64,000 nucleotides of DNA. It comes from Spirochaetota bacterium (GTDB lineage Bacteria > Spirochaetota > Spirochaetia > Treponematales > UBA12059). The DNA is taken from the NCBI GenBank assembly GCA_018816345.1, contig JAHIWG010000017.1, forward strand, positions 21,536 to 85,535, given 5' to 3'. Both the position numbers and the translations under genes were made by a program. Below, in pieces: positions 1 to 64,000 of this stretch; within the stretch, counting starts at the first letter, position 1, and each line of letters starts with the position of its first letter. Below the pieces are notes generated by a model, which saw only the letters and a list, made by a program, of their open reading frames with translations, searched no databases and was not told the origin of the DNA.

Positions 1-486
1 CTCTGGGACGACCTTCAGCTGACCCGTTCCTGGAGCTACGAGACGGGCATACGCCAGGCCATGGCGGCCAAGCGCATGCTCCTCCTGACCCTGGACGAGC
101 GCTACGGGCGAGGAGAGCGGCCCGTGTCCTTCATCTGCTTCTCCATACCCAAGACGGTCTGGACGAACCAGGTAGCCATCATCCCCGCGCCCATGCGGAT
201 AGCCGCCGGCATCATGCGGGCCCTGGGACGCTTCATATCGATGGAGCGCTGCGGCGAGATCATGGCGCCGCTCTTCCTCTGCGGCGAGGGCGAGATACGC
301 TCGCGCTCGGGGCGGCTCCTCACCTGGAAGGGCGGTCGCTTCGTCGAGCTCCCGGAAGACCCGGCAGTCATCGACGGTGAGGCCAGGCGGCGTCTCTACG
401 AGCTGAGCGTCGGGCTCTGCGAGGGTGCGGGCCTCAGGCTCGGGGAATGGGAGGGCCCTAGGCCCGCGGAGCGGCCGGGCCCCTGA
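1..486 (+). CDS. C-terminal part of a short-chain dehydrogenase-like oxidoreductase (5' truncated by window edge)
   Basis: Frame 1 is open from base 1 (LWDDLQLTRSWSYETGIRQAMAAKRM...); the listed ATG at 61 is probably internal. Family call is tentative. Confidence 0.35.
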   Translation, partial: LWDDLQLTRSWSYETGIRQAMAAKRMLLLTLDERYGRGERPVSFICFSIPKTVWTNQVAIIPAPMRIAAGIMRALGRFISMERCGEIMAPLFLCGEGEIRSRSGRLLTWKGGRFVELPEDPAVIDGEARRRLYELSVGLCEGAGLRLGEWEGPRPAERPGP

Positions 487-1453
487 CGAGCCCCATGAGC
501 TCGAAGCGCGAGTTGATGCCTATCTTGCGGTAGATGCTGTAGACGTGGTTGCCGACGGTCCGCTCGGAGATGCCGAGCTCGGCGGCGACCTGCTTGTTGC
601 CGAGGCCCCTGAGCACCAGCGCCATTACTTCCTCCTCGCGGGGGCTGAGGCCCGAGCCGCGGGCCAGCTCCGCGGCGCCGTGGGCGGCCTCGACGGCGGC
701 CGCTACCTCCGAGGGACGGCCGGGCCCGGCCAGGTAGCCGAAGGATAGGCCTATCGCGACGGCCGAGGCGGCGATCAGGTACAGGGGAAAGGCCGCGGAG
801 AAACCTAGTATCGGCGCCACGCTACCAAGCGGTTCCTTCCCGCCCGATGACAGGATATCGGTCGCGAGGCCGGGCACGAAGAGAGCCGACAGGGCGAGGG
901 ACGCGATCGCCAGCCTCCGAGCCCTGGCCTCGGGTATCCGCGCGCGGAACGCGATCAGGATGGCGTAGGCGTAGGCTATGAGGGCCAGCGACGCCAGCTG
1001 GGCAGCGTCGGTCGATCGCGAGAAGTATACGGTCCGAGCCGCGGCGTCGTAGGCGATCGAGGGCCGGGCGAGGGAGAGCGCCAGCGCGCCCGCCGCGAGT
1101 ACCGCGGCGGCGATGGCTCCGGCCCGCCTCCAGGGCGCGTCGAGCAGGGCCTCGGCCAGGCGCGCCCCCGCTAGGCTCGAGGCCAGGGTCAGCGCTTGGT
1201 TGAGCCGCATGAGCGCGTACATCGCGCGGCTTATCCCGAACGCGCCCGCGCCGCCCGGTAGAGCGAGGCTCCCCATCCCGAGGGAGAGGAGGGCGTGGTT
1301 GGAGGCCGCGAGGCAGAGCAGCCCGAGGAATAGGGTGCGGAGTCGGGCGAGCTCCCTGCGACCGGAGCGGTGCGCGCAGGCCGCGACGAGGGCGAGCGCC
1401 GCGGATCCGGCGCATAGGGATGTCGCGAGCAGGAGGGGAATTCGGGCCGTCAT
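458..1453 (-). CDS. LuxR-family transcriptional regulator with multi-TM N-terminal sensor region
   Basis: C-terminal LSPREEEVMALVLRGLGNKQVAAELGISERTVGNHVYSIYRKIGINSR is a typical LuxR HTH; hydrophobic N-terminal segments. Confidence 0.85.
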   Translation of the reverse strand: MTARIPLLLATSLCAGSAALALVAACAHRSGRRELARLRTLFLGLLCLAASNHALLSLGMGSLALPGGAGAFGISRAMYALMRLNQALTLASSLAGARLAEALLDAPWRRAGAIAAAVLAAGALALSLARPSIAYDAAARTVYFSRSTDAAQLASLALIAYAYAILIAFRARIPEARARRLAIASLALSALFVPGLATDILSSGGKEPLGSVAPILGFSAAFPLYLIAASAVAIGLSFGYLAGPGRPSEVAAAVEAAHGAAELARGSGLSPREEEVMALVLRGLGNKQVAAELGISERTVGNHVYSIYRKIGINSRFELMGLVRGPAAPRA

Positions 1454-1591
1454 GGAGGCGAGTATAACACCCTGGCGCGCGGGTGTGTATCGATTCCTAG
1501 GCCCACGGGCGCCTACTGAGTATCGTTACCTAGGGACGGCGCGCTCGGCGGATGGGTATCGTACCCCCATCTTCATCGCCAAGGAGCTTCC

Positions 1592-2521
1592 ATGCATCGT
1601 GCCTTCAGAGCGCTCTGCCTTCTTTGCCTAGGCGGCGCGGCCGTTCCCCTCGCGGCGGATAACGCGCTCTCACTCGTCGTGACCACCGGGCCCGAGGCCC
1701 TCGTCTCGGCATCGCACTCCATCGATTTCCCGGCGGGCCGCGGTACGGATCCGCTGACCGCGGGAAACGGCGTCTCGCTCTCCCTTTCCGAGACACTCAC
1801 TCCACTCTCCCTCGAGATCGGGGCGGAGGCCGTCGTAACGCCGATTGCCTTCATGCAGCTTAGGGCGGGCGCCTCCGCGGCGACCGGCTGGAGCCTCGGC
1901 GACCGCCGGGGGTTGGCCCTAGTCCGCCGCCTCGGCGAGGGAAGCGTCATATCGTCCGATCTCTCGTTCGCGGCCGCCGTCCTCTCTGTCCGCGGCGGGG
2001 CCGTCCTTCGCGTGGAACTGCCCGTCGGATCCGGCGGTAACCGGCTCCAGGCGGCTTCGGCGAACGATATCCTCTATAGGTCGCTCCCCGGGGCCGACGA
2101 GGGAGACTACTGGGTATACCAGTCTGACGGGGGAGGCAACCGCGACGGGTGGCGCTACGCGGGTAGTCACGCCATCCAGTACCGTATGGGAGTCGCCGGC
2201 CGGGGCCTGGAGCTCCTCGGCCTAGCCTTCGAGGCGGGAGTCGGCCTCGATAGGAGCCCCGGCGGCGAAGCCTGGGGCGAGGATCTCTGGACCATGGCGC
2301 TCGGGGCCTTCGGCGAGTATCGCCTCTCGGCCCGAACAAGCCTCGTCGCCTTCGCCAGGATCGCGAGCGAGCTCGCCTACGCGAAAGGCGGGGACGAACC
2401 TTATTACGGCGACAGGCTCGTCGATCGAAGGCTTCCCTATCGTCCGGGAGCCGCTAAGGCGGGATTGGTCCTTCGAGTGTCGCTCGATCCGGCGAGCCCT
2501 TCCGAGGAGGGAACCCTATGA
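1592..2521 (+). CDS. Exported hypothetical protein, possibly outer-membrane beta-barrel
   Basis: Signal peptide MHRAFRALCLLCLGGAAVPLAA; alternating amphipathic strands; SD aaggag before ATG; ATGA overlap with next gene. Confidence 0.6.
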   Translation: MHRAFRALCLLCLGGAAVPLAADNALSLVVTTGPEALVSASHSIDFPAGRGTDPLTAGNGVSLSLSETLTPLSLEIGAEAVVTPIAFMQLRAGASAATGWSLGDRRGLALVRRLGEGSVISSDLSFAAAVLSVRGGAVLRVELPVGSGGNRLQAASANDILYRSLPGADEGDYWVYQSDGGGNRDGWRYAGSHAIQYRMGVAGRGLELLGLAFEAGVGLDRSPGGEAWGEDLWTMALGAFGEYRLSARTSLVAFARIASELAYAKGGDEPYYGDRLVDRRLPYRPGAAKAGLVLRVSLDPASPSEEGTL

Positions 2522-3639
2522 CCGCCCGTACCCGCGCGCCTCGCGCGATCGAGACCGTTCTCAGGCGCGCTTCCTCGATCCCGCCCGCGTCCGTCGCTAT
2601 CCTGGTCTTCCTTGCCTCGTACTCCTGCGCGCTGCTGCCTCGCACGCCCCCCATCGAGGGACCGGCGCCCGTCGCGTCGCTGGAGCGCGTGACTCTCGGC
2701 GGCGTCGAGCAGACCATGCTCGTGCGTGGCGCCGATACCTCCAAGCCCATACTCCTATTCGTCCACGGCGGTCCCGGCATGGTCGGTGTTCCCCTCGAGC
2801 ACGCCATGCGCTACCTGGAAGACGACTTCATCGTGGTGACCTACGATCAACGGGGGGCCGGCAAGTCGGGTTCCATCGAGGACGGCGCCGCTCCCATCGG
2901 GAGGTACGTCGACGATCTCGTCGAGCTCGAGCGCCTTCTCGTCGCGAGGTTCGGGAAGGAACGGGTCTACCTGGTCGGGCATTCCTGGGGTTCCCTCGTG
3001 GCCATGCTCGCCGTGAAGCAGGAGCCGGCGCTCGTCGCGGCCTATATCGGGGTCGGGCACGTGGTGTCCACCATCGAGCAGGAGGCGCTCTCGTACCGCT
3101 TCGCCGTTGACCGCGCGAGGGAGACCCGCAACTCGAGGGCCTTGGCCGAGCTGTCGAGCGTCGCTCCTCCCTACCTGGGAGAGGACGGGCGGCTCAGGAT
3201 GGAAGACCTCGCCCTCCAGCGAAAGTGGCTGGAGCTGCTCGGCGGCGTCTGGTACGATTACCGGAAGATGGGAAATAAGGATATGCTGGGCGTCTACTTC
3301 TCGGCCCGGGAGTACAGCATCGTCGACTGGATGGAGGTTGAGCGCCGCGCCAAGTACGCCACCGTCGCTACGTGGAACGAGTCGATGGCCATCGACCTGC
3401 GCGTCGACGCGGCGAGGATAGAGGCGCCGGCGTACTTCTTCACGGGAAGGCGCGACTACAATACCCCCCACGAGCTAATAAGCGATTACTACCGATCGCT
3501 CGACGCTCCGGCGGGCAAGGACTTCGTCTGGTTCGAGCGCTCGGGGCACGTACCGTTCATGGAGGAGCCCGAGCGCTTCCATGCGGAGCTCCTGCGGGTC
3601 GTAGCGGAGACTGAGGCCGCCCGTACCCGCCCTTACTGA
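2518..3639 (+). CDS. Alpha/beta hydrolase (proline iminopeptidase-like), exported
   Basis: LFVHGGPG, DQRGAGKSG, nucleophile elbow GHSWGS, C-terminal His in SGHVPF. Confidence 0.85.
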   Translation: MTARTRAPRAIETVLRRASSIPPASVAILVFLASYSCALLPRTPPIEGPAPVASLERVTLGGVEQTMLVRGADTSKPILLFVHGGPGMVGVPLEHAMRYLEDDFIVVTYDQRGAGKSGSIEDGAAPIGRYVDDLVELERLLVARFGKERVYLVGHSWGSLVAMLAVKQEPALVAAYIGVGHVVSTIEQEALSYRFAVDRARETRNSRALAELSSVAPPYLGEDGRLRMEDLALQRKWLELLGGVWYDYRKMGNKDMLGVYFSAREYSIVDWMEVERRAKYATVATWNESMAIDLRVDAARIEAPAYFFTGRRDYNTPHELISDYYRSLDAPAGKDFVWFERSGHVPFMEEPERFHAELLRVVAETEAARTRPY

Positions 3640-3690
3640 GTTGCGGCACGGCGAGAAGTATGGCGTCCCGCGCCTATGCGCGTTTTAGCG

Positions 3691-3719
3691 TTGACAACGC
3701 GCCTATCCCGTAGTATACG
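3691..3719 (+). promoter_or_regulatory. Sigma70-type promoter candidate TTGACA-17-TATACG
   Basis: ttgaca 3691-3696, tatacg 3714-3719, 17-bp spacer, upstream of the 3842 gene. Confidence 0.45.
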
Positions 3720-3841
3720 GTGGGTGCATACGTAACGCCTGTATAGTACGTAGCTGCCTAGGCCGACGCAGGGGCCTAGGCTTACCGTACGCCTGGTTCG
3801 TATGTTTTCTAAATCATCGGCGGATCGGAGGGGGTAGGGAC

Positions 3842-4324
3842 ATGGACGAGTACGAGGAAGGATTACGGCTGCTCGAAGAGAAATTCGGCGGCGGCAAGGA
3901 TAACGTCATATCGCTGGCGACCGTCGCCGTCGAGCGCGCCGGCGACGGCGCGCCGCTGCCCGCCGTGCGAGGCGTCGACGCCTACTACGAGGGCGGCGCG
4001 TTCTACGTCACGACCAATGCACGCTCTAATAAGATGAAGGAGATAGCCGCCAACCGGCAGGTCTCGATAGCCTCGTGCGCCGAGATGTTCACCGCGAGCG
4101 GGGTGGGCGAGAGCCTGGGCTGGGTGATGGAACCGAGGAACGCGGAGCTGCGGGCCAAGCTCCGCGCGGCGTTCGCCCCCTGGTACGATAGCGCCAATGA
4201 CGAGAAGGATACCGATTGCTGTATCCTGGCCATACGGCTAAGCAAGGGCGTATTGAACGTCAACCATTGGGAGAAGCTCTATCGCCTGGACTTCGAGAGC
4301 AAGGCGTGCATTATCTCGACATGA
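3842..4324 (+). CDS. Pyridoxamine 5'-phosphate oxidase family protein
   Basis: PNPOx-like fold: GGAFYVTTNARSNKMKEIAANRQVSIASCAEMFTASGVG. Confidence 0.75.
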   Translation: MDEYEEGLRLLEEKFGGGKDNVISLATVAVERAGDGAPLPAVRGVDAYYEGGAFYVTTNARSNKMKEIAANRQVSIASCAEMFTASGVGESLGWVMEPRNAELRAKLRAAFAPWYDSANDEKDTDCCILAIRLSKGVLNVNHWEKLYRLDFESKACIIST

Positions 4325-4339
4325 TAGGGAGGCCGGGAG

Positions 4340-4765
4340 ATGGAACAGATTAACGCCGTCGAGCTCGCCGATCCGAGCGTCTACCCGGACGAGGCCGTAT
4401 TGCGCGGCGTGCTCGGGGCGGGCTACGGCGCCTACGGGAAATTCATGGACGCCCTCGGGGAGCGCGGCTATACCCATGAATGGCGCTACTATACGGACGG
4501 CAAGGCCTGGCTCTGCAAGGCCCAGCGCAAGGCCAAGACGCTGGCCTGGATGTCGGCTTGGCGGGGCTACGTCAAGGCCACCGTCTACCTTCCCGAGCGC
4601 TACCTCGAGGGCCTCGCGGGGCTGGCCCTGAGCGACGACGCCAGGCGCTCCATCGATATCGCGAAGGACGTCGGGAAGTCCAGGCCCTGCACGGTCGACC
4701 TGCTGGGCGACCCCGATGTCGCCGACATCCTGGCGCTCATGGACTACAAGGCCTCGCTTAAGTAG
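4340..4765 (+). CDS. DUF3788 family protein
   Basis: EWRYYTDGKAWLCKAQRKAKTLAWMSAWRGYVKATVYLPERY is typical of DUF3788. Confidence 0.65.
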   Translation: MEQINAVELADPSVYPDEAVLRGVLGAGYGAYGKFMDALGERGYTHEWRYYTDGKAWLCKAQRKAKTLAWMSAWRGYVKATVYLPERYLEGLAGLALSDDARRSIDIAKDVGKSRPCTVDLLGDPDVADILALMDYKASLK

Positions 4766-4780
4766 GGAAGGACTACGACC

Positions 4781-4814
4781 TCCCTCCTCGCCCGGCTACC
4801 CGGGCGAGGAGGGG
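4781..4814 (+). terminator. Strong stem-loop after the 4340 gene
   Basis: ccctcctcgcccgg-ctac-ccgggcgaggaggg, perfect 14-bp stem, 4-nt loop; no clear T tract. Confidence 0.5.
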
Positions 4815-4952
4815 GCGCCTTCGGCCAGGTAAAGGTCGACTCGCTCGAGCGCTTGCGCGAGGACGCCCGGTAGCGCGTCGGCGGCTTATACTGCCCGCCT
4901 CTAATCGATCTTTCCCTTGCGCTCGCGGCCCCGACGGCGCTTACTATCCGCG

Positions 4953-5729
4953 ATGACGACTATCGAAATACGAGCCTTGTACGACGAGTACGAGCGCAGG
5001 AACGCGGACTACCCGGGCTACCGTCGCGAGGAGACTGACAAGACCGTCCGCATGGTGAACGACGACGAGGACGGGCACAACTACCTAGTCTATTCGAGCT
5101 TGAGCCATGAGGGCGCGGAGGCCGCCATCGACGGGGAGCTCGCGTACTTCCGCGGCCTCAGGCGGTCGTTCGAGTGGAAGCTCTACTCCCACGACGAGCC
5201 TGCCGACCTCAAGGCCCGCCTCGCCGCGCGCGGTTTCTCCATAGGAGAGGACGAAGCCATCATGGCCCTCGAGCTCGCGGAGCTTCCACCGGAGCTAGCG
5301 GCCGATAATCGCATCGACGCGCGCAGGGTCTCGGACGAGGAAGGCCTGGCCGCCTACGCGGCCCTCGACGCGCTTGTCTGGCCCGACGACCACGAGGAAT
5401 GCATGAGGGAGCTTACGCGAACCTTCCGCGAGGAGCCCGGGCGCCAGAGCTTATGGCTCGCCTCTATCGACGGCGTACCTGCCTGCGCGGCCCGCATCGA
5501 CTTCCCCCCGCGCTCCCCCTTCGCGAGCCTCTGGGGCGGCGCCACCCTCGAGGCCTATCGCGGGCGCGGCGCCTACACCGCCCTGCTCGCCGCCCGCGCC
5601 AAGGAGGCCCTCGCCCGAGGCTACCGTTTCCTGACCATAGACGCGAGCCCCATGAGCCGGCCCATAGTCGCGCGCCGCGGCTTCCGCCTATTATCCGTCT
5701 CTAATCCTTGCGACTCGCCGCCCGAGTGA
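4953..5729 (+). CDS. GNAT family N-acetyltransferase
   Basis: C-terminal GGATLEAYRGRGAYTALLAARAKEALARGYRFLTIDASPMSRPIVARRGFRLL is acetyl-CoA-binding GNAT core. ORF-track start 4917 is probably too long; ATG at 4953. Confidence 0.8.
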   Translation: MTTIEIRALYDEYERRNADYPGYRREETDKTVRMVNDDEDGHNYLVYSSLSHEGAEAAIDGELAYFRGLRRSFEWKLYSHDEPADLKARLAARGFSIGEDEAIMALELAELPPELAADNRIDARRVSDEEGLAAYAALDALVWPDDHEECMRELTRTFREEPGRQSLWLASIDGVPACAARIDFPPRSPFASLWGGATLEAYRGRGAYTALLAARAKEALARGYRFLTIDASPMSRPIVARRGFRLLSVSNPCDSPPE

Positions 5730-5856
5730 GCGGCGCCCGGCGACAGGCGGGCCGGGCTTGCCGTATCCTACGGCTTCCGGCGTATCGGATGAAACAGGAT
5801 GCGCATTGACGATCGACCCGGCGTGGTTTATAAGCCATGGTAGAGGAGGATTAGCG

Positions 5857-6861
5857 ATGGATACCCCCGCCTATGTCCGCTACCGTATCCTGATCGACCT
5901 GGAGGGCGCGGCGCCCGATTCGCCCGCGGCCCGGGCAGCGCTGGCCGAGACGCTCGCCGATCCCCGGGTCGCCCTGCTGCTCGAGGACGTTTCCCGCTGG
6001 CCGGGCACGGTACTCAATAGCCACAAGAGCGCTAGCCAGACCTTCCATACCCTGGAGTTCCTCTCGGAGCTGGGCCTGCCCGGCGATCATCCCTCCGTCG
6101 CGACTGCCGTGGACCGCATCCTCGAGAGCGCCGGGCCGGACGGCGTGCCTCGCCTTCCCATGACCTATCCCAAGCAGTTCGGAGGCCCCGGCGTCGAGAT
6201 GTCCTCTTGGGCGCTCTGCGACGCGCCGACCCTCCTGACCGCCGCCGTACGCTTCGGGCGCTCAGGCGACGCCCGGGTTCGGCGGGGCATCGCGACGCTC
6301 ACGGCCCTGGCCCGCGAAAACGGCTGGCCCTGCGCCGTCAGCCCCGAGCTCAAGTTCCGCGGGCCGGGCCGCAAGGAAGATCCCTGCCCCTACGCTACGC
6401 TCGTAATGCTGAGGCTCCTGGCCGCCTACGCCGAGGCGCTCGCCGGCGCCTCGGCCCATGCTGCCGCTTCCTCGGAGGAGGCGGACGCGATACTCTCTTC
6501 CGACGCGGCTCGCGCCGGCGTCGGGGCCCTGCTCGCCTGCTGGGAGAGAAGCCGCGATTGGCACCCGTATATCTTCTACGCGGGCGACGATTTCCGCAAG
6601 CTAAAGGCTCCCTTCCTCTGGTACGACGTCCTGCACGTCGCCGAGATACTGTCATGCTTTCCCTTCGCCAGGGGAGATCCTCGCCTGGCGGCTATGCTGG
6701 AGGTCATACGCTCCAAGCGGGGCGCGTCGGGAGGCTACAGGCCGGAGTCGGCCTATCAGCCCTACAAGGCCTGGGACTTCGGCCAGAAGAAGGAGGACTC
6801 GCCCTGGCTGGCCTTCCTGATCCGGCGGCTTGAGGCTCGCTTCGATAAGCGCCAGGTCTAG
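5857..6861 (+). CDS. Prenyltransferase/squalene-cyclase-like repeat protein (hypothetical)
   Basis: ATG 5857 preceded by gaggagga; alpha-alpha repeat pattern (HTLEFLSELGLPGDHPSVATAVDRILES...). Family by resemblance. Confidence 0.5.
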   Translation: MDTPAYVRYRILIDLEGAAPDSPAARAALAETLADPRVALLLEDVSRWPGTVLNSHKSASQTFHTLEFLSELGLPGDHPSVATAVDRILESAGPDGVPRLPMTYPKQFGGPGVEMSSWALCDAPTLLTAAVRFGRSGDARVRRGIATLTALARENGWPCAVSPELKFRGPGRKEDPCPYATLVMLRLLAAYAEALAGASAHAAASSEEADAILSSDAARAGVGALLACWERSRDWHPYIFYAGDDFRKLKAPFLWYDVLHVAEILSCFPFARGDPRLAAMLEVIRSKRGASGGYRPESAYQPYKAWDFGQKKEDSPWLAFLIRRLEARFDKRQV

Positions 6862-6997
6862 GCCGCGGCCTCGTAGAGTCGTTCTTTCCCCTGCCACGAC
6901 GCTCGTAGCCAGTGAGAACGAATACGGCATCGGAGGATCGCGGCCGTCGTTAGGAGCGGTCGCCCGGGTCGGCCATTCCGGCATTCGGGGGTACGCG

Positions 6998-7371
6998 ATG
7001 GAAACGATCCTATGGCGGATCGAGCGCTCGGAATTCGGCGAACTGGGGCGGGCCATCGCCGACGCCCGCGCCGCTACCGATAGGCGGTGCATCCGCTCCT
7101 GGCCGGGCTATACGAGCGGCTCATGGGGGAGCTTCCTCAAGGCATCGCGCGATGGGACGCCTACCCGCACGAGGATAATCGCGGCTCGCGGTAGTTCTAC
7201 GAGGCGAGGAGCGTCGCCTCGTACGGGTACGGCGCCAAGGCCGGGGCTCTAGGCGTCGTTGACGATCCGGGTATCGCGCCGCTCGCCGCCGAGGGCGAGG
7301 CCAGGAGGCTCTACGAGTCCTCGGGCTTCGAGCTGCGCCGCGCGGGGCGATCTCTACAGAGGGTATCCTAG
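6998..7371 (+). pseudogene. Decayed GNAT-like acetyltransferase
   Basis: ATG 6998 opens frame 2; the conserved part continues in frame 1 from ~7087 with an in-frame TAG and ends with EARRLYESSGFELRRAGRSLQRVS*, a typical GNAT C-terminus. Confidence 0.55.
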
Positions 7372-7580
7372 CGCTGGCCTCGCCCGGGAGCTCTGGCCAT
7401 AGGCCCGTGCTCTTCCGGCTCACCATCCTCCCTCGACTCTAGGTTCCGAGTTTTTCTTCCCGACGTACACCCTTTGGTGAATATCGCGGTTTAAAAACCC
7501 GTCGTACACTACCTGGACGGCACTGCCCCGCGCCCGGGCGGGGACGCGCCGCATCCATCAACGTTACCTCGGAGGCAACC

Positions 7581-8894
7581 ATGGCAACCAAGACAAAGAA
7601 GGGCGCGCTCGACTGGTACTTCAAGTCGAACCTGCTCACTCGCATCCTCGCGGGCCTCGTGCTCGGCGCCATCGCCGGCGTCGTGCTCGGCTTCTTCCCC
7701 GACGCGGTCAAGCCCTACGTCGACAACGTGAAGTTCTTCGGCGACATCTTCGTGCGGCTCCTCAAGATGATCGTCGTACCGGTCATACTCTTCTCCCTGA
7801 TCGCCGGCGCCGCGAGCATCGCCCCGTCACGCCTGGGACGCGTGGGCGTCAAGATCATGGTGTACTACCTGCTCACGAGCGCCTTCGCCGTGACCATAGG
7901 CCTCGTCTTCGCCAATATCTTCAGGCCGGGCCTCGGGTTCAATATCGTCGGTACGGCCGGCGTGGCGGGCAAGGCGGCCGCGGCCCCGACCCTGACCCAG
8001 ATCATCCTCAACATAGTGCCGACCAATCCCATCGAGTCCCTGACCAAGGGCGACGTGCTGCCCATTATCTTCTTCTCGGTGGTCTTCGGCCTCGGCATAT
8101 CCTTCGTAAAGGATTCCAAGAACGAGAAGATAGCCAAGGGCGCCGATACGCTCTTCGACGTCTGCAACGCCGGAGCCGAGACCATGTACAAGGTCGTTGG
8201 CGGCATCATGCAGTACGCGCCCATCGGCGTGTTCGTCCTCATCTCCATAGTCTTCGCGCAGCAGGGACCCAAGGCGATAGGCCCTCTGCTCGTCGTCACG
8301 CTGACCGTCTACCTCGGCCTCATCGTGCACCTCGTGGGCGTCTACGGCGGGCTCCTGGCTGTCTACAAGCTGGGCCTGGTCAAGTTCCTCAAGGGGGCGA
8401 ACGAGGCTATCGTCACGGCCTTCGTGACGCGCTCCTCCGGCGGCACCCTGCCCATAACGCTCCGCGTGGCGGAGGAGAACCTTGGGATACCGCGGGCCAT
8501 CGGCTCGTTCAGCCTGCCCCTCGGCGCCACCATAAACATGGACGGCACGGCCATCTACCTGGGCGTATGCGCCATGTTCATCGGCTTCGCGACCGGCAAT
8601 CCCCTGACCTTCAACCAGCAGCTGACCGTCGTCATCACCGCCACGCTCGCCTCCATCGGCACCGCGGGCGTACCGGGCGCCGGCGCCATAATGCTCCTCA
8701 TGGTCCTCGAGTCCATAGGGCTCAAGGTCACGGAGGGTTCCGCCGTGGCGGCCGCCTATGCTATGATCCTGGGCATCGACGCCCTCCTTGACATGGGCCG
8801 CACCGCGCTTAACGTGACGGGCGACCTGGCCGGCACCTCCATAGTCTCCAAGACCGAGGGCGAGCTGGAAATGGCCAAGTGGGCTAAGGCCTAG
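7581..8894 (+). CDS. Dicarboxylate/amino acid:cation symporter (DAACS family, GltP/DctA-like)
   Basis: [19 protein letters not shown] and [21 protein letters not shown] motifs. Confidence 0.93.
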
Positions 8895-8915
8895 AGCACA
8901 CAAGGGAGACGCAGC

Positions 8916-9689
8916 ATGGGAGCAGGAGCGGTCATAGTGATAGGCGGGGGAGTAGGCCCCATGGCCGGGGTAGCCCTGCACGCCAAGGTGATCGAGCAGA
9001 CGCTCGGCGACGGCACCGACCAGTCCCATCTCTGCGTCCACCACTATTCCTGCCCGGCCCTGGTGCCAGACAGGACCGCCTACCTCCTCGGCGGGGGAGG
9101 GGATCCGGCCGAGGGCATGGCCGGCGTCTTCGAGGCCGCCGCCCGGGCCCTGTCCGGACGGCCGGCCGTAGGCGGCGTGCCCTGCAATACCTTCCACGCC
9201 CCGGCCATCTACGACCGCTTCGCGGCCATGGTGGCCGAGCGCGCTAGGCCCATACGCCTCGTAAATATGCTCTCCGAGACCGCGGCCTTCCTAGGCGCCT
9301 CAGTCGCTCCCGGGTCGACTATAGGCGTCCTTTCCACCACGGGCACGCGCAAGAGCGGCGTCTACGGCGAGCTCCTGTCGCGATCGGGCTACGTACCGCT
9401 CCTCGTATCCGAGGAGGAGCAGGCCCTGGTGCACGCGGCCATCTACGACGCGTCCTGGGGCATCAAGGCCACTTCCTCGCCCAGCGACCGCGCGCGGGAG
9501 GTCGTGGCCGACATGGCCGGCCGCCTGGCCGGGCGCGGGGCCGCGGCCGTCATCCTGGCGTGTACCGAGCTGCCGCTCGCACTCGGGGGCACTTCCCACG
9601 CGGGCGCCGTCCTCGTCGACCCGGTGCTGGCGCTGGCCCGCGCGCTCGTGCGGGAAGCCGCCCCGGACAGGCTCAGGCCGCTAGGCTAG
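8916..9689 (+). CDS. Aspartate/glutamate racemase family protein
   Basis: GGGVGPMAG, VGGVPCNTFHAPAIYD and ILACTELPLAL catalytic Cys motifs. Confidence 0.85.
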   Translation: MGAGAVIVIGGGVGPMAGVALHAKVIEQTLGDGTDQSHLCVHHYSCPALVPDRTAYLLGGGGDPAEGMAGVFEAAARALSGRPAVGGVPCNTFHAPAIYDRFAAMVAERARPIRLVNMLSETAAFLGASVAPGSTIGVLSTTGTRKSGVYGELLSRSGYVPLLVSEEEQALVHAAIYDASWGIKATSSPSDRAREVVADMAGRLAGRGAAAVILACTELPLALGGTSHAGAVLVDPVLALARALVREAAPDRLRPLG

Positions 9690-10010
9690 CGCTTCCGCGC
9701 CGCCCAGCCTTTCCCTCAGCGAGCGCGCGGCCGCCGCCTCGGCGCAGGCGGCCATCTCGAGGACGCAGGGCGCCTCCAGCCTATACTCGACCAGCGTGCC
9801 CCTCCGCTCGTCGGCGATGAGGCCGACGGCCTTGAGCTGGGACAGATGCTTGGAGGCCACCGACTTGTCTATGCCAGCGGCGGCGGCCAGCTCGCAGACG
9901 CACCACGTCCTGTCGCGCAGGAGCTCGAGGAGGTGCAGCCGCATTGGGTGGGCCAGGGCCTTGAACAACTCGGCGCGTAGCTCGTACTTGCGGCGCAGGG
10001 TGTCTTCCAT
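9681..10010 (-). CDS. ArsR-family metalloregulator
   Basis: LFKALAHPMRLHLLELLRDRTWCVCELAAAAGIDKSVASKHLSQLKAVGLI, including an ELCVC-like metal motif (WCVCEL). Likely start MEDTL at 10010 instead of 10091. Confidence 0.88.
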   Translation of the reverse strand: MEDTLRRKYELRAELFKALAHPMRLHLLELLRDRTWCVCELAAAAGIDKSVASKHLSQLKAVGLIADERRGTLVEYRLEAPCVLEMAACAEAAAARSLRERLGGAEALA

Positions 10011-10022
10011 AACCTCATTGTT

Positions 10023-10076
10023 GCAATGTTTCGAAACAATGTCAAGAATCCGCTTGACAAACTTATGCAATGTTTC
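10023..10076. promoter_or_regulatory. Candidate ArsR operator/promoter region
   Basis: gcaatgtttc repeated at 10023-10032 and 10067-10076; 12-bp palindrome tgtttcgaaaca 10027-10038; ttgaca between the copies. Confidence 0.5.
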
Positions 10077-10096
10077 CAAAATAAGAAACAAGGAGG

Positions 10097-10342
10097 ATGA
10101 CTATGAAGGTACAGATACTCGGATCCGGCTGCGCCAAGTGCAAGCTCCTCGAGCAGCACGCCCGCGAGGCCGTCGCCGAGCTCGGCCTCGACGCCGAGCT
10201 CGTCAAGGTCAGCGACGCCGACGACATCATGGAGATGGGCGTCATGATGACGCCGGCCCTCGCCATAGACGGCGAGGTCAAGAGCGTCGGCAAGGTCCTC
10301 TCGAAGGACCAGGTCGCGGCCTACCTGCGGGAGGAGAAATAA
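10097..10342 (+). CDS. Thioredoxin-fold small protein (TM0996/MTH895-type)
   Basis: MKVQILGSGCAKCKLLEQ...MMTPALAIDGEVKSVGKVLSK; SD aaggagg. Confidence 0.85.
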   Translation: MTMKVQILGSGCAKCKLLEQHAREAVAELGLDAELVKVSDADDIMEMGVMMTPALAIDGEVKSVGKVLSKDQVAAYLREEK

Positions 10343-10343
10343 C

Positions 10344-10715
10344 ATGGCCGGATGCGCGTGCGACGGTACCCGCGAGACCAACTTGATATACGCGTGCTCG
10401 GGCGCGGCTAATACCGGGCTGCTAGCCGACCAGGTGATGCGCGCCCTCAACCGAGACGGCGTCGGCTCGAGCTCCTGCTTGGCCGGGATGGGCGCGGGGC
10501 TCTCGGGGTTCCTGGAATCGGCCAGGGGCGCGACGCGGAACATCGTGCTCGACGGCTGCAAGGTCGCCTGCGGCGCGAGGATATTCGAGAAGAACGGTAT
10601 CGCGTTCCAGCATTACGTCATGACCGACTACGGCGTCGAGAAGGGTAAGACCCTTATAAGCGAGGATCTTATAGAGGCCGTCGCGGGACGGGTAGAGGGG
10701 CTCGTCAAGGCATGA
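10344..10715 (+). CDS. DGC-domain putative zinc-binding protein
   Basis: NLIYACSGAANTGLLADQV...VLDGCKVACGARIFEKNGI resembles the DGC family. Confidence 0.75.
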   Translation: MAGCACDGTRETNLIYACSGAANTGLLADQVMRALNRDGVGSSSCLAGMGAGLSGFLESARGATRNIVLDGCKVACGARIFEKNGIAFQHYVMTDYGVEKGKTLISEDLIEAVAGRVEGLVKA

Positions 10716-11896
10716 GCGCCAAGGAAACCTCCCCTAATAGGAAGCTGCTGCTGGTGATCGGGGCGTTCCTGGCGGCGTATCTCGTCCCGTGGGGATCGGC
10801 CCGCGTCTCCGGGGCCCTGGGCGAGGCCTTCCTGATGCTGGGCGAGTACGCCCGCGACCACGTGCTCCTGTGCCTCGTCCCCGCGATGTTCATAGCCGGC
10901 GCGATCACCGTGTTCCTGGACCAGCGCTCCGTCATGCGCTACCTCGGGCCCGGCGCCAACAGGCTGGCGGCGTACGGCGTAGCCTCGGTCTCCGGCGCCA
11001 TACTCGCGGTATGCTCGTGCACGGTGCTCCCCATCTTCAAGGGAATCTACAAGAAGGGCGCCGGGCTAGGGCCGGCCGTGGCGTTCCTCTATTCGGGCCC
11101 GGCCATAAACGTCCTGGCCATAGTGCTGTCCGCCAAGGTCTTCGGTTGGAGGCTGGGCCTGGCCCGCGCCGTCGGCGCCGTCGCCTTCTCGGTCGTCATA
11201 GGGCTGGCCATGGCCTTCATCTATCGCAAGGACGACGCGGCGCGCGCGGCCGACGCGAGGCTGTTCGCCGCCCCCGAGGAGGAACCGGCCCGCGGGCTCG
11301 GTAAGATGTCCTTCTACATGCTCAGCATGGTCGGGATCCTCGTCTTCGTGAACTGGGCCGATTCCGGCGGCGGCAGCGCGGCCTGGGACGCCGTATACTC
11401 CGCCAAGTACTGGATCGCGGCCGCCTTCGGCCTGGCTCTCCTGTACTCGCTCGCGAAATGGTTCACGAGGGGGGACCTCGTGGAATGGACCGCCGCCACG
11501 CGCGATTTCTCCCTCCAGATACTGCCTCTCCTGTTCGGCGGCGTGCTGGTAGCCGGCTTCCTGTTGGGAAGGCCGGGCCATGACGCCCTCATACCCGGCG
11601 CGTGGATCGCGGGACTCCTCGGCGGCAACTCCCTGGCGGCCAACTTCCTCGCGGCCCTATCGGGCGCCGCCATGTACTTCGCGACCCTCACCGAGATCCC
11701 GATAATCCAGGGCCTCCTCGGCGCCGGGATGGGCCGGGGACCGGCGCTCGCCCTCCTGCTCGCGGGGCCCAGCCTATCCCTGCCGTCGATGCTCGTCATC
11801 TCAGCCGAGCTGGGGTGGAAGAAGACGGCCACGTACGTCGCCCTCGTGGTCGCGCTGTCGACGCTGGCCGGGGTGGCCTTCGGGGCGGTCGCCTAG
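10712..11896 (+). CDS. Permease, ArsP/DUF318 family
   Basis: VCSCTVLPIFKGIYKKGAGLGPAVAFLYSGPAINVLAIVLSAKVFG is the signature of the permease_1 family. Confidence 0.88.
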   Translation: MSAKETSPNRKLLLVIGAFLAAYLVPWGSARVSGALGEAFLMLGEYARDHVLLCLVPAMFIAGAITVFLDQRSVMRYLGPGANRLAAYGVASVSGAILAVCSCTVLPIFKGIYKKGAGLGPAVAFLYSGPAINVLAIVLSAKVFGWRLGLARAVGAVAFSVVIGLAMAFIYRKDDAARAADARLFAAPEEEPARGLGKMSFYMLSMVGILVFVNWADSGGGSAAWDAVYSAKYWIAAAFGLALLYSLAKWFTRGDLVEWTAATRDFSLQILPLLFGGVLVAGFLLGRPGHDALIPGAWIAGLLGGNSLAANFLAALSGAAMYFATLTEIPIIQGLLGAGMGRGPALALLLAGPSLSLPSMLVISAELGWKKTATYVALVVALSTLAGVAFGAVA

Positions 11897-11963
11897 GATA
11901 GTCGCCGGCCTATGGGTCGCCTTGCCGGGCGTCGCCTTGCCGGCGAATGGGCAGGAAAAATAT

Positions 11964-12011
11964 GACTATGGTCAAAAAATAGTTGACCATAGTCAGATGT
12001 GGTCTTACAAT
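11964..12011 (+). promoter_or_regulatory. Promoter with overlapping inverted-repeat operator upstream of etfB
   Basis: gactatggtcaa (11964-11975) and ttgaccatagtc (11983-11994), perfect 12-bp arms; right arm supplies -35 TTGACC; -10 TACAAT 12006-12011; 17-bp spacer. Confidence 0.75.
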
Positions 12012-12076
12012 CCTTCGAGGCGGGAAAACGAGCCAGGGGCGCGGCGCGCCCGGCCGTCCCGTCCGCCGGAGGAACC

Positions 12077-12874
12077 TTGAGAATACTGGTACCCATAAAG
12101 CAAGTGCCCGAGACGGGCGACGTCAAGATGGATCCCGAGACCGGGACCGTGGTCCGAGCGGGAGTGGAGACGGTGGTGAACCCGCTCGACCTGTACGCCG
12201 TCGAGGCGGCGCTGCGGCTCAAGGCGGAGCGCGGAGGGACCGTCGTAGCCCTGAGCATGGGGCCCGCCCAGGCCGCCAAGGCGCTCAGGGAGGCCGTGGC
12301 CATGGGCTGCGACGAGGCGGTGCTCGTCTCCGACCGCAGGTTCGGCGGCTCCGATACCTGGGCCACGTCCTATACCATCGCCCAGGCCGCGCGGAAGCTC
12401 GGCTACTTCGACCTGGTGATCGCGGGCGAGCGCGCGACCGACGGGGATACCGCGCAGGTGGGCCCGGGCATCGCGTCGTGGCTAGGCCTCCCGCTGGCCA
12501 CCTACGTCTCGCGCATAGAGAGCGTCGAAGGCGGCGAGATGATCCTGGAGCGGCTCGTCGAGGACGGCTACCAGCGCCTGGCGATAACGCTCCCCGCTCT
12601 CCTGACCGTCGTCAAGGAGATAGCCTCCCCGCGGCTCCCGACCCTCCGCGGGAAGAAGCGCTCCAAGGACATCGACATCGCCGTGCTGGACGCCGACAGC
12701 ATAGACCTCGACCCGAGCTACCTGGGCCTCAAGGGCTCGCCCACCAAGGTCGTGAGGATCGCCTCGCCTAAGGTCTCCCGGGGCGGCGCTACAGTTATCG
12801 CGAAGGACGATGAGGGCGTCGCGGCGGCGGCGGACGGGCTCGTCGCCTTCCTCGAGAAGAAGGGACTCCTATGA
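12077..12874 (+). CDS. etfB: Electron transfer flavoprotein beta subunit
   Basis: LRILVPIKQVPETGDVKMDPETGTV...AGERATDGDTAQVGPGIASWLGLP; TTG start at 12077 with upstream ggagga. Confidence 0.92.
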   Translation: MRILVPIKQVPETGDVKMDPETGTVVRAGVETVVNPLDLYAVEAALRLKAERGGTVVALSMGPAQAAKALREAVAMGCDEAVLVSDRRFGGSDTWATSYTIAQAARKLGYFDLVIAGERATDGDTAQVGPGIASWLGLPLATYVSRIESVEGGEMILERLVEDGYQRLAITLPALLTVVKEIASPRLPTLRGKKRSKDIDIAVLDADSIDLDPSYLGLKGSPTKVVRIASPKVSRGGATVIAKDDEGVAAAADGLVAFLEKKGLL

Positions 12875-13902
12875 GCGCCGAGACCTGCCAATGCCTCGTA
12901 TGGACCATAGCCGAGCAGCGCGACGGCGCGCTCAAGGACGTCTCGTTCGAGCTGCTAGCCCGAGGGCGGCGGCTAGCGGACAAGCTGGGGACGGGGCTCG
13001 CCTCGGTCGTCATCGGCGACGGCGTCAGCCGCGAGGCCATGACCGAGCTCGTCGAGCGCGGCGCCGACGCGGTATATTCCGTCCAGGATCCTAGGCTCGC
13101 CCACTTCGTCTGCGAGCCGTACTCCAACGCGCTCTCGGGACTCGTCTCCGCCTACTCCCCGAGCGTCGTGCTCGCGGCGGCGACGTCTTCCGGCAGGACC
13201 CTGATGCCCCACCTCGCGGTGCGCGTCAGGGCCGGCCTGACCGCCGACTGCACCGAGCTGGACATAGAGGAGGGCACCGGGCTCCTGCTGCAGACGAGGC
13301 CGGCCATAGGCGGCAACATCATGGCGACGATCAAGACCCCTGACCGCAGGCCGCAGATGGCCACTGTACGCCCTAGGTCATCGAGGCCGCTGCCCCGGGA
13401 CCCCGCTAGGCGGGGGATCATAGTCGACGTGCCCGTGGCGGACAGCGTGATGGACGGGCGAGTCCGGGTGCTGGGCTATAGGAAGGACGCCGACGGCTCC
13501 GGTTGCGTGGAGGAAGCGGGGATAGTGGTCGCGGGGGGCAAGGGCCTCAAGAAGGCGGAGAACCTCGCCCTGGTACGGGGCCTCGCGGAGGACCTGGGCG
13601 GCGTCGTGGGCGCGAGCCGCGAGGCCGTGGACCGAGGCTGGATAGGCTACCCTCACCAGATAGGCCTCTCGGGCAAGACGGTCTCGCCTCGGCTCTACGT
13701 CGGCATAGGCATCTCGGGCGCCATCCAGCACCTCGCGGGAATCAAGACGAGCGAGGTCATAGTCTCGGTCAACCCCGATCCCGACGCCAACCTGCACAAG
13801 CTGGCCGACTACGCCGTCGTCGCCGACGCGTTCCTATTCGTACCCGAGCTGCGCCGCCGCCTGGCGGCCCGGAAGATGGAGGCAGATAATCATGGCGAGT
13901 AA
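12871..13902 (+). CDS. etfA: Electron transfer flavoprotein alpha subunit
   Basis: FAD-binding C-terminal region (YPHQIGLSGKTVSPRLYVGIGISGAIQHLAGIKTSEVIVSVNPDPDANLHKLADYAVVAD). Confidence 0.93.
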   Translation: MSAETCQCLVWTIAEQRDGALKDVSFELLARGRRLADKLGTGLASVVIGDGVSREAMTELVERGADAVYSVQDPRLAHFVCEPYSNALSGLVSAYSPSVVLAAATSSGRTLMPHLAVRVRAGLTADCTELDIEEGTGLLLQTRPAIGGNIMATIKTPDRRPQMATVRPRSSRPLPRDPARRGIIVDVPVADSVMDGRVRVLGYRKDADGSGCVEEAGIVVAGGKGLKKAENLALVRGLAEDLGGVVGASREAVDRGWIGYPHQIGLSGKTVSPRLYVGIGISGAIQHLAGIKTSEVIVSVNPDPDANLHKLADYAVVADAFLFVPELRRRLAARKMEADNHGE

Positions 13903-15361
13903 GCCAGCGGCTTTCGCGGCGGTGACGCCGGCCATCGTCGAGGAGCTCCGCGGGATAGCGGGCGCCTCCAACGTCATAGTCGACGCGGAGCGGCTGGAGG
14001 CCTACTCCCACGACGAGACCAGCGCCGAGGAGTACGGCCGCATGCCCGAGGCCGTCGTGCTGGCGACCGATACGGAGATCGTCGCCGCGATAGTGCGCCT
14101 GGCCAACAGGGAGCGCGTGCCCGTAACGCCCCGCGGCGCCGGCTCGGGTCTCTCGGGGGGGGCCATACCTCTGTACGGCGGCATAGTCCTGTCCTTGGAG
14201 AAGATGAACAGGCTCCTCGAGCTGGACGTCGGGAACATGGTGGCCGTGGTCGAGGCCGGCATGGTCACTAACGACCTGGCGGAATTAGTCCAGGGCAAGG
14301 GCCTGTTCTTCGCCGGCTACCCGATGAGCCTCCAGACCTGCATGATAGGAGGCAACATCGCGGAGAACGCCGGCGGGGGCAAGGCCGTGAAGTACGGGGT
14401 GACCGGCCGCTACGTCCAGGGCCTAACCCTCGTTACGCCGAAGGGCGACGTCGTCAGGCTGGGAGGCAAGCTGTCCAAGGACGTCTCGGGCTACGACCTC
14501 AAGCGCCTGGTCATAGGCTCCGAGGGGACGCTCGGCGTAGTGACGGAGGCTATCATAGGCCTCGTCGGGTACCCGACGGCGAAGTCCGACCTGCTCGTCC
14601 TGTGGAAGACCCCGAGGGAGGCGATCGACGCGGTGCCCGCCATCATGGCCAAGGGCCTCGCGCCTACGAGCCTCGAATTCATGGATAGGCTCTCCATACG
14701 CGCGAGCTGCGGATACCTGAACGAGAGCCTGCCCTACGACGAGGCGGGCGCCATGCTCTTAGTCGAGGTGGACGGCTCCGACCCGGCGAAGGTCGAGGCC
14801 GACCTCATAGCCATAGGCGAGCTATGCGAGGAGAGGGGAGCGCTGGAGGTCTACGTAGCCGAGGACCGCAACAACATAGAGCGCATCTGGAACGTCAGGC
14901 GGAATATCGCCGAGGCCTTCAAGGTCCAGAGCCCGGTGCAGAGCCTCGAGGACATCGTCGTCCCCATGGCGTCGATACCGGAGATCATCCCCGTGCTCGA
15001 GCGCCTGAGCGCCGCCTACGGCATGACCATCCCCTGCTACGGGCACGCGGGCGACGGCAACCTGCACGCCACCCTGGTCAAGGATCCCGGCATGGACATG
15101 GCGACCTGGCGCCGCAACGAGGATCTCTGCCTCAGGGAGCTGTACGCCGCGGTGCGCGACCTTGGCGGCAAGATATCGGGGGAGCACGGCATAGGCATCA
15201 AGAGGAAGGCCCACCTCGCCCGGCTCGTCGACCCGGTAGAGCTGGAGCTGATGCGCTCCATAAAGCTCGCCTGGGACCCCAACGGCATCATGAACCCGGG
15301 CAAGATATTCGACCCGGACGGCGCGCCGGTACCGGACGGCGCGCCTGGAATGGCGCCGTAA
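13892..15361 (+). CDS. FAD-binding oxidoreductase, GlcD/D-lactate dehydrogenase-like
   Basis: PRGAGSGLSGGAIPLYGG, GGNIAENAGGGKAVKYGVT, YGHAGDGNLHATL, GEHGIGIKRK. Confidence 0.92.
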   Translation: MASKPAAFAAVTPAIVEELRGIAGASNVIVDAERLEAYSHDETSAEEYGRMPEAVVLATDTEIVAAIVRLANRERVPVTPRGAGSGLSGGAIPLYGGIVLSLEKMNRLLELDVGNMVAVVEAGMVTNDLAELVQGKGLFFAGYPMSLQTCMIGGNIAENAGGGKAVKYGVTGRYVQGLTLVTPKGDVVRLGGKLSKDVSGYDLKRLVIGSEGTLGVVTEAIIGLVGYPTAKSDLLVLWKTPREAIDAVPAIMAKGLAPTSLEFMDRLSIRASCGYLNESLPYDEAGAMLLVEVDGSDPAKVEADLIAIGELCEERGALEVYVAEDRNNIERIWNVRRNIAEAFKVQSPVQSLEDIVVPMASIPEIIPVLERLSAAYGMTIPCYGHAGDGNLHATLVKDPGMDMATWRRNEDLCLRELYAAVRDLGGKISGEHGIGIKRKAHLARLVDPVELELMRSIKLAWDPNGIMNPGKIFDPDGAPVPDGAPGMAP

Positions 15362-15363
15362 AC

Positions 15364-16008
15364 GTGGCGAGCCTCGGCCCGACGGCCCTGCGGACGAAGT
15401 CCGCCATCATGGAGAGCGCGCTCAGGCTTTGGAAGGAGCGCGGGTTCGACTCGGTGACGGTAGACGACATCACCGGGGCCGCCGGCGTCGCGAAGGGCAG
15501 CTTCTATACGTATTTCTCCACCAAGAGCGACATAATAGTCGAGGAGTTCAAGAAGATAGACGCCTATTACGCCGACTTCGCGAGGCGCAGGCTCGGGCGC
15601 TACGCGACGGCCCGCGCCAAGCTATCGGCCTTTACCCGCGCCCAGATGCGCTACGTGCGCGACGAGATCGGCTGCGACAGCCTCAAGGTGCTCTACGCCA
15701 ACCAGACGTCCCAGCCCGGCGGCGACAAGATCCTCACCAACGGCGACAGGCACTGGGTCAGGATCGTGGAGGCGATCATCGCCGAGGGACAGGCCTCCGG
15801 CGAATTCAGGGCCGACCTCGGCGCCGAAAGGCTGGCCGGCTTCTTCAACCGCTCGGCCCGCGCCGTCTTCCTCGACTGGTGCATAGGCGACGCGTCCTTC
15901 GACCTCGTCAAGGAGGGCGTCTTCTTCATGGAGCGATGGGCCGCGGCTTCCCTCTCGCCCCCGGGGGCCGAGGAGGGCCGGTCCTTTCAGGGGGGCGCAG
16001 GCGAATAG
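15364..16008 (+). CDS. TetR/AcrR-family transcriptional regulator
   Basis: KSAIMESALRLWKERGFDSVTVDDITGAAGVAKGSFYTYFSTKSDII; GTG start at 15364. Confidence 0.88.
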   Translation: MASLGPTALRTKSAIMESALRLWKERGFDSVTVDDITGAAGVAKGSFYTYFSTKSDIIVEEFKKIDAYYADFARRRLGRYATARAKLSAFTRAQMRYVRDEIGCDSLKVLYANQTSQPGGDKILTNGDRHWVRIVEAIIAEGQASGEFRADLGAERLAGFFNRSARAVFLDWCIGDASFDLVKEGVFFMERWAAASLSPPGAEEGRSFQGGAGE

Positions 16009-16010
16009 GA

Positions 16011-16038
16011 GGCCGCCCTTCCTGGAGGAAGGGCGGCC
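16011..16038. terminator. Bidirectional stem-loop between convergent genes
   Basis: ggccgcccttcc-tgga-ggaagggcggcc, perfect 12-bp stem, 4-nt loop. Confidence 0.65.
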
Positions 16039-16059
16039 CGGTAACGATAGCGCTCCGGA

Positions 16060-16932
16060 TTACTTCCAGACGTACTTCACGAATTTTACGGCGGGATCCT
16101 TGGATATCTCCTGGGCCGAGCCGTCGTACGACCTGACCTTGGTCCAGCCGAGCTGCTGGCTCAGGATCCACCACCAGGCGGTGCAGAGCACGCCCGAGTC
16201 GCAATGGACGACCATATCCTTCTTGGGGTCCAGCTTGAGCGCCTTGACGGCCTCCTCGAGCTCGGCCTTGGGACGGACGAGGCCTCCGACCGTCAGCCAC
16301 GAGGCGGGCAGGGCGGTCGCGCCGGGGATATGGCCGAACTGCTCGACGAAGCCCTGCTTGGTCACGCCGAAGTAGGTGTCGTAGGAACGGGCGTCGACGA
16401 TCTGGGCGCGCCTCAGGTTCTTGACGACGTAGTCCTTGGTGGAGATATAGGAGTCGACGAACTTCACCTTGAAGTCGGTGCCGTCCCTCGACTCGAACCC
16501 GCTAGCGGTCTCCTTGCCGGCCTTGGTCCACTCGGCGTAGCCTCCGTCGAGCACGGCGACGTTGGGGACGCCTGCGTAGACCAGGGTCCACGCGACGCGG
16601 GTGGCCCACGCGAAGCGGGCGCCGTCGGCCTCCACCACGACCACGGTCGAGGCCGCGTCGATACCGGCGTCGGCGATTATCTCCGAGAGGTCGTCGGCCT
16701 CGGGGACCTCGTTTGACAGGCCGTCCTTGGCCACGAAGAGCCCTAGGACGTTGACCGCGCCGGGTACGTGGCCGGCCTTATAGTCGTCGACCTTCCTCAC
16801 GTCCACGACGACGACGCCCGGCTTGGCCGAGTTGGCCGCGAGCCACTCGACGGAGACTATGGGATCGACGCCGCGGGCGAAGGCCGGCGCGACGAGCGCG
16901 GCGGCGAGCAGGATCGGTAGTGCCTTCTTCAT
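16060..16932 (-). CDS. Exported two-domain rhodanese-type sulfurtransferase
   Basis: Signal peptide MKKALPILLAAALVAPAFA; VVDVRKVDDYKAGHVPGAVN, VDARSYDTYFG...HIPGA, active-site loop HCDSGVLCTAWW. Confidence 0.85.
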   Translation of the reverse strand: MKKALPILLAAALVAPAFARGVDPIVSVEWLAANSAKPGVVVVDVRKVDDYKAGHVPGAVNVLGLFVAKDGLSNEVPEADDLSEIIADAGIDAASTVVVVEADGARFAWATRVAWTLVYAGVPNVAVLDGGYAEWTKAGKETASGFESRDGTDFKVKFVDSYISTKDYVVKNLRRAQIVDARSYDTYFGVTKQGFVEQFGHIPGATALPASWLTVGGLVRPKAELEEAVKALKLDPKKDMVVHCDSGVLCTAWWWILSQQLGWTKVRSYDGSAQEISKDPAVKFVKYVWK

Positions 16933-16966
16933 TCGATTACTCCTTGCGGTTCTTCTCCCCTACGGC

Positions 16967-18190
16967 TTAGGGGACGAGTTCCAGGTTCTTGGTCGAGCCG
17001 CCCGCCGGCAGGCGTTCGGTCTCCAGGTAGTACAGGCCTTCCTGGTGGCAGGTGTCGCAGTCCCTGGTGCGGTCCGTGCGCTTCGCTATGTTGTGCGGTA
17101 CCGTGTCCCAGTAGTTGGGCAGCGAGTCGTAGTTCTTCATCTCGAGGCCCGCGGGGGCGAACGTGGCGCGCCCCGTGGGGATGAGCCTGAGCGTGGTCAG
17201 CTGGCCCGGCGTCCTGGGGCTGTGCCCGAGCACGATGGCGGGGCTGGCCGAGGCTCCTCCGCCTAGGTGGCAGGAGCTGCATTGCCTGTACGCGGAGGCC
17301 GTATGGCAGGCGGAGCACGAGACGCCGTCCGCGTGCGTGGCGTGCGTTTCCTTCGTGGAGGCCTTTCCTAGCTTCGACAGGTCGTGGCACCCGGCGCATG
17401 ACGGCTTATCCGCCACTTGCTTGCGCCCCTCGTAGGCGACGCCGTCGCCGTGGAACTGCTTGCCCTCGTGGCAATCCGAGCAGGTCATGCCCTTGCGGTA
17501 ATGCACGTCCGGGGTACCGCCGTAATCGCCGGTGAATTCCGGCCATACGCGCCCTCCGTGGCATAGCGCGCAGGTCTTGTCCTCCGCCTTCTTCACGAAA
17601 CGGTGGCCGTCCAGTAAGCCTGAATCCACGCCCGAGATTACCGGGCTCTTGACGTGGCAGTCCCCGCACGAGGCGTGGCAGCTGCGGCACGATTGCTGGA
17701 ACACCTTCTCCTCGAAGATCCGCTCGCCGGGGGCGTCGAATCGCGGCGATACGCCGTGCTTCATGCCGGCGGCCGTGTAATGCAGGGAGAGCGTGTACGT
17801 CTTGGCCGTCTCCTCGTGGCATTGGCCGCAGGAGCCGACGGGATCGTCGGAGGGACGCCTCACGAGGCCCGTATGGGCTCCGTCCTTGGCAGCCTTGGAC
17901 GAATCGCCCTTGTGGCATGCGGTACAATCGAGGTAGAAGTGGGCATCGCCCTCGAGCGCGTCCTTAGAGACTACATAGCCCATGTAATAATCCGCCCGAA
18001 CCGGGGGAGGAGCGCCAGCTCACCCCTCGCCTTCGGCGGATCCGCCCGAGGGCGGGACGACGAGCCGCTTCATCGTCGCTTCGTTCGTATGGCAGTCGAG
18101 GCAGCTCGAGCCCGAGGCATTCGCGGCGAGCGTTCCGGCGCCGAACAGGGCGACGAGGATCATGGCCCGCGTCGAGGTCGCCGTATTCAC
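16967..18190 (-). CDS. Exported 11-heme c-type cytochrome interrupted by one in-frame TGA (codon 57; candidate selenocysteine)
   Basis: GTG at 18190 with SD aaggagg; MNTATSTRAMILVALFGAGTLAANASGSSCLDCHTNEATMKRLVVPPSGGSAEGEG-TGA-AGAPPPVRADYYMGYVVSKD... continuous frame into the listed ORF 16967-17983; 1+10 CXXCH motifs. TGA at complement(18020..18022). Confidence 0.8.
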
Positions 18191-18315
18191 TATGGAACCT
18201 CCTTACGCGTAATAGGACGGGGCCGACGGCCCCGATAGATATACCGAATGATACTAGATGAATATAGAGGTGTAAATAGATAAAAAAAAATCTATATATT
18301 AGTAATTTACTTAAG

Positions 18316-18345
18316 TTGACAGTTCCGTTCCGCGTGAAGTAGGCT
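18316..18345 (+). promoter_or_regulatory. Promoter candidate for resB/ccsA
   Basis: ttgaca followed ~18 nt later by taggct, upstream of the TTG start at 18372. Confidence 0.3.
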
Positions 18346-18371
18346 GTCTGGCCTATCGGAGAGGACGTACC

Positions 18372-19304
18372 TTGAAGAAATTCATAGCTTGGATATCCTC
18401 GATGAGGCTCGCCATCGTCCTCATCGCCTACCTCGTCGCGACGTGCATAGCGGCGACCCTCGTGCCGCAAGGCCTGTCCGAGGAGGCGTACGACGCCATG
18501 TACCCCCGGCTCGTGGCCTTGCTCGTCGTGCAGACGGGGTTCGGCCGTTTCTTCAGCTCAATCCTGTTCATCATCCCGGCCTTCCTATTCTTCGCTAATC
18601 TCTCCGCGTGCACGGTCAAGCGCCTGGTCCGCGAGGCGCGGAAGAAGCGCGGCCGGAGGCACGGTCCCGATATCCTTCACGTAGGCCTCATGGCGCTGGT
18701 AGTCGGCAGCGTATGGTCGTTCTCCGGGCATCGGCAGGGCTTCGTAACGCTGTCGCCCGGCGATAGCGTTAACCTGCCCGGCGGCTCGGTGCTGCATCTA
18801 GACGACTTCCGCTTCGAGCGGTATCCCGACGGCCGCCCTCGGGATTGGGTCTCGGTCGTGACCGTCCTGGAAGGCGGCGCCCCGGTATTGGAGAAGGCGG
18901 AGATCCGCGTCAACTCGCCGCTACGGTACTCGGGCCTCACGTTCTACCAGGCTAGCTACGAGGAGGCGCCGGCGCTCGCCCTGGCCGATCCCGCCGGCGG
19001 CGAGATTATCCTGGCCCAGGGCGAGGAGCGCGTGGTGGGCGGCACGGCCTATTACTTCATGTCGCCCGAGGCCGACGGTATCCGCGCCGTGATGCGAGTA
19101 GGCGCTGGCGCCGAGGGTAAGACGGTCAGGGCCGGCCCGGGCGACGGGGTCGGCGAGCTCGAGGTCGTCGGCCTTCGCGCGGGCCTGGCGACCGGCATCG
19201 AGGCCGTGTCGGATCCCGGCTATCCGCTGGTCATGGTCGCGCTCGCGCTCATAGCGCTGGGCACGGCGTGGACTTTCGCTCAGAAGCTAAAGGAGGGCGT
19301 ATGA
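18372..19304 (+). CDS. resB: ResB-like cytochrome c biogenesis protein
   Basis: MKKFIAWISSMRLAIVLIAYLVATCIAATLVPQGLSEEAY; VNSPLRYSGLTFYQASYEE; TTG start. Confidence 0.82.
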   Translation: MKKFIAWISSMRLAIVLIAYLVATCIAATLVPQGLSEEAYDAMYPRLVALLVVQTGFGRFFSSILFIIPAFLFFANLSACTVKRLVREARKKRGRRHGPDILHVGLMALVVGSVWSFSGHRQGFVTLSPGDSVNLPGGSVLHLDDFRFERYPDGRPRDWVSVVTVLEGGAPVLEKAEIRVNSPLRYSGLTFYQASYEEAPALALADPAGGEIILAQGEERVVGGTAYYFMSPEADGIRAVMRVGAGAEGKTVRAGPGDGVGELEVVGLRAGLATGIEAVSDPGYPLVMVALALIALGTAWTFAQKLKEGV

Positions 19305-20101
19305 GCCTAGACTCCGTTTTCGCGAACGCCGCGTTCGCGCTGTTCCTAGCCTCGGCCGCCGTTCAGGTAGTCTTCATCTTCAAGAGGAACGCCGGGACTG
19401 ACGCGATAGGCCCGTGGATACTGCTCGCCGCCTCCGCCTCGCTGCTCGTCGCGCTGGCGCTGCGCAGCCTCGAGGTAGGCTTCGTGGCGCTAACCAGTAC
19501 CTACGAGTCGCTAGCCTTCTTCGCGGCCGTCATAGGCGCGGTGTGCTTCGCCTATCGCTACCAGAGGCGCCTCCCGTACAAGCCCGCGGCCGTATTCGGC
19601 TCTACCATGGTCGCCGTGGTCATGCTCGCGGTGGCGAGCTCGCCTTTGATACCCAAGGAGGCCCTGCCGCCTATACCGGCCCTACGCTCGGCCTGGCTCC
19701 TCCTGCACGTCAGCTTCACCTTCGTAGGCGAGGCGTTCTTCGTCGCGGGCTTCGTCACGTCGATACTGTTCCTGTTCTCGAAGGACGGCGAGCGCAGGCT
19801 AGAGCTCGACAGGCTGACGTATACCGCCATAGCCGTCGGCTACCCGTTCTTCACGGCCGGGGCGCTCGTGTTCGGCGCCATATGGGCCGAGCAGGCGTGG
19901 GGGCGGTGGTGGAGCTGGGACCCGAAGGAGACCTGGGGCCTAATCACGTGGCTGGTCTATACCGCGTACCTGCACCTGCGCCTCGTGATGAAGCGCAAGG
20001 ACTCCCTCCCGGCGATCGTCGCCGTCGCGGGCTTCCTATGCGCGGCGTTCACGTTCTTCGGCGTCAATTACCTCCTGCCCGGCTTGCACAGCTACGGCTG
20101 A
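19301..20101 (+). CDS. ccsA: CcsA/CcsB-type cytochrome c assembly protein
   Basis: WAEQAWGRWWSWDPKETWGLITWLVYTAYLHLR is the tryptophan-rich WWD-type motif; ATG 19301 overlaps the resB stop. Confidence 0.9.
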   Translation: MSLDSVFANAAFALFLASAAVQVVFIFKRNAGTDAIGPWILLAASASLLVALALRSLEVGFVALTSTYESLAFFAAVIGAVCFAYRYQRRLPYKPAAVFGSTMVAVVMLAVASSPLIPKEALPPIPALRSAWLLLHVSFTFVGEAFFVAGFVTSILFLFSKDGERRLELDRLTYTAIAVGYPFFTAGALVFGAIWAEQAWGRWWSWDPKETWGLITWLVYTAYLHLRLVMKRKDSLPAIVAVAGFLCAAFTFFGVNYLLPGLHSYG

Positions 20102-21357
20102 GCCTTCTTAGGCGGCGGAGCGCATATCCTGACCTCGGATCCGCGCCCGCCCAGGTCCATGATCTCGATGGCGCCGCGTATCTGCATGACGAGGGCGTTG
20201 ATGATGGTATAGCCCATGCCGCCGTCGCCTTTCCTCGGGTCGAATCCCGGAGGGAAGCCGGATCCGTCGTCGGCTACCGATACGCATACCTCGCCCTCCT
20301 CGGAGCCCCGGACGCTTACCGATATCGAACCGGAAGTCCCGGGGGCGAACGCGTACTTGAACGAGTTGGTGACGAGCTCGTTGACGATGAGCCCGAGCGG
20401 CACGGCCCTGTCCAGCTCCAGGGCCGTGCCGTCCGCGTCCACGGAGGCCCGAATCCAGCGGTCAGGCCTGGTCCAGCTGGCCTCCAGGCCGGCGACCAGG
20501 TCCGATAGGTACTCGCCGGCCGGTATGGACGAGAAATCCTTGGACCGGTACAGCTGGTCGTGCACTGCCGCCATGGCCCTGATCCGGCTCTGGCTGTCTA
20601 AGAACAGCTCCTGGTCGTACGGATCCTTGGCCCGGGCCGACTGCATCGACAGGAGGCTGGAGACGATCTGCATATTATTCTTGACGCGATGGTGGATCTC
20701 CTTAAGGAGGGCCTCCTTCTCTGCTATCGACTCCGTCTTCTGCTCCTCGGCCCGGTAGCGCTCCGTTATGTCCCGGCATATGGCGAGCGCGGAATTGTCC
20801 GCGAGCCTGACGACGCGGGCCTCGAAGCGAGCCTGGGGTTCCATCGGCAGGCAGTATTCGAATAGCTGAGGGCCCATGCCGGCTAGAGCCCGCCGTATGG
20901 CCTCGAGCGTCTTCGCCTGTAGCTCGTCGTCCCCGAAAATCTCGCCGATGGTCTTCCCTACGAATAGATCCGGGTCGACGGCGTACCCGGTGCTGCCGCT
21001 GCGTAGATACCCCGTATAGCGAGCCTCGGAATCGTAGGTGAAAATGAGATCGGGCATAGCGCTCAATACGGCTTCCTGCCTGAGCTCCAAGTTCTCGAGC
21101 TTGGCGACCTTCTCCTGTAGCTCCTCGTGCTGGGCGGAGATCCTCCTGCGCAGCAGGAACGCCGATACGCCCGAGCTCAAGGCCGCGCCGAGCGCCAGGA
21201 CGGCGAATAGGACTACGACGCTGACGATGCGCGGATCGCTCATGGAGCTCAGCGGCGTCGCGTACAGCTCCCGGAGCGACGTGTCGGACGAGGCTATCGC
21301 AGGCGACGCCCAGACGGCTATCGCCAATAAGGTTCCGCGTCTAATCGTCAGTCTCAA
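20092..21357 (-). CDS. Sensor histidine kinase (PAS plus HisKA_2/HATPase_c)
   Basis: LLKEIHHRVKNNMQIVSSLLSMQS; LIVNELVTNSFKYAF; VADDGSGFPPGFD. Confidence 0.88.
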   Translation of the reverse strand: MRLTIRRGTLLAIAVWASPAIASSDTSLRELYATPLSSMSDPRIVSVVVLFAVLALGAALSSGVSAFLLRRRISAQHEELQEKVAKLENLELRQEAVLSAMPDLIFTYDSEARYTGYLRSGSTGYAVDPDLFVGKTIGEIFGDDELQAKTLEAIRRALAGMGPQLFEYCLPMEPQARFEARVVRLADNSALAICRDITERYRAEEQKTESIAEKEALLKEIHHRVKNNMQIVSSLLSMQSARAKDPYDQELFLDSQSRIRAMAAVHDQLYRSKDFSSIPAGEYLSDLVAGLEASWTRPDRWIRASVDADGTALELDRAVPLGLIVNELVTNSFKYAFAPGTSGSISVSVRGSEEGEVCVSVADDGSGFPPGFDPRKGDGGMGYTIINALVMQIRGAIEIMDLGGRGSEVRICAPPPKKAQP

Positions 21358-21494
21358 TAGGGGCCCCCGCTCACGTTAGGATGGTATAGTGTAGTTCGCG
21401 GGGAGAATCGCCTTCAAGCCCTCGGGCGTTCATTCCGCGCGACTGAGTCCATGAAGGACCTTGCCAACATCCTCTCGCCGTGCAAGGATACGCC

Positions 21495-22622
21495 ATGAGC
21501 GAATCGATTGCGCGATCTCTACGGTTGCCTTCGCTAAGCATCGACCTGGGCGCCGTAGAATCGAATACCCTGGCCGTGCGAAGGCTGTGCGAGGCGAGCG
21601 GCATCGCGCTCACGGGCGTGGTGAAAGGCGCGGGAGGCCTCGTCCCGGTCGCCGCCGCCATGGCGCGCGGAGGCTGCCGAGCGCTGGCCAGTTCCAGGCT
21701 CGAGCAGCTTCGAGGCTTGCGCGCCGCGCGCGAATCGGGCGTCCTCCCAGGAGGCCTGGGGCTAGGCCTCCTCCGCGTGCCCGGGGCCAGCGAGCTCGCC
21801 GAGGCCGTCGCGCTGGCCGACTGGAGCCTGCAGTCGGACCCTGCCGCGCTGTCGCTCGCGGCCGCAGCCGCCCGAGAGTCGGGCGCGCGGCACGGCGTAG
21901 TCCTCATGCTTGACCTGGGCGACCTCCGCGAGGGCTGGTTCGACGACGACGAGTTGGTGGAGGAGGCCGTCAGGGTGGAGCGCGGCCTGCCCTCCCTGTT
22001 CCTTAGGGGGATAGGCACTAACCTAGGCTGCTACGGTTCGATACTGCCGGCGGAATGCAACCTGGGGCGGCTATGCCGGGTCGCCGCCCGGATAGAGGCC
22101 GCTATAGGGAGGAAGCTCGACGTAGTCTCGGGCGGGGCCACCTCGAGCCTGCCCTTGCTCCTCCGCGGAGGCATGCCGGAGGGAGTCACCGAGCTGCGTA
22201 TAGGGGAGGGCGCGCTATGCGCCATGGACCTGCCGCGCTTCTACGGCGTCCAGGCGCCCGGCGTCTCCTCTGGAGCGTTCGTCCTGCGAGCCGAGATAGT
22301 GGAGAAGCGCATAAAGCCTAGCCTGCCGGTCGGGGAGCGCTGCGTGGACGCCTTCGGCCGCTGCCCCGATTACGAGGACCGCGGCCTGCGTACCAGGCTC
22401 CTCCTGGCGGTAGGCAAGCGCGACGTCGGCAGCCACGAGTACCTCGAGCCGCGCGATCCGCGTATCCACGTGATAGGCAGCTCGAGCGACCACCTCATTT
22501 GCGAGGCCGACGAGCCCTGCGACGACCTGCGCTACGGGACCGTCCTCGAGTTCGACCTCCTCTACGGCGCGATGCTGTTCCTCTCGGACGGCGACCCCTA
22601 CGCGGAGGTGTCCTACCGCTAG
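21495..22622 (+). CDS. Alanine racemase N-terminal-fold PLP enzyme (ornithine/amino-acid racemase-like)
   Basis: PSLSIDLGAVESNTLAVRRLCEASGIALTGVVKG (PLP Lys), RGIGTNLGCYGSILP, SGGATSSLPLLL. Confidence 0.75.
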   Translation: MSESIARSLRLPSLSIDLGAVESNTLAVRRLCEASGIALTGVVKGAGGLVPVAAAMARGGCRALASSRLEQLRGLRAARESGVLPGGLGLGLLRVPGASELAEAVALADWSLQSDPAALSLAAAAARESGARHGVVLMLDLGDLREGWFDDDELVEEAVRVERGLPSLFLRGIGTNLGCYGSILPAECNLGRLCRVAARIEAAIGRKLDVVSGGATSSLPLLLRGGMPEGVTELRIGEGALCAMDLPRFYGVQAPGVSSGAFVLRAEIVEKRIKPSLPVGERCVDAFGRCPDYEDRGLRTRLLLAVGKRDVGSHEYLEPRDPRIHVIGSSSDHLICEADEPCDDLRYGTVLEFDLLYGAMLFLSDGDPYAEVSYR

Positions 22623-23968
22623 CGAGCGTCCGCCGTCCCCTTGAACAGTAGCCGTCCCGCAGGTTCCGCCGCGCAGGTCCCGTGGTCGACCGCCATCGCG
22701 CCGTCCACGAACACGTAGGCTATCCCCTCCGGCGGCGCGAGCTGGTCGGCGAACGTCGCCTTGTCGCGTAGCGCTTCAGGGTCGAAGACGACCGCGTCCG
22801 CCGGGGAGCCCATAGCGAGGGCGCCCGAGTCGAGCCAGGCCATGGAGGCCGGCAGGCTCGTGGCGTGCCTGACGGCCTCGGGCCACGACAGGCCCGCCTC
22901 GCGAAGGATGCGCAGCGCCCGCGGGAAGGTTCCCGCCGCCCTGGGGTGGCCCTGGCCGTCGTGCAGGACCCCGTCGGAAGCGACGGCGCAGGAAGGATGC
23001 GCGAGGCAGGTGCGTATCTCCTCGCCGTTCATGACGTGGGCGATGACGAGCGCCTCCGGGTCGTTGGCCCTGAGGTCGGCGTACGACTCGGGCGTCAGCC
23101 TCGCGCCCTTGTGCTTGCCGCTAGCGGCCTCGAGGTCGGAAAGCCCTTTCTGCCATCGCTCCTCGAAACCCGGGTCGAAGACGGCCGAGCCGATGTGCGT
23201 GCAGAAGGCGTCGTAGGGGTAGCAGTCGAAGCTCATGTCGAGCCCCTCCGCCTTGGCCGCCTCGACGAGGCCCACGGCCTCGGCGCAGTAGCCGAAGGCC
23301 GTCATGCTGCCTATATGCGATACCTGCACGCGAACCTTGAAGCGCCTAGCTATGTCGATGACCTCGCGCACGCCCTCCAGGCAGCGCGGGCCGTCGTAGC
23401 GTATATGCACCGATATCCAGCGTTCCGGAAGGCCCGAGAGGAGGGACGCCAGGGCGTCTATCTCCGCGGGGCTCGTGTTGGGCGCGTACTCGAGGCCGAA
23501 CGACAGGCCGAAGCTGCCGCGCTCGAGCTCCCCGCGCAATAGGCCTTGCATCCGGGCTATCTCGGCGGCGGTGGCCGGCCTGTAGGCGTCGTCGATGCCG
23601 ACCGCCTTCCTGAGCGCGGTATGCCCCGTCTGGTAGGCGAGCTTGAGCATAGGAGCCTGCCGCTTGGGCTTATAGGCTTCCATCAAGGGCCCCGAGCCGC
23701 AGTTGCCGGCTATGGCCGTCGTCACGCCCTGGAGGAGCAGGGCGCGCTGTATCGTGTAGAGATCGTCCAGCTCCTCGTCGTGCATATGCGTGTCTACGAA
23801 GCCGGGCGACACGAAGAGGCCCGCGGCGTCTACGACGCGGGCGGCCTCGGGCGCCTCCCGGCCCAGGTATGCGACGCGGCCGCCGGCGAAGCCGACGTTC
23901 GCCTTAAGGAGCGTCCCCGCGATCGGGTCGACGATCGAGCCTCCAGCGATTAAGGTGTCCAGTCTCAT
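22619..23968 (-). CDS. D-aminoacylase / N-acyl-D-amino-acid deacylase-like amidohydrolase
   Basis: DTLIAGGSIVDPIAGTLLKANVGFAGGRVAYLG, FVDTHMHDE, VQVSHIGS, SDGVLHDGQGHPRAAGTFPR. Confidence 0.82.
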   Translation of the reverse strand: MRLDTLIAGGSIVDPIAGTLLKANVGFAGGRVAYLGREAPEAARVVDAAGLFVSPGFVDTHMHDEELDDLYTIQRALLLQGVTTAIAGNCGSGPLMEAYKPKRQAPMLKLAYQTGHTALRKAVGIDDAYRPATAAEIARMQGLLRGELERGSFGLSFGLEYAPNTSPAEIDALASLLSGLPERWISVHIRYDGPRCLEGVREVIDIARRFKVRVQVSHIGSMTAFGYCAEAVGLVEAAKAEGLDMSFDCYPYDAFCTHIGSAVFDPGFEERWQKGLSDLEAASGKHKGARLTPESYADLRANDPEALVIAHVMNGEEIRTCLAHPSCAVASDGVLHDGQGHPRAAGTFPRALRILREAGLSWPEAVRHATSLPASMAWLDSGALAMGSPADAVVFDPEALRDKATFADQLAPPEGIAYVFVDGAMAVDHGTCAAEPAGRLLFKGTADAR

Positions 23969-23993
23969 CGATAGTCCTTCCGTAGCAAGAGCG

Positions 23994-25574
23994 TCATATC
24001 CGCGCCTTTCCGTTTAAAAGCCCGCGCGCGACTAGGCTCGCTGCGCCCTGGCCGGGGCGATACGGCTTGCCGGCGAGGAAGAGGCCCTCTACCCGGAGCC
24101 CCCGAAGCTCCGCGACGGGCACGGCGAGCGGGTTGCCGTCGAGCACGACCATGTCGGCTATCTTGCCCGCCTCGAGGCTGCCGCGTTCCCCGTCGTCGAA
24201 GCCGACGTAGGCCGCGTTCCTGGTATATAGATCGAGGGCTTCCTGTACGCCGAGGGATTGGCCCGGCGCGTAATGGTTGCAGGCCGCGTGGATGCCCGCG
24301 ATGGGATCGGGTACGGTGCACGGGGCGTCCGAGCCGCCTGCCATGACTATGCCCATATCGCGCATCGTCCTGAGCGGCGAGAGCCTCATGGCCCGGTCGC
24401 CCAGTATCGACTCTAGGTACTCGAGCGGTTCCTGCGCCCAGTCGAGGAAGGCCGGCTGGAGGGCAATGGCTATGCCGCGCCGCGCGCAGGCCTCGAGGCC
24501 CGCCACGGTCGGAAGGCAGGCGTGGATAATCGTATGCCTATGGTCGTCGCGGGGGAAGTCGTCGAGGGCGGCCGATATCGACGAGACGGCCTGGTCGAAG
24601 GCCGCGTCGCCGATGGCGTGGATCTCTATCTGGAGCCCGGCCCTGTTCGAGGCTACGCAGAAATCCCTGACCCTGGAGTCCGGGTAGTACAGCACTCCCT
24701 TGGCGGCCGCGGGAGCGAGGCCGGCCGCGGGAGCGTACGGCTTCAGCAGCGCCGCGTCGGCCGATCCGAAGCAGCCGTCGAGGGCGGTGGCGAAGCATCC
24801 GCCTATCCTCGGAAGGCCGCGCTTCCTGACCTTCTCGACGTCCATGGTCTGGAAGAAGACCCGGTAGGTCATCGGGTTGCGGATCCCCCGGGCGAAGAGG
24901 CTCTCGAGCCCGACGTCGAGGTCCATCGGGAACCCCACGCCGGTGACGGAATGCAGCGCCCCGACGCCCATGGCGGCCATGGAGTCGATAGCGGAGAGCA
25001 TGTTGCCCAGCGTGCTCGGAAGCGATACCTTGCCCGTGACGAAGTCCGTGGCGCGGAAGAAGGCCTCCTGGGTCAGGAGGCCCGAGGCCCCGTCGTAGCC
25101 GCGGAGCGAGGCCGTACCCGCGGGCAGGGCCGAGAGGAGCGCCGAGTTGGCTATGGCGGCGTGGCCGTCGTACTTGACAATGTACGCGGGCCTATTAGGG
25201 CACGCCGCGTCGAGGTCGGCCCGGCTAAGAAGACGCCTCTCCGCCACGCTATGGGGCGAGGCCCCGAAACCGAGGACAATGGAGTCCTTCCGGCTCCCGG
25301 CGAAATCGGCGACCGTCTCCTTCGCCTCGGTTATCGACTGGGCGGACCTGACGTCGAGCCCGGCCGAGAACAGCGCGTACGACATGAAGTGTATATGGGT
25401 ATCGGTAAAGGCCGGGAGCAGCGCCTTGCCATCGAGCGCGACCCTTGGAAGGCCCCTATAGGCCTCGGGCAGGCCGTCCCCGACGAAGGCTATCCGGCCG
25501 CCGTCCTCGACGAGGAAGCGGTACGCGCCGCCCGCGGCGTCGCAGCTTATAATCGATCCTTCGTATACGGTCAT
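23994..25574 (-). CDS. YtcJ-like amidohydrolase
   Basis: LPAFTDTHIHFMSYAL, EIHAIGDAAFDQAV, AGGSDAPCTVPDPIAGIHAAC. Confidence 0.85.
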   Translation of the reverse strand: MTVYEGSIISCDAAGGAYRFLVEDGGRIAFVGDGLPEAYRGLPRVALDGKALLPAFTDTHIHFMSYALFSAGLDVRSAQSITEAKETVADFAGSRKDSIVLGFGASPHSVAERRLLSRADLDAACPNRPAYIVKYDGHAAIANSALLSALPAGTASLRGYDGASGLLTQEAFFRATDFVTGKVSLPSTLGNMLSAIDSMAAMGVGALHSVTGVGFPMDLDVGLESLFARGIRNPMTYRVFFQTMDVEKVRKRGLPRIGGCFATALDGCFGSADAALLKPYAPAAGLAPAAAKGVLYYPDSRVRDFCVASNRAGLQIEIHAIGDAAFDQAVSSISAALDDFPRDDHRHTIIHACLPTVAGLEACARRGIAIALQPAFLDWAQEPLEYLESILGDRAMRLSPLRTMRDMGIVMAGGSDAPCTVPDPIAGIHAACNHYAPGQSLGVQEALDLYTRNAAYVGFDDGERGSLEAGKIADMVVLDGNPLAVPVAELRGLRVEGLFLAGKPYRPGQGAASLVARGLLNGKARI

Positions 25575-25657
25575 GGGATCCCCCTTCGCGCGGCTCTCCG
25601 CGAGTATATCCCTACGAGGCGTTCCTGTCCAAGGAAACGCTCCGTACGCCGGGCCCG

Positions 25658-25687
25658 TTGACCTCGACGCCGGGAGCGCTATAGAAT
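25658..25687 (+). promoter_or_regulatory. Promoter candidate of the tyrS leader
   Basis: ttgacc 25658-25663; tagaat 25682-25687 inside tatagaat, 18-nt spacer. Confidence 0.5.
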
Positions 25688-25694
25688 GATCCTC

Positions 25695-25763
25695 ATGACG
25701 ACCCGTATGCCGGCCTCGGCGCAGTACTATTATTACTCCTCGCGCCGAGCGTACCGGGACTAG
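25695..25763 (+). CDS. Leader peptide MTTRMPASAQYYYYSSRRAYRD (Tyr attenuator)
   Basis: ATG...TAC TAT TAT TAC...TAC...TAG immediately upstream of an intrinsic terminator and tyrS. Confidence 0.75.
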   Translation: MTTRMPASAQYYYYSSRRAYRD

Positions 25764-25788
25764 CGCGTCATACCTCGACGCTCGCTGC

Positions 25789-25820
25789 GGCTCCCGGCTT
25801 CGCCGGGAGCCTTTTTTTTT
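25789..25820 (+). terminator. Intrinsic terminator/attenuator upstream of tyrS
   Basis: ggctcccggc-ttc-gccgggagcc followed by nine T; perfect 10-bp stem. Confidence 0.92.
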
Positions 25821-25877
25821 GTATCGCCAAGCGCGCCCCTGGGGCGTCGCAAACCGCTAATCATCGGAGGCAACGAC

Positions 25878-27121
25878 ATGGGGTACGGAACGAGGGCTTA
25901 ATCGAGGCGTTCGCGAGGACGACGGACGACGTCGTCAGCCTCGCGGAATTCAGGAGCCTGCTCGACTCGGGCAGGAAGCTGAGGATCAAGTTCGGCGCCG
26001 ACGTCACCGCGCCGTTCCTGCACCTCGGGCACGCGGTCAACCTGTGGATGATGCGGCAGATGCAGGAGCGCGGGCACCTGGTGCAATTCCTGATAGGCGA
26101 CTTCACGACGCTCGTCGGGGATCCTACGGGCCGCGACGCCGCGAGGGCGGCGCGAACGCAGGCGGATATAGAACGGGACGCGGAATCCTTCATACGGCAA
26201 GTAGGATCGATACTAATCACCGACGACCCCGGGCTGTTCGAGGTCCGGCGCAACTCCGAGTGGTGGGCCGGTAAGCCCCTGGCCGAGTTCATTGGATTAT
26301 TAGGCGGCGTGACGGCGGCCAGGCTCTCTTCCCGCGACATGTTCCGCGCCAGGGCCGAGGCGGGCCTCGAGGTAAGGGCCAGCGAGCTCGTCTACCCCGT
26401 GCTACAGGGCTGGGACTCGGTAGAGCTTCGCTCCGACGTCACGATCGTCGGGTCCGACCAGCTGTTCAACGAGTCGATGGGGCGGTTCTTCCAGGAGAAG
26501 GCCGGCATGAGGCCCCAGGTGATAGTAACGAGCAGGATCACTCCTGGCCTGGACGGCGTCAAGAAGCAATCCAAGAGCCTGGGCAATTTCATAGCCCTCG
26601 GCGATTCCCCGCGCGAGGCGTTCGGCAAGGCCATGAGCCTGCCGGACGGGTTGGTCGTCCAGTGGGCCGAGGTCTATACGACCATGTCGATGGAGCGCGT
26701 CAGGGAGCTCGAGTCCGGCATGGCGAGCGGGCGGACGAATCCCCGCGACGCGAAGCTGGAACTCGCCGGGGCCATAGTCGAGCGGCACCACGGCAAGGCG
26801 GCCGCGGCCGCGGAGAGGGAGTGGTTCGAGGCTACGTTCTCGAGGAGGGACTTCCCCGCTGACGCCCCCGCGGTGGCCGTCCGGGCCGGCTGCGTCTCCG
26901 CGATCGAGTTGCTCGGAAGCCTCGGTACCGGCCTGTCCAAGAGCGAGCTAAGGAGGCTTATCGCGGAGGGAGCGGTCGAGATAGGCGGGACGAGGCCGGG
27001 CGCGGCGGACGATATCATTGCCATAATGGCCGGCGCGGAACTGCGGGCCAGGATAGGAAGGCGCCGATTCGCCCTGCTCAGGGCGGACGGGGAAGCGGAG
27101 AGCCGCGGAAGCCGAGGCTAA
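25878..27121 (+). CDS. tyrS: Tyrosyl-tRNA synthetase (apparent frameshift near the 5' end)
   Basis: IKFGADVTAPFLHLGHAVNLW (HIGH-type), KKQSKSLGNF (KMSKS variant), C-terminal S4-like SKSELRRLIAEGAVEIGGTRP. Homology extends upstream of the listed 26048 start to ~25892, where the frame has no ATG/GTG/TTG. Confidence 0.85.
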
Positions 27122-27129
27122 AGGCCGTG

Positions 27130-27170
27130 AGGAAGGGAGCCCGGACGGAACCCGGCCGGGCTCTCTTCCT
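27130..27170. terminator. Bidirectional terminator between tyrS and ychJ
   Basis: aggaagggagcccgg ... ccgggctctcttcct, 15-bp arms with one mismatch, convergent genes. Confidence 0.65.
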
Positions 27171-27651
27171 ACTTACCGCAGCACTGCTTGTACTTCTTGC
27201 CGGAGCCGCAGGGGCAGGGCTCGTTGCGGCCTACCTTGGGCGTCGCGCGCACTACCGTGGCGGTCTTGACGTCGCCCGAGTCGTAGAGCCAGGTCCCGTC
27301 CTTCTTGACGAATCGGGCCGTCTCCTTATGCTCGTCCTTCAGGCCGTCCATCACGTAGCTGGCGACGAACTCGACGACGCCCTCGGCGTCGGAGGGGCCG
27401 CCCTTCTCGGTGCGCAGTATCTTGAGGCCCTTCCAGTCGGCGTTCTCGCTCCAGGAGCGGGTCGCCTCGGCGTCTATGCCGTCGTCCTCGACGCACGACT
27501 TCATGATATAGTCGACCTCGCCCTTGGCGTAGGCCGAATAGCGGGAACGCATCAGCGCCTCGGCGGTCTGGGCCTTGGCGGCGCCCGAGATGACGGGGCC
27601 GCAGCACGCCGAGTAATCGCGGCCGGAGCCGCAGGGACAGAGTTCGCTCAT
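27169..27651 (-). CDS. ychJ: YchJ-family protein with SEC-C motifs at both ends
   Basis: N-terminal [15 protein letters not shown] and C-terminal [16 protein letters not shown]. Confidence 0.85.
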
Positions 27652-27702
27652 GGATTATCCTCCGGAGACACCTTTGTACCTCGAAGCCGGCCCCCGGGAC
27701 AA

Positions 27703-27743
27703 GGGGCGCGCCGGACTAGGGGCGCGCCGGACTAGGGGCGCGC
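27703..27743. repeat. Short tandem repeat, 16-nt unit ggggcgcgccggacta, ~2.6 copies
   Basis: Copies at 27703, 27719 and partial at 27735. Confidence 0.85.
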
Positions 27744-27812
27744 GGCAAATTTTCGCTATGACGATTAAAATCGTAGTATACTCCCCGACGTTGCTATGGA
27801 CGTGGAGACCCG

Positions 27813-28925
27813 ATGATAAGCATCCTGTACGACTTCTTCCGCAGTTCCAGCGGACTGGCCCTCATGGTGATAGGCATAGGATTCTTCATAGAGCCCGGCC
27901 GGAAGCGCGTCCGGATGGCCTTCGGGGCGCTTTTCCTCGCCACCGGCGCGCTCTTCGTCTTCAGCTGGATCAGCGAGTACCGCCTGCCCCCGCCGCTGGT
28001 CGACAGGTTCCTCCTCATCGCCATAATCTTCGTCCTGAGCCAGGCTCTCTTCGAGATAACCCTGTTCCTCTTCGGCGACGAGGCGAGGCGCGGGACCAAG
28101 CGCAAGGTCTATATAGCCGGCGCGGCCTGGTCGGCGCTACTATTGGCGCTTCCGTACCTGGACCCGGTCATTGACTCGCCCGTAGTGATGGTGAGCGTCG
28201 AGGACGGCCAGTCCCTCGGGCTATTCCACGCCGTCTCGTACGTGGGCGCCTACGCCTGGCCGATAGTCATATCGGTCCTGGCCCTGAGATCGGGGCGCTG
28301 GCATCCTTCCGACCTGCCCAGGGGGAAAGGCGCCGTTCGCGTCCTGTCATGCGGGGTAGGCGTCGTCCTAGTCACGATATGCGCTATTGGCGCGGCGATC
28401 CTTACTGACCGCAAGATCCCGTATAGGATCGGGCAATCCGCTCTGCAGGCACAGCTCTTAGCCTGGTATTTCTATATCCGAGCCAATCCGGACGTGTTCG
28501 CCGAGGCGCGCAGGGAGATAGGCGTCGAGCACAAGAGGCGCCAGGGACTCGGGCCGGCCGAGGCCGCCATGATAGGAGGTCGCCTCGAGCAGCTCGCCAA
28601 CTCTCAGCGCGTTTTCGTCGACCCGGACCTCGACCTAGCCACGCTCGCCAGGGCCGTCGGCGTCCCGTCCTACAAGCTCTCCCAGTACTTCAACTCCCAC
28701 AAGGGCTCGAGCTTCTCATCGTGGCTTAACGCGGCGAGGATAGAGCGGGCCTGCGAGCTCCTCCTGGGCCGCGACGACCTGGGCATACTCGATATCGCCT
28801 TCGAGGTAGGCTATTCTTCGAAGGGCGCCTTCAACGGACAGTTCCATCGCCGCGTCGGCATGACCCCGAGCGAGTATAGGGCCGCGAGGAAGTCGCGTCT
28901 CCAGGGTACTGTTTCGTTGAAATAG
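27813..28925 (+). CDS. AraC-family regulator with multi-TM N-terminal domain
   Basis: C-terminal LARAVGVPSYKLSQYFNSHKGSSFSSWLNAARIERACELLLG...VGYSSKGAFNGQFHRRVGMTPSEYR. Confidence 0.88.
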   Translation: MISILYDFFRSSSGLALMVIGIGFFIEPGRKRVRMAFGALFLATGALFVFSWISEYRLPPPLVDRFLLIAIIFVLSQALFEITLFLFGDEARRGTKRKVYIAGAAWSALLLALPYLDPVIDSPVVMVSVEDGQSLGLFHAVSYVGAYAWPIVISVLALRSGRWHPSDLPRGKGAVRVLSCGVGVVLVTICAIGAAILTDRKIPYRIGQSALQAQLLAWYFYIRANPDVFAEARREIGVEHKRRQGLGPAEAAMIGGRLEQLANSQRVFVDPDLDLATLARAVGVPSYKLSQYFNSHKGSSFSSWLNAARIERACELLLGRDDLGILDIAFEVGYSSKGAFNGQFHRRVGMTPSEYRAARKSRLQGTVSLK

Positions 28926-28982
28926 GACGACATACGCACGCGTGCCCGATATAGCTATCCATGAGGATGGACTACCCATCCC

Positions 28983-31196
28983 GTGGAGGTTCTCTTGGCG
29001 TATCTGGCATCCCCGGGCCGAGGCCGCTCGGTCGGCGCGGAATTTATCGTGCTTCTGTTCCTCTCGACGGCCCTCGCGGCCTGCCGGTCCCCGCTGGCCC
29101 TCGACGCGAAGCATGTCGATTGCTCGATGTCGTTCGTCCTCAGCGGGGTCTCCGCGTCACCAGTAGGCGAAGGCGACTCCCGCGCCAGGCTAATACTGCC
29201 CAGCTCCTCGCGGCTGACCGTCACGTTAAGGCCCGAAGGAGAGCACTCGGTTGGACTCTTATCGTCCGTTGTCGATATCGCCGCGGGCGCTACGAGCGTC
29301 GAAGTAGCCTTCCTGAATGTCCCGCTCGGATCGTACGCCGTCAAGGCCGAGGCTAGCGACGCGACGGGGACCGTCCTCTTCCGCCAGGAATCTTTAATCG
29401 AGCTCGGATCGGAAAGCAAGGCCATCGACCTCTGCCTGGTCCCCGTGGCCGCTGAGGGCAGTCCCTTCGTCTATCTCGAGTCTGCAAGATCCATCCTGCA
29501 GACGTTCTCGGCCTACGAGGCTAAGACCTGGACCGTTCCCCGGGCCGCGTTCGCGGACGGCGCCATGAGCCTCGTGGCCGAGCGCACGGCGGGACTCCTC
29601 CTCTTCGTGCAGAACTCGCGCGGCCTTCTACTCAACAGCGATTCCTCTGAACGGACCGTGGATTGCTCTACCCTTACCGGCGAATCGCTTGTCTATATAA
29701 CGCTCTACAACAAGAGCGCCGTCGCCGGGAGGGCCTCCCTATCCTTGAACGTGCCCCGCACGCCTGCGGCCAGGTGGACCTTCGAGGTCGCATCGACGAC
29801 CGACTTCCCCGAGTCCGTAGGGGGGATAGTAGCGACGAGATCCGGCGCGTCCCAGGTCGTGGAGTGGTATAACTACCGTAGCGCGGGCGCTCTACTCCTT
29901 GCCTCGTCGCAATCGTCGTATCTCAGCTTGTCATCGTCTACCCATGCCGACGCGCCGCCGCCGTGGACCGTGTGCGCATGGCTGCAGACGACCGACCTGT
30001 CTAAGACACAGGCCTTGCTATCGGGCTCGGAAGGCCAGACGCTACTCGCGGCAGATTCCAGCCAACGCGTCGGCGTCGTCGTCGGAGGCGTTGCCTACGC
30101 TTTCTCATCGAGCATAGACAATTACGTTTGGACCCACGTAGCCATAGTCAACACCGGCCACGATATAAGGCTCTACGTTGACGGCGTACTTGACGGCGTC
30201 ACCATTACCGATACCGCGGCCGTGGCCATGAAGCTGCCCCTGAGCGTCATCGGCAACGACGCGGGCTCTAATTTCTTCGAGGGCCGCATCGACGACCTCC
30301 GGGCCTACCGCGTGGCACTGTCCGCGAGCGAGGTAGCTTCGCTTCTCGCATCATACCCCAAGGAACTTAGCTATGGCGGCGATTCGCACGGCAGCGTTAG
30401 CGTGAGCCCCGATTTGAGTTACTACGAGCCGGGGACCGTAGTGACGCTGACCGCCGTCCCCAATGACGCCACTTGGAAGTTCGACGGCTGGTCGGGAAAC
30501 GCGAGCGGTTACGATCTTACGACAACGATCGTCATGGACGCCGACAAGACAGTCGCGGCGGCCTTCGCGACAGCGGTGCCGAGGCATAGCATCGTCTTCA
30601 ACTTGAACGGAGGGACCGGCTCCCTCCCGAGTATAGTCGACGTCATTTCCGGGGAGGAACGATCGATTCCCGTTCCCGATAATAGTGTCATGTTAGCCGG
30701 TACCCCAAATAGGCATTTCCCCTGCTGGACCGAGGCCTCCGACGGTAGCGGAGCCCAATACTGGCCGGGCGATACGTTCACGGTCGATAGGGACATAGCG
30801 CTCTACGCTAATTGGACCGTCGACGACGCTCCGCCCTGGGATGGGCGCGGAAGCGCTCCGATCATCGCCGCGGGAGCGAGCAAGCACGGGTATATCCAGG
30901 AAATGAACGACGAGGATACGTATAGGATCCAGGTAACGGCTAACGGTACCCTGAGCATGAACGTCGAGATGAGGGCGAGGCAGGAACTGTTCGACGCTTG
31001 GCTGTACGATCAAGCCGGTAACCTTATCGACTATTCTCTCACGAATGACGGCGGCGCTACCTATACAGTCGTCTCCGCGGCGGCTACGGCTGGATTCTAT
31101 TATCTCCGGGTTACTTGGCGTAGTGGATACTCGCTCGGCATTTGGAATCCCGACTTGATAGGAGATTATAATATAATCACTACCTTTATTCCGTAG
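28983..31196 (+). CDS. Lipoprotein with shared N-terminal module, LamG-like domain, InlB-type repeats, PPC-like C-terminus
   Basis: Lipobox LAAC-RSP; LamG-like WTVCAWLQTTDLSKTQALLSG...; HGSVSVSPDLSYYEPGTVVTLTAVPNDATWKFDGWSGN. Confidence 0.75.
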   Translation: MEVLLAYLASPGRGRSVGAEFIVLLFLSTALAACRSPLALDAKHVDCSMSFVLSGVSASPVGEGDSRARLILPSSSRLTVTLRPEGEHSVGLLSSVVDIAAGATSVEVAFLNVPLGSYAVKAEASDATGTVLFRQESLIELGSESKAIDLCLVPVAAEGSPFVYLESARSILQTFSAYEAKTWTVPRAAFADGAMSLVAERTAGLLLFVQNSRGLLLNSDSSERTVDCSTLTGESLVYITLYNKSAVAGRASLSLNVPRTPAARWTFEVASTTDFPESVGGIVATRSGASQVVEWYNYRSAGALLLASSQSSYLSLSSSTHADAPPPWTVCAWLQTTDLSKTQALLSGSEGQTLLAADSSQRVGVVVGGVAYAFSSSIDNYVWTHVAIVNTGHDIRLYVDGVLDGVTITDTAAVAMKLPLSVIGNDAGSNFFEGRIDDLRAYRVALSASEVASLLASYPKELSYGGDSHGSVSVSPDLSYYEPGTVVTLTAVPNDATWKFDGWSGNASGYDLTTTIVMDADKTVAAAFATAVPRHSIVFNLNGGTGSLPSIVDVISGEERSIPVPDNSVMLAGTPNRHFPCWTEASDGSGAQYWPGDTFTVDRDIALYANWTVDDAPPWDGRGSAPIIAAGASKHGYIQEMNDEDTYRIQVTANGTLSMNVEMRARQELFDAWLYDQAGNLIDYSLTNDGGATYTVVSAAATAGFYYLRVTWRSGYSLGIWNPDLIGDYNIITTFIP

Positions 31197-31200
31197 GGAC

Positions 31201-31239
31201 CGAATCGAGCCCCGAGACAAAGACACGGGGCTCGATTCG
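31201..31239 (+). terminator. Stem-loop downstream of the 28983 gene
   Basis: cgaatcgagccccg / cggggctcgattcg, perfect 14-bp stem, 11-nt loop; no T tract. Confidence 0.5.
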
Positions 31240-31362
31240 CGGCTTATCGCGGCGAGGCTGGAGCGGGCCCGCGAGCTACTCCCGGGCCGCGAGGAAGTCG
31301 ATCCGGCCTCGTCCGTAGACCGGGCTGGGAGAACGTTCGGATTACGCGAATTTGGACGATAG
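31240..31362 (+). pseudogene. Remnant of an AraC-family HTH domain
   Basis: RLIAARLERARELLPGREEVDPASSVDRAGRTFGLREFGR* matches WLNAARIERACELLLGRDDLG of the 27813 gene at protein and nucleotide level. Confidence 0.6.
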
Positions 31363-31423
31363 GCTCGCGCGCGCGCTGTATAACTACGGGCCGAACTATC
31401 CGTTATCCCGGAGGCTCCTCGCC

Positions 31424-34078
31424 ATGCAGTACAAAAGCCCTAGCCGTCTCCCAGCCCGCGACGCGGCGGCACGCTACCCGCTAATCGCCGTCTCCATACT
31501 AGCCATGATTTTCTCCTGCCGCTCGCCCGTTCAGCCCGGGGGCTATTCCGCGCGCGCGGCCAGGGCGGACTTTACCCTGGGCTTCATAGTCAGCGGAAGC
31601 TCCGTGGCCGCCGCGACGGCGGCCGCTAGCGGGAACGGGCGGGCGTCCCCGAGGCTCCTCCTGCCGACCGCCGTCAGCCTGACGGTAAGACTCGAGCCTT
31701 CCGTCGATGGCCTCTCGAGCGCGGATCCGCAGACCGTCGCGATGGAGCCTTCAGCCGACGGCTCGGCGAGGGCCTCGGTTACCTTCCGCGACGTCGTAGC
31801 GGGCGAGTACGCGATAACGGCCGAGGCGAAGGACGCCTCGGGAGACGTCGCGTTCAGGCAGAGCTCCACGATCGATCTCCGCTCCTCGAGCGGGCCTGTT
31901 ACGCTAAGCTTGGTACCCGCGGTATCGGTTCCCATGCCCGCCTTGATAGGCGAGCAGGCCGACTTCGCGCTAGCCGCCGGCGCGTCCGAGACGTTCATAG
32001 TCCCCCCCTCGGTATTCGGCGGCACGAGGGGCATGCTCAGTCCCGCTTCCAGCGACATCGTCTTCTTCATACAGTCGATGGACGGGACGCTCCTCGATTC
32101 CGGAGCCGCGGACGACGCCGTCGTCGCCGATACCCTGCCCGAGGACGCGGACCTGTACTTGACCGTCTATAACCGGTCCGCCGGCCCCGTGACCGTCCAT
32201 TACCGCGCCGCGTATTCAGTTCGCTACGCGGCCGACCCGGCCTCGGGAATCAGCGCCTCCGTCGACTTCGCGGGGTACCTCAGCGGCTCGCCGGTAGTCG
32301 TCAAGAAGACAGCTATAAGGGGCGCGGCTATCCGCGACGGCATCACGGAGCGCCTGGACTGGAACACCGCGGCCAACGGCAGCGGGACCGCGTACGCCCA
32401 GGGCCAGAGCATCATCATGGGAAGGGAAAACATAACGCTCTATCCGATATGGACGACGACGGTTAATCCGGCCTCGGACTCGGTCTTGGGAAAGATAGGG
32501 CCGGCCGGAGGGGTGGTATTCTACGACCAGGGCAGCGTTGTAGGAGGGTGGCGCTACCTCGAGGCCGCGCCTAGCGACTTGAGCTCTAGCGCCCCGTGGG
32601 CCCCAGGCGCGGACATCGCCGTCGCGGCGGCCAATAACGCCGCCTGCGGAACCGGCATGGCTAATACGAGCGCGATCATCCAAGCGGCTGGCGACGCCGG
32701 GACGTATGCCGCGAAACTATGCGCCGACTATTCGGTGAACGGATACGGCGACTGGTATCTTCCTACCGATATAGAGCTGTCGCTCATGTACACGAACGTA
32801 CACGCCAAGGGCCTCGGCGACTTCGCCGGGGGAAAGCGCTATTGGACCTCGATCAATAACGACGACCTCAACGCATGGGAGATTGAATTCGTTCCCGATA
32901 ATCCCGGCAAGGTCTCGAGCGTTCAAGCGTATACCGATAGGCATACCAGGGCGATTAGGGCATTCCGCTCGGGCAACCCCACGTATACGGTGACGTACTA
33001 CCCCAACGGCTCGACCTCCGGCTCCGCGCCCGTGGACGTCGCGGGCTACGAGGCGGGGGACGCGATAACGGTGAAGGGAAAACCCGGGAGCCTCATCAAG
33101 GCGGGCAGTGCCTTCGGCGGGTGGAACGCTGCCGCGAACGGCTCCGGGACGACGTACGGCGAAGGCTCGACCCTTACGATCGCCTCCTCCGACGTAAGGC
33201 TGTACGCCAGCTGGCTGGACGAGTCATCGCCGTATATTGGGGCCTTGAGCTTCGTCCCCGCCGGCAGTTTCCAGTACAGCGCCAGCCCTGCCGACCTTAG
33301 TACCCTGACCAGGCCATACCTCATGGCTAAGCATGAGATAACGAGGAGCCAGTACCTCGCGGTAATGGGCGCCGATCCGAGCCTGTCGGCGTATAGCAGT
33401 AATGGGGCTAGCTCCCCGGACGACCCGGTCCAGAACGTCAACTGGTATATGGCTATAGCGTTCTGCAATAGGCTCAGCATCGCCGAGGGCCTGACGCCGG
33501 TGTACTCGGTCGCGGGAGTCGACTTTAATACGTTGATCCACAGCGCCATACCGACGGCGGCCAACGACGCGGCGTGGGAGGCCGTAACGACCAGCGCCGT
33601 CGCTGACGGCTACCGGATTCCGACCTCCCTCCAGTGGATGTGGGCCGCGATGGGCGCGACGAGCGACCGGTCGAACGGGTATACGGGAACGGGCGCCAAT
33701 ACTACCGGCTATGCCAAGGGCTACGCGGGCAGCTCCGAGCTAGGCGCCGCGCAAGCGAACGTCGGGAGCTACGCCTGGTACGACGCGAATAGCGGAGGCA
33801 AGACGCATCCCGTCGGCACGGCCGGCGGGGGAGGGTATCCCAACGAGCTCGATATTTTCGATATGAGCGGTAACGTCGAGGAAATTGTCCGGGACAGGCC
33901 CATCGCTATCGGTGCGGTCACCGATTTCGACGGCGGGACGAACGGCAGCTCGTACCTGTTCGGCGCTGCGTTTAAGTATAACGCAGCGAAATGCGCGTTG
34001 AACCCGTATTCGAATAATACCAATAACCACGCGACGTTTGGGGAGGCGTACGGGATCAGGGTCATCCGCTATCCGTGA
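31424..34078 (+). CDS. Lipoprotein with shared N-terminal module, InlB repeats, DUF1566 and SUMF1/FGE-like domain
   Basis: Lipobox FSC-RSP; KIGPAGGVVFYDQGS...GDWYLPTDIEL...RAIRAFRSG; FVPAGSFQYSA...HEITRSQYLAVMG...LPT..QWMWAAMGATSD...DMSGNVEEI. Confidence 0.8.
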   Translation: MQYKSPSRLPARDAAARYPLIAVSILAMIFSCRSPVQPGGYSARAARADFTLGFIVSGSSVAAATAAASGNGRASPRLLLPTAVSLTVRLEPSVDGLSSADPQTVAMEPSADGSARASVTFRDVVAGEYAITAEAKDASGDVAFRQSSTIDLRSSSGPVTLSLVPAVSVPMPALIGEQADFALAAGASETFIVPPSVFGGTRGMLSPASSDIVFFIQSMDGTLLDSGAADDAVVADTLPEDADLYLTVYNRSAGPVTVHYRAAYSVRYAADPASGISASVDFAGYLSGSPVVVKKTAIRGAAIRDGITERLDWNTAANGSGTAYAQGQSIIMGRENITLYPIWTTTVNPASDSVLGKIGPAGGVVFYDQGSVVGGWRYLEAAPSDLSSSAPWAPGADIAVAAANNAACGTGMANTSAIIQAAGDAGTYAAKLCADYSVNGYGDWYLPTDIELSLMYTNVHAKGLGDFAGGKRYWTSINNDDLNAWEIEFVPDNPGKVSSVQAYTDRHTRAIRAFRSGNPTYTVTYYPNGSTSGSAPVDVAGYEAGDAITVKGKPGSLIKAGSAFGGWNAAANGSGTTYGEGSTLTIASSDVRLYASWLDESSPYIGALSFVPAGSFQYSASPADLSTLTRPYLMAKHEITRSQYLAVMGADPSLSAYSSNGASSPDDPVQNVNWYMAIAFCNRLSIAEGLTPVYSVAGVDFNTLIHSAIPTAANDAAWEAVTTSAVADGYRIPTSLQWMWAAMGATSDRSNGYTGTGANTTGYAKGYAGSSELGAAQANVGSYAWYDANSGGKTHPVGTAGGGGYPNELDIFDMSGNVEEIVRDRPIAIGAVTDFDGGTNGSSYLFGAAFKYNAAKCALNPYSNNTNNHATFGEAYGIRVIRYP

Positions 34079-34207
34079 GAAAGGCGTGCTGTATTGCGTA
34101 GCTGGAGATAAATCAGCGAGATAGTATAGATTCAACGAATCGGGACGTTATTATTATGCCCTCGCCGTATAACATAGGCCGTATCCTATGTACCCCGGGA
34201 GAAATTC

Positions 34208-36973
34208 ATGCTCGTTGCCAGCCATGGACGGAAGCGAAGGCGCGTATCGTCTTCCAATAGAGCGATTCTTAGCGCGATTCTTAGCGCGACCGCGATTGCC
34301 TCGGCGATCGTCGCCATAAGCGCCTGCCGATCGCCCATGGAAGGCCGTCCCGCTGTATACGCGGACCTTTCCCTGCGCTTCATCGTCTCGGGGGCGGAGG
34401 GGCTGATGCGCGCCTCCCGGGCTAGCGGCCTCGCCGGGCGCGGCGATACCGCAGGCGCGGCGCCTTCTCCTAGGCTCATCCTCCCCACCGCGTCCGTGCT
34501 CGAGGTGACCTTGATCCCGGAACTTGGCGGCGATTCTATCGTCTCCGCGCCGACGGCCATCGACGCCGGCGCTAGCGAAGTGCCGGTTAGCCTGACGGAG
34601 ATTCCATACGGGACCTATACCGTCAAGGCCGAGGCGAAGACCGGCGCCGGCGCGGTCCTGTTCATGCAAACCGCGACCGGCATCGCCATAGGATCAAATG
34701 CCGTCACCGTCATGCTCAATCTCGTACCGGCGGACGCTACGGCTCTCGATGCGGCCGGCGCGAGCGCCATCGATATACCGTCCCTCGGGGCCGGGGAGTC
34801 GAGGACTTGGTTCCTGGCTCCCGGTGCCGGGTTGCTCGTCGCGCGGTCAGTCTTCTTCTCCGGCCTCGGGCCCGACTCAATGGCGTTCCTGCAATCGGCT
34901 GACGGGAAGTTGGTAGCCCTGTCGCATGGCGCTTCCAGCCGACTTCCGACCATGAGCCTCGGCTCCGGGAACCCGGCGTACCTGACCGTCTATAGCGGTT
35001 CCTCGGCCGTACCCGCCTCCAGGGCCTTCCCGGGACCTGCGATGGTAGCGGTACCGGCGGGAGCGTTCCAGAGGGACGCGACCGCGGCTACGAATATCTC
35101 CCGCGTCAGCGCCTTCTCCATGGCTAGCCTCGAAGTAACGAGGGAACTGTACCTCCGCGCAACCGGCTCTGACCCGAGCGCGGCGATAGGCTCCTCCGGG
35201 ATGAGCGACCCGGTACAACGTTGCAGCTGGTACGGCGCCATCGCGTTCTGTAACGAGTTGAGCTCAATAGAGGGCCTCGAGCCGGTATACTCGATCATCG
35301 GGAGCACAGACCGCGCTAACTGGGGCGCTATCCCGACTAGCAGCGACCCGGACTGGAACTCGGCGATAGCGAATCCCGACGCTAACGGATACCGCCTTCC
35401 CACCGAGATGGAATGGATGTGGGCTGCCATGGGCGCCGCGAGCGACGCGCGGGCCGGGGATGTCGAAGGCGGAATCAATACCGGCGGGTATTCGAAAGGC
35501 TATGGCGGGTGCGTAGAACCCGGAACCGCCATAGACCGAATAGACGACTACGTATGGCATAACGGAAATAGCGGCTCTACGACCCATCCAGCGGGATCGA
35601 AGCTGCCGAACGAGCTAGGCCTCTATGATATGAGCGGGAACGTGCTCGAGTGGTGCTGGGATTTCGGCGGATCGTATCCGAGCGATGAGGTCCTCGACTA
35701 TGCGGGCCCTTCCTATTCCGGCTACCGAGTGACGCGCGGAGGTAGCCGGGCGAACAGCTCCATTAGTTGCGCCGTAGCCTCCCGCCTGATCAATGTCGCG
35801 CCGGAGACGGCGAGCGACTCCGGCATAGGCTTCAGGGTCGTCCGCGAGACTACGCCGACGTACGCTGTCAGGTACGATCCTAACGGGGCGACTAGCGGCT
35901 CCGTGCCCGTCGACTCCAATACCTACTCAGAGGGTAGCGCCGCTACCGTCCTCGCCAATACGGGAACCTTGGTCAAGTCAGGCTCGGCGTTCTCTGGATG
36001 GAATACGCGCCCCGACGGAACGGGCGTCGACTGTATGCCGTATGGCGGTATCGTCGCCGTAGGATCCGCGCCGCTTATACTCTACGCGAAATGGCTTGAC
36101 GATTATTCCTCGGGTAATGTAGGCACCCTAAAGGCGGTACCCGTCGGTAGCTACCAGCGCGACGCGACGGCTACGAACATTACCAGAATACGGCAGGCCT
36201 ACCGGATGAGCGCGACGGAGATCACGCGCGCCCAGTGGACAGCCGTCACAGGATGGGCTGATCCCGTTACAGGATATTCAACTGGGACGGGGGATCCGGT
36301 ACAGAACGTCAACTGGTATCATGCCATCGCCTTCTGCAACAAGCTGAGCCTCAAGGAAGGTTTGACTCCAGTCTACGGCGTCAGCGTGGGCGGCGTTCCC
36401 GTTGATTTCGCTACCTTGACCTTCGCCGCTATCCCTTCCGGAGCTATCAACGCGGATTGGAACGCTGCCTCCGCCGACTGGTCCGCTAACGGGTATCGCC
36501 TACCCACCGAAATGGAATGGGTCTGGGCGGCCATGGGAGCCACGAGCGACGCCAGGAGCGGCGACATCGTGGCGGGTCATAACGCCGGAGGATGGAGCAA
36601 AGGCTACGCTGGCAGCGTGGAATCGGTCTCGGCATATGCCAGCGTCGGGGACTACGCCTGGTACGACCTGAACTGCGTAAACCCGGAGAATAAGACTCAT
36701 CCTGCCGCGAGCAAGATCGTAAATGAGCTCGGCCTCTACGATATGAGCGGAAATGTCTGCGAATGGATGTGGGATCCCTACTACGGCGTACTGCCGACTG
36801 GAATGGTCGATTCGGATAGCGCGGAAGGCCGCGGACTTGGTGCCGTTACCTATCGCGTAAAGAAAGGAGGGAGCTGGAATTATCCGTATGGCTGGTGCGC
36901 GGTCGCGTTCCGGATCAATGAGAGCCCTTGGGCGGTTGGAAGCTCGGTCGGCTTCCGCGTGGTTCGGCGATAG
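34208..36973 (+). CDS. Lipoprotein with shared N-terminal module and two SUMF1/FGE-like domains separated by an InlB repeat
   Basis: Lipobox ISAC-RSP; two copies of VPAGAFQRDAT/VPVGSYQRDAT...RLPTEMEW..AAMGA...LYDMSGNV..W...GFRVVR. Confidence 0.82.
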   Translation: MLVASHGRKRRRVSSSNRAILSAILSATAIASAIVAISACRSPMEGRPAVYADLSLRFIVSGAEGLMRASRASGLAGRGDTAGAAPSPRLILPTASVLEVTLIPELGGDSIVSAPTAIDAGASEVPVSLTEIPYGTYTVKAEAKTGAGAVLFMQTATGIAIGSNAVTVMLNLVPADATALDAAGASAIDIPSLGAGESRTWFLAPGAGLLVARSVFFSGLGPDSMAFLQSADGKLVALSHGASSRLPTMSLGSGNPAYLTVYSGSSAVPASRAFPGPAMVAVPAGAFQRDATAATNISRVSAFSMASLEVTRELYLRATGSDPSAAIGSSGMSDPVQRCSWYGAIAFCNELSSIEGLEPVYSIIGSTDRANWGAIPTSSDPDWNSAIANPDANGYRLPTEMEWMWAAMGAASDARAGDVEGGINTGGYSKGYGGCVEPGTAIDRIDDYVWHNGNSGSTTHPAGSKLPNELGLYDMSGNVLEWCWDFGGSYPSDEVLDYAGPSYSGYRVTRGGSRANSSISCAVASRLINVAPETASDSGIGFRVVRETTPTYAVRYDPNGATSGSVPVDSNTYSEGSAATVLANTGTLVKSGSAFSGWNTRPDGTGVDCMPYGGIVAVGSAPLILYAKWLDDYSSGNVGTLKAVPVGSYQRDATATNITRIRQAYRMSATEITRAQWTAVTGWADPVTGYSTGTGDPVQNVNWYHAIAFCNKLSLKEGLTPVYGVSVGGVPVDFATLTFAAIPSGAINADWNAASADWSANGYRLPTEMEWVWAAMGATSDARSGDIVAGHNAGGWSKGYAGSVESVSAYASVGDYAWYDLNCVNPENKTHPAASKIVNELGLYDMSGNVCEWMWDPYYGVLPTGMVDSDSAEGRGLGAVTYRVKKGGSWNYPYGWCAVAFRINESPWAVGSSVGFRVVRR

Positions 36974-37075
36974 TCAGGAAAATACGATGTCAATGCTCGG
37001 GGAACGAGGATTTATTGCGCCTCAATACCCTTCAGGATAAGTTACGGAGTTTTTCAGCCTGGAAATCGTCGCTGT

Positions 37076-37157
37076 ATCAGTACGGTTTCGATACGGAATA
37101 GTATTGTTTCCGATACCGTAACAGTACTGATTCTAACAAGAAACAGTATTGATTCCG
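37076..37157. repeat. Four degenerate 16-nt repeats with ~21-23-bp spacing
   Basis: atcagtacggtttcga 37076; aatagtattgtttccg 37097; aacagtactgattcta 37120; aacagtattgattccg 37142. Confidence 0.6.
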
Positions 37158-37298
37158 GATGGAAACCTTACCGATTATCGACGTTTTTCTAGTCTAGAAA
37201 TGCCTCCTATCCGCGCCGTCGTTCCTATTTTTGCATCAATCCACGGAAAGGACTATCATAAACCTAGGTCTTATCTATGAATCACTCGGAGGTTAACG

Positions 37299-37856
37299 AT
37301 GCGTACGGCTTCAGTGATAAAGGCAATCGCCCTAGCAAGCGTCGTTTTCGCGCTTTTGGCCGCGTGCGCGTCCGTTCCGAGCGGCCTTGAGCCGCTCGAT
37401 ACGGTGCCCGTCGTCGACCCCGACCGCTACCTCGGCCGCTGGTACGAGGTAGCCCGTTTCCAGCACTCGTTCGAGAGGACCCTCGTAGGGGCTACGGCCG
37501 AGTACTCCCTCAACGCGGACGGCACTATAGCCGTGCTCAATTCGGGCTTTAAGAAGACCCTCGACGGCCCGTATACCTCGGTCAAGGCCGTGGCCCGTAT
37601 CCCCGACGCAGACGCGCCCGGGCGGCTCAAGGTAAAGTTCTTCGGGCTCTTCGAGGCCGACTACCTGATATTCGGACTGGATAGCGAAGCCTATGCCTGG
37701 GCCCTGGTCGGCAACGATAGCCGCGACTACCTGTGGTTCCTGTCACGGACGCCTACCGTCGGCGACGACCTCCTCGATCGTATGAAGGCCTTAGCCGTCG
37801 CCCAAGGTTACGATCTTTCCGGCCTCTACCTCGTGCCTCAGAAGGAGCGGGAGTAA
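37299..37856 (+). CDS. blc: Lipocalin family lipoprotein (Blc-like)
   Basis: LLAAC-ASVPSG; VDPDRYLGRWYEVARFQHSFERTLVGATAEYSL (GxW); KVKFFGLFEADYLIFGLDSEAYAWALVGNDSRDYLWFLSRTP. Confidence 0.9.
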   Translation: MRTASVIKAIALASVVFALLAACASVPSGLEPLDTVPVVDPDRYLGRWYEVARFQHSFERTLVGATAEYSLNADGTIAVLNSGFKKTLDGPYTSVKAVARIPDADAPGRLKVKFFGLFEADYLIFGLDSEAYAWALVGNDSRDYLWFLSRTPTVGDDLLDRMKALAVAQGYDLSGLYLVPQKERE

Positions 37857-37997
37857 GACCTGGCCTTCAAGATGCTACCGAATCGTTGGCTAAAGCGGCT
37901 CTTCTCCTAAACGACGTATTGATTCGCTGAAATAGGACGCCGCTTAGTGGTATTTAGTATATAGAGATGGACAGTTTTCCAAATATTGGAGAGGTCC

Positions 37998-40391
37998 ATG
38001 CCCGCCACCAAGCATCCTGTCGCTACGGAATTCATAGCTTTACTTAGCTATAAGTCCATGCTTATCATGATTTTAATAGCCTCGCTAGTAGGGTTAGGCG
38101 CTTGCCGATCGCCCGTGAGCGGGGTGGTAGGCAATAAAGCGGACCTATCCCTTAGTTTCATAGTCTCGGGCGCGGATCGCCTCGCGCGCTCCGCAGCCGC
38201 GGCTGCCGGCGCCGGGCCGGCCGGCGCCTCGCCGCGACTCCTCCTCCCCACGGCCGCGAGCCTCGAGGTCACCCTTTCGCCAGAGTCTGGCGGAACGGCG
38301 ATAGCCGCCGATCCGGTCCAAATAGCCGTCGGCGCGGATACCGTGCCGGTCAGTCTCAGCGACGTACCGTACGGGACTTATACCATCAGGGCCGAGGCTA
38401 AGGACGGCTCGGGCGTCGTCCGCTTCACCCAGACCTCGTCGCTCAGCGTGGGAGACCCCGCGCTGAGCTCTACCCTCAACCTGGTGCCGACCGGGCAGGC
38501 CGGCGCTCCCATCGAGGCGACCACGCTGCACGATATAGACATAGCCGAGCTGCCCTCAGGCGAAGCCAGGACTTGGCTCGTGGCGCCGGGTTCGAGGCTC
38601 CTCGCCGCGCGCTCCATATTCCTATCGGGGCTCGGTAGCGAGGTGCGCGTCTATCTCCAGGCCTCCGACGGAACCCTGGTCTCGGATACCCTGGGTACTG
38701 TCACCTGCCTGTCAACCGTTAGCGTTCCCGTAGGCGAGCCGGCCTACCTGACCGTCTATAACGGCGCCGCCGGCGCTCAGCCAGCCTCCCGCGCCTTCCC
38801 AGGGCCGGCGATGGTCGAGGTTCCCGCCGGCGCTTTCCAGCGCGACGCGGCCTCCGCCGACAACGTATCGCACGTAAGCGCCTTCTCCATGGCAGACCTC
38901 GAGGTCACGCGGGAACTGTACCTGGCGGTGATGGGGGAGGATCCGAGCGCGAAAGCCTATTCCTCGGGTACCTCGGATCCGGTTCAGTATGTCAACTGGT
39001 ACCATGCCATCGCCTTCTGTAACAAGCTGAGCCTCATGGAGGGCCTAACGCCCGTATATACCGTAACCGTAGGTGGCTCTCCGTTGAACTGGGCGGCTAC
39101 GGTCACCATCCCGGCTGTTAACGACGTGGATTGGAACAGCGCCGTCGCCGACCAGACCGCGAACGGGTATCGCCTGCCCACCGAGATGGAGTGGATGTGG
39201 TCGGCGATGGGGGCGACGCGCGATTCCCGGCTCGGGGACATCGTCGACGGCATTAACAGGAATGGCCGTACGAAGGGGTACGGCGGTAGCATCGAGGCGA
39301 ATGACGGTACCGTCCAGATAGGTTCGTTTGCCTGGCACCAAGCAAATAGCGAGAACAAGACGCATCCAGCGGGCTCGAGGCAACCGAATGAACTGACCCT
39401 GTATGACCTGAGCGGTAACGTCCGGGAGTGGCTCTGGGACTGGTACGCGCCGAGCTACCCAGCAGGCGCCATAATAGATTACCAAGGCGCGGCTTCCAGC
39501 GAACAGCGCGTCTATCGAGGAGGCGGCTTCACCGACGGCGTGGTCCCCTGTTCCATCAACAGCCAGAACAACACGTATCCTCATGAACGTTTCGGTCAGC
39601 TAGGTTTCAGGGTAGCGCGCGGCGTCCTGCCGACCTTCGCTATCGCCTACCACGCCAACGGAGCGACGAGCGGGACCGTGCCGGCCGCGACTATATACCT
39701 TTCTTCAGGTCAAGTCTCGATCGCCCTCGCTAATACCGGTAGCCTCAAGGGCGCATTCATCCACTCAAGCGTTTATCAACAGTTTGACGGATGGAACACA
39801 AAGGCCGACGGCACCGGTACGATGAATGTTCCCGGAGACTCGATACTCGTCTCCTCGGATATCAACCTGTTCGCCCGCTATACGTCCGTTGGGTGCCAGG
39901 GGCCGGCAGGCGGCCTGATATTCTACGATCGTGGTTCCTATACCGTTGGCGACCCGTACGGCGATTGGCGATATATGGAGGCCGCGCCGCAATCGGGAGA
40001 GACTAGCGTGGGCTGGGGACCTTCCGTTGCGGTGAGCGGAACGAGCTCGGCAATGGGCGATGGGCTAGCCAATACGGCGGTAGCGGTCGCCTGGCTGTCC
40101 ACGCAAGGCAGTACCGGCATGTCGGCGCAGTACTGCGACGCCTATACCTACGATGGGTGCAGCGACTGGTTCTTACCCTCGAAGGACGAGCTTTACGAAA
40201 TGTATTCCGGCCTACATCTAAACGGCCTCGGCGGTTTCTCTGATACCTAGGGAAACGATATGTACTGGTGCTCTACAGCGTATGAGTTGGACACCAGCCA
40301 GGCGTATTTCCTTTACTTCCAAGCTGGGAACTGGAACTATCAGAACAAGACGAGCGCAGGGCCCAGGACGAGGCCCGCGAGGCGTTTTTAA
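37998..40391 (+). pseudogene. Lipoprotein with shared N-terminal module, SUMF1, InlB repeat and DUF1566, interrupted by in-frame TAG at 40248-40250
   Basis: ORF stops at ...LHLNGLGGFSDT*; the same frame continues GNDMYWCSTAYELDTSQAYFLYFQAGNWNYQNKTSAGPRTRPARRF*, the expected DUF1566 C-terminus. May still yield a truncated product. Confidence 0.7.
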
Positions 40392-40553
40392 ATAAGGGTC
40401 TCCTTGAGGAAATATGTATATAAGAAAACTACGGAGGCGTCGCTTCCGGCGCATTCGCGGAAGCTGTGGCCGGGCCTCGCCGTCGCTAGCCTATCCCGGC
40501 GACGTGCTTATCATTTGCATGCTGTAGTAATCACTACGAAGAACGAGATTAAA

Positions 40554-41156
40554 ATGATTATTAAAAGATTAAGTCGTATCGCTGTGCTGGCGCTGGCAAT
40601 CATGATTGTTACATCATGCTCTAATACGCTCGGCTACTCAGCGTCTCAGGGGGCGAAGAGCGCACTTCACTCGGTCGCGCCGCTATCGGGGATAGGGCTG
40701 AGTTCGGTAACCCTGTCGTCGGTATCCGCAGCCGAGACGACCGCGTTTGTGGCATCCGTCTCGGCATTGATCGACTCGGTGACAATAACCGCGATCGCGG
40801 CCGATGGGCGCGCGAGAGAAAACGACCCGATAACCTTGAGCGAGATTGCCGTCGGTAGCCCGAGGACGGCTACCAGTACTGTTACAGCTCAGGACGGTAC
40901 CGCTATGGACTATAGCGTTACGATCTCGAGAGAGGTCCCTATAGTTCCTAAGGAGCACCGCGTAGGCTATGGCGCGAACGGAACCACTTCAGGCGACGTT
41001 CCGGTTAGTCAGGCTAGTAAGGACGGAGCGCATTTTAAGCGATTGGAATACCGCGGCCGACGGCAACGGTTTTCGATACCCAGAAGGCGCGAGGTACGAA
41101 GCAGATGCCGATCTGGCCTTTTCGCTCGCTGGATAGGCCAAGCGCCCGAGGTGATT
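40554..41156 (+). pseudogene. Short lipoprotein with frameshifted, truncated InlB repeat
   Basis: MIIKRLSRIAVLALAIMIVTSC-SNTLG signal; VGYGANGTTSGDVPVSQASKDG then, in another frame, DWNTAADGNGFRYPEGARYEADADLAFSLAG*. Confidence 0.55.
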
Positions 41157-41179
41157 GCGGAAAAGGATTATGCATACCG

Positions 41180-41434
41180 GACCCGAACGCGCCGGGGCGG
41201 CTCAAGGTCAAGTTCTTCGGGCTCTTCGAGGCCGACTACCTGATTTTCGGACTGGACGCCGATACCTACTCCTGGGCACTGGTCGGCAACGATAGCCGCG
41301 GCTACCTATGGTTCCTCTCCAGGACCCCGGCGGTCGACGAGGCCCTGCTAGAGCGCATGAAGGCCATGGCCGCCGCCCAGGGCTACGACCTGTCCGGGCT
41401 GTATCGCGTGCCGCAGAAGGAGCGTAAGCAGTAG
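41180..41434 (+). pseudogene. 5'-truncated lipocalin duplicate
   Basis: PNAPGRLKVKFFGLFEADYLIFGLDADTYSWALVGNDSRGYLWFLSRTPAVDEALLERMKAMAAAQGYDLSGLYRVPQKERKQ, near-copy of the 37299 gene's C-terminal half. Confidence 0.85.
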
Positions 41435-41545
41435 CCGGCTACCTCGTAGCCTCGCGCGAATGCGTGCTTCTTGTCGAGCTGTTTCCCCGATACTGTGATA
41501 CTATCGAACTCAGTCTCTCTCCCCAGGCGTCTCGGAGGTTCCCCT

Positions 41546-43105
41546 ATGTTCAAAAAAAACCGTCTCGCTATAGCCGCCATAGCGGCGATAGCTATCCTCC
41601 TAGCTGGCGCCTGCCGTTCGCCTGTCGAAACGAGCGCGACCAGGGCCGACTTTACGCTTAGCTTCATAATAAGCGGCAGGAGCCTAGTGGCGCGGGACCC
41701 GGTCGCCGACTCTGGCGATAAGGCGCGGTTGTTGCTTCCCACGGCCCGGACGCTGACCGTGACCCTAGTGCCCGACGTCGAATCCGTCGATTCGCGGATG
41801 ACGACGAAGACCGTCAGCCTTGACGGCACCGCCGGTACCGCGCTCGTCCCTTTTACCGACATTACCTTAGGGCAGTATACAGTAAAGGCCGATGCGACCG
41901 ACGCGGCCGGGGTCGTCTTGTTTACGCAAACCTCGCCCTTGACGGTTGCCGAGGCGAGCGCGAGCGCTACGCTCAACCTCGTGCCGACGAACCCCGCCGG
42001 CCTGCCCTCGCTCGCCGAAGAGACCGCGACATTCGACCTCGAGGCGGCATCGTCGGTTACCTACGTCGTTCCCGTCGGTTCGCCCTTCTTCGCCGGTACC
42101 CGCGGGCTCGTCTCCGCGGGCGGGGCTAATATCAGCTTCTACGTCCAGGGCATGGACGGACGTTCTATCGAATCCGGCCCCGTCTCCGCTCCGGGCGTGG
42201 CGAACTCCATACCCACCGATGCCGATCTATACTTCACACTATATAACGAGGAGCCTTACAGGCTCACTGGTATCAGCTACCAGGTCGCCCATTCAGTGAC
42301 CTATGTCCCGGGTACGGCGACCGGAGGTATAGCCCCGATCGATTCGACGGCGTATCTCGCCGGCTCTCAGCTTAGCGTCAAGTATAGCACCGGCAATATA
42401 CAAGGAGCCCCGATCCGCGACGGTATCACCGAGCGCCTGGACTGGAATACGCTATCTGACGGTACGGGAACGACCTATGCCTATGGACAGATCATCTCCA
42501 TGGGAAGCGAGAACGTCACGCTCTACCCGAAGTGGACTACTACGGCCGCTCCCGCTACCGATCCCGTCCTGGGGAAGATCGGCCCGGCGGGCGGCGTGGT
42601 GTTTTATGAGAACCCTAGCTATATTACCGATGGCTGGCGATACCTAGAAGCCGCTCCGACCAATCAAGCGTATATCCACGATGATCCCAATAGCATCGTG
42701 CCTTGGAGCAATGTTACCGACGCCTCGGTATCGACGACGGGAACGGCTATAGGTACCGGCAAGGCGAACACGGCGGCCATGGTCGGCCAAGCCGGCTATT
42801 CCAGCGCCTCGCCCAACGCCGCGTCGGTATGCGACGGTCTGTCGATCATCAACGACGGTACGACCTTCGACGATTGGTTCCTGCCTTCGAGCGATGAGCT
42901 GCAAGTTATAGCGGCTAACGTCGTAGCCTTAAATCTGAACGGGAGCGGGACGCATAAGATGGACTGGGATTACTGGTCGTCGTCCGAGATCAGCCCGACG
43001 GATGCTAACGGCTACTACGTCAATTGCTACAGCCCCTGGAACAATACTCTGAACATGAGGACGAAGTCGATGAGCCTTAACGTCCGCGCCGTCCGCTCCT
43101 TCTAG
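41546..43105 (+). CDS. Lipoprotein with shared N-terminal module, InlB repeat and DUF1566
   Basis: MFKKNRLAIAAIAAIAILLAGAC-RSP; ADFTLSFIISG...; KIGPAGGVVFYENPS...DWFLPSSDELQVI...YWSSSEISP...VRAVRSF. Confidence 0.82.
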   Translation: MFKKNRLAIAAIAAIAILLAGACRSPVETSATRADFTLSFIISGRSLVARDPVADSGDKARLLLPTARTLTVTLVPDVESVDSRMTTKTVSLDGTAGTALVPFTDITLGQYTVKADATDAAGVVLFTQTSPLTVAEASASATLNLVPTNPAGLPSLAEETATFDLEAASSVTYVVPVGSPFFAGTRGLVSAGGANISFYVQGMDGRSIESGPVSAPGVANSIPTDADLYFTLYNEEPYRLTGISYQVAHSVTYVPGTATGGIAPIDSTAYLAGSQLSVKYSTGNIQGAPIRDGITERLDWNTLSDGTGTTYAYGQIISMGSENVTLYPKWTTTAAPATDPVLGKIGPAGGVVFYENPSYITDGWRYLEAAPTNQAYIHDDPNSIVPWSNVTDASVSTTGTAIGTGKANTAAMVGQAGYSSASPNAASVCDGLSIINDGTTFDDWFLPSSDELQVIAANVVALNLNGSGTHKMDWDYWSSSEISPTDANGYYVNCYSPWNNTLNMRTKSMSLNVRAVRSF

Positions 43106-43243
43106 TGGCTTGCTGGAGCATGATAGCCCGTCGCCGGCGCGCGCTCGAGAAGATCCGCGTTGGCGCTAGCGTTAGTCGACGGCTTCGGAATATTACGATA
43201 TAAATAGCGACTAAACAGGATGGACGGGATTAGGGGGTAAGGC

Positions 43244-44023
43244 GTGGCTGGGCTTCGGTACGGGAGCTATCTTGAGATCCCCGGCGTCATCGCGGCTTCG
43301 GGGGCGATGCCTTGCGAGGAGCCTCATAGCCATCACGCCCTGCAGATCATAGTAGCCAGGGAGGGGCGCTTCTTCTTCACGCTAGGCGGACGAAGAGAGC
43401 TGTGCAGCTTCGCCGTGGCCCGTTCCGGAGAGGAGCATCGCTTCGAGGGCTTGGACGCCGACTGCCTTACGCTGTTCGTTGAGCCGCACTCCGAGCTCGG
43501 GAGGCTGCTCGGAGGCGATATGGAGGGCTGCCGGTTTTTTATCGAGGCCTTGCGGGCGCTGCGGCTCTCCGCCCAGGAGCGCGGAGCGGCTCGGGCGCTC
43601 GGAGGCGCCGCCGGCGTAGCCGACGTGGATGGCGCGGATGGCCAGGCCCATGCTCGGCTGGAGGCCGTGCTCGAGCGCTTCTCGCTCTGCGACGCGGGCC
43701 TCGGGAGCAGGCATACCTCGATAGCCAAGACCTATATCGACAGGAACGTCTCCGGGGAGCTCAGGGTAGGGCGGATCGCTGAGCGGGCGGGCCTCTCCCT
43801 GACTAGGCTGCAGCATGTATTTAAAAAGGACATGGGCATATCGATGAAACGCTATATGCTGTGGCGGAGGCTCCTCTCGGGGCTCGAGAACCTGCACGAG
43901 GGCGCCGAGCTCGTAGACGCGGCCCTAGAGGCCGGGTTCTCCGATTCGGCGCATTTTTCCCGTACCTGCAAGGCTATGCTCGGCCTCTCGCCTTCGAGCT
44001 ATGTCAGGGGCAGCCTGAATTAA
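43244..44023 (+). CDS. AraC-family transcriptional regulator (cupin N-terminus)
   Basis: GRIAERAGLSLTRLQHVFKKDMGISMKRYMLWRRLLSGL...GFSDSAHFSRTCKAMLGLSPSSY. Confidence 0.88.
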   Translation: MAGLRYGSYLEIPGVIAASGAMPCEEPHSHHALQIIVAREGRFFFTLGGRRELCSFAVARSGEEHRFEGLDADCLTLFVEPHSELGRLLGGDMEGCRFFIEALRALRLSAQERGAARALGGAAGVADVDGADGQAHARLEAVLERFSLCDAGLGSRHTSIAKTYIDRNVSGELRVGRIAERAGLSLTRLQHVFKKDMGISMKRYMLWRRLLSGLENLHEGAELVDAALEAGFSDSAHFSRTCKAMLGLSPSSYVRGSLN

Positions 44024-44103
44024 TCGCTCGTTCGCAGCGGGTCCGTTCAAGACGGCTCGCGCGTCGGGCCGTATCCTCCTTGAGCATCGCGCAAGGAGGA
44101 ACC

Positions 44104-44694
44104 ATGAAGCGGATCGCGGCCCTGATAGCCAGCCCCCGGAAGGGCGGCAACGTAGACATCCTGACAACGGCGCTCTTGAACGGCGCCGCCGAGGCGGGCG
44201 CGCAAACCGAGGCTATCTATCTTATCGACACGAACGTCCGGCCCTGTACGCAGTGCGAGGCCTGCCATAGGCCAGGCGCGAGCGCGTGCGTCCTGGCGGA
44301 CGACTTCGCCGGCATCGCGGACGCCATGGCGCGCGCCGACGCCATAATACTCGCGACCCCCATATGGTGGAGCTCCATGCACGCCACGCTGAAGCTGGTG
44401 CTCGACCGCTGCTACTCCCTCCTCGACTCTAACTGGGGGAATTTTAAGCTGTCAGGCAAGCAGTTCGTGCTCATCGCCGCGCAGACTCAGCCCGACGTCT
44501 CGATGTACGCGGAGGCCTTGGCCAAGGAATTCGCCGTCTATCAGGACTGGCTCAAGATACGGCTGGTCGACCATATCGCCGTGTCGGCCGAGGCCAGGGG
44601 CGAGGTAGCGCAAAACGCGGAGGCCATGGAGAAGGCCAGGAGGATAGGCCGGAGCCTCGCCTTAGGCGATAGGCCAAGTCTCGCTCACGAGTAG
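44104..44694 (+). CDS. NADPH-dependent FMN reductase-like flavoprotein
   Basis: MKRIAALIASPRKGGNVDILTTALLNGA...CTQCEACHRPG...IILATPIWWSSMHATLKLVLDRC. Confidence 0.87.
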   Translation: MKRIAALIASPRKGGNVDILTTALLNGAAEAGAQTEAIYLIDTNVRPCTQCEACHRPGASACVLADDFAGIADAMARADAIILATPIWWSSMHATLKLVLDRCYSLLDSNWGNFKLSGKQFVLIAAQTQPDVSMYAEALAKEFAVYQDWLKIRLVDHIAVSAEARGEVAQNAEAMEKARRIGRSLALGDRPSLAHE

Positions 44695-44745
44695 GCGGCG
44701 GCGCGATGGGCTGAGGAAAGGCTTCGAAGCACGTCGACGGCTCTG

Positions 44746-46611
44746 CTATTCGAAAGCCGTTAGCTCTTCGAAGGCGGCGAGGGCGCGGCTCTGCGCTACG
44801 GCGTCGCGGCGCGCCATCGCGTCGCCCATTTCGCGCGCCAGGGACGCTAGGCCGCGCCTAAGCTCCTCGAGGCCGAACGCCGTGCGCGCGTACGACGACT
44901 CGAGGGCCTCGTAGCGCCGCCAGGCCGCGACGTTTCGCTCGAGCCGCCGCTTGGCGTCGTTCCAGTCGGCGGTCGGCATGGTCGCCTCGTCGATAAGCTC
45001 GAGGCCTAGGCGGGTCTCCTCGAGGTATAGGCCGGGAAGGGATACGGCGTCCAGCGCGGCGGCTCCTCGCTCCAGCTCATCGGCCATGCCCGCGCAGCGG
45101 ACGACGAGGCGCCGTAACAGGGCCGGCGCGTCGTCTTTATAGCCCGCGAGCATGTCGGCGATGCGCTGGCAGTCGAAGACTATCGACCTGAGGGCGTCCG
45201 GTCCGTAGGCCCTATCCGGCCCCGGCGAAGCGGTCGGCGCGGACGAAGCGGTCGGCGCGATAGTGGCGATCGTCGACGCGGGATGCGCCGTCTTCTCGCC
45301 GTATTGCATGGTAAGTATATCCCGGCCTATAGGGCGGAACGCCGCGGGCCGCGCGGCGGAGAGGAGCGGCGGCTTCTTATCGGACTTCCTCTGGATCTTG
45401 TAGGCGCTACGCCGCTCCAGGTGGAGCGCGCCGAACCCCCTGATCTCGAGGGTCGCGATAATGCTCCTCGCGATACTAGGCTCGAGCCAGTTGATGAGGG
45501 GGTAGGGTAGCTGACGGTACGACTTGAGCTCCTCCTTGCCGTAGAGCCGCTTGTCCTCCGTGACGAACCTATGGTTTTTCGCGTCGTCGCCGCTCCAAGC
45601 GCCCAGGAAGCGGTAGAGCCTGTCCATGGTCTCGGCTTCCTCGGCCAGCTTCGTGAGCACCAGGGCCTCGGCGTCGTCGCCGCGGTATTCCGCAGGGTAG
45701 AGGTCGGGCTCGCCGCAGTCCAGGCAGAAGGGGCTATCCGCAGGCATCGCCCCGTCGCAGAAGAGGCAACGCTTGACCGCTTCTCCAGCGGCGCGCGCCT
45801 TGCCGTCTATGTAATCGAACACGTCGCCCGCGCTCCCGGGCCGGTCCCGCGGAGGCGAGAGGAGCGCGTCTATCAATGACGTGAGGCGCGAGGGCAGGTC
45901 GGGCCGTATCTCCGCGAGCGGGACGTAGCAGGCGCCTTCGTTCGCGAGCAGGGCCGATAGCCCTCCCTCCCGATGGGGCTTCCCCGCGAGCAGGCTATAG
46001 AAGACCGCCCCTAGGGAGTAGAAGTCGTGCGAGGGCCTGCAGTGATCGCCGCGCATGACCTCGGGCGCGATGTAGAGCGGCGTAGCCAGGTAGGTCGTGG
46101 AGGTCGTCAGTCCGCTCAGGTTCTCGAGGCGGGCGCTACCGAAGTCCGACAGCCTGAGGCGCCCGTCGGCGCCTACGAGCACGTTCTCGGGCTTTACCGC
46201 GCGATGCACCCACCCGCGGGCATGGGCGTAGCCGAGAGCCTCGGAGAGCTGCCGTATCCAGTCAAGGGCGGTATCGGCCGAGAGGCCCGGGCCCGAATCC
46301 GGGCGCGCTTTAAAGGCCGCCGCGGCCGACGAGAGGTTCCCGCCCGGGCAGTACTCCATCGAAAGGGCCTCGCGCCCCTCGTGCTCTACGAGGTCGTAGA
46401 CCCGGGCTATGCCGGGATGGCGCAATTCGCGGGCGAGGGCGGCCTCGTGCCTGAAGCGCCTGAGTATGACGGGGTCGCAGGCCAAGTTCCGGTGAAGGAT
46501 CTTGAGCGCTACCCGCTCCGCGCCGCTCTCCGCTAGGTAGACGGCGCCGGTGGCGCCCTTGCCCAGCTCGGCGACGGCGCGGTAGCGCCCGAATTCGAAT
46601 GCGTCCATCAT
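44746..46611 (-). CDS. Hanks-type Ser/Thr kinase homologue, predicted pseudokinase (HRD Asp to Ala), zinc ribbon
   Basis: GKGATGAVYLAESGAERVALKIL, WVHRAVKPENVLV (not HRD), LSDFGSARL, APEVMRGD; CLFCDGAMPADSPFCLDCG. Confidence 0.85.
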   Translation of the reverse strand: MMDAFEFGRYRAVAELGKGATGAVYLAESGAERVALKILHRNLACDPVILRRFRHEAALARELRHPGIARVYDLVEHEGREALSMEYCPGGNLSSAAAAFKARPDSGPGLSADTALDWIRQLSEALGYAHARGWVHRAVKPENVLVGADGRLRLSDFGSARLENLSGLTTSTTYLATPLYIAPEVMRGDHCRPSHDFYSLGAVFYSLLAGKPHREGGLSALLANEGACYVPLAEIRPDLPSRLTSLIDALLSPPRDRPGSAGDVFDYIDGKARAAGEAVKRCLFCDGAMPADSPFCLDCGEPDLYPAEYRGDDAEALVLTKLAEEAETMDRLYRFLGAWSGDDAKNHRFVTEDKRLYGKEELKSYRQLPYPLINWLEPSIARSIIATLEIRGFGALHLERRSAYKIQRKSDKKPPLLSAARPAAFRPIGRDILTMQYGEKTAHPASTIATIAPTASSAPTASPGPDRAYGPDALRSIVFDCQRIADMLAGYKDDAPALLRRLVVRCAGMADELERGAAALDAVSLPGLYLEETRLGLELIDEATMPTADWNDAKRRLERNVAAWRRYEALESSYARTAFGLEELRRGLASLAREMGDAMARRDAVAQSRALAAFEELTAFE

Positions 46612-48767
46612 GCCGTCCCTCCTCGATCCGGCTCCGCAAGGAGGCCGCGCGCCGCCGCTAGCCGTTCCTCGAGCCCCGTAACCTCTCGCCGGAGCGTAGC
46701 GTGCCGCGCGCCGGCGTCAGCCAGCGTCAGCGTATCCAGGCCGGTATTGAAGGCCAGTATTCGATCCGTGAAGAAGTTGTAGCTCCGCTCGATATCGCGC
46801 CGCTTCCCCAGCTCGTCCCGCGGCCCTTCCGACGACGAGCCAGCGGCGTCGCGGATCTCGTCCAGGATGGCGGACTCGGGGCGGCTCAGTAGGTATCTTT
46901 CTAGCTCCTGGGCCGTTAGGCATAGCCCGACCCACGCCTCCAGCTCGGCTAAGAACGCGTTCCTTTCGTCGTCGGACATGCCGTCGACTATACCCCCGTC
47001 GAGGAGGCGCTCCAGCTTGCGGCTCACGGTGGCGGCTAGGCTACGAAGCGACGGGGCCGAGAGAGCGCCTCGCAAAGGCGTTAGGAGCGACTGGACGCGC
47101 TGCCAGCCGCCGTCCGCCGAGTCGGGCGCAGCGGGCTTGGCCATGGCCCGCCTGGAGCCTATCCGCGTACTCGCGATAGCGCCTCCTACGAGGAGGGCCG
47201 CGAGGCCGAGCACGACGGGCAGGCCGATGCTCGCGTGTTCGAAGACGCGTCCGAGGTTGCCCCAGAGGCCTCCCATGGATCCGAGGACGACGAGGAGGAC
47301 GCGGCCCGTCATCGTACGCTCCTTGGCCCGGAAGCGGCCCGTGGCGTCCTCCGCCTTCCGGCGCGCGGACGGGGCGGGGGAAGCCGTCGGAGCGAGCGCC
47401 GGGGCAATCGTCGAGGTAGAGGTCGCGACCGGCGTCGCCTCGCCGAGGCTCGGGCCGTAGGCCGCCTCGAGCCCGAGTTCAGAGGCGGCCTTGGCCAGCT
47501 GGGCCGCGGAGAGCGGAGTAACGCCCCCGGCTAGCGCGAAGGGAAGGCGAGGGAGCTTCTTCTTTAATAGGGCCGAGTCGGCCCCGCAGGAGTCGAGCAA
47601 GCTAAGGAGGCGCTTGCGATCCGCCGCCTCGAATTTCGAGGCGGGTGACCCCGGTCCCAGGATATAGACCGAGGACCGCTCGGACTTGGGGGCGGCCGCG
47701 ACGAGGCGGGGGGAGTCCCTGCCGCAATCGAAGCAGTAGGGTAGCAGCCTGCTGATCTTCCGCCCGCATCGCCCGCAATACGCGTCGCCAGCCTCGATCT
47801 CGGCTCCCGCCCGTCGTCCGGCTAAGGAGGAATCGGAGGGCGTAGAGGGAACCGGTAGAACAGAGGGAACCGGAGCAATAGAGGGAACGGCGGCGCTCGG
47901 GGGCTCGTTGGATAGCGTATCGACCGAGGCCGCATCCCTGCGGCAGGCCAGGAGGGCCTGCCTGAACTGTGCCGCGCCCTGGAAGCGGTCGAGCGGATCC
48001 TTCTGTAGGGACTTGAGGAGTACCGCCTCCAGCGCAGGGCTAAGCTCGGGCCGTAGAGAGCGGGGAGCCGGCGGCGAGGCCGTTACGTGCGCGCGCAATA
48101 TCTCCAGGGCCGAGTTGGCGCTATAGGGTAGCCGGCCGCATAGCGTCTCGTAGAGGGTCACGCCGAAGGAGTAGAGGTCGCCTCGGGCGTCGCATATTCG
48201 TCCCTGTACCAGCTCGGGAGGGCTGTACTCGGGCGTTCCCGCGTCGACGTTGCCCAGGGCGCGCCGCTCCCCCGAGGCTAGGCGCGATAGCCCGAAGTCG
48301 CATAGCTTGGCCGTCCCGACCTCGGAGAAAAGGATGTTCTGCGGTTTTATATCCCCGTGTATGACGCCTTGGCCGTGGGCCAGCGAGAGGGCGTCCAGTA
48401 TCGCGCCGCCTAAGTCCAGGGCCGCGGAAACGGGCAAGCCGCCGCGGCGCATGATGCGGCCCTTCAAGTCGCCCCCGGCCATGTACTCCAGGCTCAGGAA
48501 CGCGCGGCCCTCGTGCATGAAGAGCTCGTAGTACTCTACGACGCCGGGGTGGCGCACCATGCGGTTAATGGCGAGCTCCCGCGCGAAGCGCTCCGCGATG
48601 GCCGGGTCCCCGGCCAGGTGCTCGTGTATCAGCTTGACGGCGCAGTCCCGCTCGAGGAGCAGGTCATGGGCTAGGTATACCGTGGCCAGTCCCCCGTGGC
48701 CCAGTACGCGGACGCACTGGAAGCGATCGGCGAGAAGGGGCAGGGCCGGGCCGGATGCGTCAATCAT
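46608..48767 (-). CDS. Hanks-type Ser/Thr protein kinase with zinc ribbon and TM segment
   Basis: GHGGLATVYLAHDLLLERDCAVKLIH, VIHGDIKPQNILF, KLCDFGLSRL, SPPELVQGR; CGRCGRKISRLLPYCFDCG; TM near VLGLAALLVGGAIA. Confidence 0.88.
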   Translation of the reverse strand: MIDASGPALPLLADRFQCVRVLGHGGLATVYLAHDLLLERDCAVKLIHEHLAGDPAIAERFARELAINRMVRHPGVVEYYELFMHEGRAFLSLEYMAGGDLKGRIMRRGGLPVSAALDLGGAILDALSLAHGQGVIHGDIKPQNILFSEVGTAKLCDFGLSRLASGERRALGNVDAGTPEYSPPELVQGRICDARGDLYSFGVTLYETLCGRLPYSANSALEILRAHVTASPPAPRSLRPELSPALEAVLLKSLQKDPLDRFQGAAQFRQALLACRRDAASVDTLSNEPPSAAVPSIAPVPSVLPVPSTPSDSSLAGRRAGAEIEAGDAYCGRCGRKISRLLPYCFDCGRDSPRLVAAAPKSERSSVYILGPGSPASKFEAADRKRLLSLLDSCGADSALLKKKLPRLPFALAGGVTPLSAAQLAKAASELGLEAAYGPSLGEATPVATSTSTIAPALAPTASPAPSARRKAEDATGRFRAKERTMTGRVLLVVLGSMGGLWGNLGRVFEHASIGLPVVLGLAALLVGGAIASTRIGSRRAMAKPAAPDSADGGWQRVQSLLTPLRGALSAPSLRSLAATVSRKLERLLDGGIVDGMSDDERNAFLAELEAWVGLCLTAQELERYLLSRPESAILDEIRDAAGSSSEGPRDELGKRRDIERSYNFFTDRILAFNTGLDTLTLADAGARHATLRREVTGLEERLAAARGLLAEPDRGGTA

Positions 48768-48871
48768 GGGGAGCGGACCTCGTTAAGAGCGGCGTTGTCG
48801 TGATCACGGGGGCCACTATACAAAGAAGTAGCGATGCGAGCCAATATAGGGTACCATCGATCGGAGGCTCT

Positions 48872-48943
48872 ATGCTGACTAGAAGGCTTGACGAGGCCCG
48901 AGCGGCCAACGCGCTAGGCGCCCTGCTCGGGGGCCTCGCGTGA
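48872..48943 (+). CDS. Small ORF overlapping the glsA start (MLTRRLDEARAANALGALLGGLA)
   Basis: SD-like ggaggc before ATG 48872; its TGA overlaps the glsA start region (gcGTGATGaag). Confidence 0.35.
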   Translation: MLTRRLDEARAANALGALLGGLA

Positions 48944-49875
48944 TGAAGACCGAAGGCCTGGCCGAGACGCTGTCCCGCGTGCACGGCGAGTCGAAGGCGG
49001 CGGCCGCCCGCGGCAGGGTCGCGACCTATATCCCGGCGCTCGCGAAGGCTGACCCGGGCGCCTTCGGCCTCGCCCTCGTCGATTCGACCGGGAGCGTCTT
49101 CGAGGCCGGCGACGCTCGGGCGCGATTCACCATCCAGAGCATCTCCAAGGTGCTCGCCCTCGCGTACGTGATGACCGAGCTGGGCGAGGTCGCGGTGTTC
49201 TCCCGCGTCGGCAAGGAGCCGACCGGAGACCCGTTCAACTCCATCATTCGGCTCGAGACGAGCGCCAGCCGGAAGCCTTTCAACCCCCTCATAAACGCCG
49301 GCGCCATCGTAGTCTCCGGGCTTATGCCCGGCTCGAGCCCCGCCGACAAGGGCGAGCGCTTCCGCGCCTTCGTGGGACGGCTCCTGGGGCGCGGCGGCGT
49401 AGAGCGCGACGAGGCGGTCTACGCCTCGGAGAAGGCCACCGCCGCCCGCAACCGTTCCATCGCCTGGTTCCTAAAGGAGCTGGGCATACTGGAAGGCGAG
49501 GTCGAGGACACCCTGGACGTGTACTTCCGCCAATGCGCCGTGTCGGTCGACGCCGTGGACCTCGCGAGGGTAGGGGCCGTGCTGTGCATGGACGGCATGG
49601 ACCCGGTACGCCGGGAGCGCGTAATAGCTGCCCGTACCGCCCGCGTCTGCAAGAGCCTCATGGTCACCTGCGGCATGTACGACGGCTCGGGCGAGTTCGC
49701 CGTGGACGTCGGCGTGCCCGCCAAGAGCGGCGTGGGCGGCGGCATACTCGCCAGCGTCCGAGACCGCATGGGCATAGGCGTCTACGGCCCGGCCCTCGAC
49801 GAGCGCGGCAACTCCGCCGCCGGGCTCGAGGCGCTCAGGCGGCTGTCCGACGAGCTAGACCTCAGGGTGCTGTAG
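48940..49875 (+). CDS. glsA: Glutaminase
   Basis: FTIQSISKVLALAYVMTELG, RKPFNPLINAGAIVVSGL, CGMYDGSGEFAVDVGVPAKSGVGGGILA. Confidence 0.93.
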   Translation: MMKTEGLAETLSRVHGESKAAAARGRVATYIPALAKADPGAFGLALVDSTGSVFEAGDARARFTIQSISKVLALAYVMTELGEVAVFSRVGKEPTGDPFNSIIRLETSASRKPFNPLINAGAIVVSGLMPGSSPADKGERFRAFVGRLLGRGGVERDEAVYASEKATAARNRSIAWFLKELGILEGEVEDTLDVYFRQCAVSVDAVDLARVGAVLCMDGMDPVRRERVIAARTARVCKSLMVTCGMYDGSGEFAVDVGVPAKSGVGGGILASVRDRMGIGVYGPALDERGNSAAGLEALRRLSDELDLRVL

Positions 49876-49907
49876 CCGCTCGCTAGGCTCTAGACAGGGC
49901 TGCCAGG

Positions 49908-51254
49908 CTAGCGGTAGACGACGCATCGGTCCTTGCCCTCCGCCTTGGCCTTATAGAGGGCGGTGTCGGCGTTCTTGAGCATGGCCTCGATGATAGCGTC
50001 TGACTTGGCTACCGGCCGCGCGCCCTCAGGAATGGAGCCGTCGCTTCCGTCGGCGCCTCCCGCGGAGCGTACGGTTTCCATCGTCGAGGGCGGGACGGTA
50101 CCGAGGTCCGCTATCCCGACGCTGACCGTGAGCGCGCGGCCTCTCGGGAGGACGGCGGCCGTCATTCCGGCTATCCCCGAGCGGAAGCGGTCGCAGGCCG
50201 CCGAGGCGCTAACGGCGTCGATGCCAGGGAACAGGACCAGGAATTCCTCCCCGCCGTACCTCGAGACTATATCGTAGGTCCTTGCGTTTGCGAGCAGGGC
50301 CGCCGCTAAGGTCTTTAACGCGAGGTCTCCGGCGAGGTGTCCGTCGACGTCGTTGACCGATTTGAAGTCGTCGGCGTCGATGATGGCGCATGACAGCTCG
50401 GAACCGGAGCGCAGGGCCTTCTCCGTTTCCTGCGCGAAGCGTTCCATGGCGTAGCGCCTGTTGTAGAGACCTGTAAGCGCGTCCGTCGTCGCGGCCTTGG
50501 CGAGCTCGTTCCTAGCCCTATCCAGTTCTTTTCGGAGTCTCATGATGAATGAGAACACTATGGCCATGGTGGCGGCCGCTATCGAGCAGGCGGCGAGAAT
50601 TATGAACGCCAGGTTCCCCGCAAGCTTTCTCTGTATCGTTTCGACTTCGAAGCGAACGGATATGCCGCCCCTGACGTCTCCCTCCACGTATCCCTGGACG
50701 GCGTGGCACGCGAGGCACGAGGCCTCGGTCTTGAGCGCGCCCATATATCGGAATTCATGACCGGCCGGGCCTTCGCTAGTCTCCCAAACCTCCGTCTTGC
50801 CTGTTTCGAACGCCGAGAGCGACCTTCGCTCGAAGTCGTCCGGCGCGTTCGATGGGTTGAGCGACTTCAGGCTCGTTATCCTGAAACGATAGCCATCTTG
50901 CCTCGTCGCTATCTCCGATATCTCCCGCGTTATCGAGGCCGGGTTACGGAGGGTAAGCATCGAGCCGTCCTCGGCCCGGAGGTCGGGATGGAGGAGGTAC
51001 GGATTGGATTCGACTCCGGGGCCCTTGCGGACGTAGACCCCGCCGTACTCGGCCGCCCAACGCCGCGTCAGTACGATCTGCTGGAATAGCGAGCGGCCGC
51101 GCTCGAGCACGATGTCGTTTATAAGCACGGTGTTCTGGATGGCTATGCCCATCAATACGCCAGCGAACAGTACGAGGATGATGGCCGTGAGCGATATCTT
51201 GAATAACGTAAAAGCCTTGTGTTCGTTGCGTTCTATTTCGACGGTGTCAAGCAT
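49908..51254 (-). CDS. Diguanylate cyclase (GGEEF) with DUF3365-type heme-binding sensor
   Basis: CLACHAVQGYVEGDVRGGISVRF, TM helix, DALTGLYNRRYAMERF, SRYGGEEFLVLFPG. Likely start MLDTVEIER at 51254. Confidence 0.85.
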   Translation of the reverse strand: MLDTVEIERNEHKAFTLFKISLTAIILVLFAGVLMGIAIQNTVLINDIVLERGRSLFQQIVLTRRWAAEYGGVYVRKGPGVESNPYLLHPDLRAEDGSMLTLRNPASITREISEIATRQDGYRFRITSLKSLNPSNAPDDFERRSLSAFETGKTEVWETSEGPAGHEFRYMGALKTEASCLACHAVQGYVEGDVRGGISVRFEVETIQRKLAGNLAFIILAACSIAAATMAIVFSFIMRLRKELDRARNELAKAATTDALTGLYNRRYAMERFAQETEKALRSGSELSCAIIDADDFKSVNDVDGHLAGDLALKTLAAALLANARTYDIVSRYGGEEFLVLFPGIDAVSASAACDRFRSGIAGMTAAVLPRGRALTVSVGIADLGTVPPSTMETVRSAGGADGSDGSIPEGARPVAKSDAIIEAMLKNADTALYKAKAEGKDRCVVYR

Positions 51255-51532
51255 AGTTCCTCTGGCTTTAAGTATGCTTATGGCGCTCTGGATTACAAGT
51301 TGCAAGGCCGTAGTATGTTCGGTCTCGATGATAATATCGCCGTTCATCCGAAAAGCGTTACTGATCGGAACCGAGATCTACGCGCATCGAAGATGACAAC
51401 CCGGAGGCCTACGAGCGGGGCCTGCTTTTTCGCGAATGCCGAGTCGGCCTTTATTTTTCGTCGCGAAGCCCCGCGACGGCCTGAGGAGCGTACTGGATAC
51501 CATAATCCCGTTTTTTAGGTTAATATCAATAA

Positions 51533-52162
51533 ATGGCACGAGTACGAAAACTCGAGGGAACTGAACCCATAGGCGACGCTGCATTCAAGATCATCGATAT
51601 CGAAGGCTACGAGGCCTTTACCGCACGCCACTTGGCCATGACCGTGGGCGTGGCTACGATGACCGTATATAATTATCTGTCGCGCGAAGAGATCCTGCGC
51701 GTGGTAGTCAGGCGAGCCTTCCGTATCCTCACCGGGAACATAGCGGAAGACACGAGAGCCAGGGTAAATGAAGGTCGCCCCCTTCGTTCGCTACTCGATA
51801 CGGCCGAGAAGATGATGGATTTTTCGGCCGAGCGTCGCAACCTTTATAATTTCCTGTTTGACTTTTCTAACCGCGAGTTGATTCACAACGAGTCGACCAT
51901 GGGCCTGTACAATGTGGCGACGAAGGTGTTCAAGCCCTGTTTTTCCGAGGAGAGCTACCGAGGATTCGCCAAGGACTGGAATCTTTTTTTCATACTCGCC
52001 GACGGCGTGATCAGGGCTTATACGCAGGGCCGCCACGGCGTCGACGCGGAACCTTACCGGAACATGCTGCAAAGGAGCTTTGATCTATTGCTCGCCCCTT
52101 GGGAAAAGCTTTGCGATCTGGCGAAAGTCGATTTCGAGGCCCTTGAGGAACTCTCCAGATAG
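51533..52162 (+). CDS. TetR-family transcriptional regulator
   Basis: DAAFKIIDIEGYEAFTARHLAMTVGVATMTVYNYLSREEILRVVVR. Confidence 0.82.
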   Translation: MARVRKLEGTEPIGDAAFKIIDIEGYEAFTARHLAMTVGVATMTVYNYLSREEILRVVVRRAFRILTGNIAEDTRARVNEGRPLRSLLDTAEKMMDFSAERRNLYNFLFDFSNRELIHNESTMGLYNVATKVFKPCFSEESYRGFAKDWNLFFILADGVIRAYTQGRHGVDAEPYRNMLQRSFDLLLAPWEKLCDLAKVDFEALEELSR

Positions 52163-52232
52163 TATCCCGGACCTTCGCCGAGGGGAAGCACCCTGGCGGG
52201 GTCGGCCTTTACGGGTCGCGTAAAAATATTTT

Positions 52233-52290
52233 CTTGACAAAAGTAGACAATGGAAAAATAATCGTATCACAATGCGTACACAGTACGTAT
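52233..52290 (+). promoter_or_regulatory. Promoter plus inverted repeat upstream of the GPH symporter
   Basis: ttgaca-17-aataat; inverted repeat atgcgtac-aca-gtacgtat at 52272-52290 (one mismatch). Confidence 0.55.
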
Positions 52291-52335
52291 ATTCTTACGG
52301 TTTGCCGCTTGTACCGGCAAAAAGGAGAGCTTTCG

Positions 52336-53742
52336 ATGGGCAAGGCATCGTCGGACGAGAAAAAAGCGGTTAGGCCTTTCTCTATGAGGGACAAGATCGG
52401 CTATACCTTGGGCGACTTGGGAAACTGTTGCACGGAGCAATTCCGCGGCATGTTCCTCGCCGTATTCTATACACTGATCTTAAGAGTTAATCCGGTTCAT
52501 ATCGGCATATTGATGCTAGTCACTAAGCTGTGGGACGCTTTCAATGATCCTATCATCGGAGCCATCATCGACCTTCGTATACCTTCAAAGAACGGCAAGT
52601 TCGTACCATGGATCCGCGTCTTCGCGTTTCCGATGGGCGTACTGTGCGTCCTCGGCTTCGTGAACGTGAGCGACCTCGACTACGGCTTCAGGATCGCCTA
52701 CATGTTCATCTCCTATGTCCTGTACGAGGCGATGTATACCTGCGTCAACGTCCCGTTCGGCAGCCTTTCAAGCGTCATGACGGACGATATCAACCAGCGC
52801 ACCGCCCTGTCGCGCTACCGCGCGTTGGGCGGTACCATCTTCATGACCGTCATCGTTATCGTCGGACCTCTCGTGCTGTACGTCAATAACCAGCCCGTAG
52901 CCGGTCGCTTCCTGATGCTAGCCTCCGTCTGCGCCATGATAGGCGTGCTCTGCCTGCTGCTTTCGAGCGCCTGGTGCAAAGAGCGCGTCTCCCTCCCGCA
53001 ACGAGAGGAGAAAATAAAACTTAATTACCTGCATGTGCTCAAGGAGATTTCTAGGAACAGAGCCCTCCTCGGGATGATGTTCGCGAGCCTCGTCGTCATA
53101 ATCGGCGCCTCGGTCACCAACGGCCTCAACACCTACATGTTCAGGGACTACTTCGGAAACGTAAAGCTCATGGCCGTCTCGGGCATGCTCAGCACCGTAT
53201 TCGCCCTCATCGCCTTCTTCGGCACCCAGCCCGTGGCGAAGAGACTCGGCAAGAAGGAGTGGAGCGTCTACGGTTGCACCTTCTCAGCCCTAGTGTTCGC
53301 GGCCCTCTTCCTTTTCCCGATCAAGAATCCCATGCTCTTCATCGCCGTGAACGGAATGTGCTATCTCGGGGCCAGCGGCCTGCAGATACTGGTCTGGGCG
53401 ATGGTCAACGACGCGATCGACTATCACGAGCTCAGGACCGGAAAGCGGAACGAAGGCATCGTCTATTCCACCTATACCTTCTTCAGGAAGCTCGCGGGCG
53501 CTGTTTCGGGAAGCCTGAGCAGCTTCGTGCTCGCGATGATCGGCTATAACGTGGCGGCGAAGGTTCAGGACGTCTCGGTCACCCAGAGCCTGTGGAAGGC
53601 CTATACGGGAGTCTACGTCCTTGGATACGGCCTGGCGGTAGCCATCCTGCTCCTGGTCTATCCGCTCACCAAGCAAAAGACACAACAGATGCACGACGAG
53701 CTCGCCAAGAAGCGCGCGGCCAAGCTGGAAAGTATCGCCTAG
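52336..53742 (+). CDS. GPH-family (glycoside-pentoside-hexuronide) sugar:cation symporter
   Basis: DKIGYTLGDLGNCCTEQFRG, KLWDAFNDPIIGAIIDL, YELRTGKRNEGIVYSTYTFFRKLAGAVSGS (YHELRTGKR). Confidence 0.9.
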   Translation: MGKASSDEKKAVRPFSMRDKIGYTLGDLGNCCTEQFRGMFLAVFYTLILRVNPVHIGILMLVTKLWDAFNDPIIGAIIDLRIPSKNGKFVPWIRVFAFPMGVLCVLGFVNVSDLDYGFRIAYMFISYVLYEAMYTCVNVPFGSLSSVMTDDINQRTALSRYRALGGTIFMTVIVIVGPLVLYVNNQPVAGRFLMLASVCAMIGVLCLLLSSAWCKERVSLPQREEKIKLNYLHVLKEISRNRALLGMMFASLVVIIGASVTNGLNTYMFRDYFGNVKLMAVSGMLSTVFALIAFFGTQPVAKRLGKKEWSVYGCTFSALVFAALFLFPIKNPMLFIAVNGMCYLGASGLQILVWAMVNDAIDYHELRTGKRNEGIVYSTYTFFRKLAGAVSGSLSSFVLAMIGYNVAAKVQDVSVTQSLWKAYTGVYVLGYGLAVAILLLVYPLTKQKTQQMHDELAKKRAAKLESIA

Positions 53743-53789
53743 CGCGCCTTAGCCTGAGACGGTAGGCTGGAAAGAGTAGCGAAGTTAGT

Positions 53790-54551
53790 ATGAGAACCAT
53801 ACAGGTCGAGTTTGATAACAGGAATGGTCATACCCTACGGGGCACGGTCAACCTTCCCGACGATGTCAGTCATCCACTAACAGTGATCAACCTGCATGGT
53901 TTCGGGGGAAGCAGGTCTGGCTATAAATATTCCCACACGCACCTGGCAAGGGAACTGGCGAGGAATGGCATAGCCTGCGTGCGCTTCGATTTCTTCGGAA
54001 ACGCGGAAAGCGACGGGGAGTTCCACGAGCACACCTTCACCAGCCAGCTCGAGGATACCGAGGACATATGCGCGTGGGTTCTTTCCGAAAAAATAGCGAT
54101 TGCCGGGCGGGTCGTACTATCCGGCCAGAGCCTAGGCGGTTTAGTGGCCGCGAGCGCTGCGCCAAGAGTTCAGCCTCTGGCGCTCATCCTGATGTGCCCC
54201 GGCGCGGCGATGTGGCAAGGCTGCAGGGAAAGGGCCGATCAGATGAGGAACGCCGGTATCGAGTACGCAGACGTGGATGGGAACAGGTTCGGGACCGCCT
54301 TCAATTACGACCTCGCAGGATACGCCCCCTACGAGGTAGCGAAGGGCTATCACGGAAACGTGCTCATCGTCCGCGGTACCGATGACAACCTTGTCGATGA
54401 AGCCTCCTGCAGGCGTTACCTGGAGGTTTACGGAGACGCGGCGACTTATGTCCCCGTCGCGGGAGGCAACCATAATTTCTCGAGCATCCCGGCCAGGGAA
54501 GCATGCGAGAGGGCGATACTGGCATTCCTCGGCCAATACAAGTTGCGATAG
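53790..54551 (+). CDS. Alpha/beta hydrolase (feruloyl esterase/peptidase S9-like)
   Basis: VINLHGFGGSRSGYKYSHTHLARELARNGIACVRFDFFGNAESDG, VVLSGQSLGGLVAA, GGNHNFSS. Confidence 0.87.
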   Translation: MRTIQVEFDNRNGHTLRGTVNLPDDVSHPLTVINLHGFGGSRSGYKYSHTHLARELARNGIACVRFDFFGNAESDGEFHEHTFTSQLEDTEDICAWVLSEKIAIAGRVVLSGQSLGGLVAASAAPRVQPLALILMCPGAAMWQGCRERADQMRNAGIEYADVDGNRFGTAFNYDLAGYAPYEVAKGYHGNVLIVRGTDDNLVDEASCRRYLEVYGDAATYVPVAGGNHNFSSIPAREACERAILAFLGQYKLR

Positions 54552-54783
54552 GGCGGGGGCCACAGGTCCCCGCCGCCACTCCCCGGACGAATATGCGGTG
54601 CGGAGCTCAGTCTGGAGGCCGCACTCGATCAGCTGAGGTCCGGCATCATTTAGAGCCTGCGTTCAAAGGATACAGGCCGGCAACGCTGATACGCTCTAGC
54701 CCCTATTGGAAACAGCGACGGCGTAAAAAAACGGAGGGCGCCTGGAATACATACGGCTAGCCTCGGCCCGAGTAGGGGATAAC

Positions 54784-55104
54784 GCGCGAGCCCGTATCGG
54801 GTTCGAAAACGCGCCCAAAATCGACCCGGCCAACCTTAACGCGTATTTCAACCTGGCCTCGGTCTTCACTATGAATAAAGATAACGCCGCGGCGCTAAGG
54901 CTTTACCAGTAACTGAAAAAACAGGTATCGGACTCGGCCACGGGTAGCGCTCAGGCGAGCCGGCTTAAAATGTACATAAACCTGGCCAGGACATATAATG
55001 AACTAGTCAACAAGGCGGCCGCTAAGGAATCGTATCAAGAAGCGAAGGCCCTGGATCCCAAGTAGGCTCTTGCTGACGCTTACCTGGAAGGCGGCGGTAA
55101 ATAG
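54784..55104 (+). pseudogene. Decayed TPR-repeat protein
   Basis: ARARIGFENAPKIDPANLNAYFNLASVFTMNKDNAAALRLYQ*LKKQ...LKMYINLARTYNELVNKAAAKESYQEAKALDPK*ALADAYLEGGGK*, one frame with TAA at 54910 and TAG at 55063. Confidence 0.6.
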
Positions 55105-55564
55105 CGTCCGCCTAGTCGGGGCGCACCGGACCTAGTTGGCAGAAGCCGTCGCTTTGGTATTTTCGCGAACTCTCTATAGAATCCAAGCCATGTCCGATAC
55201 TCGCTCGACCGCCGGTCATGAGGCGTAGCGTGATTGGAGACCGTCACGTACGGTTACGAGAGGTGCCAGGAAGGAAATTCCCTCTTCCCCCTGGCTTAAG
55301 ATGAGCCCTCGGCAAGGTTAACGCCCTTAAGCTACTCTCCTAGCGAGCTAGCCGCCCCGCTTCCCGGGATATGCTTTTAGCGCCCAGCGTAGTTATAAAG
55401 TCCTTTATAATCGCGAGCGCGGCGCTCAGTTTCTCTCGTTCCAAGGCCGCCGCCTGGCCGGTCCGGCCATAGTCGAATAAGATTCGGTCGATCGGAGTTA
55501 ACGATCCGGCCGCGTCGAGTAGTATATTGTCACTATGACGATAGAAGCGACTAAGGGGAGAAGC

Positions 55565-56728
55565 ATGGGCAAGAGGGTTATGATCCTGTCGGCGAGCGCG
55601 GGCAGCGGCCACGTGAAGGCGGCCCAGGCCGTAGAGGAGGCTTGCAGGACTGATCCGAGGGTTTCGGACGTCCTCAACCTGGACGCGCTCGAATATACTA
55701 ACGATATATTCCAGCAGATATACTCCAAGGGTTACCTGGAGGCGGTGAAGAACGCCCCCGAGCTATGGGCGATGGCCTACGATAATATGGACAAGCCCTG
55801 GGAGAAGACGCTCTTCTACTCGGTCATCCATAGGATAAATAGCCAGCCGCTCGTCAGGAAGATTGTGGAATACGATCCCGACATCTGCATCTGCACCAAC
55901 ATGATGCCGGCGGACATTGTAGCCCACCTGATCCAGCAGGATAAGGTCCATTGCAACCTAGGCATAGTCGTTACCGACTTCTACGTCCACGCGCTCTGGC
56001 TCGAGGAGGTATTCACCCGGTATTTCGTCCCCAAGCAGGAGAATAAGTACCACCTGTCCCGGCTGGGCCTCCCGTCCGATAGGATAGTCGTCTCGGGAAT
56101 CCCGGTGCTCGAGCGCTTCTCGGCCGATATGCCGAAGCCGGAATTGCTCCGGAAGCACGGGCTCGACCCCGACCTCCCTCTCGTCCTCCTGTCGGCCGGC
56201 GCGTTCGGGCTCCTCAAGGCCGAGACCATCCACAAGATACTCGAGCAGATAAAGTCCCGATGCCAGATCGTCGTCATCTGCGGGAAGAACGCCTCTCTCA
56301 AGTCGAGGCTGGAGAAATTGATAGAGGCGTCAGAAGGCGGAAACCTGCATAAGTACCTAGTAGAAGGCTATACGGATAGCATGCACGAATTCCTGAGGCT
56401 CGCGGACGTTTTTATAGGAAAGCCGGGCGGGCTGACGACGAGCGAGTGCCTCGTATCCGGCGTGCCCATGGTGATATGGGATCCCATACCCGGCCAGGAG
56501 CAGTACAACGCGTACTACCTGCTCGAGAACGGCGTGGGCGTGCTGCCCGATAACGCCATCACCATCGGTTTCAAGGTAGACCAGCTGCTGGCCGACCCGG
56601 AGCGGCTTTCCGCTATGAAGGCTCGCGCCAAGGCGATATCCCACCCCTTCGCGGCCCGCGTGGTCGTCGACGAGATGCTGAAGAACGAGGACGAGACGCC
56701 CGTACGGCCGTTCAAGAAGACGCCGTGA
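55565..56728 (+). CDS. MGDG synthase/UgtP-like glycosyltransferase
   Basis: MGKRVMILSASAGSGHVKAAQAVEEAC; VTDFYVHALWLEEVFTRYFVPK; FIGKPGGLTTSECLVSGVPMVIWDPIPGQEQYNAYYLLENGVG. Confidence 0.9.
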   Translation: MGKRVMILSASAGSGHVKAAQAVEEACRTDPRVSDVLNLDALEYTNDIFQQIYSKGYLEAVKNAPELWAMAYDNMDKPWEKTLFYSVIHRINSQPLVRKIVEYDPDICICTNMMPADIVAHLIQQDKVHCNLGIVVTDFYVHALWLEEVFTRYFVPKQENKYHLSRLGLPSDRIVVSGIPVLERFSADMPKPELLRKHGLDPDLPLVLLSAGAFGLLKAETIHKILEQIKSRCQIVVICGKNASLKSRLEKLIEASEGGNLHKYLVEGYTDSMHEFLRLADVFIGKPGGLTTSECLVSGVPMVIWDPIPGQEQYNAYYLLENGVGVLPDNAITIGFKVDQLLADPERLSAMKARAKAISHPFAARVVVDEMLKNEDETPVRPFKKTP

Positions 56729-56764
56729 CGCCGTATCGATCATCGCCTTCGATCGGAGCGGTCA

Positions 56765-58450
56765 ATGCATAGAGTCGGTTTCATAGCGTCGCTCATCATC
56801 GGCCTAGCGGCGGCGCCGATAGTATCATCGGCCCAAGGATCAGGGAGCGGACCCGTCGCCGGCGCCATCGGCGAATGGGACGGGAACCGCGTCGTCGCGA
56901 CGATCTACGGCCGGGCGCGCGGAAGAGCCGATAGGGACGGTACCTTATCGTGGCTGGGCCTGCCTTACGCTAGGCCCCCGGTAGGAGAGCTGCGATGGAA
57001 GGCCCCGCAGGAGCCGCTAGCTTGGAAGGGCGTGCGCGAGGCTCGCTCCTTCGGCCGATCAGCGCCGCAGTTCCTCCCGTTCATAGGCGCGATAAGCGGA
57101 TCGGAGGACTGCCTCTACCTGAACGTATGGCGTCCCGACGGCCCGGAGGCGGGCCTGCCGGTCTACGTGTACGTCCATGGCGGGGGAAACTCCACGGGCG
57201 CGGCCAATATGGTCGAGGACTACTACGGCTACGGGGTCGCCTCCAAGTCCAATATGGTTTTCGTCTCCATGAACTATAGGCTGGGCCCGCTAGGCTGGTT
57301 CGTCGACGATAGCCTCCTCGCGGGGGCGGATCCGGCGAGCGCCTCGGGGAATTTCGGCACCCTCGACATAATCATGGCGCTAGAGTGGGTCAATCGGAAC
57401 ATATCCGCCTTCGGCGGGGATCCGGGCAACGTGACCATAGCCGGCGAGTCGGCGGGAGCCATGAACGCGCTGTCGATGCTCGTGTCGGACCGGGCGAGCG
57501 GCCTATTCCATAAGGCCGTGGTCGAATCGGCGTACAAGGGCACCGCTAGCGTCGCCCAGGCGCGCGAGGCGAGCTCCGGAGTGGTTGCGGCGCTCCTCGT
57601 AAAGAAGCGAAGGGCCAAGAGCCTAGACGAAGCCAGGAGCCTCGCCTCGGCCATGCCGCCCGCGGAGCTGGCGGCCTTCCTCCGCTCGGTCCCTGCGCGC
57701 GACATCATAGCCAGCCAGAAGGCGGGTTCCGTGGGCATGACCGGCTGGCCCAATATCGTCCGGGACGGGATCGTCATACCGGAGAACGGCTTCGACGCGT
57801 TCAGGACCGGCGAGTACCCTAATAAAGTGCCGCTCGTCATCGGTTCCAACAAGGAAGAGAATAAGATATTCCAATACTTCTCCGGTTCGCCGGACTGGAA
57901 GTCGGACCTGTACGGCAAGCTCGCGACCTACGGCGCGCTCCTATGGAAGGCCGAGGGCGTGGACGCCATCGCCGATTCCATCTCGGCCCTGCCCGATCAC
58001 CCGCCCGTATACGTGTACCGCTTCGATTGGGGCGCGCCCGACGCCGAGGGCGAGAGCCCCCTGCCGGGCGCCTGGGGCCGGCGCCTCGGCGCCTTCCATG
58101 CGGCGGAAGTTCCGTTCTTCCTAGGCACGCGGACTAGCCTGGGCCCGCTCTTCACCGCGAGGCTCTATACCGCGGCCAATAAGGCCGGGCGCGACTCCCT
58201 CCAGGCAGGTATCATGGCCTACCTGTCGTCGTTCGCCAGGACGGGCGATCCTAGCGCCCTCGCGTCGGGCCTGCCGGCCTGGCGGCCGAGGGGGGACGGC
58301 TCCTACGGCCTGTCGATGGACGCGCCGGGTAACGAGGCCGTATTCTCGCCCCTCGCGGCGGCCGTGACTAGGGAATCGGTCCTGGCCAGGCTCGCCGAGG
58401 AGGAGCCGCCGGAGATCAGGGCCGCCGTCCTGGAGAGGGTAAGGGAGTAA
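56765..58450 (+). CDS. Carboxylesterase type B, exported
   Basis: SEDCLYLNVWRPDG, YVHGGGNSTGA, VTIAGESAGAMNALSML; signal peptide. Confidence 0.92.
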   Translation: MHRVGFIASLIIGLAAAPIVSSAQGSGSGPVAGAIGEWDGNRVVATIYGRARGRADRDGTLSWLGLPYARPPVGELRWKAPQEPLAWKGVREARSFGRSAPQFLPFIGAISGSEDCLYLNVWRPDGPEAGLPVYVYVHGGGNSTGAANMVEDYYGYGVASKSNMVFVSMNYRLGPLGWFVDDSLLAGADPASASGNFGTLDIIMALEWVNRNISAFGGDPGNVTIAGESAGAMNALSMLVSDRASGLFHKAVVESAYKGTASVAQAREASSGVVAALLVKKRRAKSLDEARSLASAMPPAELAAFLRSVPARDIIASQKAGSVGMTGWPNIVRDGIVIPENGFDAFRTGEYPNKVPLVIGSNKEENKIFQYFSGSPDWKSDLYGKLATYGALLWKAEGVDAIADSISALPDHPPVYVYRFDWGAPDAEGESPLPGAWGRRLGAFHAAEVPFFLGTRTSLGPLFTARLYTAANKAGRDSLQAGIMAYLSSFARTGDPSALASGLPAWRPRGDGSYGLSMDAPGNEAVFSPLAAAVTRESVLARLAEEEPPEIRAAVLERVRE

Positions 58451-58483
58451 AAAAAAGAGCGCCCGGCGTCACGCCGAGCGCTC
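58450..58483 (-). terminator. Intrinsic terminator of argF
   Basis: gagcgcccggcg-tca-cgccgagcgctc (one mismatch) flanked by a-run that reads as T-run on the minus strand. Confidence 0.7.
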
Positions 58484-58506
58484 CTCCGCGTACGAGCGGC
58501 TATCGC

Positions 58507-59508
58507 CTAGAGCTTGCCCATCGTGGCGACCATAACTGCCTTGATGGTATGGAGGCGGTTCTCGGCCTCGTCGAAGACGACCGAGTGGCGGCTGCGGAAT
58601 ACCTCGTCCGTCACTTCCTGCTCCATGACGCCGTGCTCCTTGCCGACCGCGCGGCCGACCTCGGTGTCCTGGTCGTGGAAGGCGGGGAGGCAATGGAGGA
58701 AGATGCAGTCGGGGTTGCCGGTCTTCTTAATGAAGTCCATCGTGACGCGATAGTCCTTGAGCTGCTTGATGCGCTCGGCGAACTTGGCTTCCTCGCCCAT
58801 GGAGACCCATACGTCCGTATAGAGGACGTCCGCGCCCTTCAGGGCCTCGTCGGCCTTGGAGATATCGAAGAACTCGATCCTGGCCCCGGTGGCCTTGGCG
58901 ACCTCCCTCATCTCGGCGGTGAGCTTCTCGTTGGGCCATAGCTCCTTGGGGGCGAGCGCGACGAAATGGAGGCCCATCTTGGCGGAGCCTATCATCAGGG
59001 CGTTGCCCATGTTATTGCGCGCGTCGCCGCAATAGACCATCTTGACCTTGGACAGGGGCTTGGCGACGTGCTCCTCTATGGTCAGGAGGTCGGCCAGGAT
59101 CTGGGTGGGGTGGTCGTCGTCGGTCAGGCCGTTCCAGACCGGGACGCCGGAGTATTTCGCCAGGTCCTCGACTAGCTTCTGGGAGAAGCCGCGATACTGG
59201 ATGCCGTCGTACATGCGCCCGAGTACCTTGGCGGTATCCTCGACCGACTCCTTCTTGCCCATCTGGCTGTTCGTGAGGAAGGTCGCGTTGCCGCCCTCGT
59301 CCCAGCAGGCGGTCTCGAAGGCGCAGCGGGTGCGCGTCGAGGCCTTGTCGAAAATGAGCACTATGTTCTTGCGGTCCAGGAGATCGCCCCTGACGCCGGC
59401 GCGCTTCTTGGCCTTGAGGTCGGCCGATAAATCGAGCATGTAGCGGATCTCTTCGGGGCTAAAATCCTTGAGCGTAAGGAAGCTTCTTCCTTTTAGGTTG
59501 ACGGGCAT
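58507..59508 (-). CDS. argF: Ornithine carbamoyltransferase
   Basis: [62 protein letters not shown]. Start MPVNLKGRS at 59508. Confidence 0.94.
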
Positions 59509-59609
59509 TAGTATCCTCCTACTCCTGCGGTATAGCACTCGAGCGGGGCGTGGTCAAGAGACGGCGCGTATGCGACGGCGCAGTATAAAAATACCGGGTC
59601 CGATCCGGG

Positions 59610-60185
59610 TCATGCGCCTAGCGAGGGCGCCGCGGCCGCGAGCCTGGCCCAGTCGGGCGCGGGAAGGTCGCGCGGGAACAGCCCGTCTATCCTAATAAGG
59701 ACGAGCCCGTGTATGTAGGCCCACGCGGCGACCGCCGCGTCGACGTCGAGGCTCGGTTCCGTTCCGGGGTCGCTTCGGACTTTCCTAAGCGCCTCGGCCA
59801 GCATGAGTAGCGATTTCCTCGCCCAGGGCGTCGATCCATCCGGCAACCTGCACAGAAGGGGCGAATTCATCAGGCGATAGAGCGACGGTCGCGCGACGGC
59901 GAACTCCATATAGGCGGCTCCCATGGATGCTATACGCTCGGTTCCGGCGACGTCGGCCCGCTCCAAGTCAATGCAGAGTAGCCTGAATCCCTCGTCGGCC
60001 AGGGCGCCGAGATAGGCCTCCTTATCGCTGAAGTGGCGATAGGGCGCGGCCTTCGATACCCCGGCTTTATCAGCGAGCGACCTGAGGCTTATCCCCTCCG
60101 TGCCGGCGGTCTCGATAGACTCGAGCCCGAGGCGGAGCAGCTCCTCCCTGAGGTGTCCATGATGGTATTGGTCGTTTTTCTTCAT
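59610..60185 (-). CDS. TetR-family transcriptional regulator
   Basis: MKKNDQYHHGHLREELLRLGLESIETAGTEGISLRSLADKAGVSKAAPYRHFSDKEAYLGAL. Listed 60518 start is too long; start 60185. Confidence 0.87.
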   Translation of the reverse strand: MKKNDQYHHGHLREELLRLGLESIETAGTEGISLRSLADKAGVSKAAPYRHFSDKEAYLGALADEGFRLLCIDLERADVAGTERIASMGAAYMEFAVARPSLYRLMNSPLLCRLPDGSTPWARKSLLMLAEALRKVRSDPGTEPSLDVDAAVAAWAYIHGLVLIRIDGLFPRDLPAPDWARLAAAAPSLGA

Positions 60186-60221
60186 ATTTTCCCCGCTCGC
60201 GCCTAAAATAATATCATACGT

Positions 60222-60253
60222 ATGTTGGCAACGACAACATGCTTTAGTATAAT
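60222..60253 (+). promoter_or_regulatory. Promoter with inverted-repeat operator between divergent genes
   Basis: atgttg-gcaacga-caacat (60222-60240); TTGGCA 60225-60230, 17-bp spacer, TATAAT 60248-60253. Confidence 0.65.
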
Positions 60254-60307
60254 GTAGGCGATGACAACAATGGATCGTCGCGGCCTGGAGCCGCAAAGGA
60301 GCGTCGC

Positions 60308-61000
60308 ATGAGAATATCAAGGATAATTTTATCGGCCTCGCTCGGGATAGCCTTGGCCTCGGGCGCTTCCTCATGCGCCGGTACGGCCTCGCCGAAGCCG
60401 TCCTCCGGTACGAGGACCGGCCCCAGGTTCGTCCTGAGCCTGGAGCCCGGCCCGGAGTACGCGAAGACCATGGGCTTCTTCCCTTTCGCGTATACCGTGT
60501 GGCCTCAGGTCGCGGCATGGCTAGAGACGAGCGACGGGGCCTTCATTGGAACGCTGTACGTTACCTCGAGGGGCGATCGCGGCGAGTGGAGGGCGGCTCC
60601 AAAGGCGGGGCGTCCCGAGGCGCTCCCCGTATGGAACCGCCTGCGGGAAAGCTCCACCGACGCGGTATCCTCGGCGACGACTACCGAATCGTCGATTAAC
60701 TTCGGGAGCGGAGCGGCCGCGGGCCTAGTCCCGGGAACGTACGTCATAAAGCTGGAGACGAATCGGTCCTACGACTGGAACGCCGCGTACACGAAGGACA
60801 ATTCCGGCGTCAACGGTCAGCCGTCGATAGTCTATCGGGCCGAGCTCATCGTCGGCGCGGGGATGAGCGAGGCGGAGTTCGTTCCGATAGGAACGGGCGC
60901 GGTGGACGGCGCAGACGGCGATATCCGCCCTGGCTTAGTCGGCGTCGACAGCGCGCTACGCCTCTTCTCGAGTATGAAGGCGTCGTACCTGACGGAGTAG
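60308..61000 (+). CDS. Hypothetical lipoprotein
   Basis: Signal MRISRIILSASLGIALASGASSC-AG; no recognised domain. Confidence 0.6.
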   Translation: MRISRIILSASLGIALASGASSCAGTASPKPSSGTRTGPRFVLSLEPGPEYAKTMGFFPFAYTVWPQVAAWLETSDGAFIGTLYVTSRGDRGEWRAAPKAGRPEALPVWNRLRESSTDAVSSATTTESSINFGSGAAAGLVPGTYVIKLETNRSYDWNAAYTKDNSGVNGQPSIVYRAELIVGAGMSEAEFVPIGTGAVDGADGDIRPGLVGVDSALRLFSSMKASYLTE

Positions 61001-61054
61001 CGGGGAACGACGCCGAGCCGGCCTTAAGAGCTCAGGCCGGCCCGCGGAAAAACG

Positions 61055-62701
61055 CTACTTAGGCTCGGCGCCCTCGGTCTTGGGGCCCTTGAGGGAGTAG
61101 AGGAAGCGCTTTATCTTCTGCGTGGGGGTCTTCTCGAAGGGTTCGTGATGGAGGATAACCTTGGAGACCTTGCTGAACGCCGCGAGGCCCGAGTTGACTT
61201 CCTTGCGCACGAATTCCAGCAACTCCGCGGAAGCCTGCTCGAAATCCTCGATGCTGTCCTTATACTTGGCCTTGAGGTCGTCGATGACTTCCTGCTTCAG
61301 CTGGACGAGGGCGGTCAGGGTCGAGCCCTCGCCCATGACGAGCGATTCGGCGACGTACGCCGACTTGTTGATCATGGCCTCTATCTCCTCGGGATAGATA
61401 TTCTCTCCCGAGGCGCCGAGTATCATCGTCTTCAGGCGGCCCCTGATGAAGAGCCTTCCCTTCGCGTCGAATATTCCCAGGTCTCCCGTGCGGAACCAGC
61501 CGTCTTCCGTGAAGACCTCCTTGGTCTTCTCGGCGTCCTTGAAGTAGCCTTTCATGACGTTAGGGCCGCGGACCTGGATCTCTCCTTCCCCGGTATCGGG
61601 CTTAGGGTCGGCGATGCGCATGTCGACGCCCCTGAGCGCGGGGCCCGTCGAGCGAAGGGTCGTGTGATGGGGGGCGCTGCCCGCTATGAGCGGAGAGGTC
61701 TCGGTGAGCCCGTATCCTATGGCGTACGCGAAGCGGGCGTCGAGGAGGAACGCTTCCACGTCGGGCGCGACGGCGGAACCGCCTATGCCGAAGAATCTAA
61801 TCCTCCCTCCGAACGTCTTCTTGAGCTTGATCCCCGCCAGGCGGTGGAGGAGGGGCCTCAGGCTCTCGTGCTTATACGGCCCCATCTTCTGCAAGGCGGG
61901 GAGCACGCTGGCCCTGTATATCTTCTCGATTATTAGCGGGACCGACAGCATGATTGTCGGCCTGACCTTCTTAAGCGCGGGCAGGAGCACCGAAGCCACG
62001 GGCGGCTTGTCGAGGTACCAGTTCGAGGAGCCCTGGGCGATGCCGTTCAAGAGGCCGAGGGTGCACTCGTAGGTGTGCGCCAGCGGCAGGATGGACAGGA
62101 ACCGGTCGGTACGGTGCATCCTGATGATGGACCGAGACGCGACGACGTTGGATACGAGGTTCTTATGGGAAAGCATCACGCCCTTGGAGTTGCCTGTGGT
62201 ACCCGAGGTATAGAGCACCGCCGCGAGCGAGTCCTCGTCGAGGGGAGGGAAGGTCTCTTCTAGATTGGCCGACGCCGCCATCTTCCTCGCTTCCGGAGAG
62301 GCCAGGGACTCGATCGATATCGTCTCCCCGGGGAAGCCGGCTATCTTCTGCCTAAGCTTCTCCGAGACGACGACTACCTTGGCCTCGGAGTGCGCGATGA
62401 TATTGGCTATCTGTTCGGGGTTGAAGTCGGTGAGGATAGGCACTATCACGTAGCCGGCGGCGGTAGCGCCGAGGTAGGCCACGCCCCATTCCGGCCTGTT
62501 CTCCGAAAGGAGTATGGCGCGGTCTCCCTTCGCGAGCCCGCTAGCCGCGAGGCGGCCGGCGAAAACGGAGGCGAGAGGCCCTAGATCCTTGTAGTGAACG
62601 ACCGTAGAGCCGTCTACGGCGCATAGGGCGGGGCGCTCGGCGTAGGTCGCCGTGCTCTGGATTAAGACGTTGCGGAGCGTCTGGCTGGTTAAATTATACA
62701 A
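61055..62701 (-). CDS. Long-chain acyl-CoA synthetase-like AMP-dependent ligase
   Basis: AAVLYTSGTTGNSKGVMLSHKNL, GYGLTETSP, FRTGDLGIFDAKGRLFIRGRLKTMI. Confidence 0.92.
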   Translation of the reverse strand: MYNLTSQTLRNVLIQSTATYAERPALCAVDGSTVVHYKDLGPLASVFAGRLAASGLAKGDRAILLSENRPEWGVAYLGATAAGYVIVPILTDFNPEQIANIIAHSEAKVVVVSEKLRQKIAGFPGETISIESLASPEARKMAASANLEETFPPLDEDSLAAVLYTSGTTGNSKGVMLSHKNLVSNVVASRSIIRMHRTDRFLSILPLAHTYECTLGLLNGIAQGSSNWYLDKPPVASVLLPALKKVRPTIMLSVPLIIEKIYRASVLPALQKMGPYKHESLRPLLHRLAGIKLKKTFGGRIRFFGIGGSAVAPDVEAFLLDARFAYAIGYGLTETSPLIAGSAPHHTTLRSTGPALRGVDMRIADPKPDTGEGEIQVRGPNVMKGYFKDAEKTKEVFTEDGWFRTGDLGIFDAKGRLFIRGRLKTMILGASGENIYPEEIEAMINKSAYVAESLVMGEGSTLTALVQLKQEVIDDLKAKYKDSIEDFEQASAELLEFVRKEVNSGLAAFSKVSKVILHHEPFEKTPTQKIKRFLYSLKGPKTEGAEPK

Positions 62702-63275
62702 GGTAACCTTCCCTCATAGTAGATTGAAGATCGATAAACGATCGTTTTAGACAGGAAAACACGTAACTGTAGACAAAACAAAGATACTAAAGGTTGCGCG
62801 CCGCGACGATAATAATCGGGGATACTCTTCATTCCCCGGCAGTCTCTGTCGGACGTTATGTAGAGTAACCCGATTTAAGCGCTGGAGCTAGCCAAAATCA
62901 GGCGTTTTCCCCATTTCGCCGTCAGCGAGGCCTCGGGGCAGGCGACGTATAGCGTTTCCGGCCCGAAAGAGAGACTTCCTGGATTCCAAGCGGGCTCGCG
63001 TCGGAGGGGTCGAACCTGCGGAGCTCCGCAGGTCCATGGGCATCAGCACCCGGCTGTACTCGCCAAGGAGCCCTATCGCCCGCGGTTCATAGCGCATTAC
63101 GTAGAAACCCGCGATATCGACGGCGGTATGCCGACTACCGCTAAACTAGGCCCGGACAGAGGCAATCGACGTCGTGCGCTTCGGATAATGAGGACCGGGG
63201 CCGAATTGAGGCACTGGAGCAAGCTATATTCTGGTGTATACTATCATTGAGTAGCCCTATTAATCGGAGTAGCGC

Positions 63276-64000
63276 ATGACCCGAAACGCCTTTCCCGCAA
63301 GCCTCATGATTCGCGTCGCCACCTTGGCGGTACTGTCGCTATTCGGGGGGACGGCGTGGGGGGCACCCTATTCATGGGCTGATACGGGTGATGGCGACTG
63401 GAATAACGTGGCAAATTGGACTCCGATGGGTACGCCTGGAGTGAGCGATGATATAACCATTAATGGAGTTGGGCCTACAACCAACATCATTGCAGCGGTT
63501 AATTCCCTCAGCTTGGCCGTAGGGGCGACTTTTACGATTCCCGCCGCTGGCGTGACTGTTACAACGACTTTATCCAATGCAGGGGCTTTGACTTTAAACG
63601 GTAACTTAACAGTGAATGGTGATGCAACGCTCGCGACTATATCCGGAAGCAATTTTGATCTAATCATTGGTGGAAATGTAATCTTTAATGGACCTGTTAC
63701 AGGTGTTTCGGTTATATCCATAACAGGCACGACGGACATTAACACTGCGACTCTCACAACGAGCGGCGCGCAGACGTACAACGACGCGGTGACGCTCGGG
63801 GCGAACACGGTGCTGAGCGGTACGGCGATCGGGTTCGCTGGAACGGTGAACGCCGACCTCGCGGCGAACAACAGGACGCTAACGGTGAACGGGAGCGGCG
63901 CTACCACGTTCGGGGGAGCGGTCGGAGCGACGCAGAGCCTCTTGTCCCTGACTACCGACGCCGCAGGCACCGTGGTACTGAACGGAGGCGCGGTGACGAC
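63276..64000 (+). CDS. Start of a large repeat-rich adhesin/autotransporter-like protein (truncated by window edge)
   Basis: Unlisted open frame from ATG 63276: MTRNAFPASLMIRVATLAVLSLFGGTAWGAPYSWADTGDGDWNNVANWTPMGTPG...LTVNGSGATTFGGAVGATQSLLSLTTDAAGTVVLNGGAVTT. Confidence 0.75.
   Translation, partial: MTRNAFPASLMIRVATLAVLSLFGGTAWGAPYSWADTGDGDWNNVANWTPMGTPGVSDDITINGVGPTTNIIAAVNSLSLAVGATFTIPAAGVTVTTTLSNAGALTLNGNLTVNGDATLATISGSNFDLIIGGNVIFNGPVTGVSVISITGTTDINTATLTTSGAQTYNDAVTLGANTVLSGTAIGFAGTVNADLAANNRTLTVNGSGATTFGGAVGATQSLLSLTTDAAGTVVLNGGAVT

Follow-up and report, generated by a model that had tools for sequence, protein, structure and literature searches.

A predicted selenocysteine-containing 11-heme cytochrome in Spirochaetota, with a conserved SECIS-like hairpin after its in-frame UGA

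A gene of the Spirochaetota, designated cytU, is predicted to encode an 11-heme c-type cytochrome in which the UGA at codon 57 is almost certainly decoded as selenocysteine (Sec); this conclusion is drawn from comparison of sequences and has no protein-level evidence behind it. The gene lies in a 64,000-nucleotide stretch of a Spirochaetota assembly (the whole stretch is referred to here as the window), and the wider account, in which CytU is one exported 11-heme cytochrome with Sec at position 57, is considered very likely overall, the sulfur/selenium role proposed below being its much weaker part. The features of the gene are as follows.

16967..18190, minus strand: cytU, putative Sec-containing 11-heme c-type cytochrome, 407 amino acids through an in-frame UGA, TAA stop; 26 homologues with the same architecture
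18198..18204, minus strand: Shine-Dalgarno sequence aaggagg, perfect and retained upstream of most orthologues
18116..18190, minus strand: signal peptide, from the translation, with the boundary inferred near residue 25
18089..18103, minus strand: first heme site CLDCH, 5' of the UGA; C30, C33 and H34 invariant in homologues
18020..18022, minus strand: in-frame UGA, codon 57, interpreted as selenocysteine; TGA in 27/27 homologous genomes

The cytU frame opens with a GTG at 18190 on the minus strand, closes with the TAA at 16967 and is interrupted solely by the TGA at 18022-18020, which, when taken as a residue, leaves a product with one CXXCH site before it and ten after. Inspection of the sequence bore out the initial annotation, which had described the ribosome binding site, GTG start, signal peptide, CLDCH site, single TGA and open reading frame from 17983 in these terms. 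That last frame, an annotatable ORF of 338 amino acids, begins downstream of the TGA, and a mechanical gene caller would start cytU there and lose both the signal peptide and heme 1; selenoproteins of this kind are easily missed in annotation because the gene resembles a truncated cytochrome. CytU meets the criteria for a multiheme c-type cytochrome (CXXCH sites, signal peptide and cytochrome profiles), with Pfam matches above cut-off to the Cytochrome_C7, Cytochrom_c3_2 and Mtrc-MtrF domains, and a PDB sequence search returned weak multiheme matches only. The mature protein contains no cysteines other than those of the heme sites, plus a lipobox-like Cys that occupies the place of the signal peptide in the f13 clade. 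Sec would be the sole non-heme cysteine-like residue of mature CytU and hence would have no resolving thiol of its own. A structure predicted from five orthologues reached a pLDDT of only 31 and was not used, so the position of Sec relative to the hemes cannot be fixed.

Homologues were sought at E <= 1e-10 within the order and E <= 1e-15 across the phylum, and four orthologues were retrieved from the genome collection. cytU is present in 18 of the 294 genomes sampled from the order, including its own; the phylum search added G549, from the same subfamily, and distant copies in groups f13 and f55, and a family search brought f13 to seven genomes. The total stands at 27 genomes from several families (the source genome and 26 others), with identity to the window protein falling from 81% to about 31%, and no relatives were found in the plasmid or viral collections. 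Two copies (G059 and G656) are truncated by contig ends and a third, in G019, has an additional TAA and is either broken or wrongly assembled. This TAA sits 15 codons before the TGA (L017, contig 22, near 230), as might be expected if the copy is decaying or the assembly is in error.

TGA occupies the equivalent column, between heme 1 and heme 2, in every one of the 27 genomes, and a sense codon, be it Gly, Cys or any other, was found there in none of them. The residues flanking it are conserved on both sides (EGEGUAGxPPPVRA), meeting the criterion for a bacterial selenoprotein of a conserved in-frame UGA with coding sequence to either side. The column alignment that the initial annotation had called for thus places U in all 27 sequences and neither Gly nor another residue in any, and it disposes of the main alternative offered there, that the TGA is a nonsense mutation of GGA within a Gly-rich linker, and of the related possibility of a sequencing error, either of which would mean a broken gene. 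The flanks are indeed rich in Gly and one base change would be enough, but recurrence of the TGA in the same column in genomes of several families, with both frames intact and no Gly version, refutes the pseudogene reading and leaves it next to no credibility. Cys homologues of selenoproteins are common but not universal, and selenoproteins that lack them are rare. No Cys version of CytU was seen among homologues at the above thresholds, other phyla not being deeply searchable.

Immediately downstream of the UGA lies an RNA structure whose conservation carries much of the case for Sec.

17991..18008, minus strand: SECIS-like hairpin with a 7-bp stem, a single bulged C and the loop GUU at 18001-17999

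The hairpin, UCCCCCG-GUU-CGGG(C)GGA, has a predicted energy of about -8.4 kcal/mol when folded alone and its triloop begins 19 nt after the UGA, so the initial annotation had drawn it correctly, bulged C and GUU loop included. In a recent selenoprotein inventory, the bSECIS consensus is given as a loop of 3-9 nt with G first and then U, a spacing of 16-37 nt, a stem of 4-16 bp and an energy of at most -7.5 kcal/mol (PMC13188914); the window hairpin meets these criteria as set out there, although its energy does not stand above the shuffled background. Indeed, the folding energy is unexceptional for the composition (z = 0.63 against shuffles) and was dropped as evidence for a SECIS. A search of Rfam gave no match, and the stem departs from the consensus in the bulged C on its 3' side, which is found in the window clade and in neither of the other two. 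Some bSECIS-like hairpin follows 87 of the 1175 TGA triplets in the window; a GUN triloop follows only two of the 1175, one of them presumably that of cytU itself, and when the peptide was recoded synonymously 5000 times, 7 versions gave a GUN triloop on a stem of at least 7 bp.

It is evolution that lifts the hairpin above chance: the TGA is conserved in position, a GU-initiated triloop on a stem of 6-8 bp stands 18-19 nt after it in 27/27 homologues, and synonymous sites are frozen beneath the structure. In the window clade, the UGA is followed by nine partly variable bases and then by CCTCCCCCGGT(T/C)CGGGCGGA, and the third loop base is the only one that varies within the hairpin. The stem is GCGCCGGA/UUCGGCGC in f13 and GUGGAGCC/GGCUCCGC in f55, each with a GU-initiated triloop one base nearer the UGA, and five of the seven stem pairs have changed on both sides yet still pair when the window clade is compared with each other clade; since the main clade shows no variation in the stem, this covariation rests on three clades. 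The codons and residues under the loop differ by clade (Val; Glu-Phe; Pro-Leu), and because of this the conservation of the loop cannot be explained by conservation of the protein. Among 16 full-length orthologues of the window clade, a single codon is used at 5 of the 8 high-degeneracy invariant residues after the UGA, compared with 0 of 61 elsewhere in the gene, and this freezing is confined to the hairpin.

These data also bear on whether the locus might encode two proteins, a one-heme secreted peptide ending at the UGA and a ten-heme protein initiated at the ATG at 17983. Such an ATG is available 13 codons past the TGA, and an analogous 'conserved operon' alternative was raised for the Geobacter cytochrome ExtKL by Fujita et al. 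(PMC1914089), but the downstream part, lacking a signal peptide, could not acquire heme outside the cytoplasm. Furthermore, the internal Met is not conserved (f13 reads EFSALEKFQVS there), the residues between the UGA and the Met are among the most conserved, and synonymous constraint begins right after the UGA. The split-gene reading was rejected on this homologue evidence and is most improbable, a single Sec-containing polypeptide being preferred.

The genome that contains the window encodes selB, tRNA-Sec (selC), selA and selD together on one contig, so that all four genes for which the initial annotation had proposed a search are present, and its SelD itself carries Sec (CSAAGUAAK), from which it follows that Sec decoding is presumably active. 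SelD is a Sec protein in 7/7 loci (L044, at 72-1079 plus upstream sequence on contig 85 of G000, and L032, L035, L036, L038, L039 and L041); standard annotation would begin it after its UGA. Within the order, selB is found in all 18 holders of cytU and in 40 of the 276 non-holders (Fisher 1.8e-14, with no correction for phylogeny), and it is likewise present in all further holders beyond that sample. No TGA was detected in the formate dehydrogenase matches of the 22 holders tested, and GrdA occurs in only one of the 27 (G025). On contig 124 of that genome (around 3463-10040), selB and the gene for a Sec-containing GrdA are about 6 kb apart and cytU is elsewhere, in contrast with the sel genes linked to cytU in other holders. 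In most holder genomes no selenoproteins other than CytU and SelD were found, albeit from an incomplete inventory, and the cytochrome, with SelD, appears to rank among the main clients of the Sec machinery there.

Were a suppressor tRNA or an altered code to place one of the ordinary amino acids at the UGA, the frame would equally be open on both sides, and unusual genetic codes do occur in some lineages. Nevertheless, TGA is the normal final stop of cytU in many orthologues, which shows that it has not been reassigned, and these genomes possess selABCD with tRNA-Sec and a SECIS-like hairpin after the codon in every case. The altered-code reading was rejected on the homologue evidence as highly implausible, and the invariant TGA, conserved hairpin and selABCD together support the Sec assignment first made in the initial annotation.

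The genes on either side of cytU place it in a cytochrome biogenesis and rhodanese context.

16060..16932, minus strand: periplasmic two-domain rhodanese, SseA-like with a weaker match to ExtH, next downstream of cytU (Pfam Rhodanese E 2.8e-35; NCBIfam)
18372..19304, plus strand: ResB-like cytochrome c biogenesis protein, divergent, adjacency conserved
19268..20101, plus strand: CcsB (System II cytochrome c biogenesis), TIGR03144 above cut-off, adjacency conserved

The rhodanese adjoins cytU in all f1, f4 and f5 loci examined and a shorter rhodanese does so in f55, but none is found beside cytU in the f13 clade or G549, so a functional link cannot be universal. ResB and CcsB adjoin the gene in f1, f4, f5, f13 and G549 wherever the contig extends, and were not found near it in f55 or G025. 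The sel genes themselves lie within 10 kb of cytU in 13 genomes or more. Eight genomes of the main clade carry tRNA-Sec, selA, selB and often also selD no further than 10 kb after the cytochrome gene, and in f13 selC-selA-selB lead directly into it. In the source genome the sel genes are on one contig and cytU is on another. selABCD can thus be physically coupled to a multiheme cytochrome in place of formate dehydrogenase or glycine reductase. In both f13 loci examined (L057:4333-5301 and L059:13210-14199), a lipoprotein of unknown function (GCGKK..., with an Ala/Pro-rich linker) is encoded just upstream of selC-selA-selB-cytU and may share a unit with them.

In the proposed mechanism, SelB and tRNA-Sec would insert Sec at UGA-57 under the direction of the GUU-loop hairpin that follows it. 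CytU would leave the cytoplasm by the general secretion pathway and receive its hemes from ResB/CcsB, encoded divergently from it, as inferred from their conserved proximity. Sec may then act in concert with the hemes, either as a nucleophile in catalysis or as a heme ligand, and the redox role inferred for the protein would involve an external partner alongside Sec and the hemes. The weakest step is the role itself: that CytU is a periplasmic oxidoreductase of sulfur or selenium compounds, with the adjacent rhodanese as sulfur or selenium carrier, is inferred by analogy, the substrate being unproven, and is put forward tentatively, at somewhat short of even chances. Sulfur/selenium chemistry is pointed to by the rhodanese and by the resemblance of the pair to Geobacter ExtH/ExtKL. 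CytU might instead be a Sec protein that mainly supplies selenium, reducing selenite in the periplasm to feed SelD and lying beside the sel genes for that reason. Linkage to selA/B/C/D would fit, as would the somewhat ExtH-like rhodanese partner (60.6 bits) and the impaired selenite and tellurite reduction that follows deletion of extI in the Geobacter ext cluster (PMC5877670; PMC6148476), but there is no direct evidence, several genomes besides that of the window have the genes unlinked, cytU is absent from 40 genomes of the order that do have selB, and the linkage is accounted for equally well if a client was transferred together with the machinery that decodes it; a supply role is considered unlikely. 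Beyond the oxidoreductase proposal, it is a speculative and rather doubtful idea that the Sec system of these spirochaetes has been kept and moved mainly for CytU and that Sec acts directly at a heme, as an axial selenolate ligand or a nucleophile beside a catalytic heme. To our knowledge, there is no example of such an active site.

The initial annotation had mentioned a Sec-containing Geobacter cytochrome associated with a rhodanese-like protein, and this system is real: ExtKL (GSU2937-2936) is a predicted Sec multiheme cytochrome clustered with the rhodanese-like ExtH (PMC1914089, PMC6148476, PMC5877670), in an ext cluster with a reported connection to the reduction of selenite and tellurite (PMC5877670). 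ExtKL resembles CytU in being a multiheme c-type cytochrome whose in-frame UGA is conserved and for which no Cys version is known (for CytU, within the searches given above), and in being accompanied by a rhodanese-like protein in a host with Sec machinery. Unlike CytU, with one heme before the UGA and ten after, it has five hemes, then the UGA and a heme-free C-terminal part, and whereas no SECIS was found in ExtKL (Fujita et al., PMC1914089) the CytU family has a conserved one. The ExtKL model NF040886 gave no match to CytU at E <= 1 and no member in the window genome, so identification of CytU as ExtKL was rejected on this and the heme layout, in a comparison resting on the NCBIfam model and the papers. 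ExtM (12-heme) and ExtN (10-heme) show weak partial profile similarity to CytU (37.9 and 34.4 bits), far under their family cut-offs (800 and 200), and no report of either as a Sec protein was met in the portions of the literature available.

The 2026 inventory, which covers 119 families, lists ExtKL (NF040886) and, within the octaheme tetrathionate reductase family TIGR04315, a Sec entry (PMC13188914); the latter is also a multiheme cytochrome with Sec annotated in GenBank, but it has eight hemes and no match to CytU. Neither that inventory nor the deep-Sep paper, in the parts that could be consulted, describes an 11-heme Sec cytochrome, and on this limited basis the CytU family appears new, a predicted selenoprotein with 11 hemes and a conserved SECIS that has not been described before, whereas the idea of a Sec multiheme cytochrome is already known. 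With ExtKL unresolved and lacking a SECIS, CytU strengthens the unsettled case for Sec in multiheme cytochromes and makes the role of selenium beside hemes directly testable.

Elsewhere in the window, at 9681-11896, an ArsR-type regulator is divergent from a small thioredoxin-like protein (GSGCAKCK), accompanied by a small Cys-rich protein and a CSC-motif permease; Cys and not Sec is encoded at the sites inspected, and the arrangement resembles a metal or arsenic efflux group.
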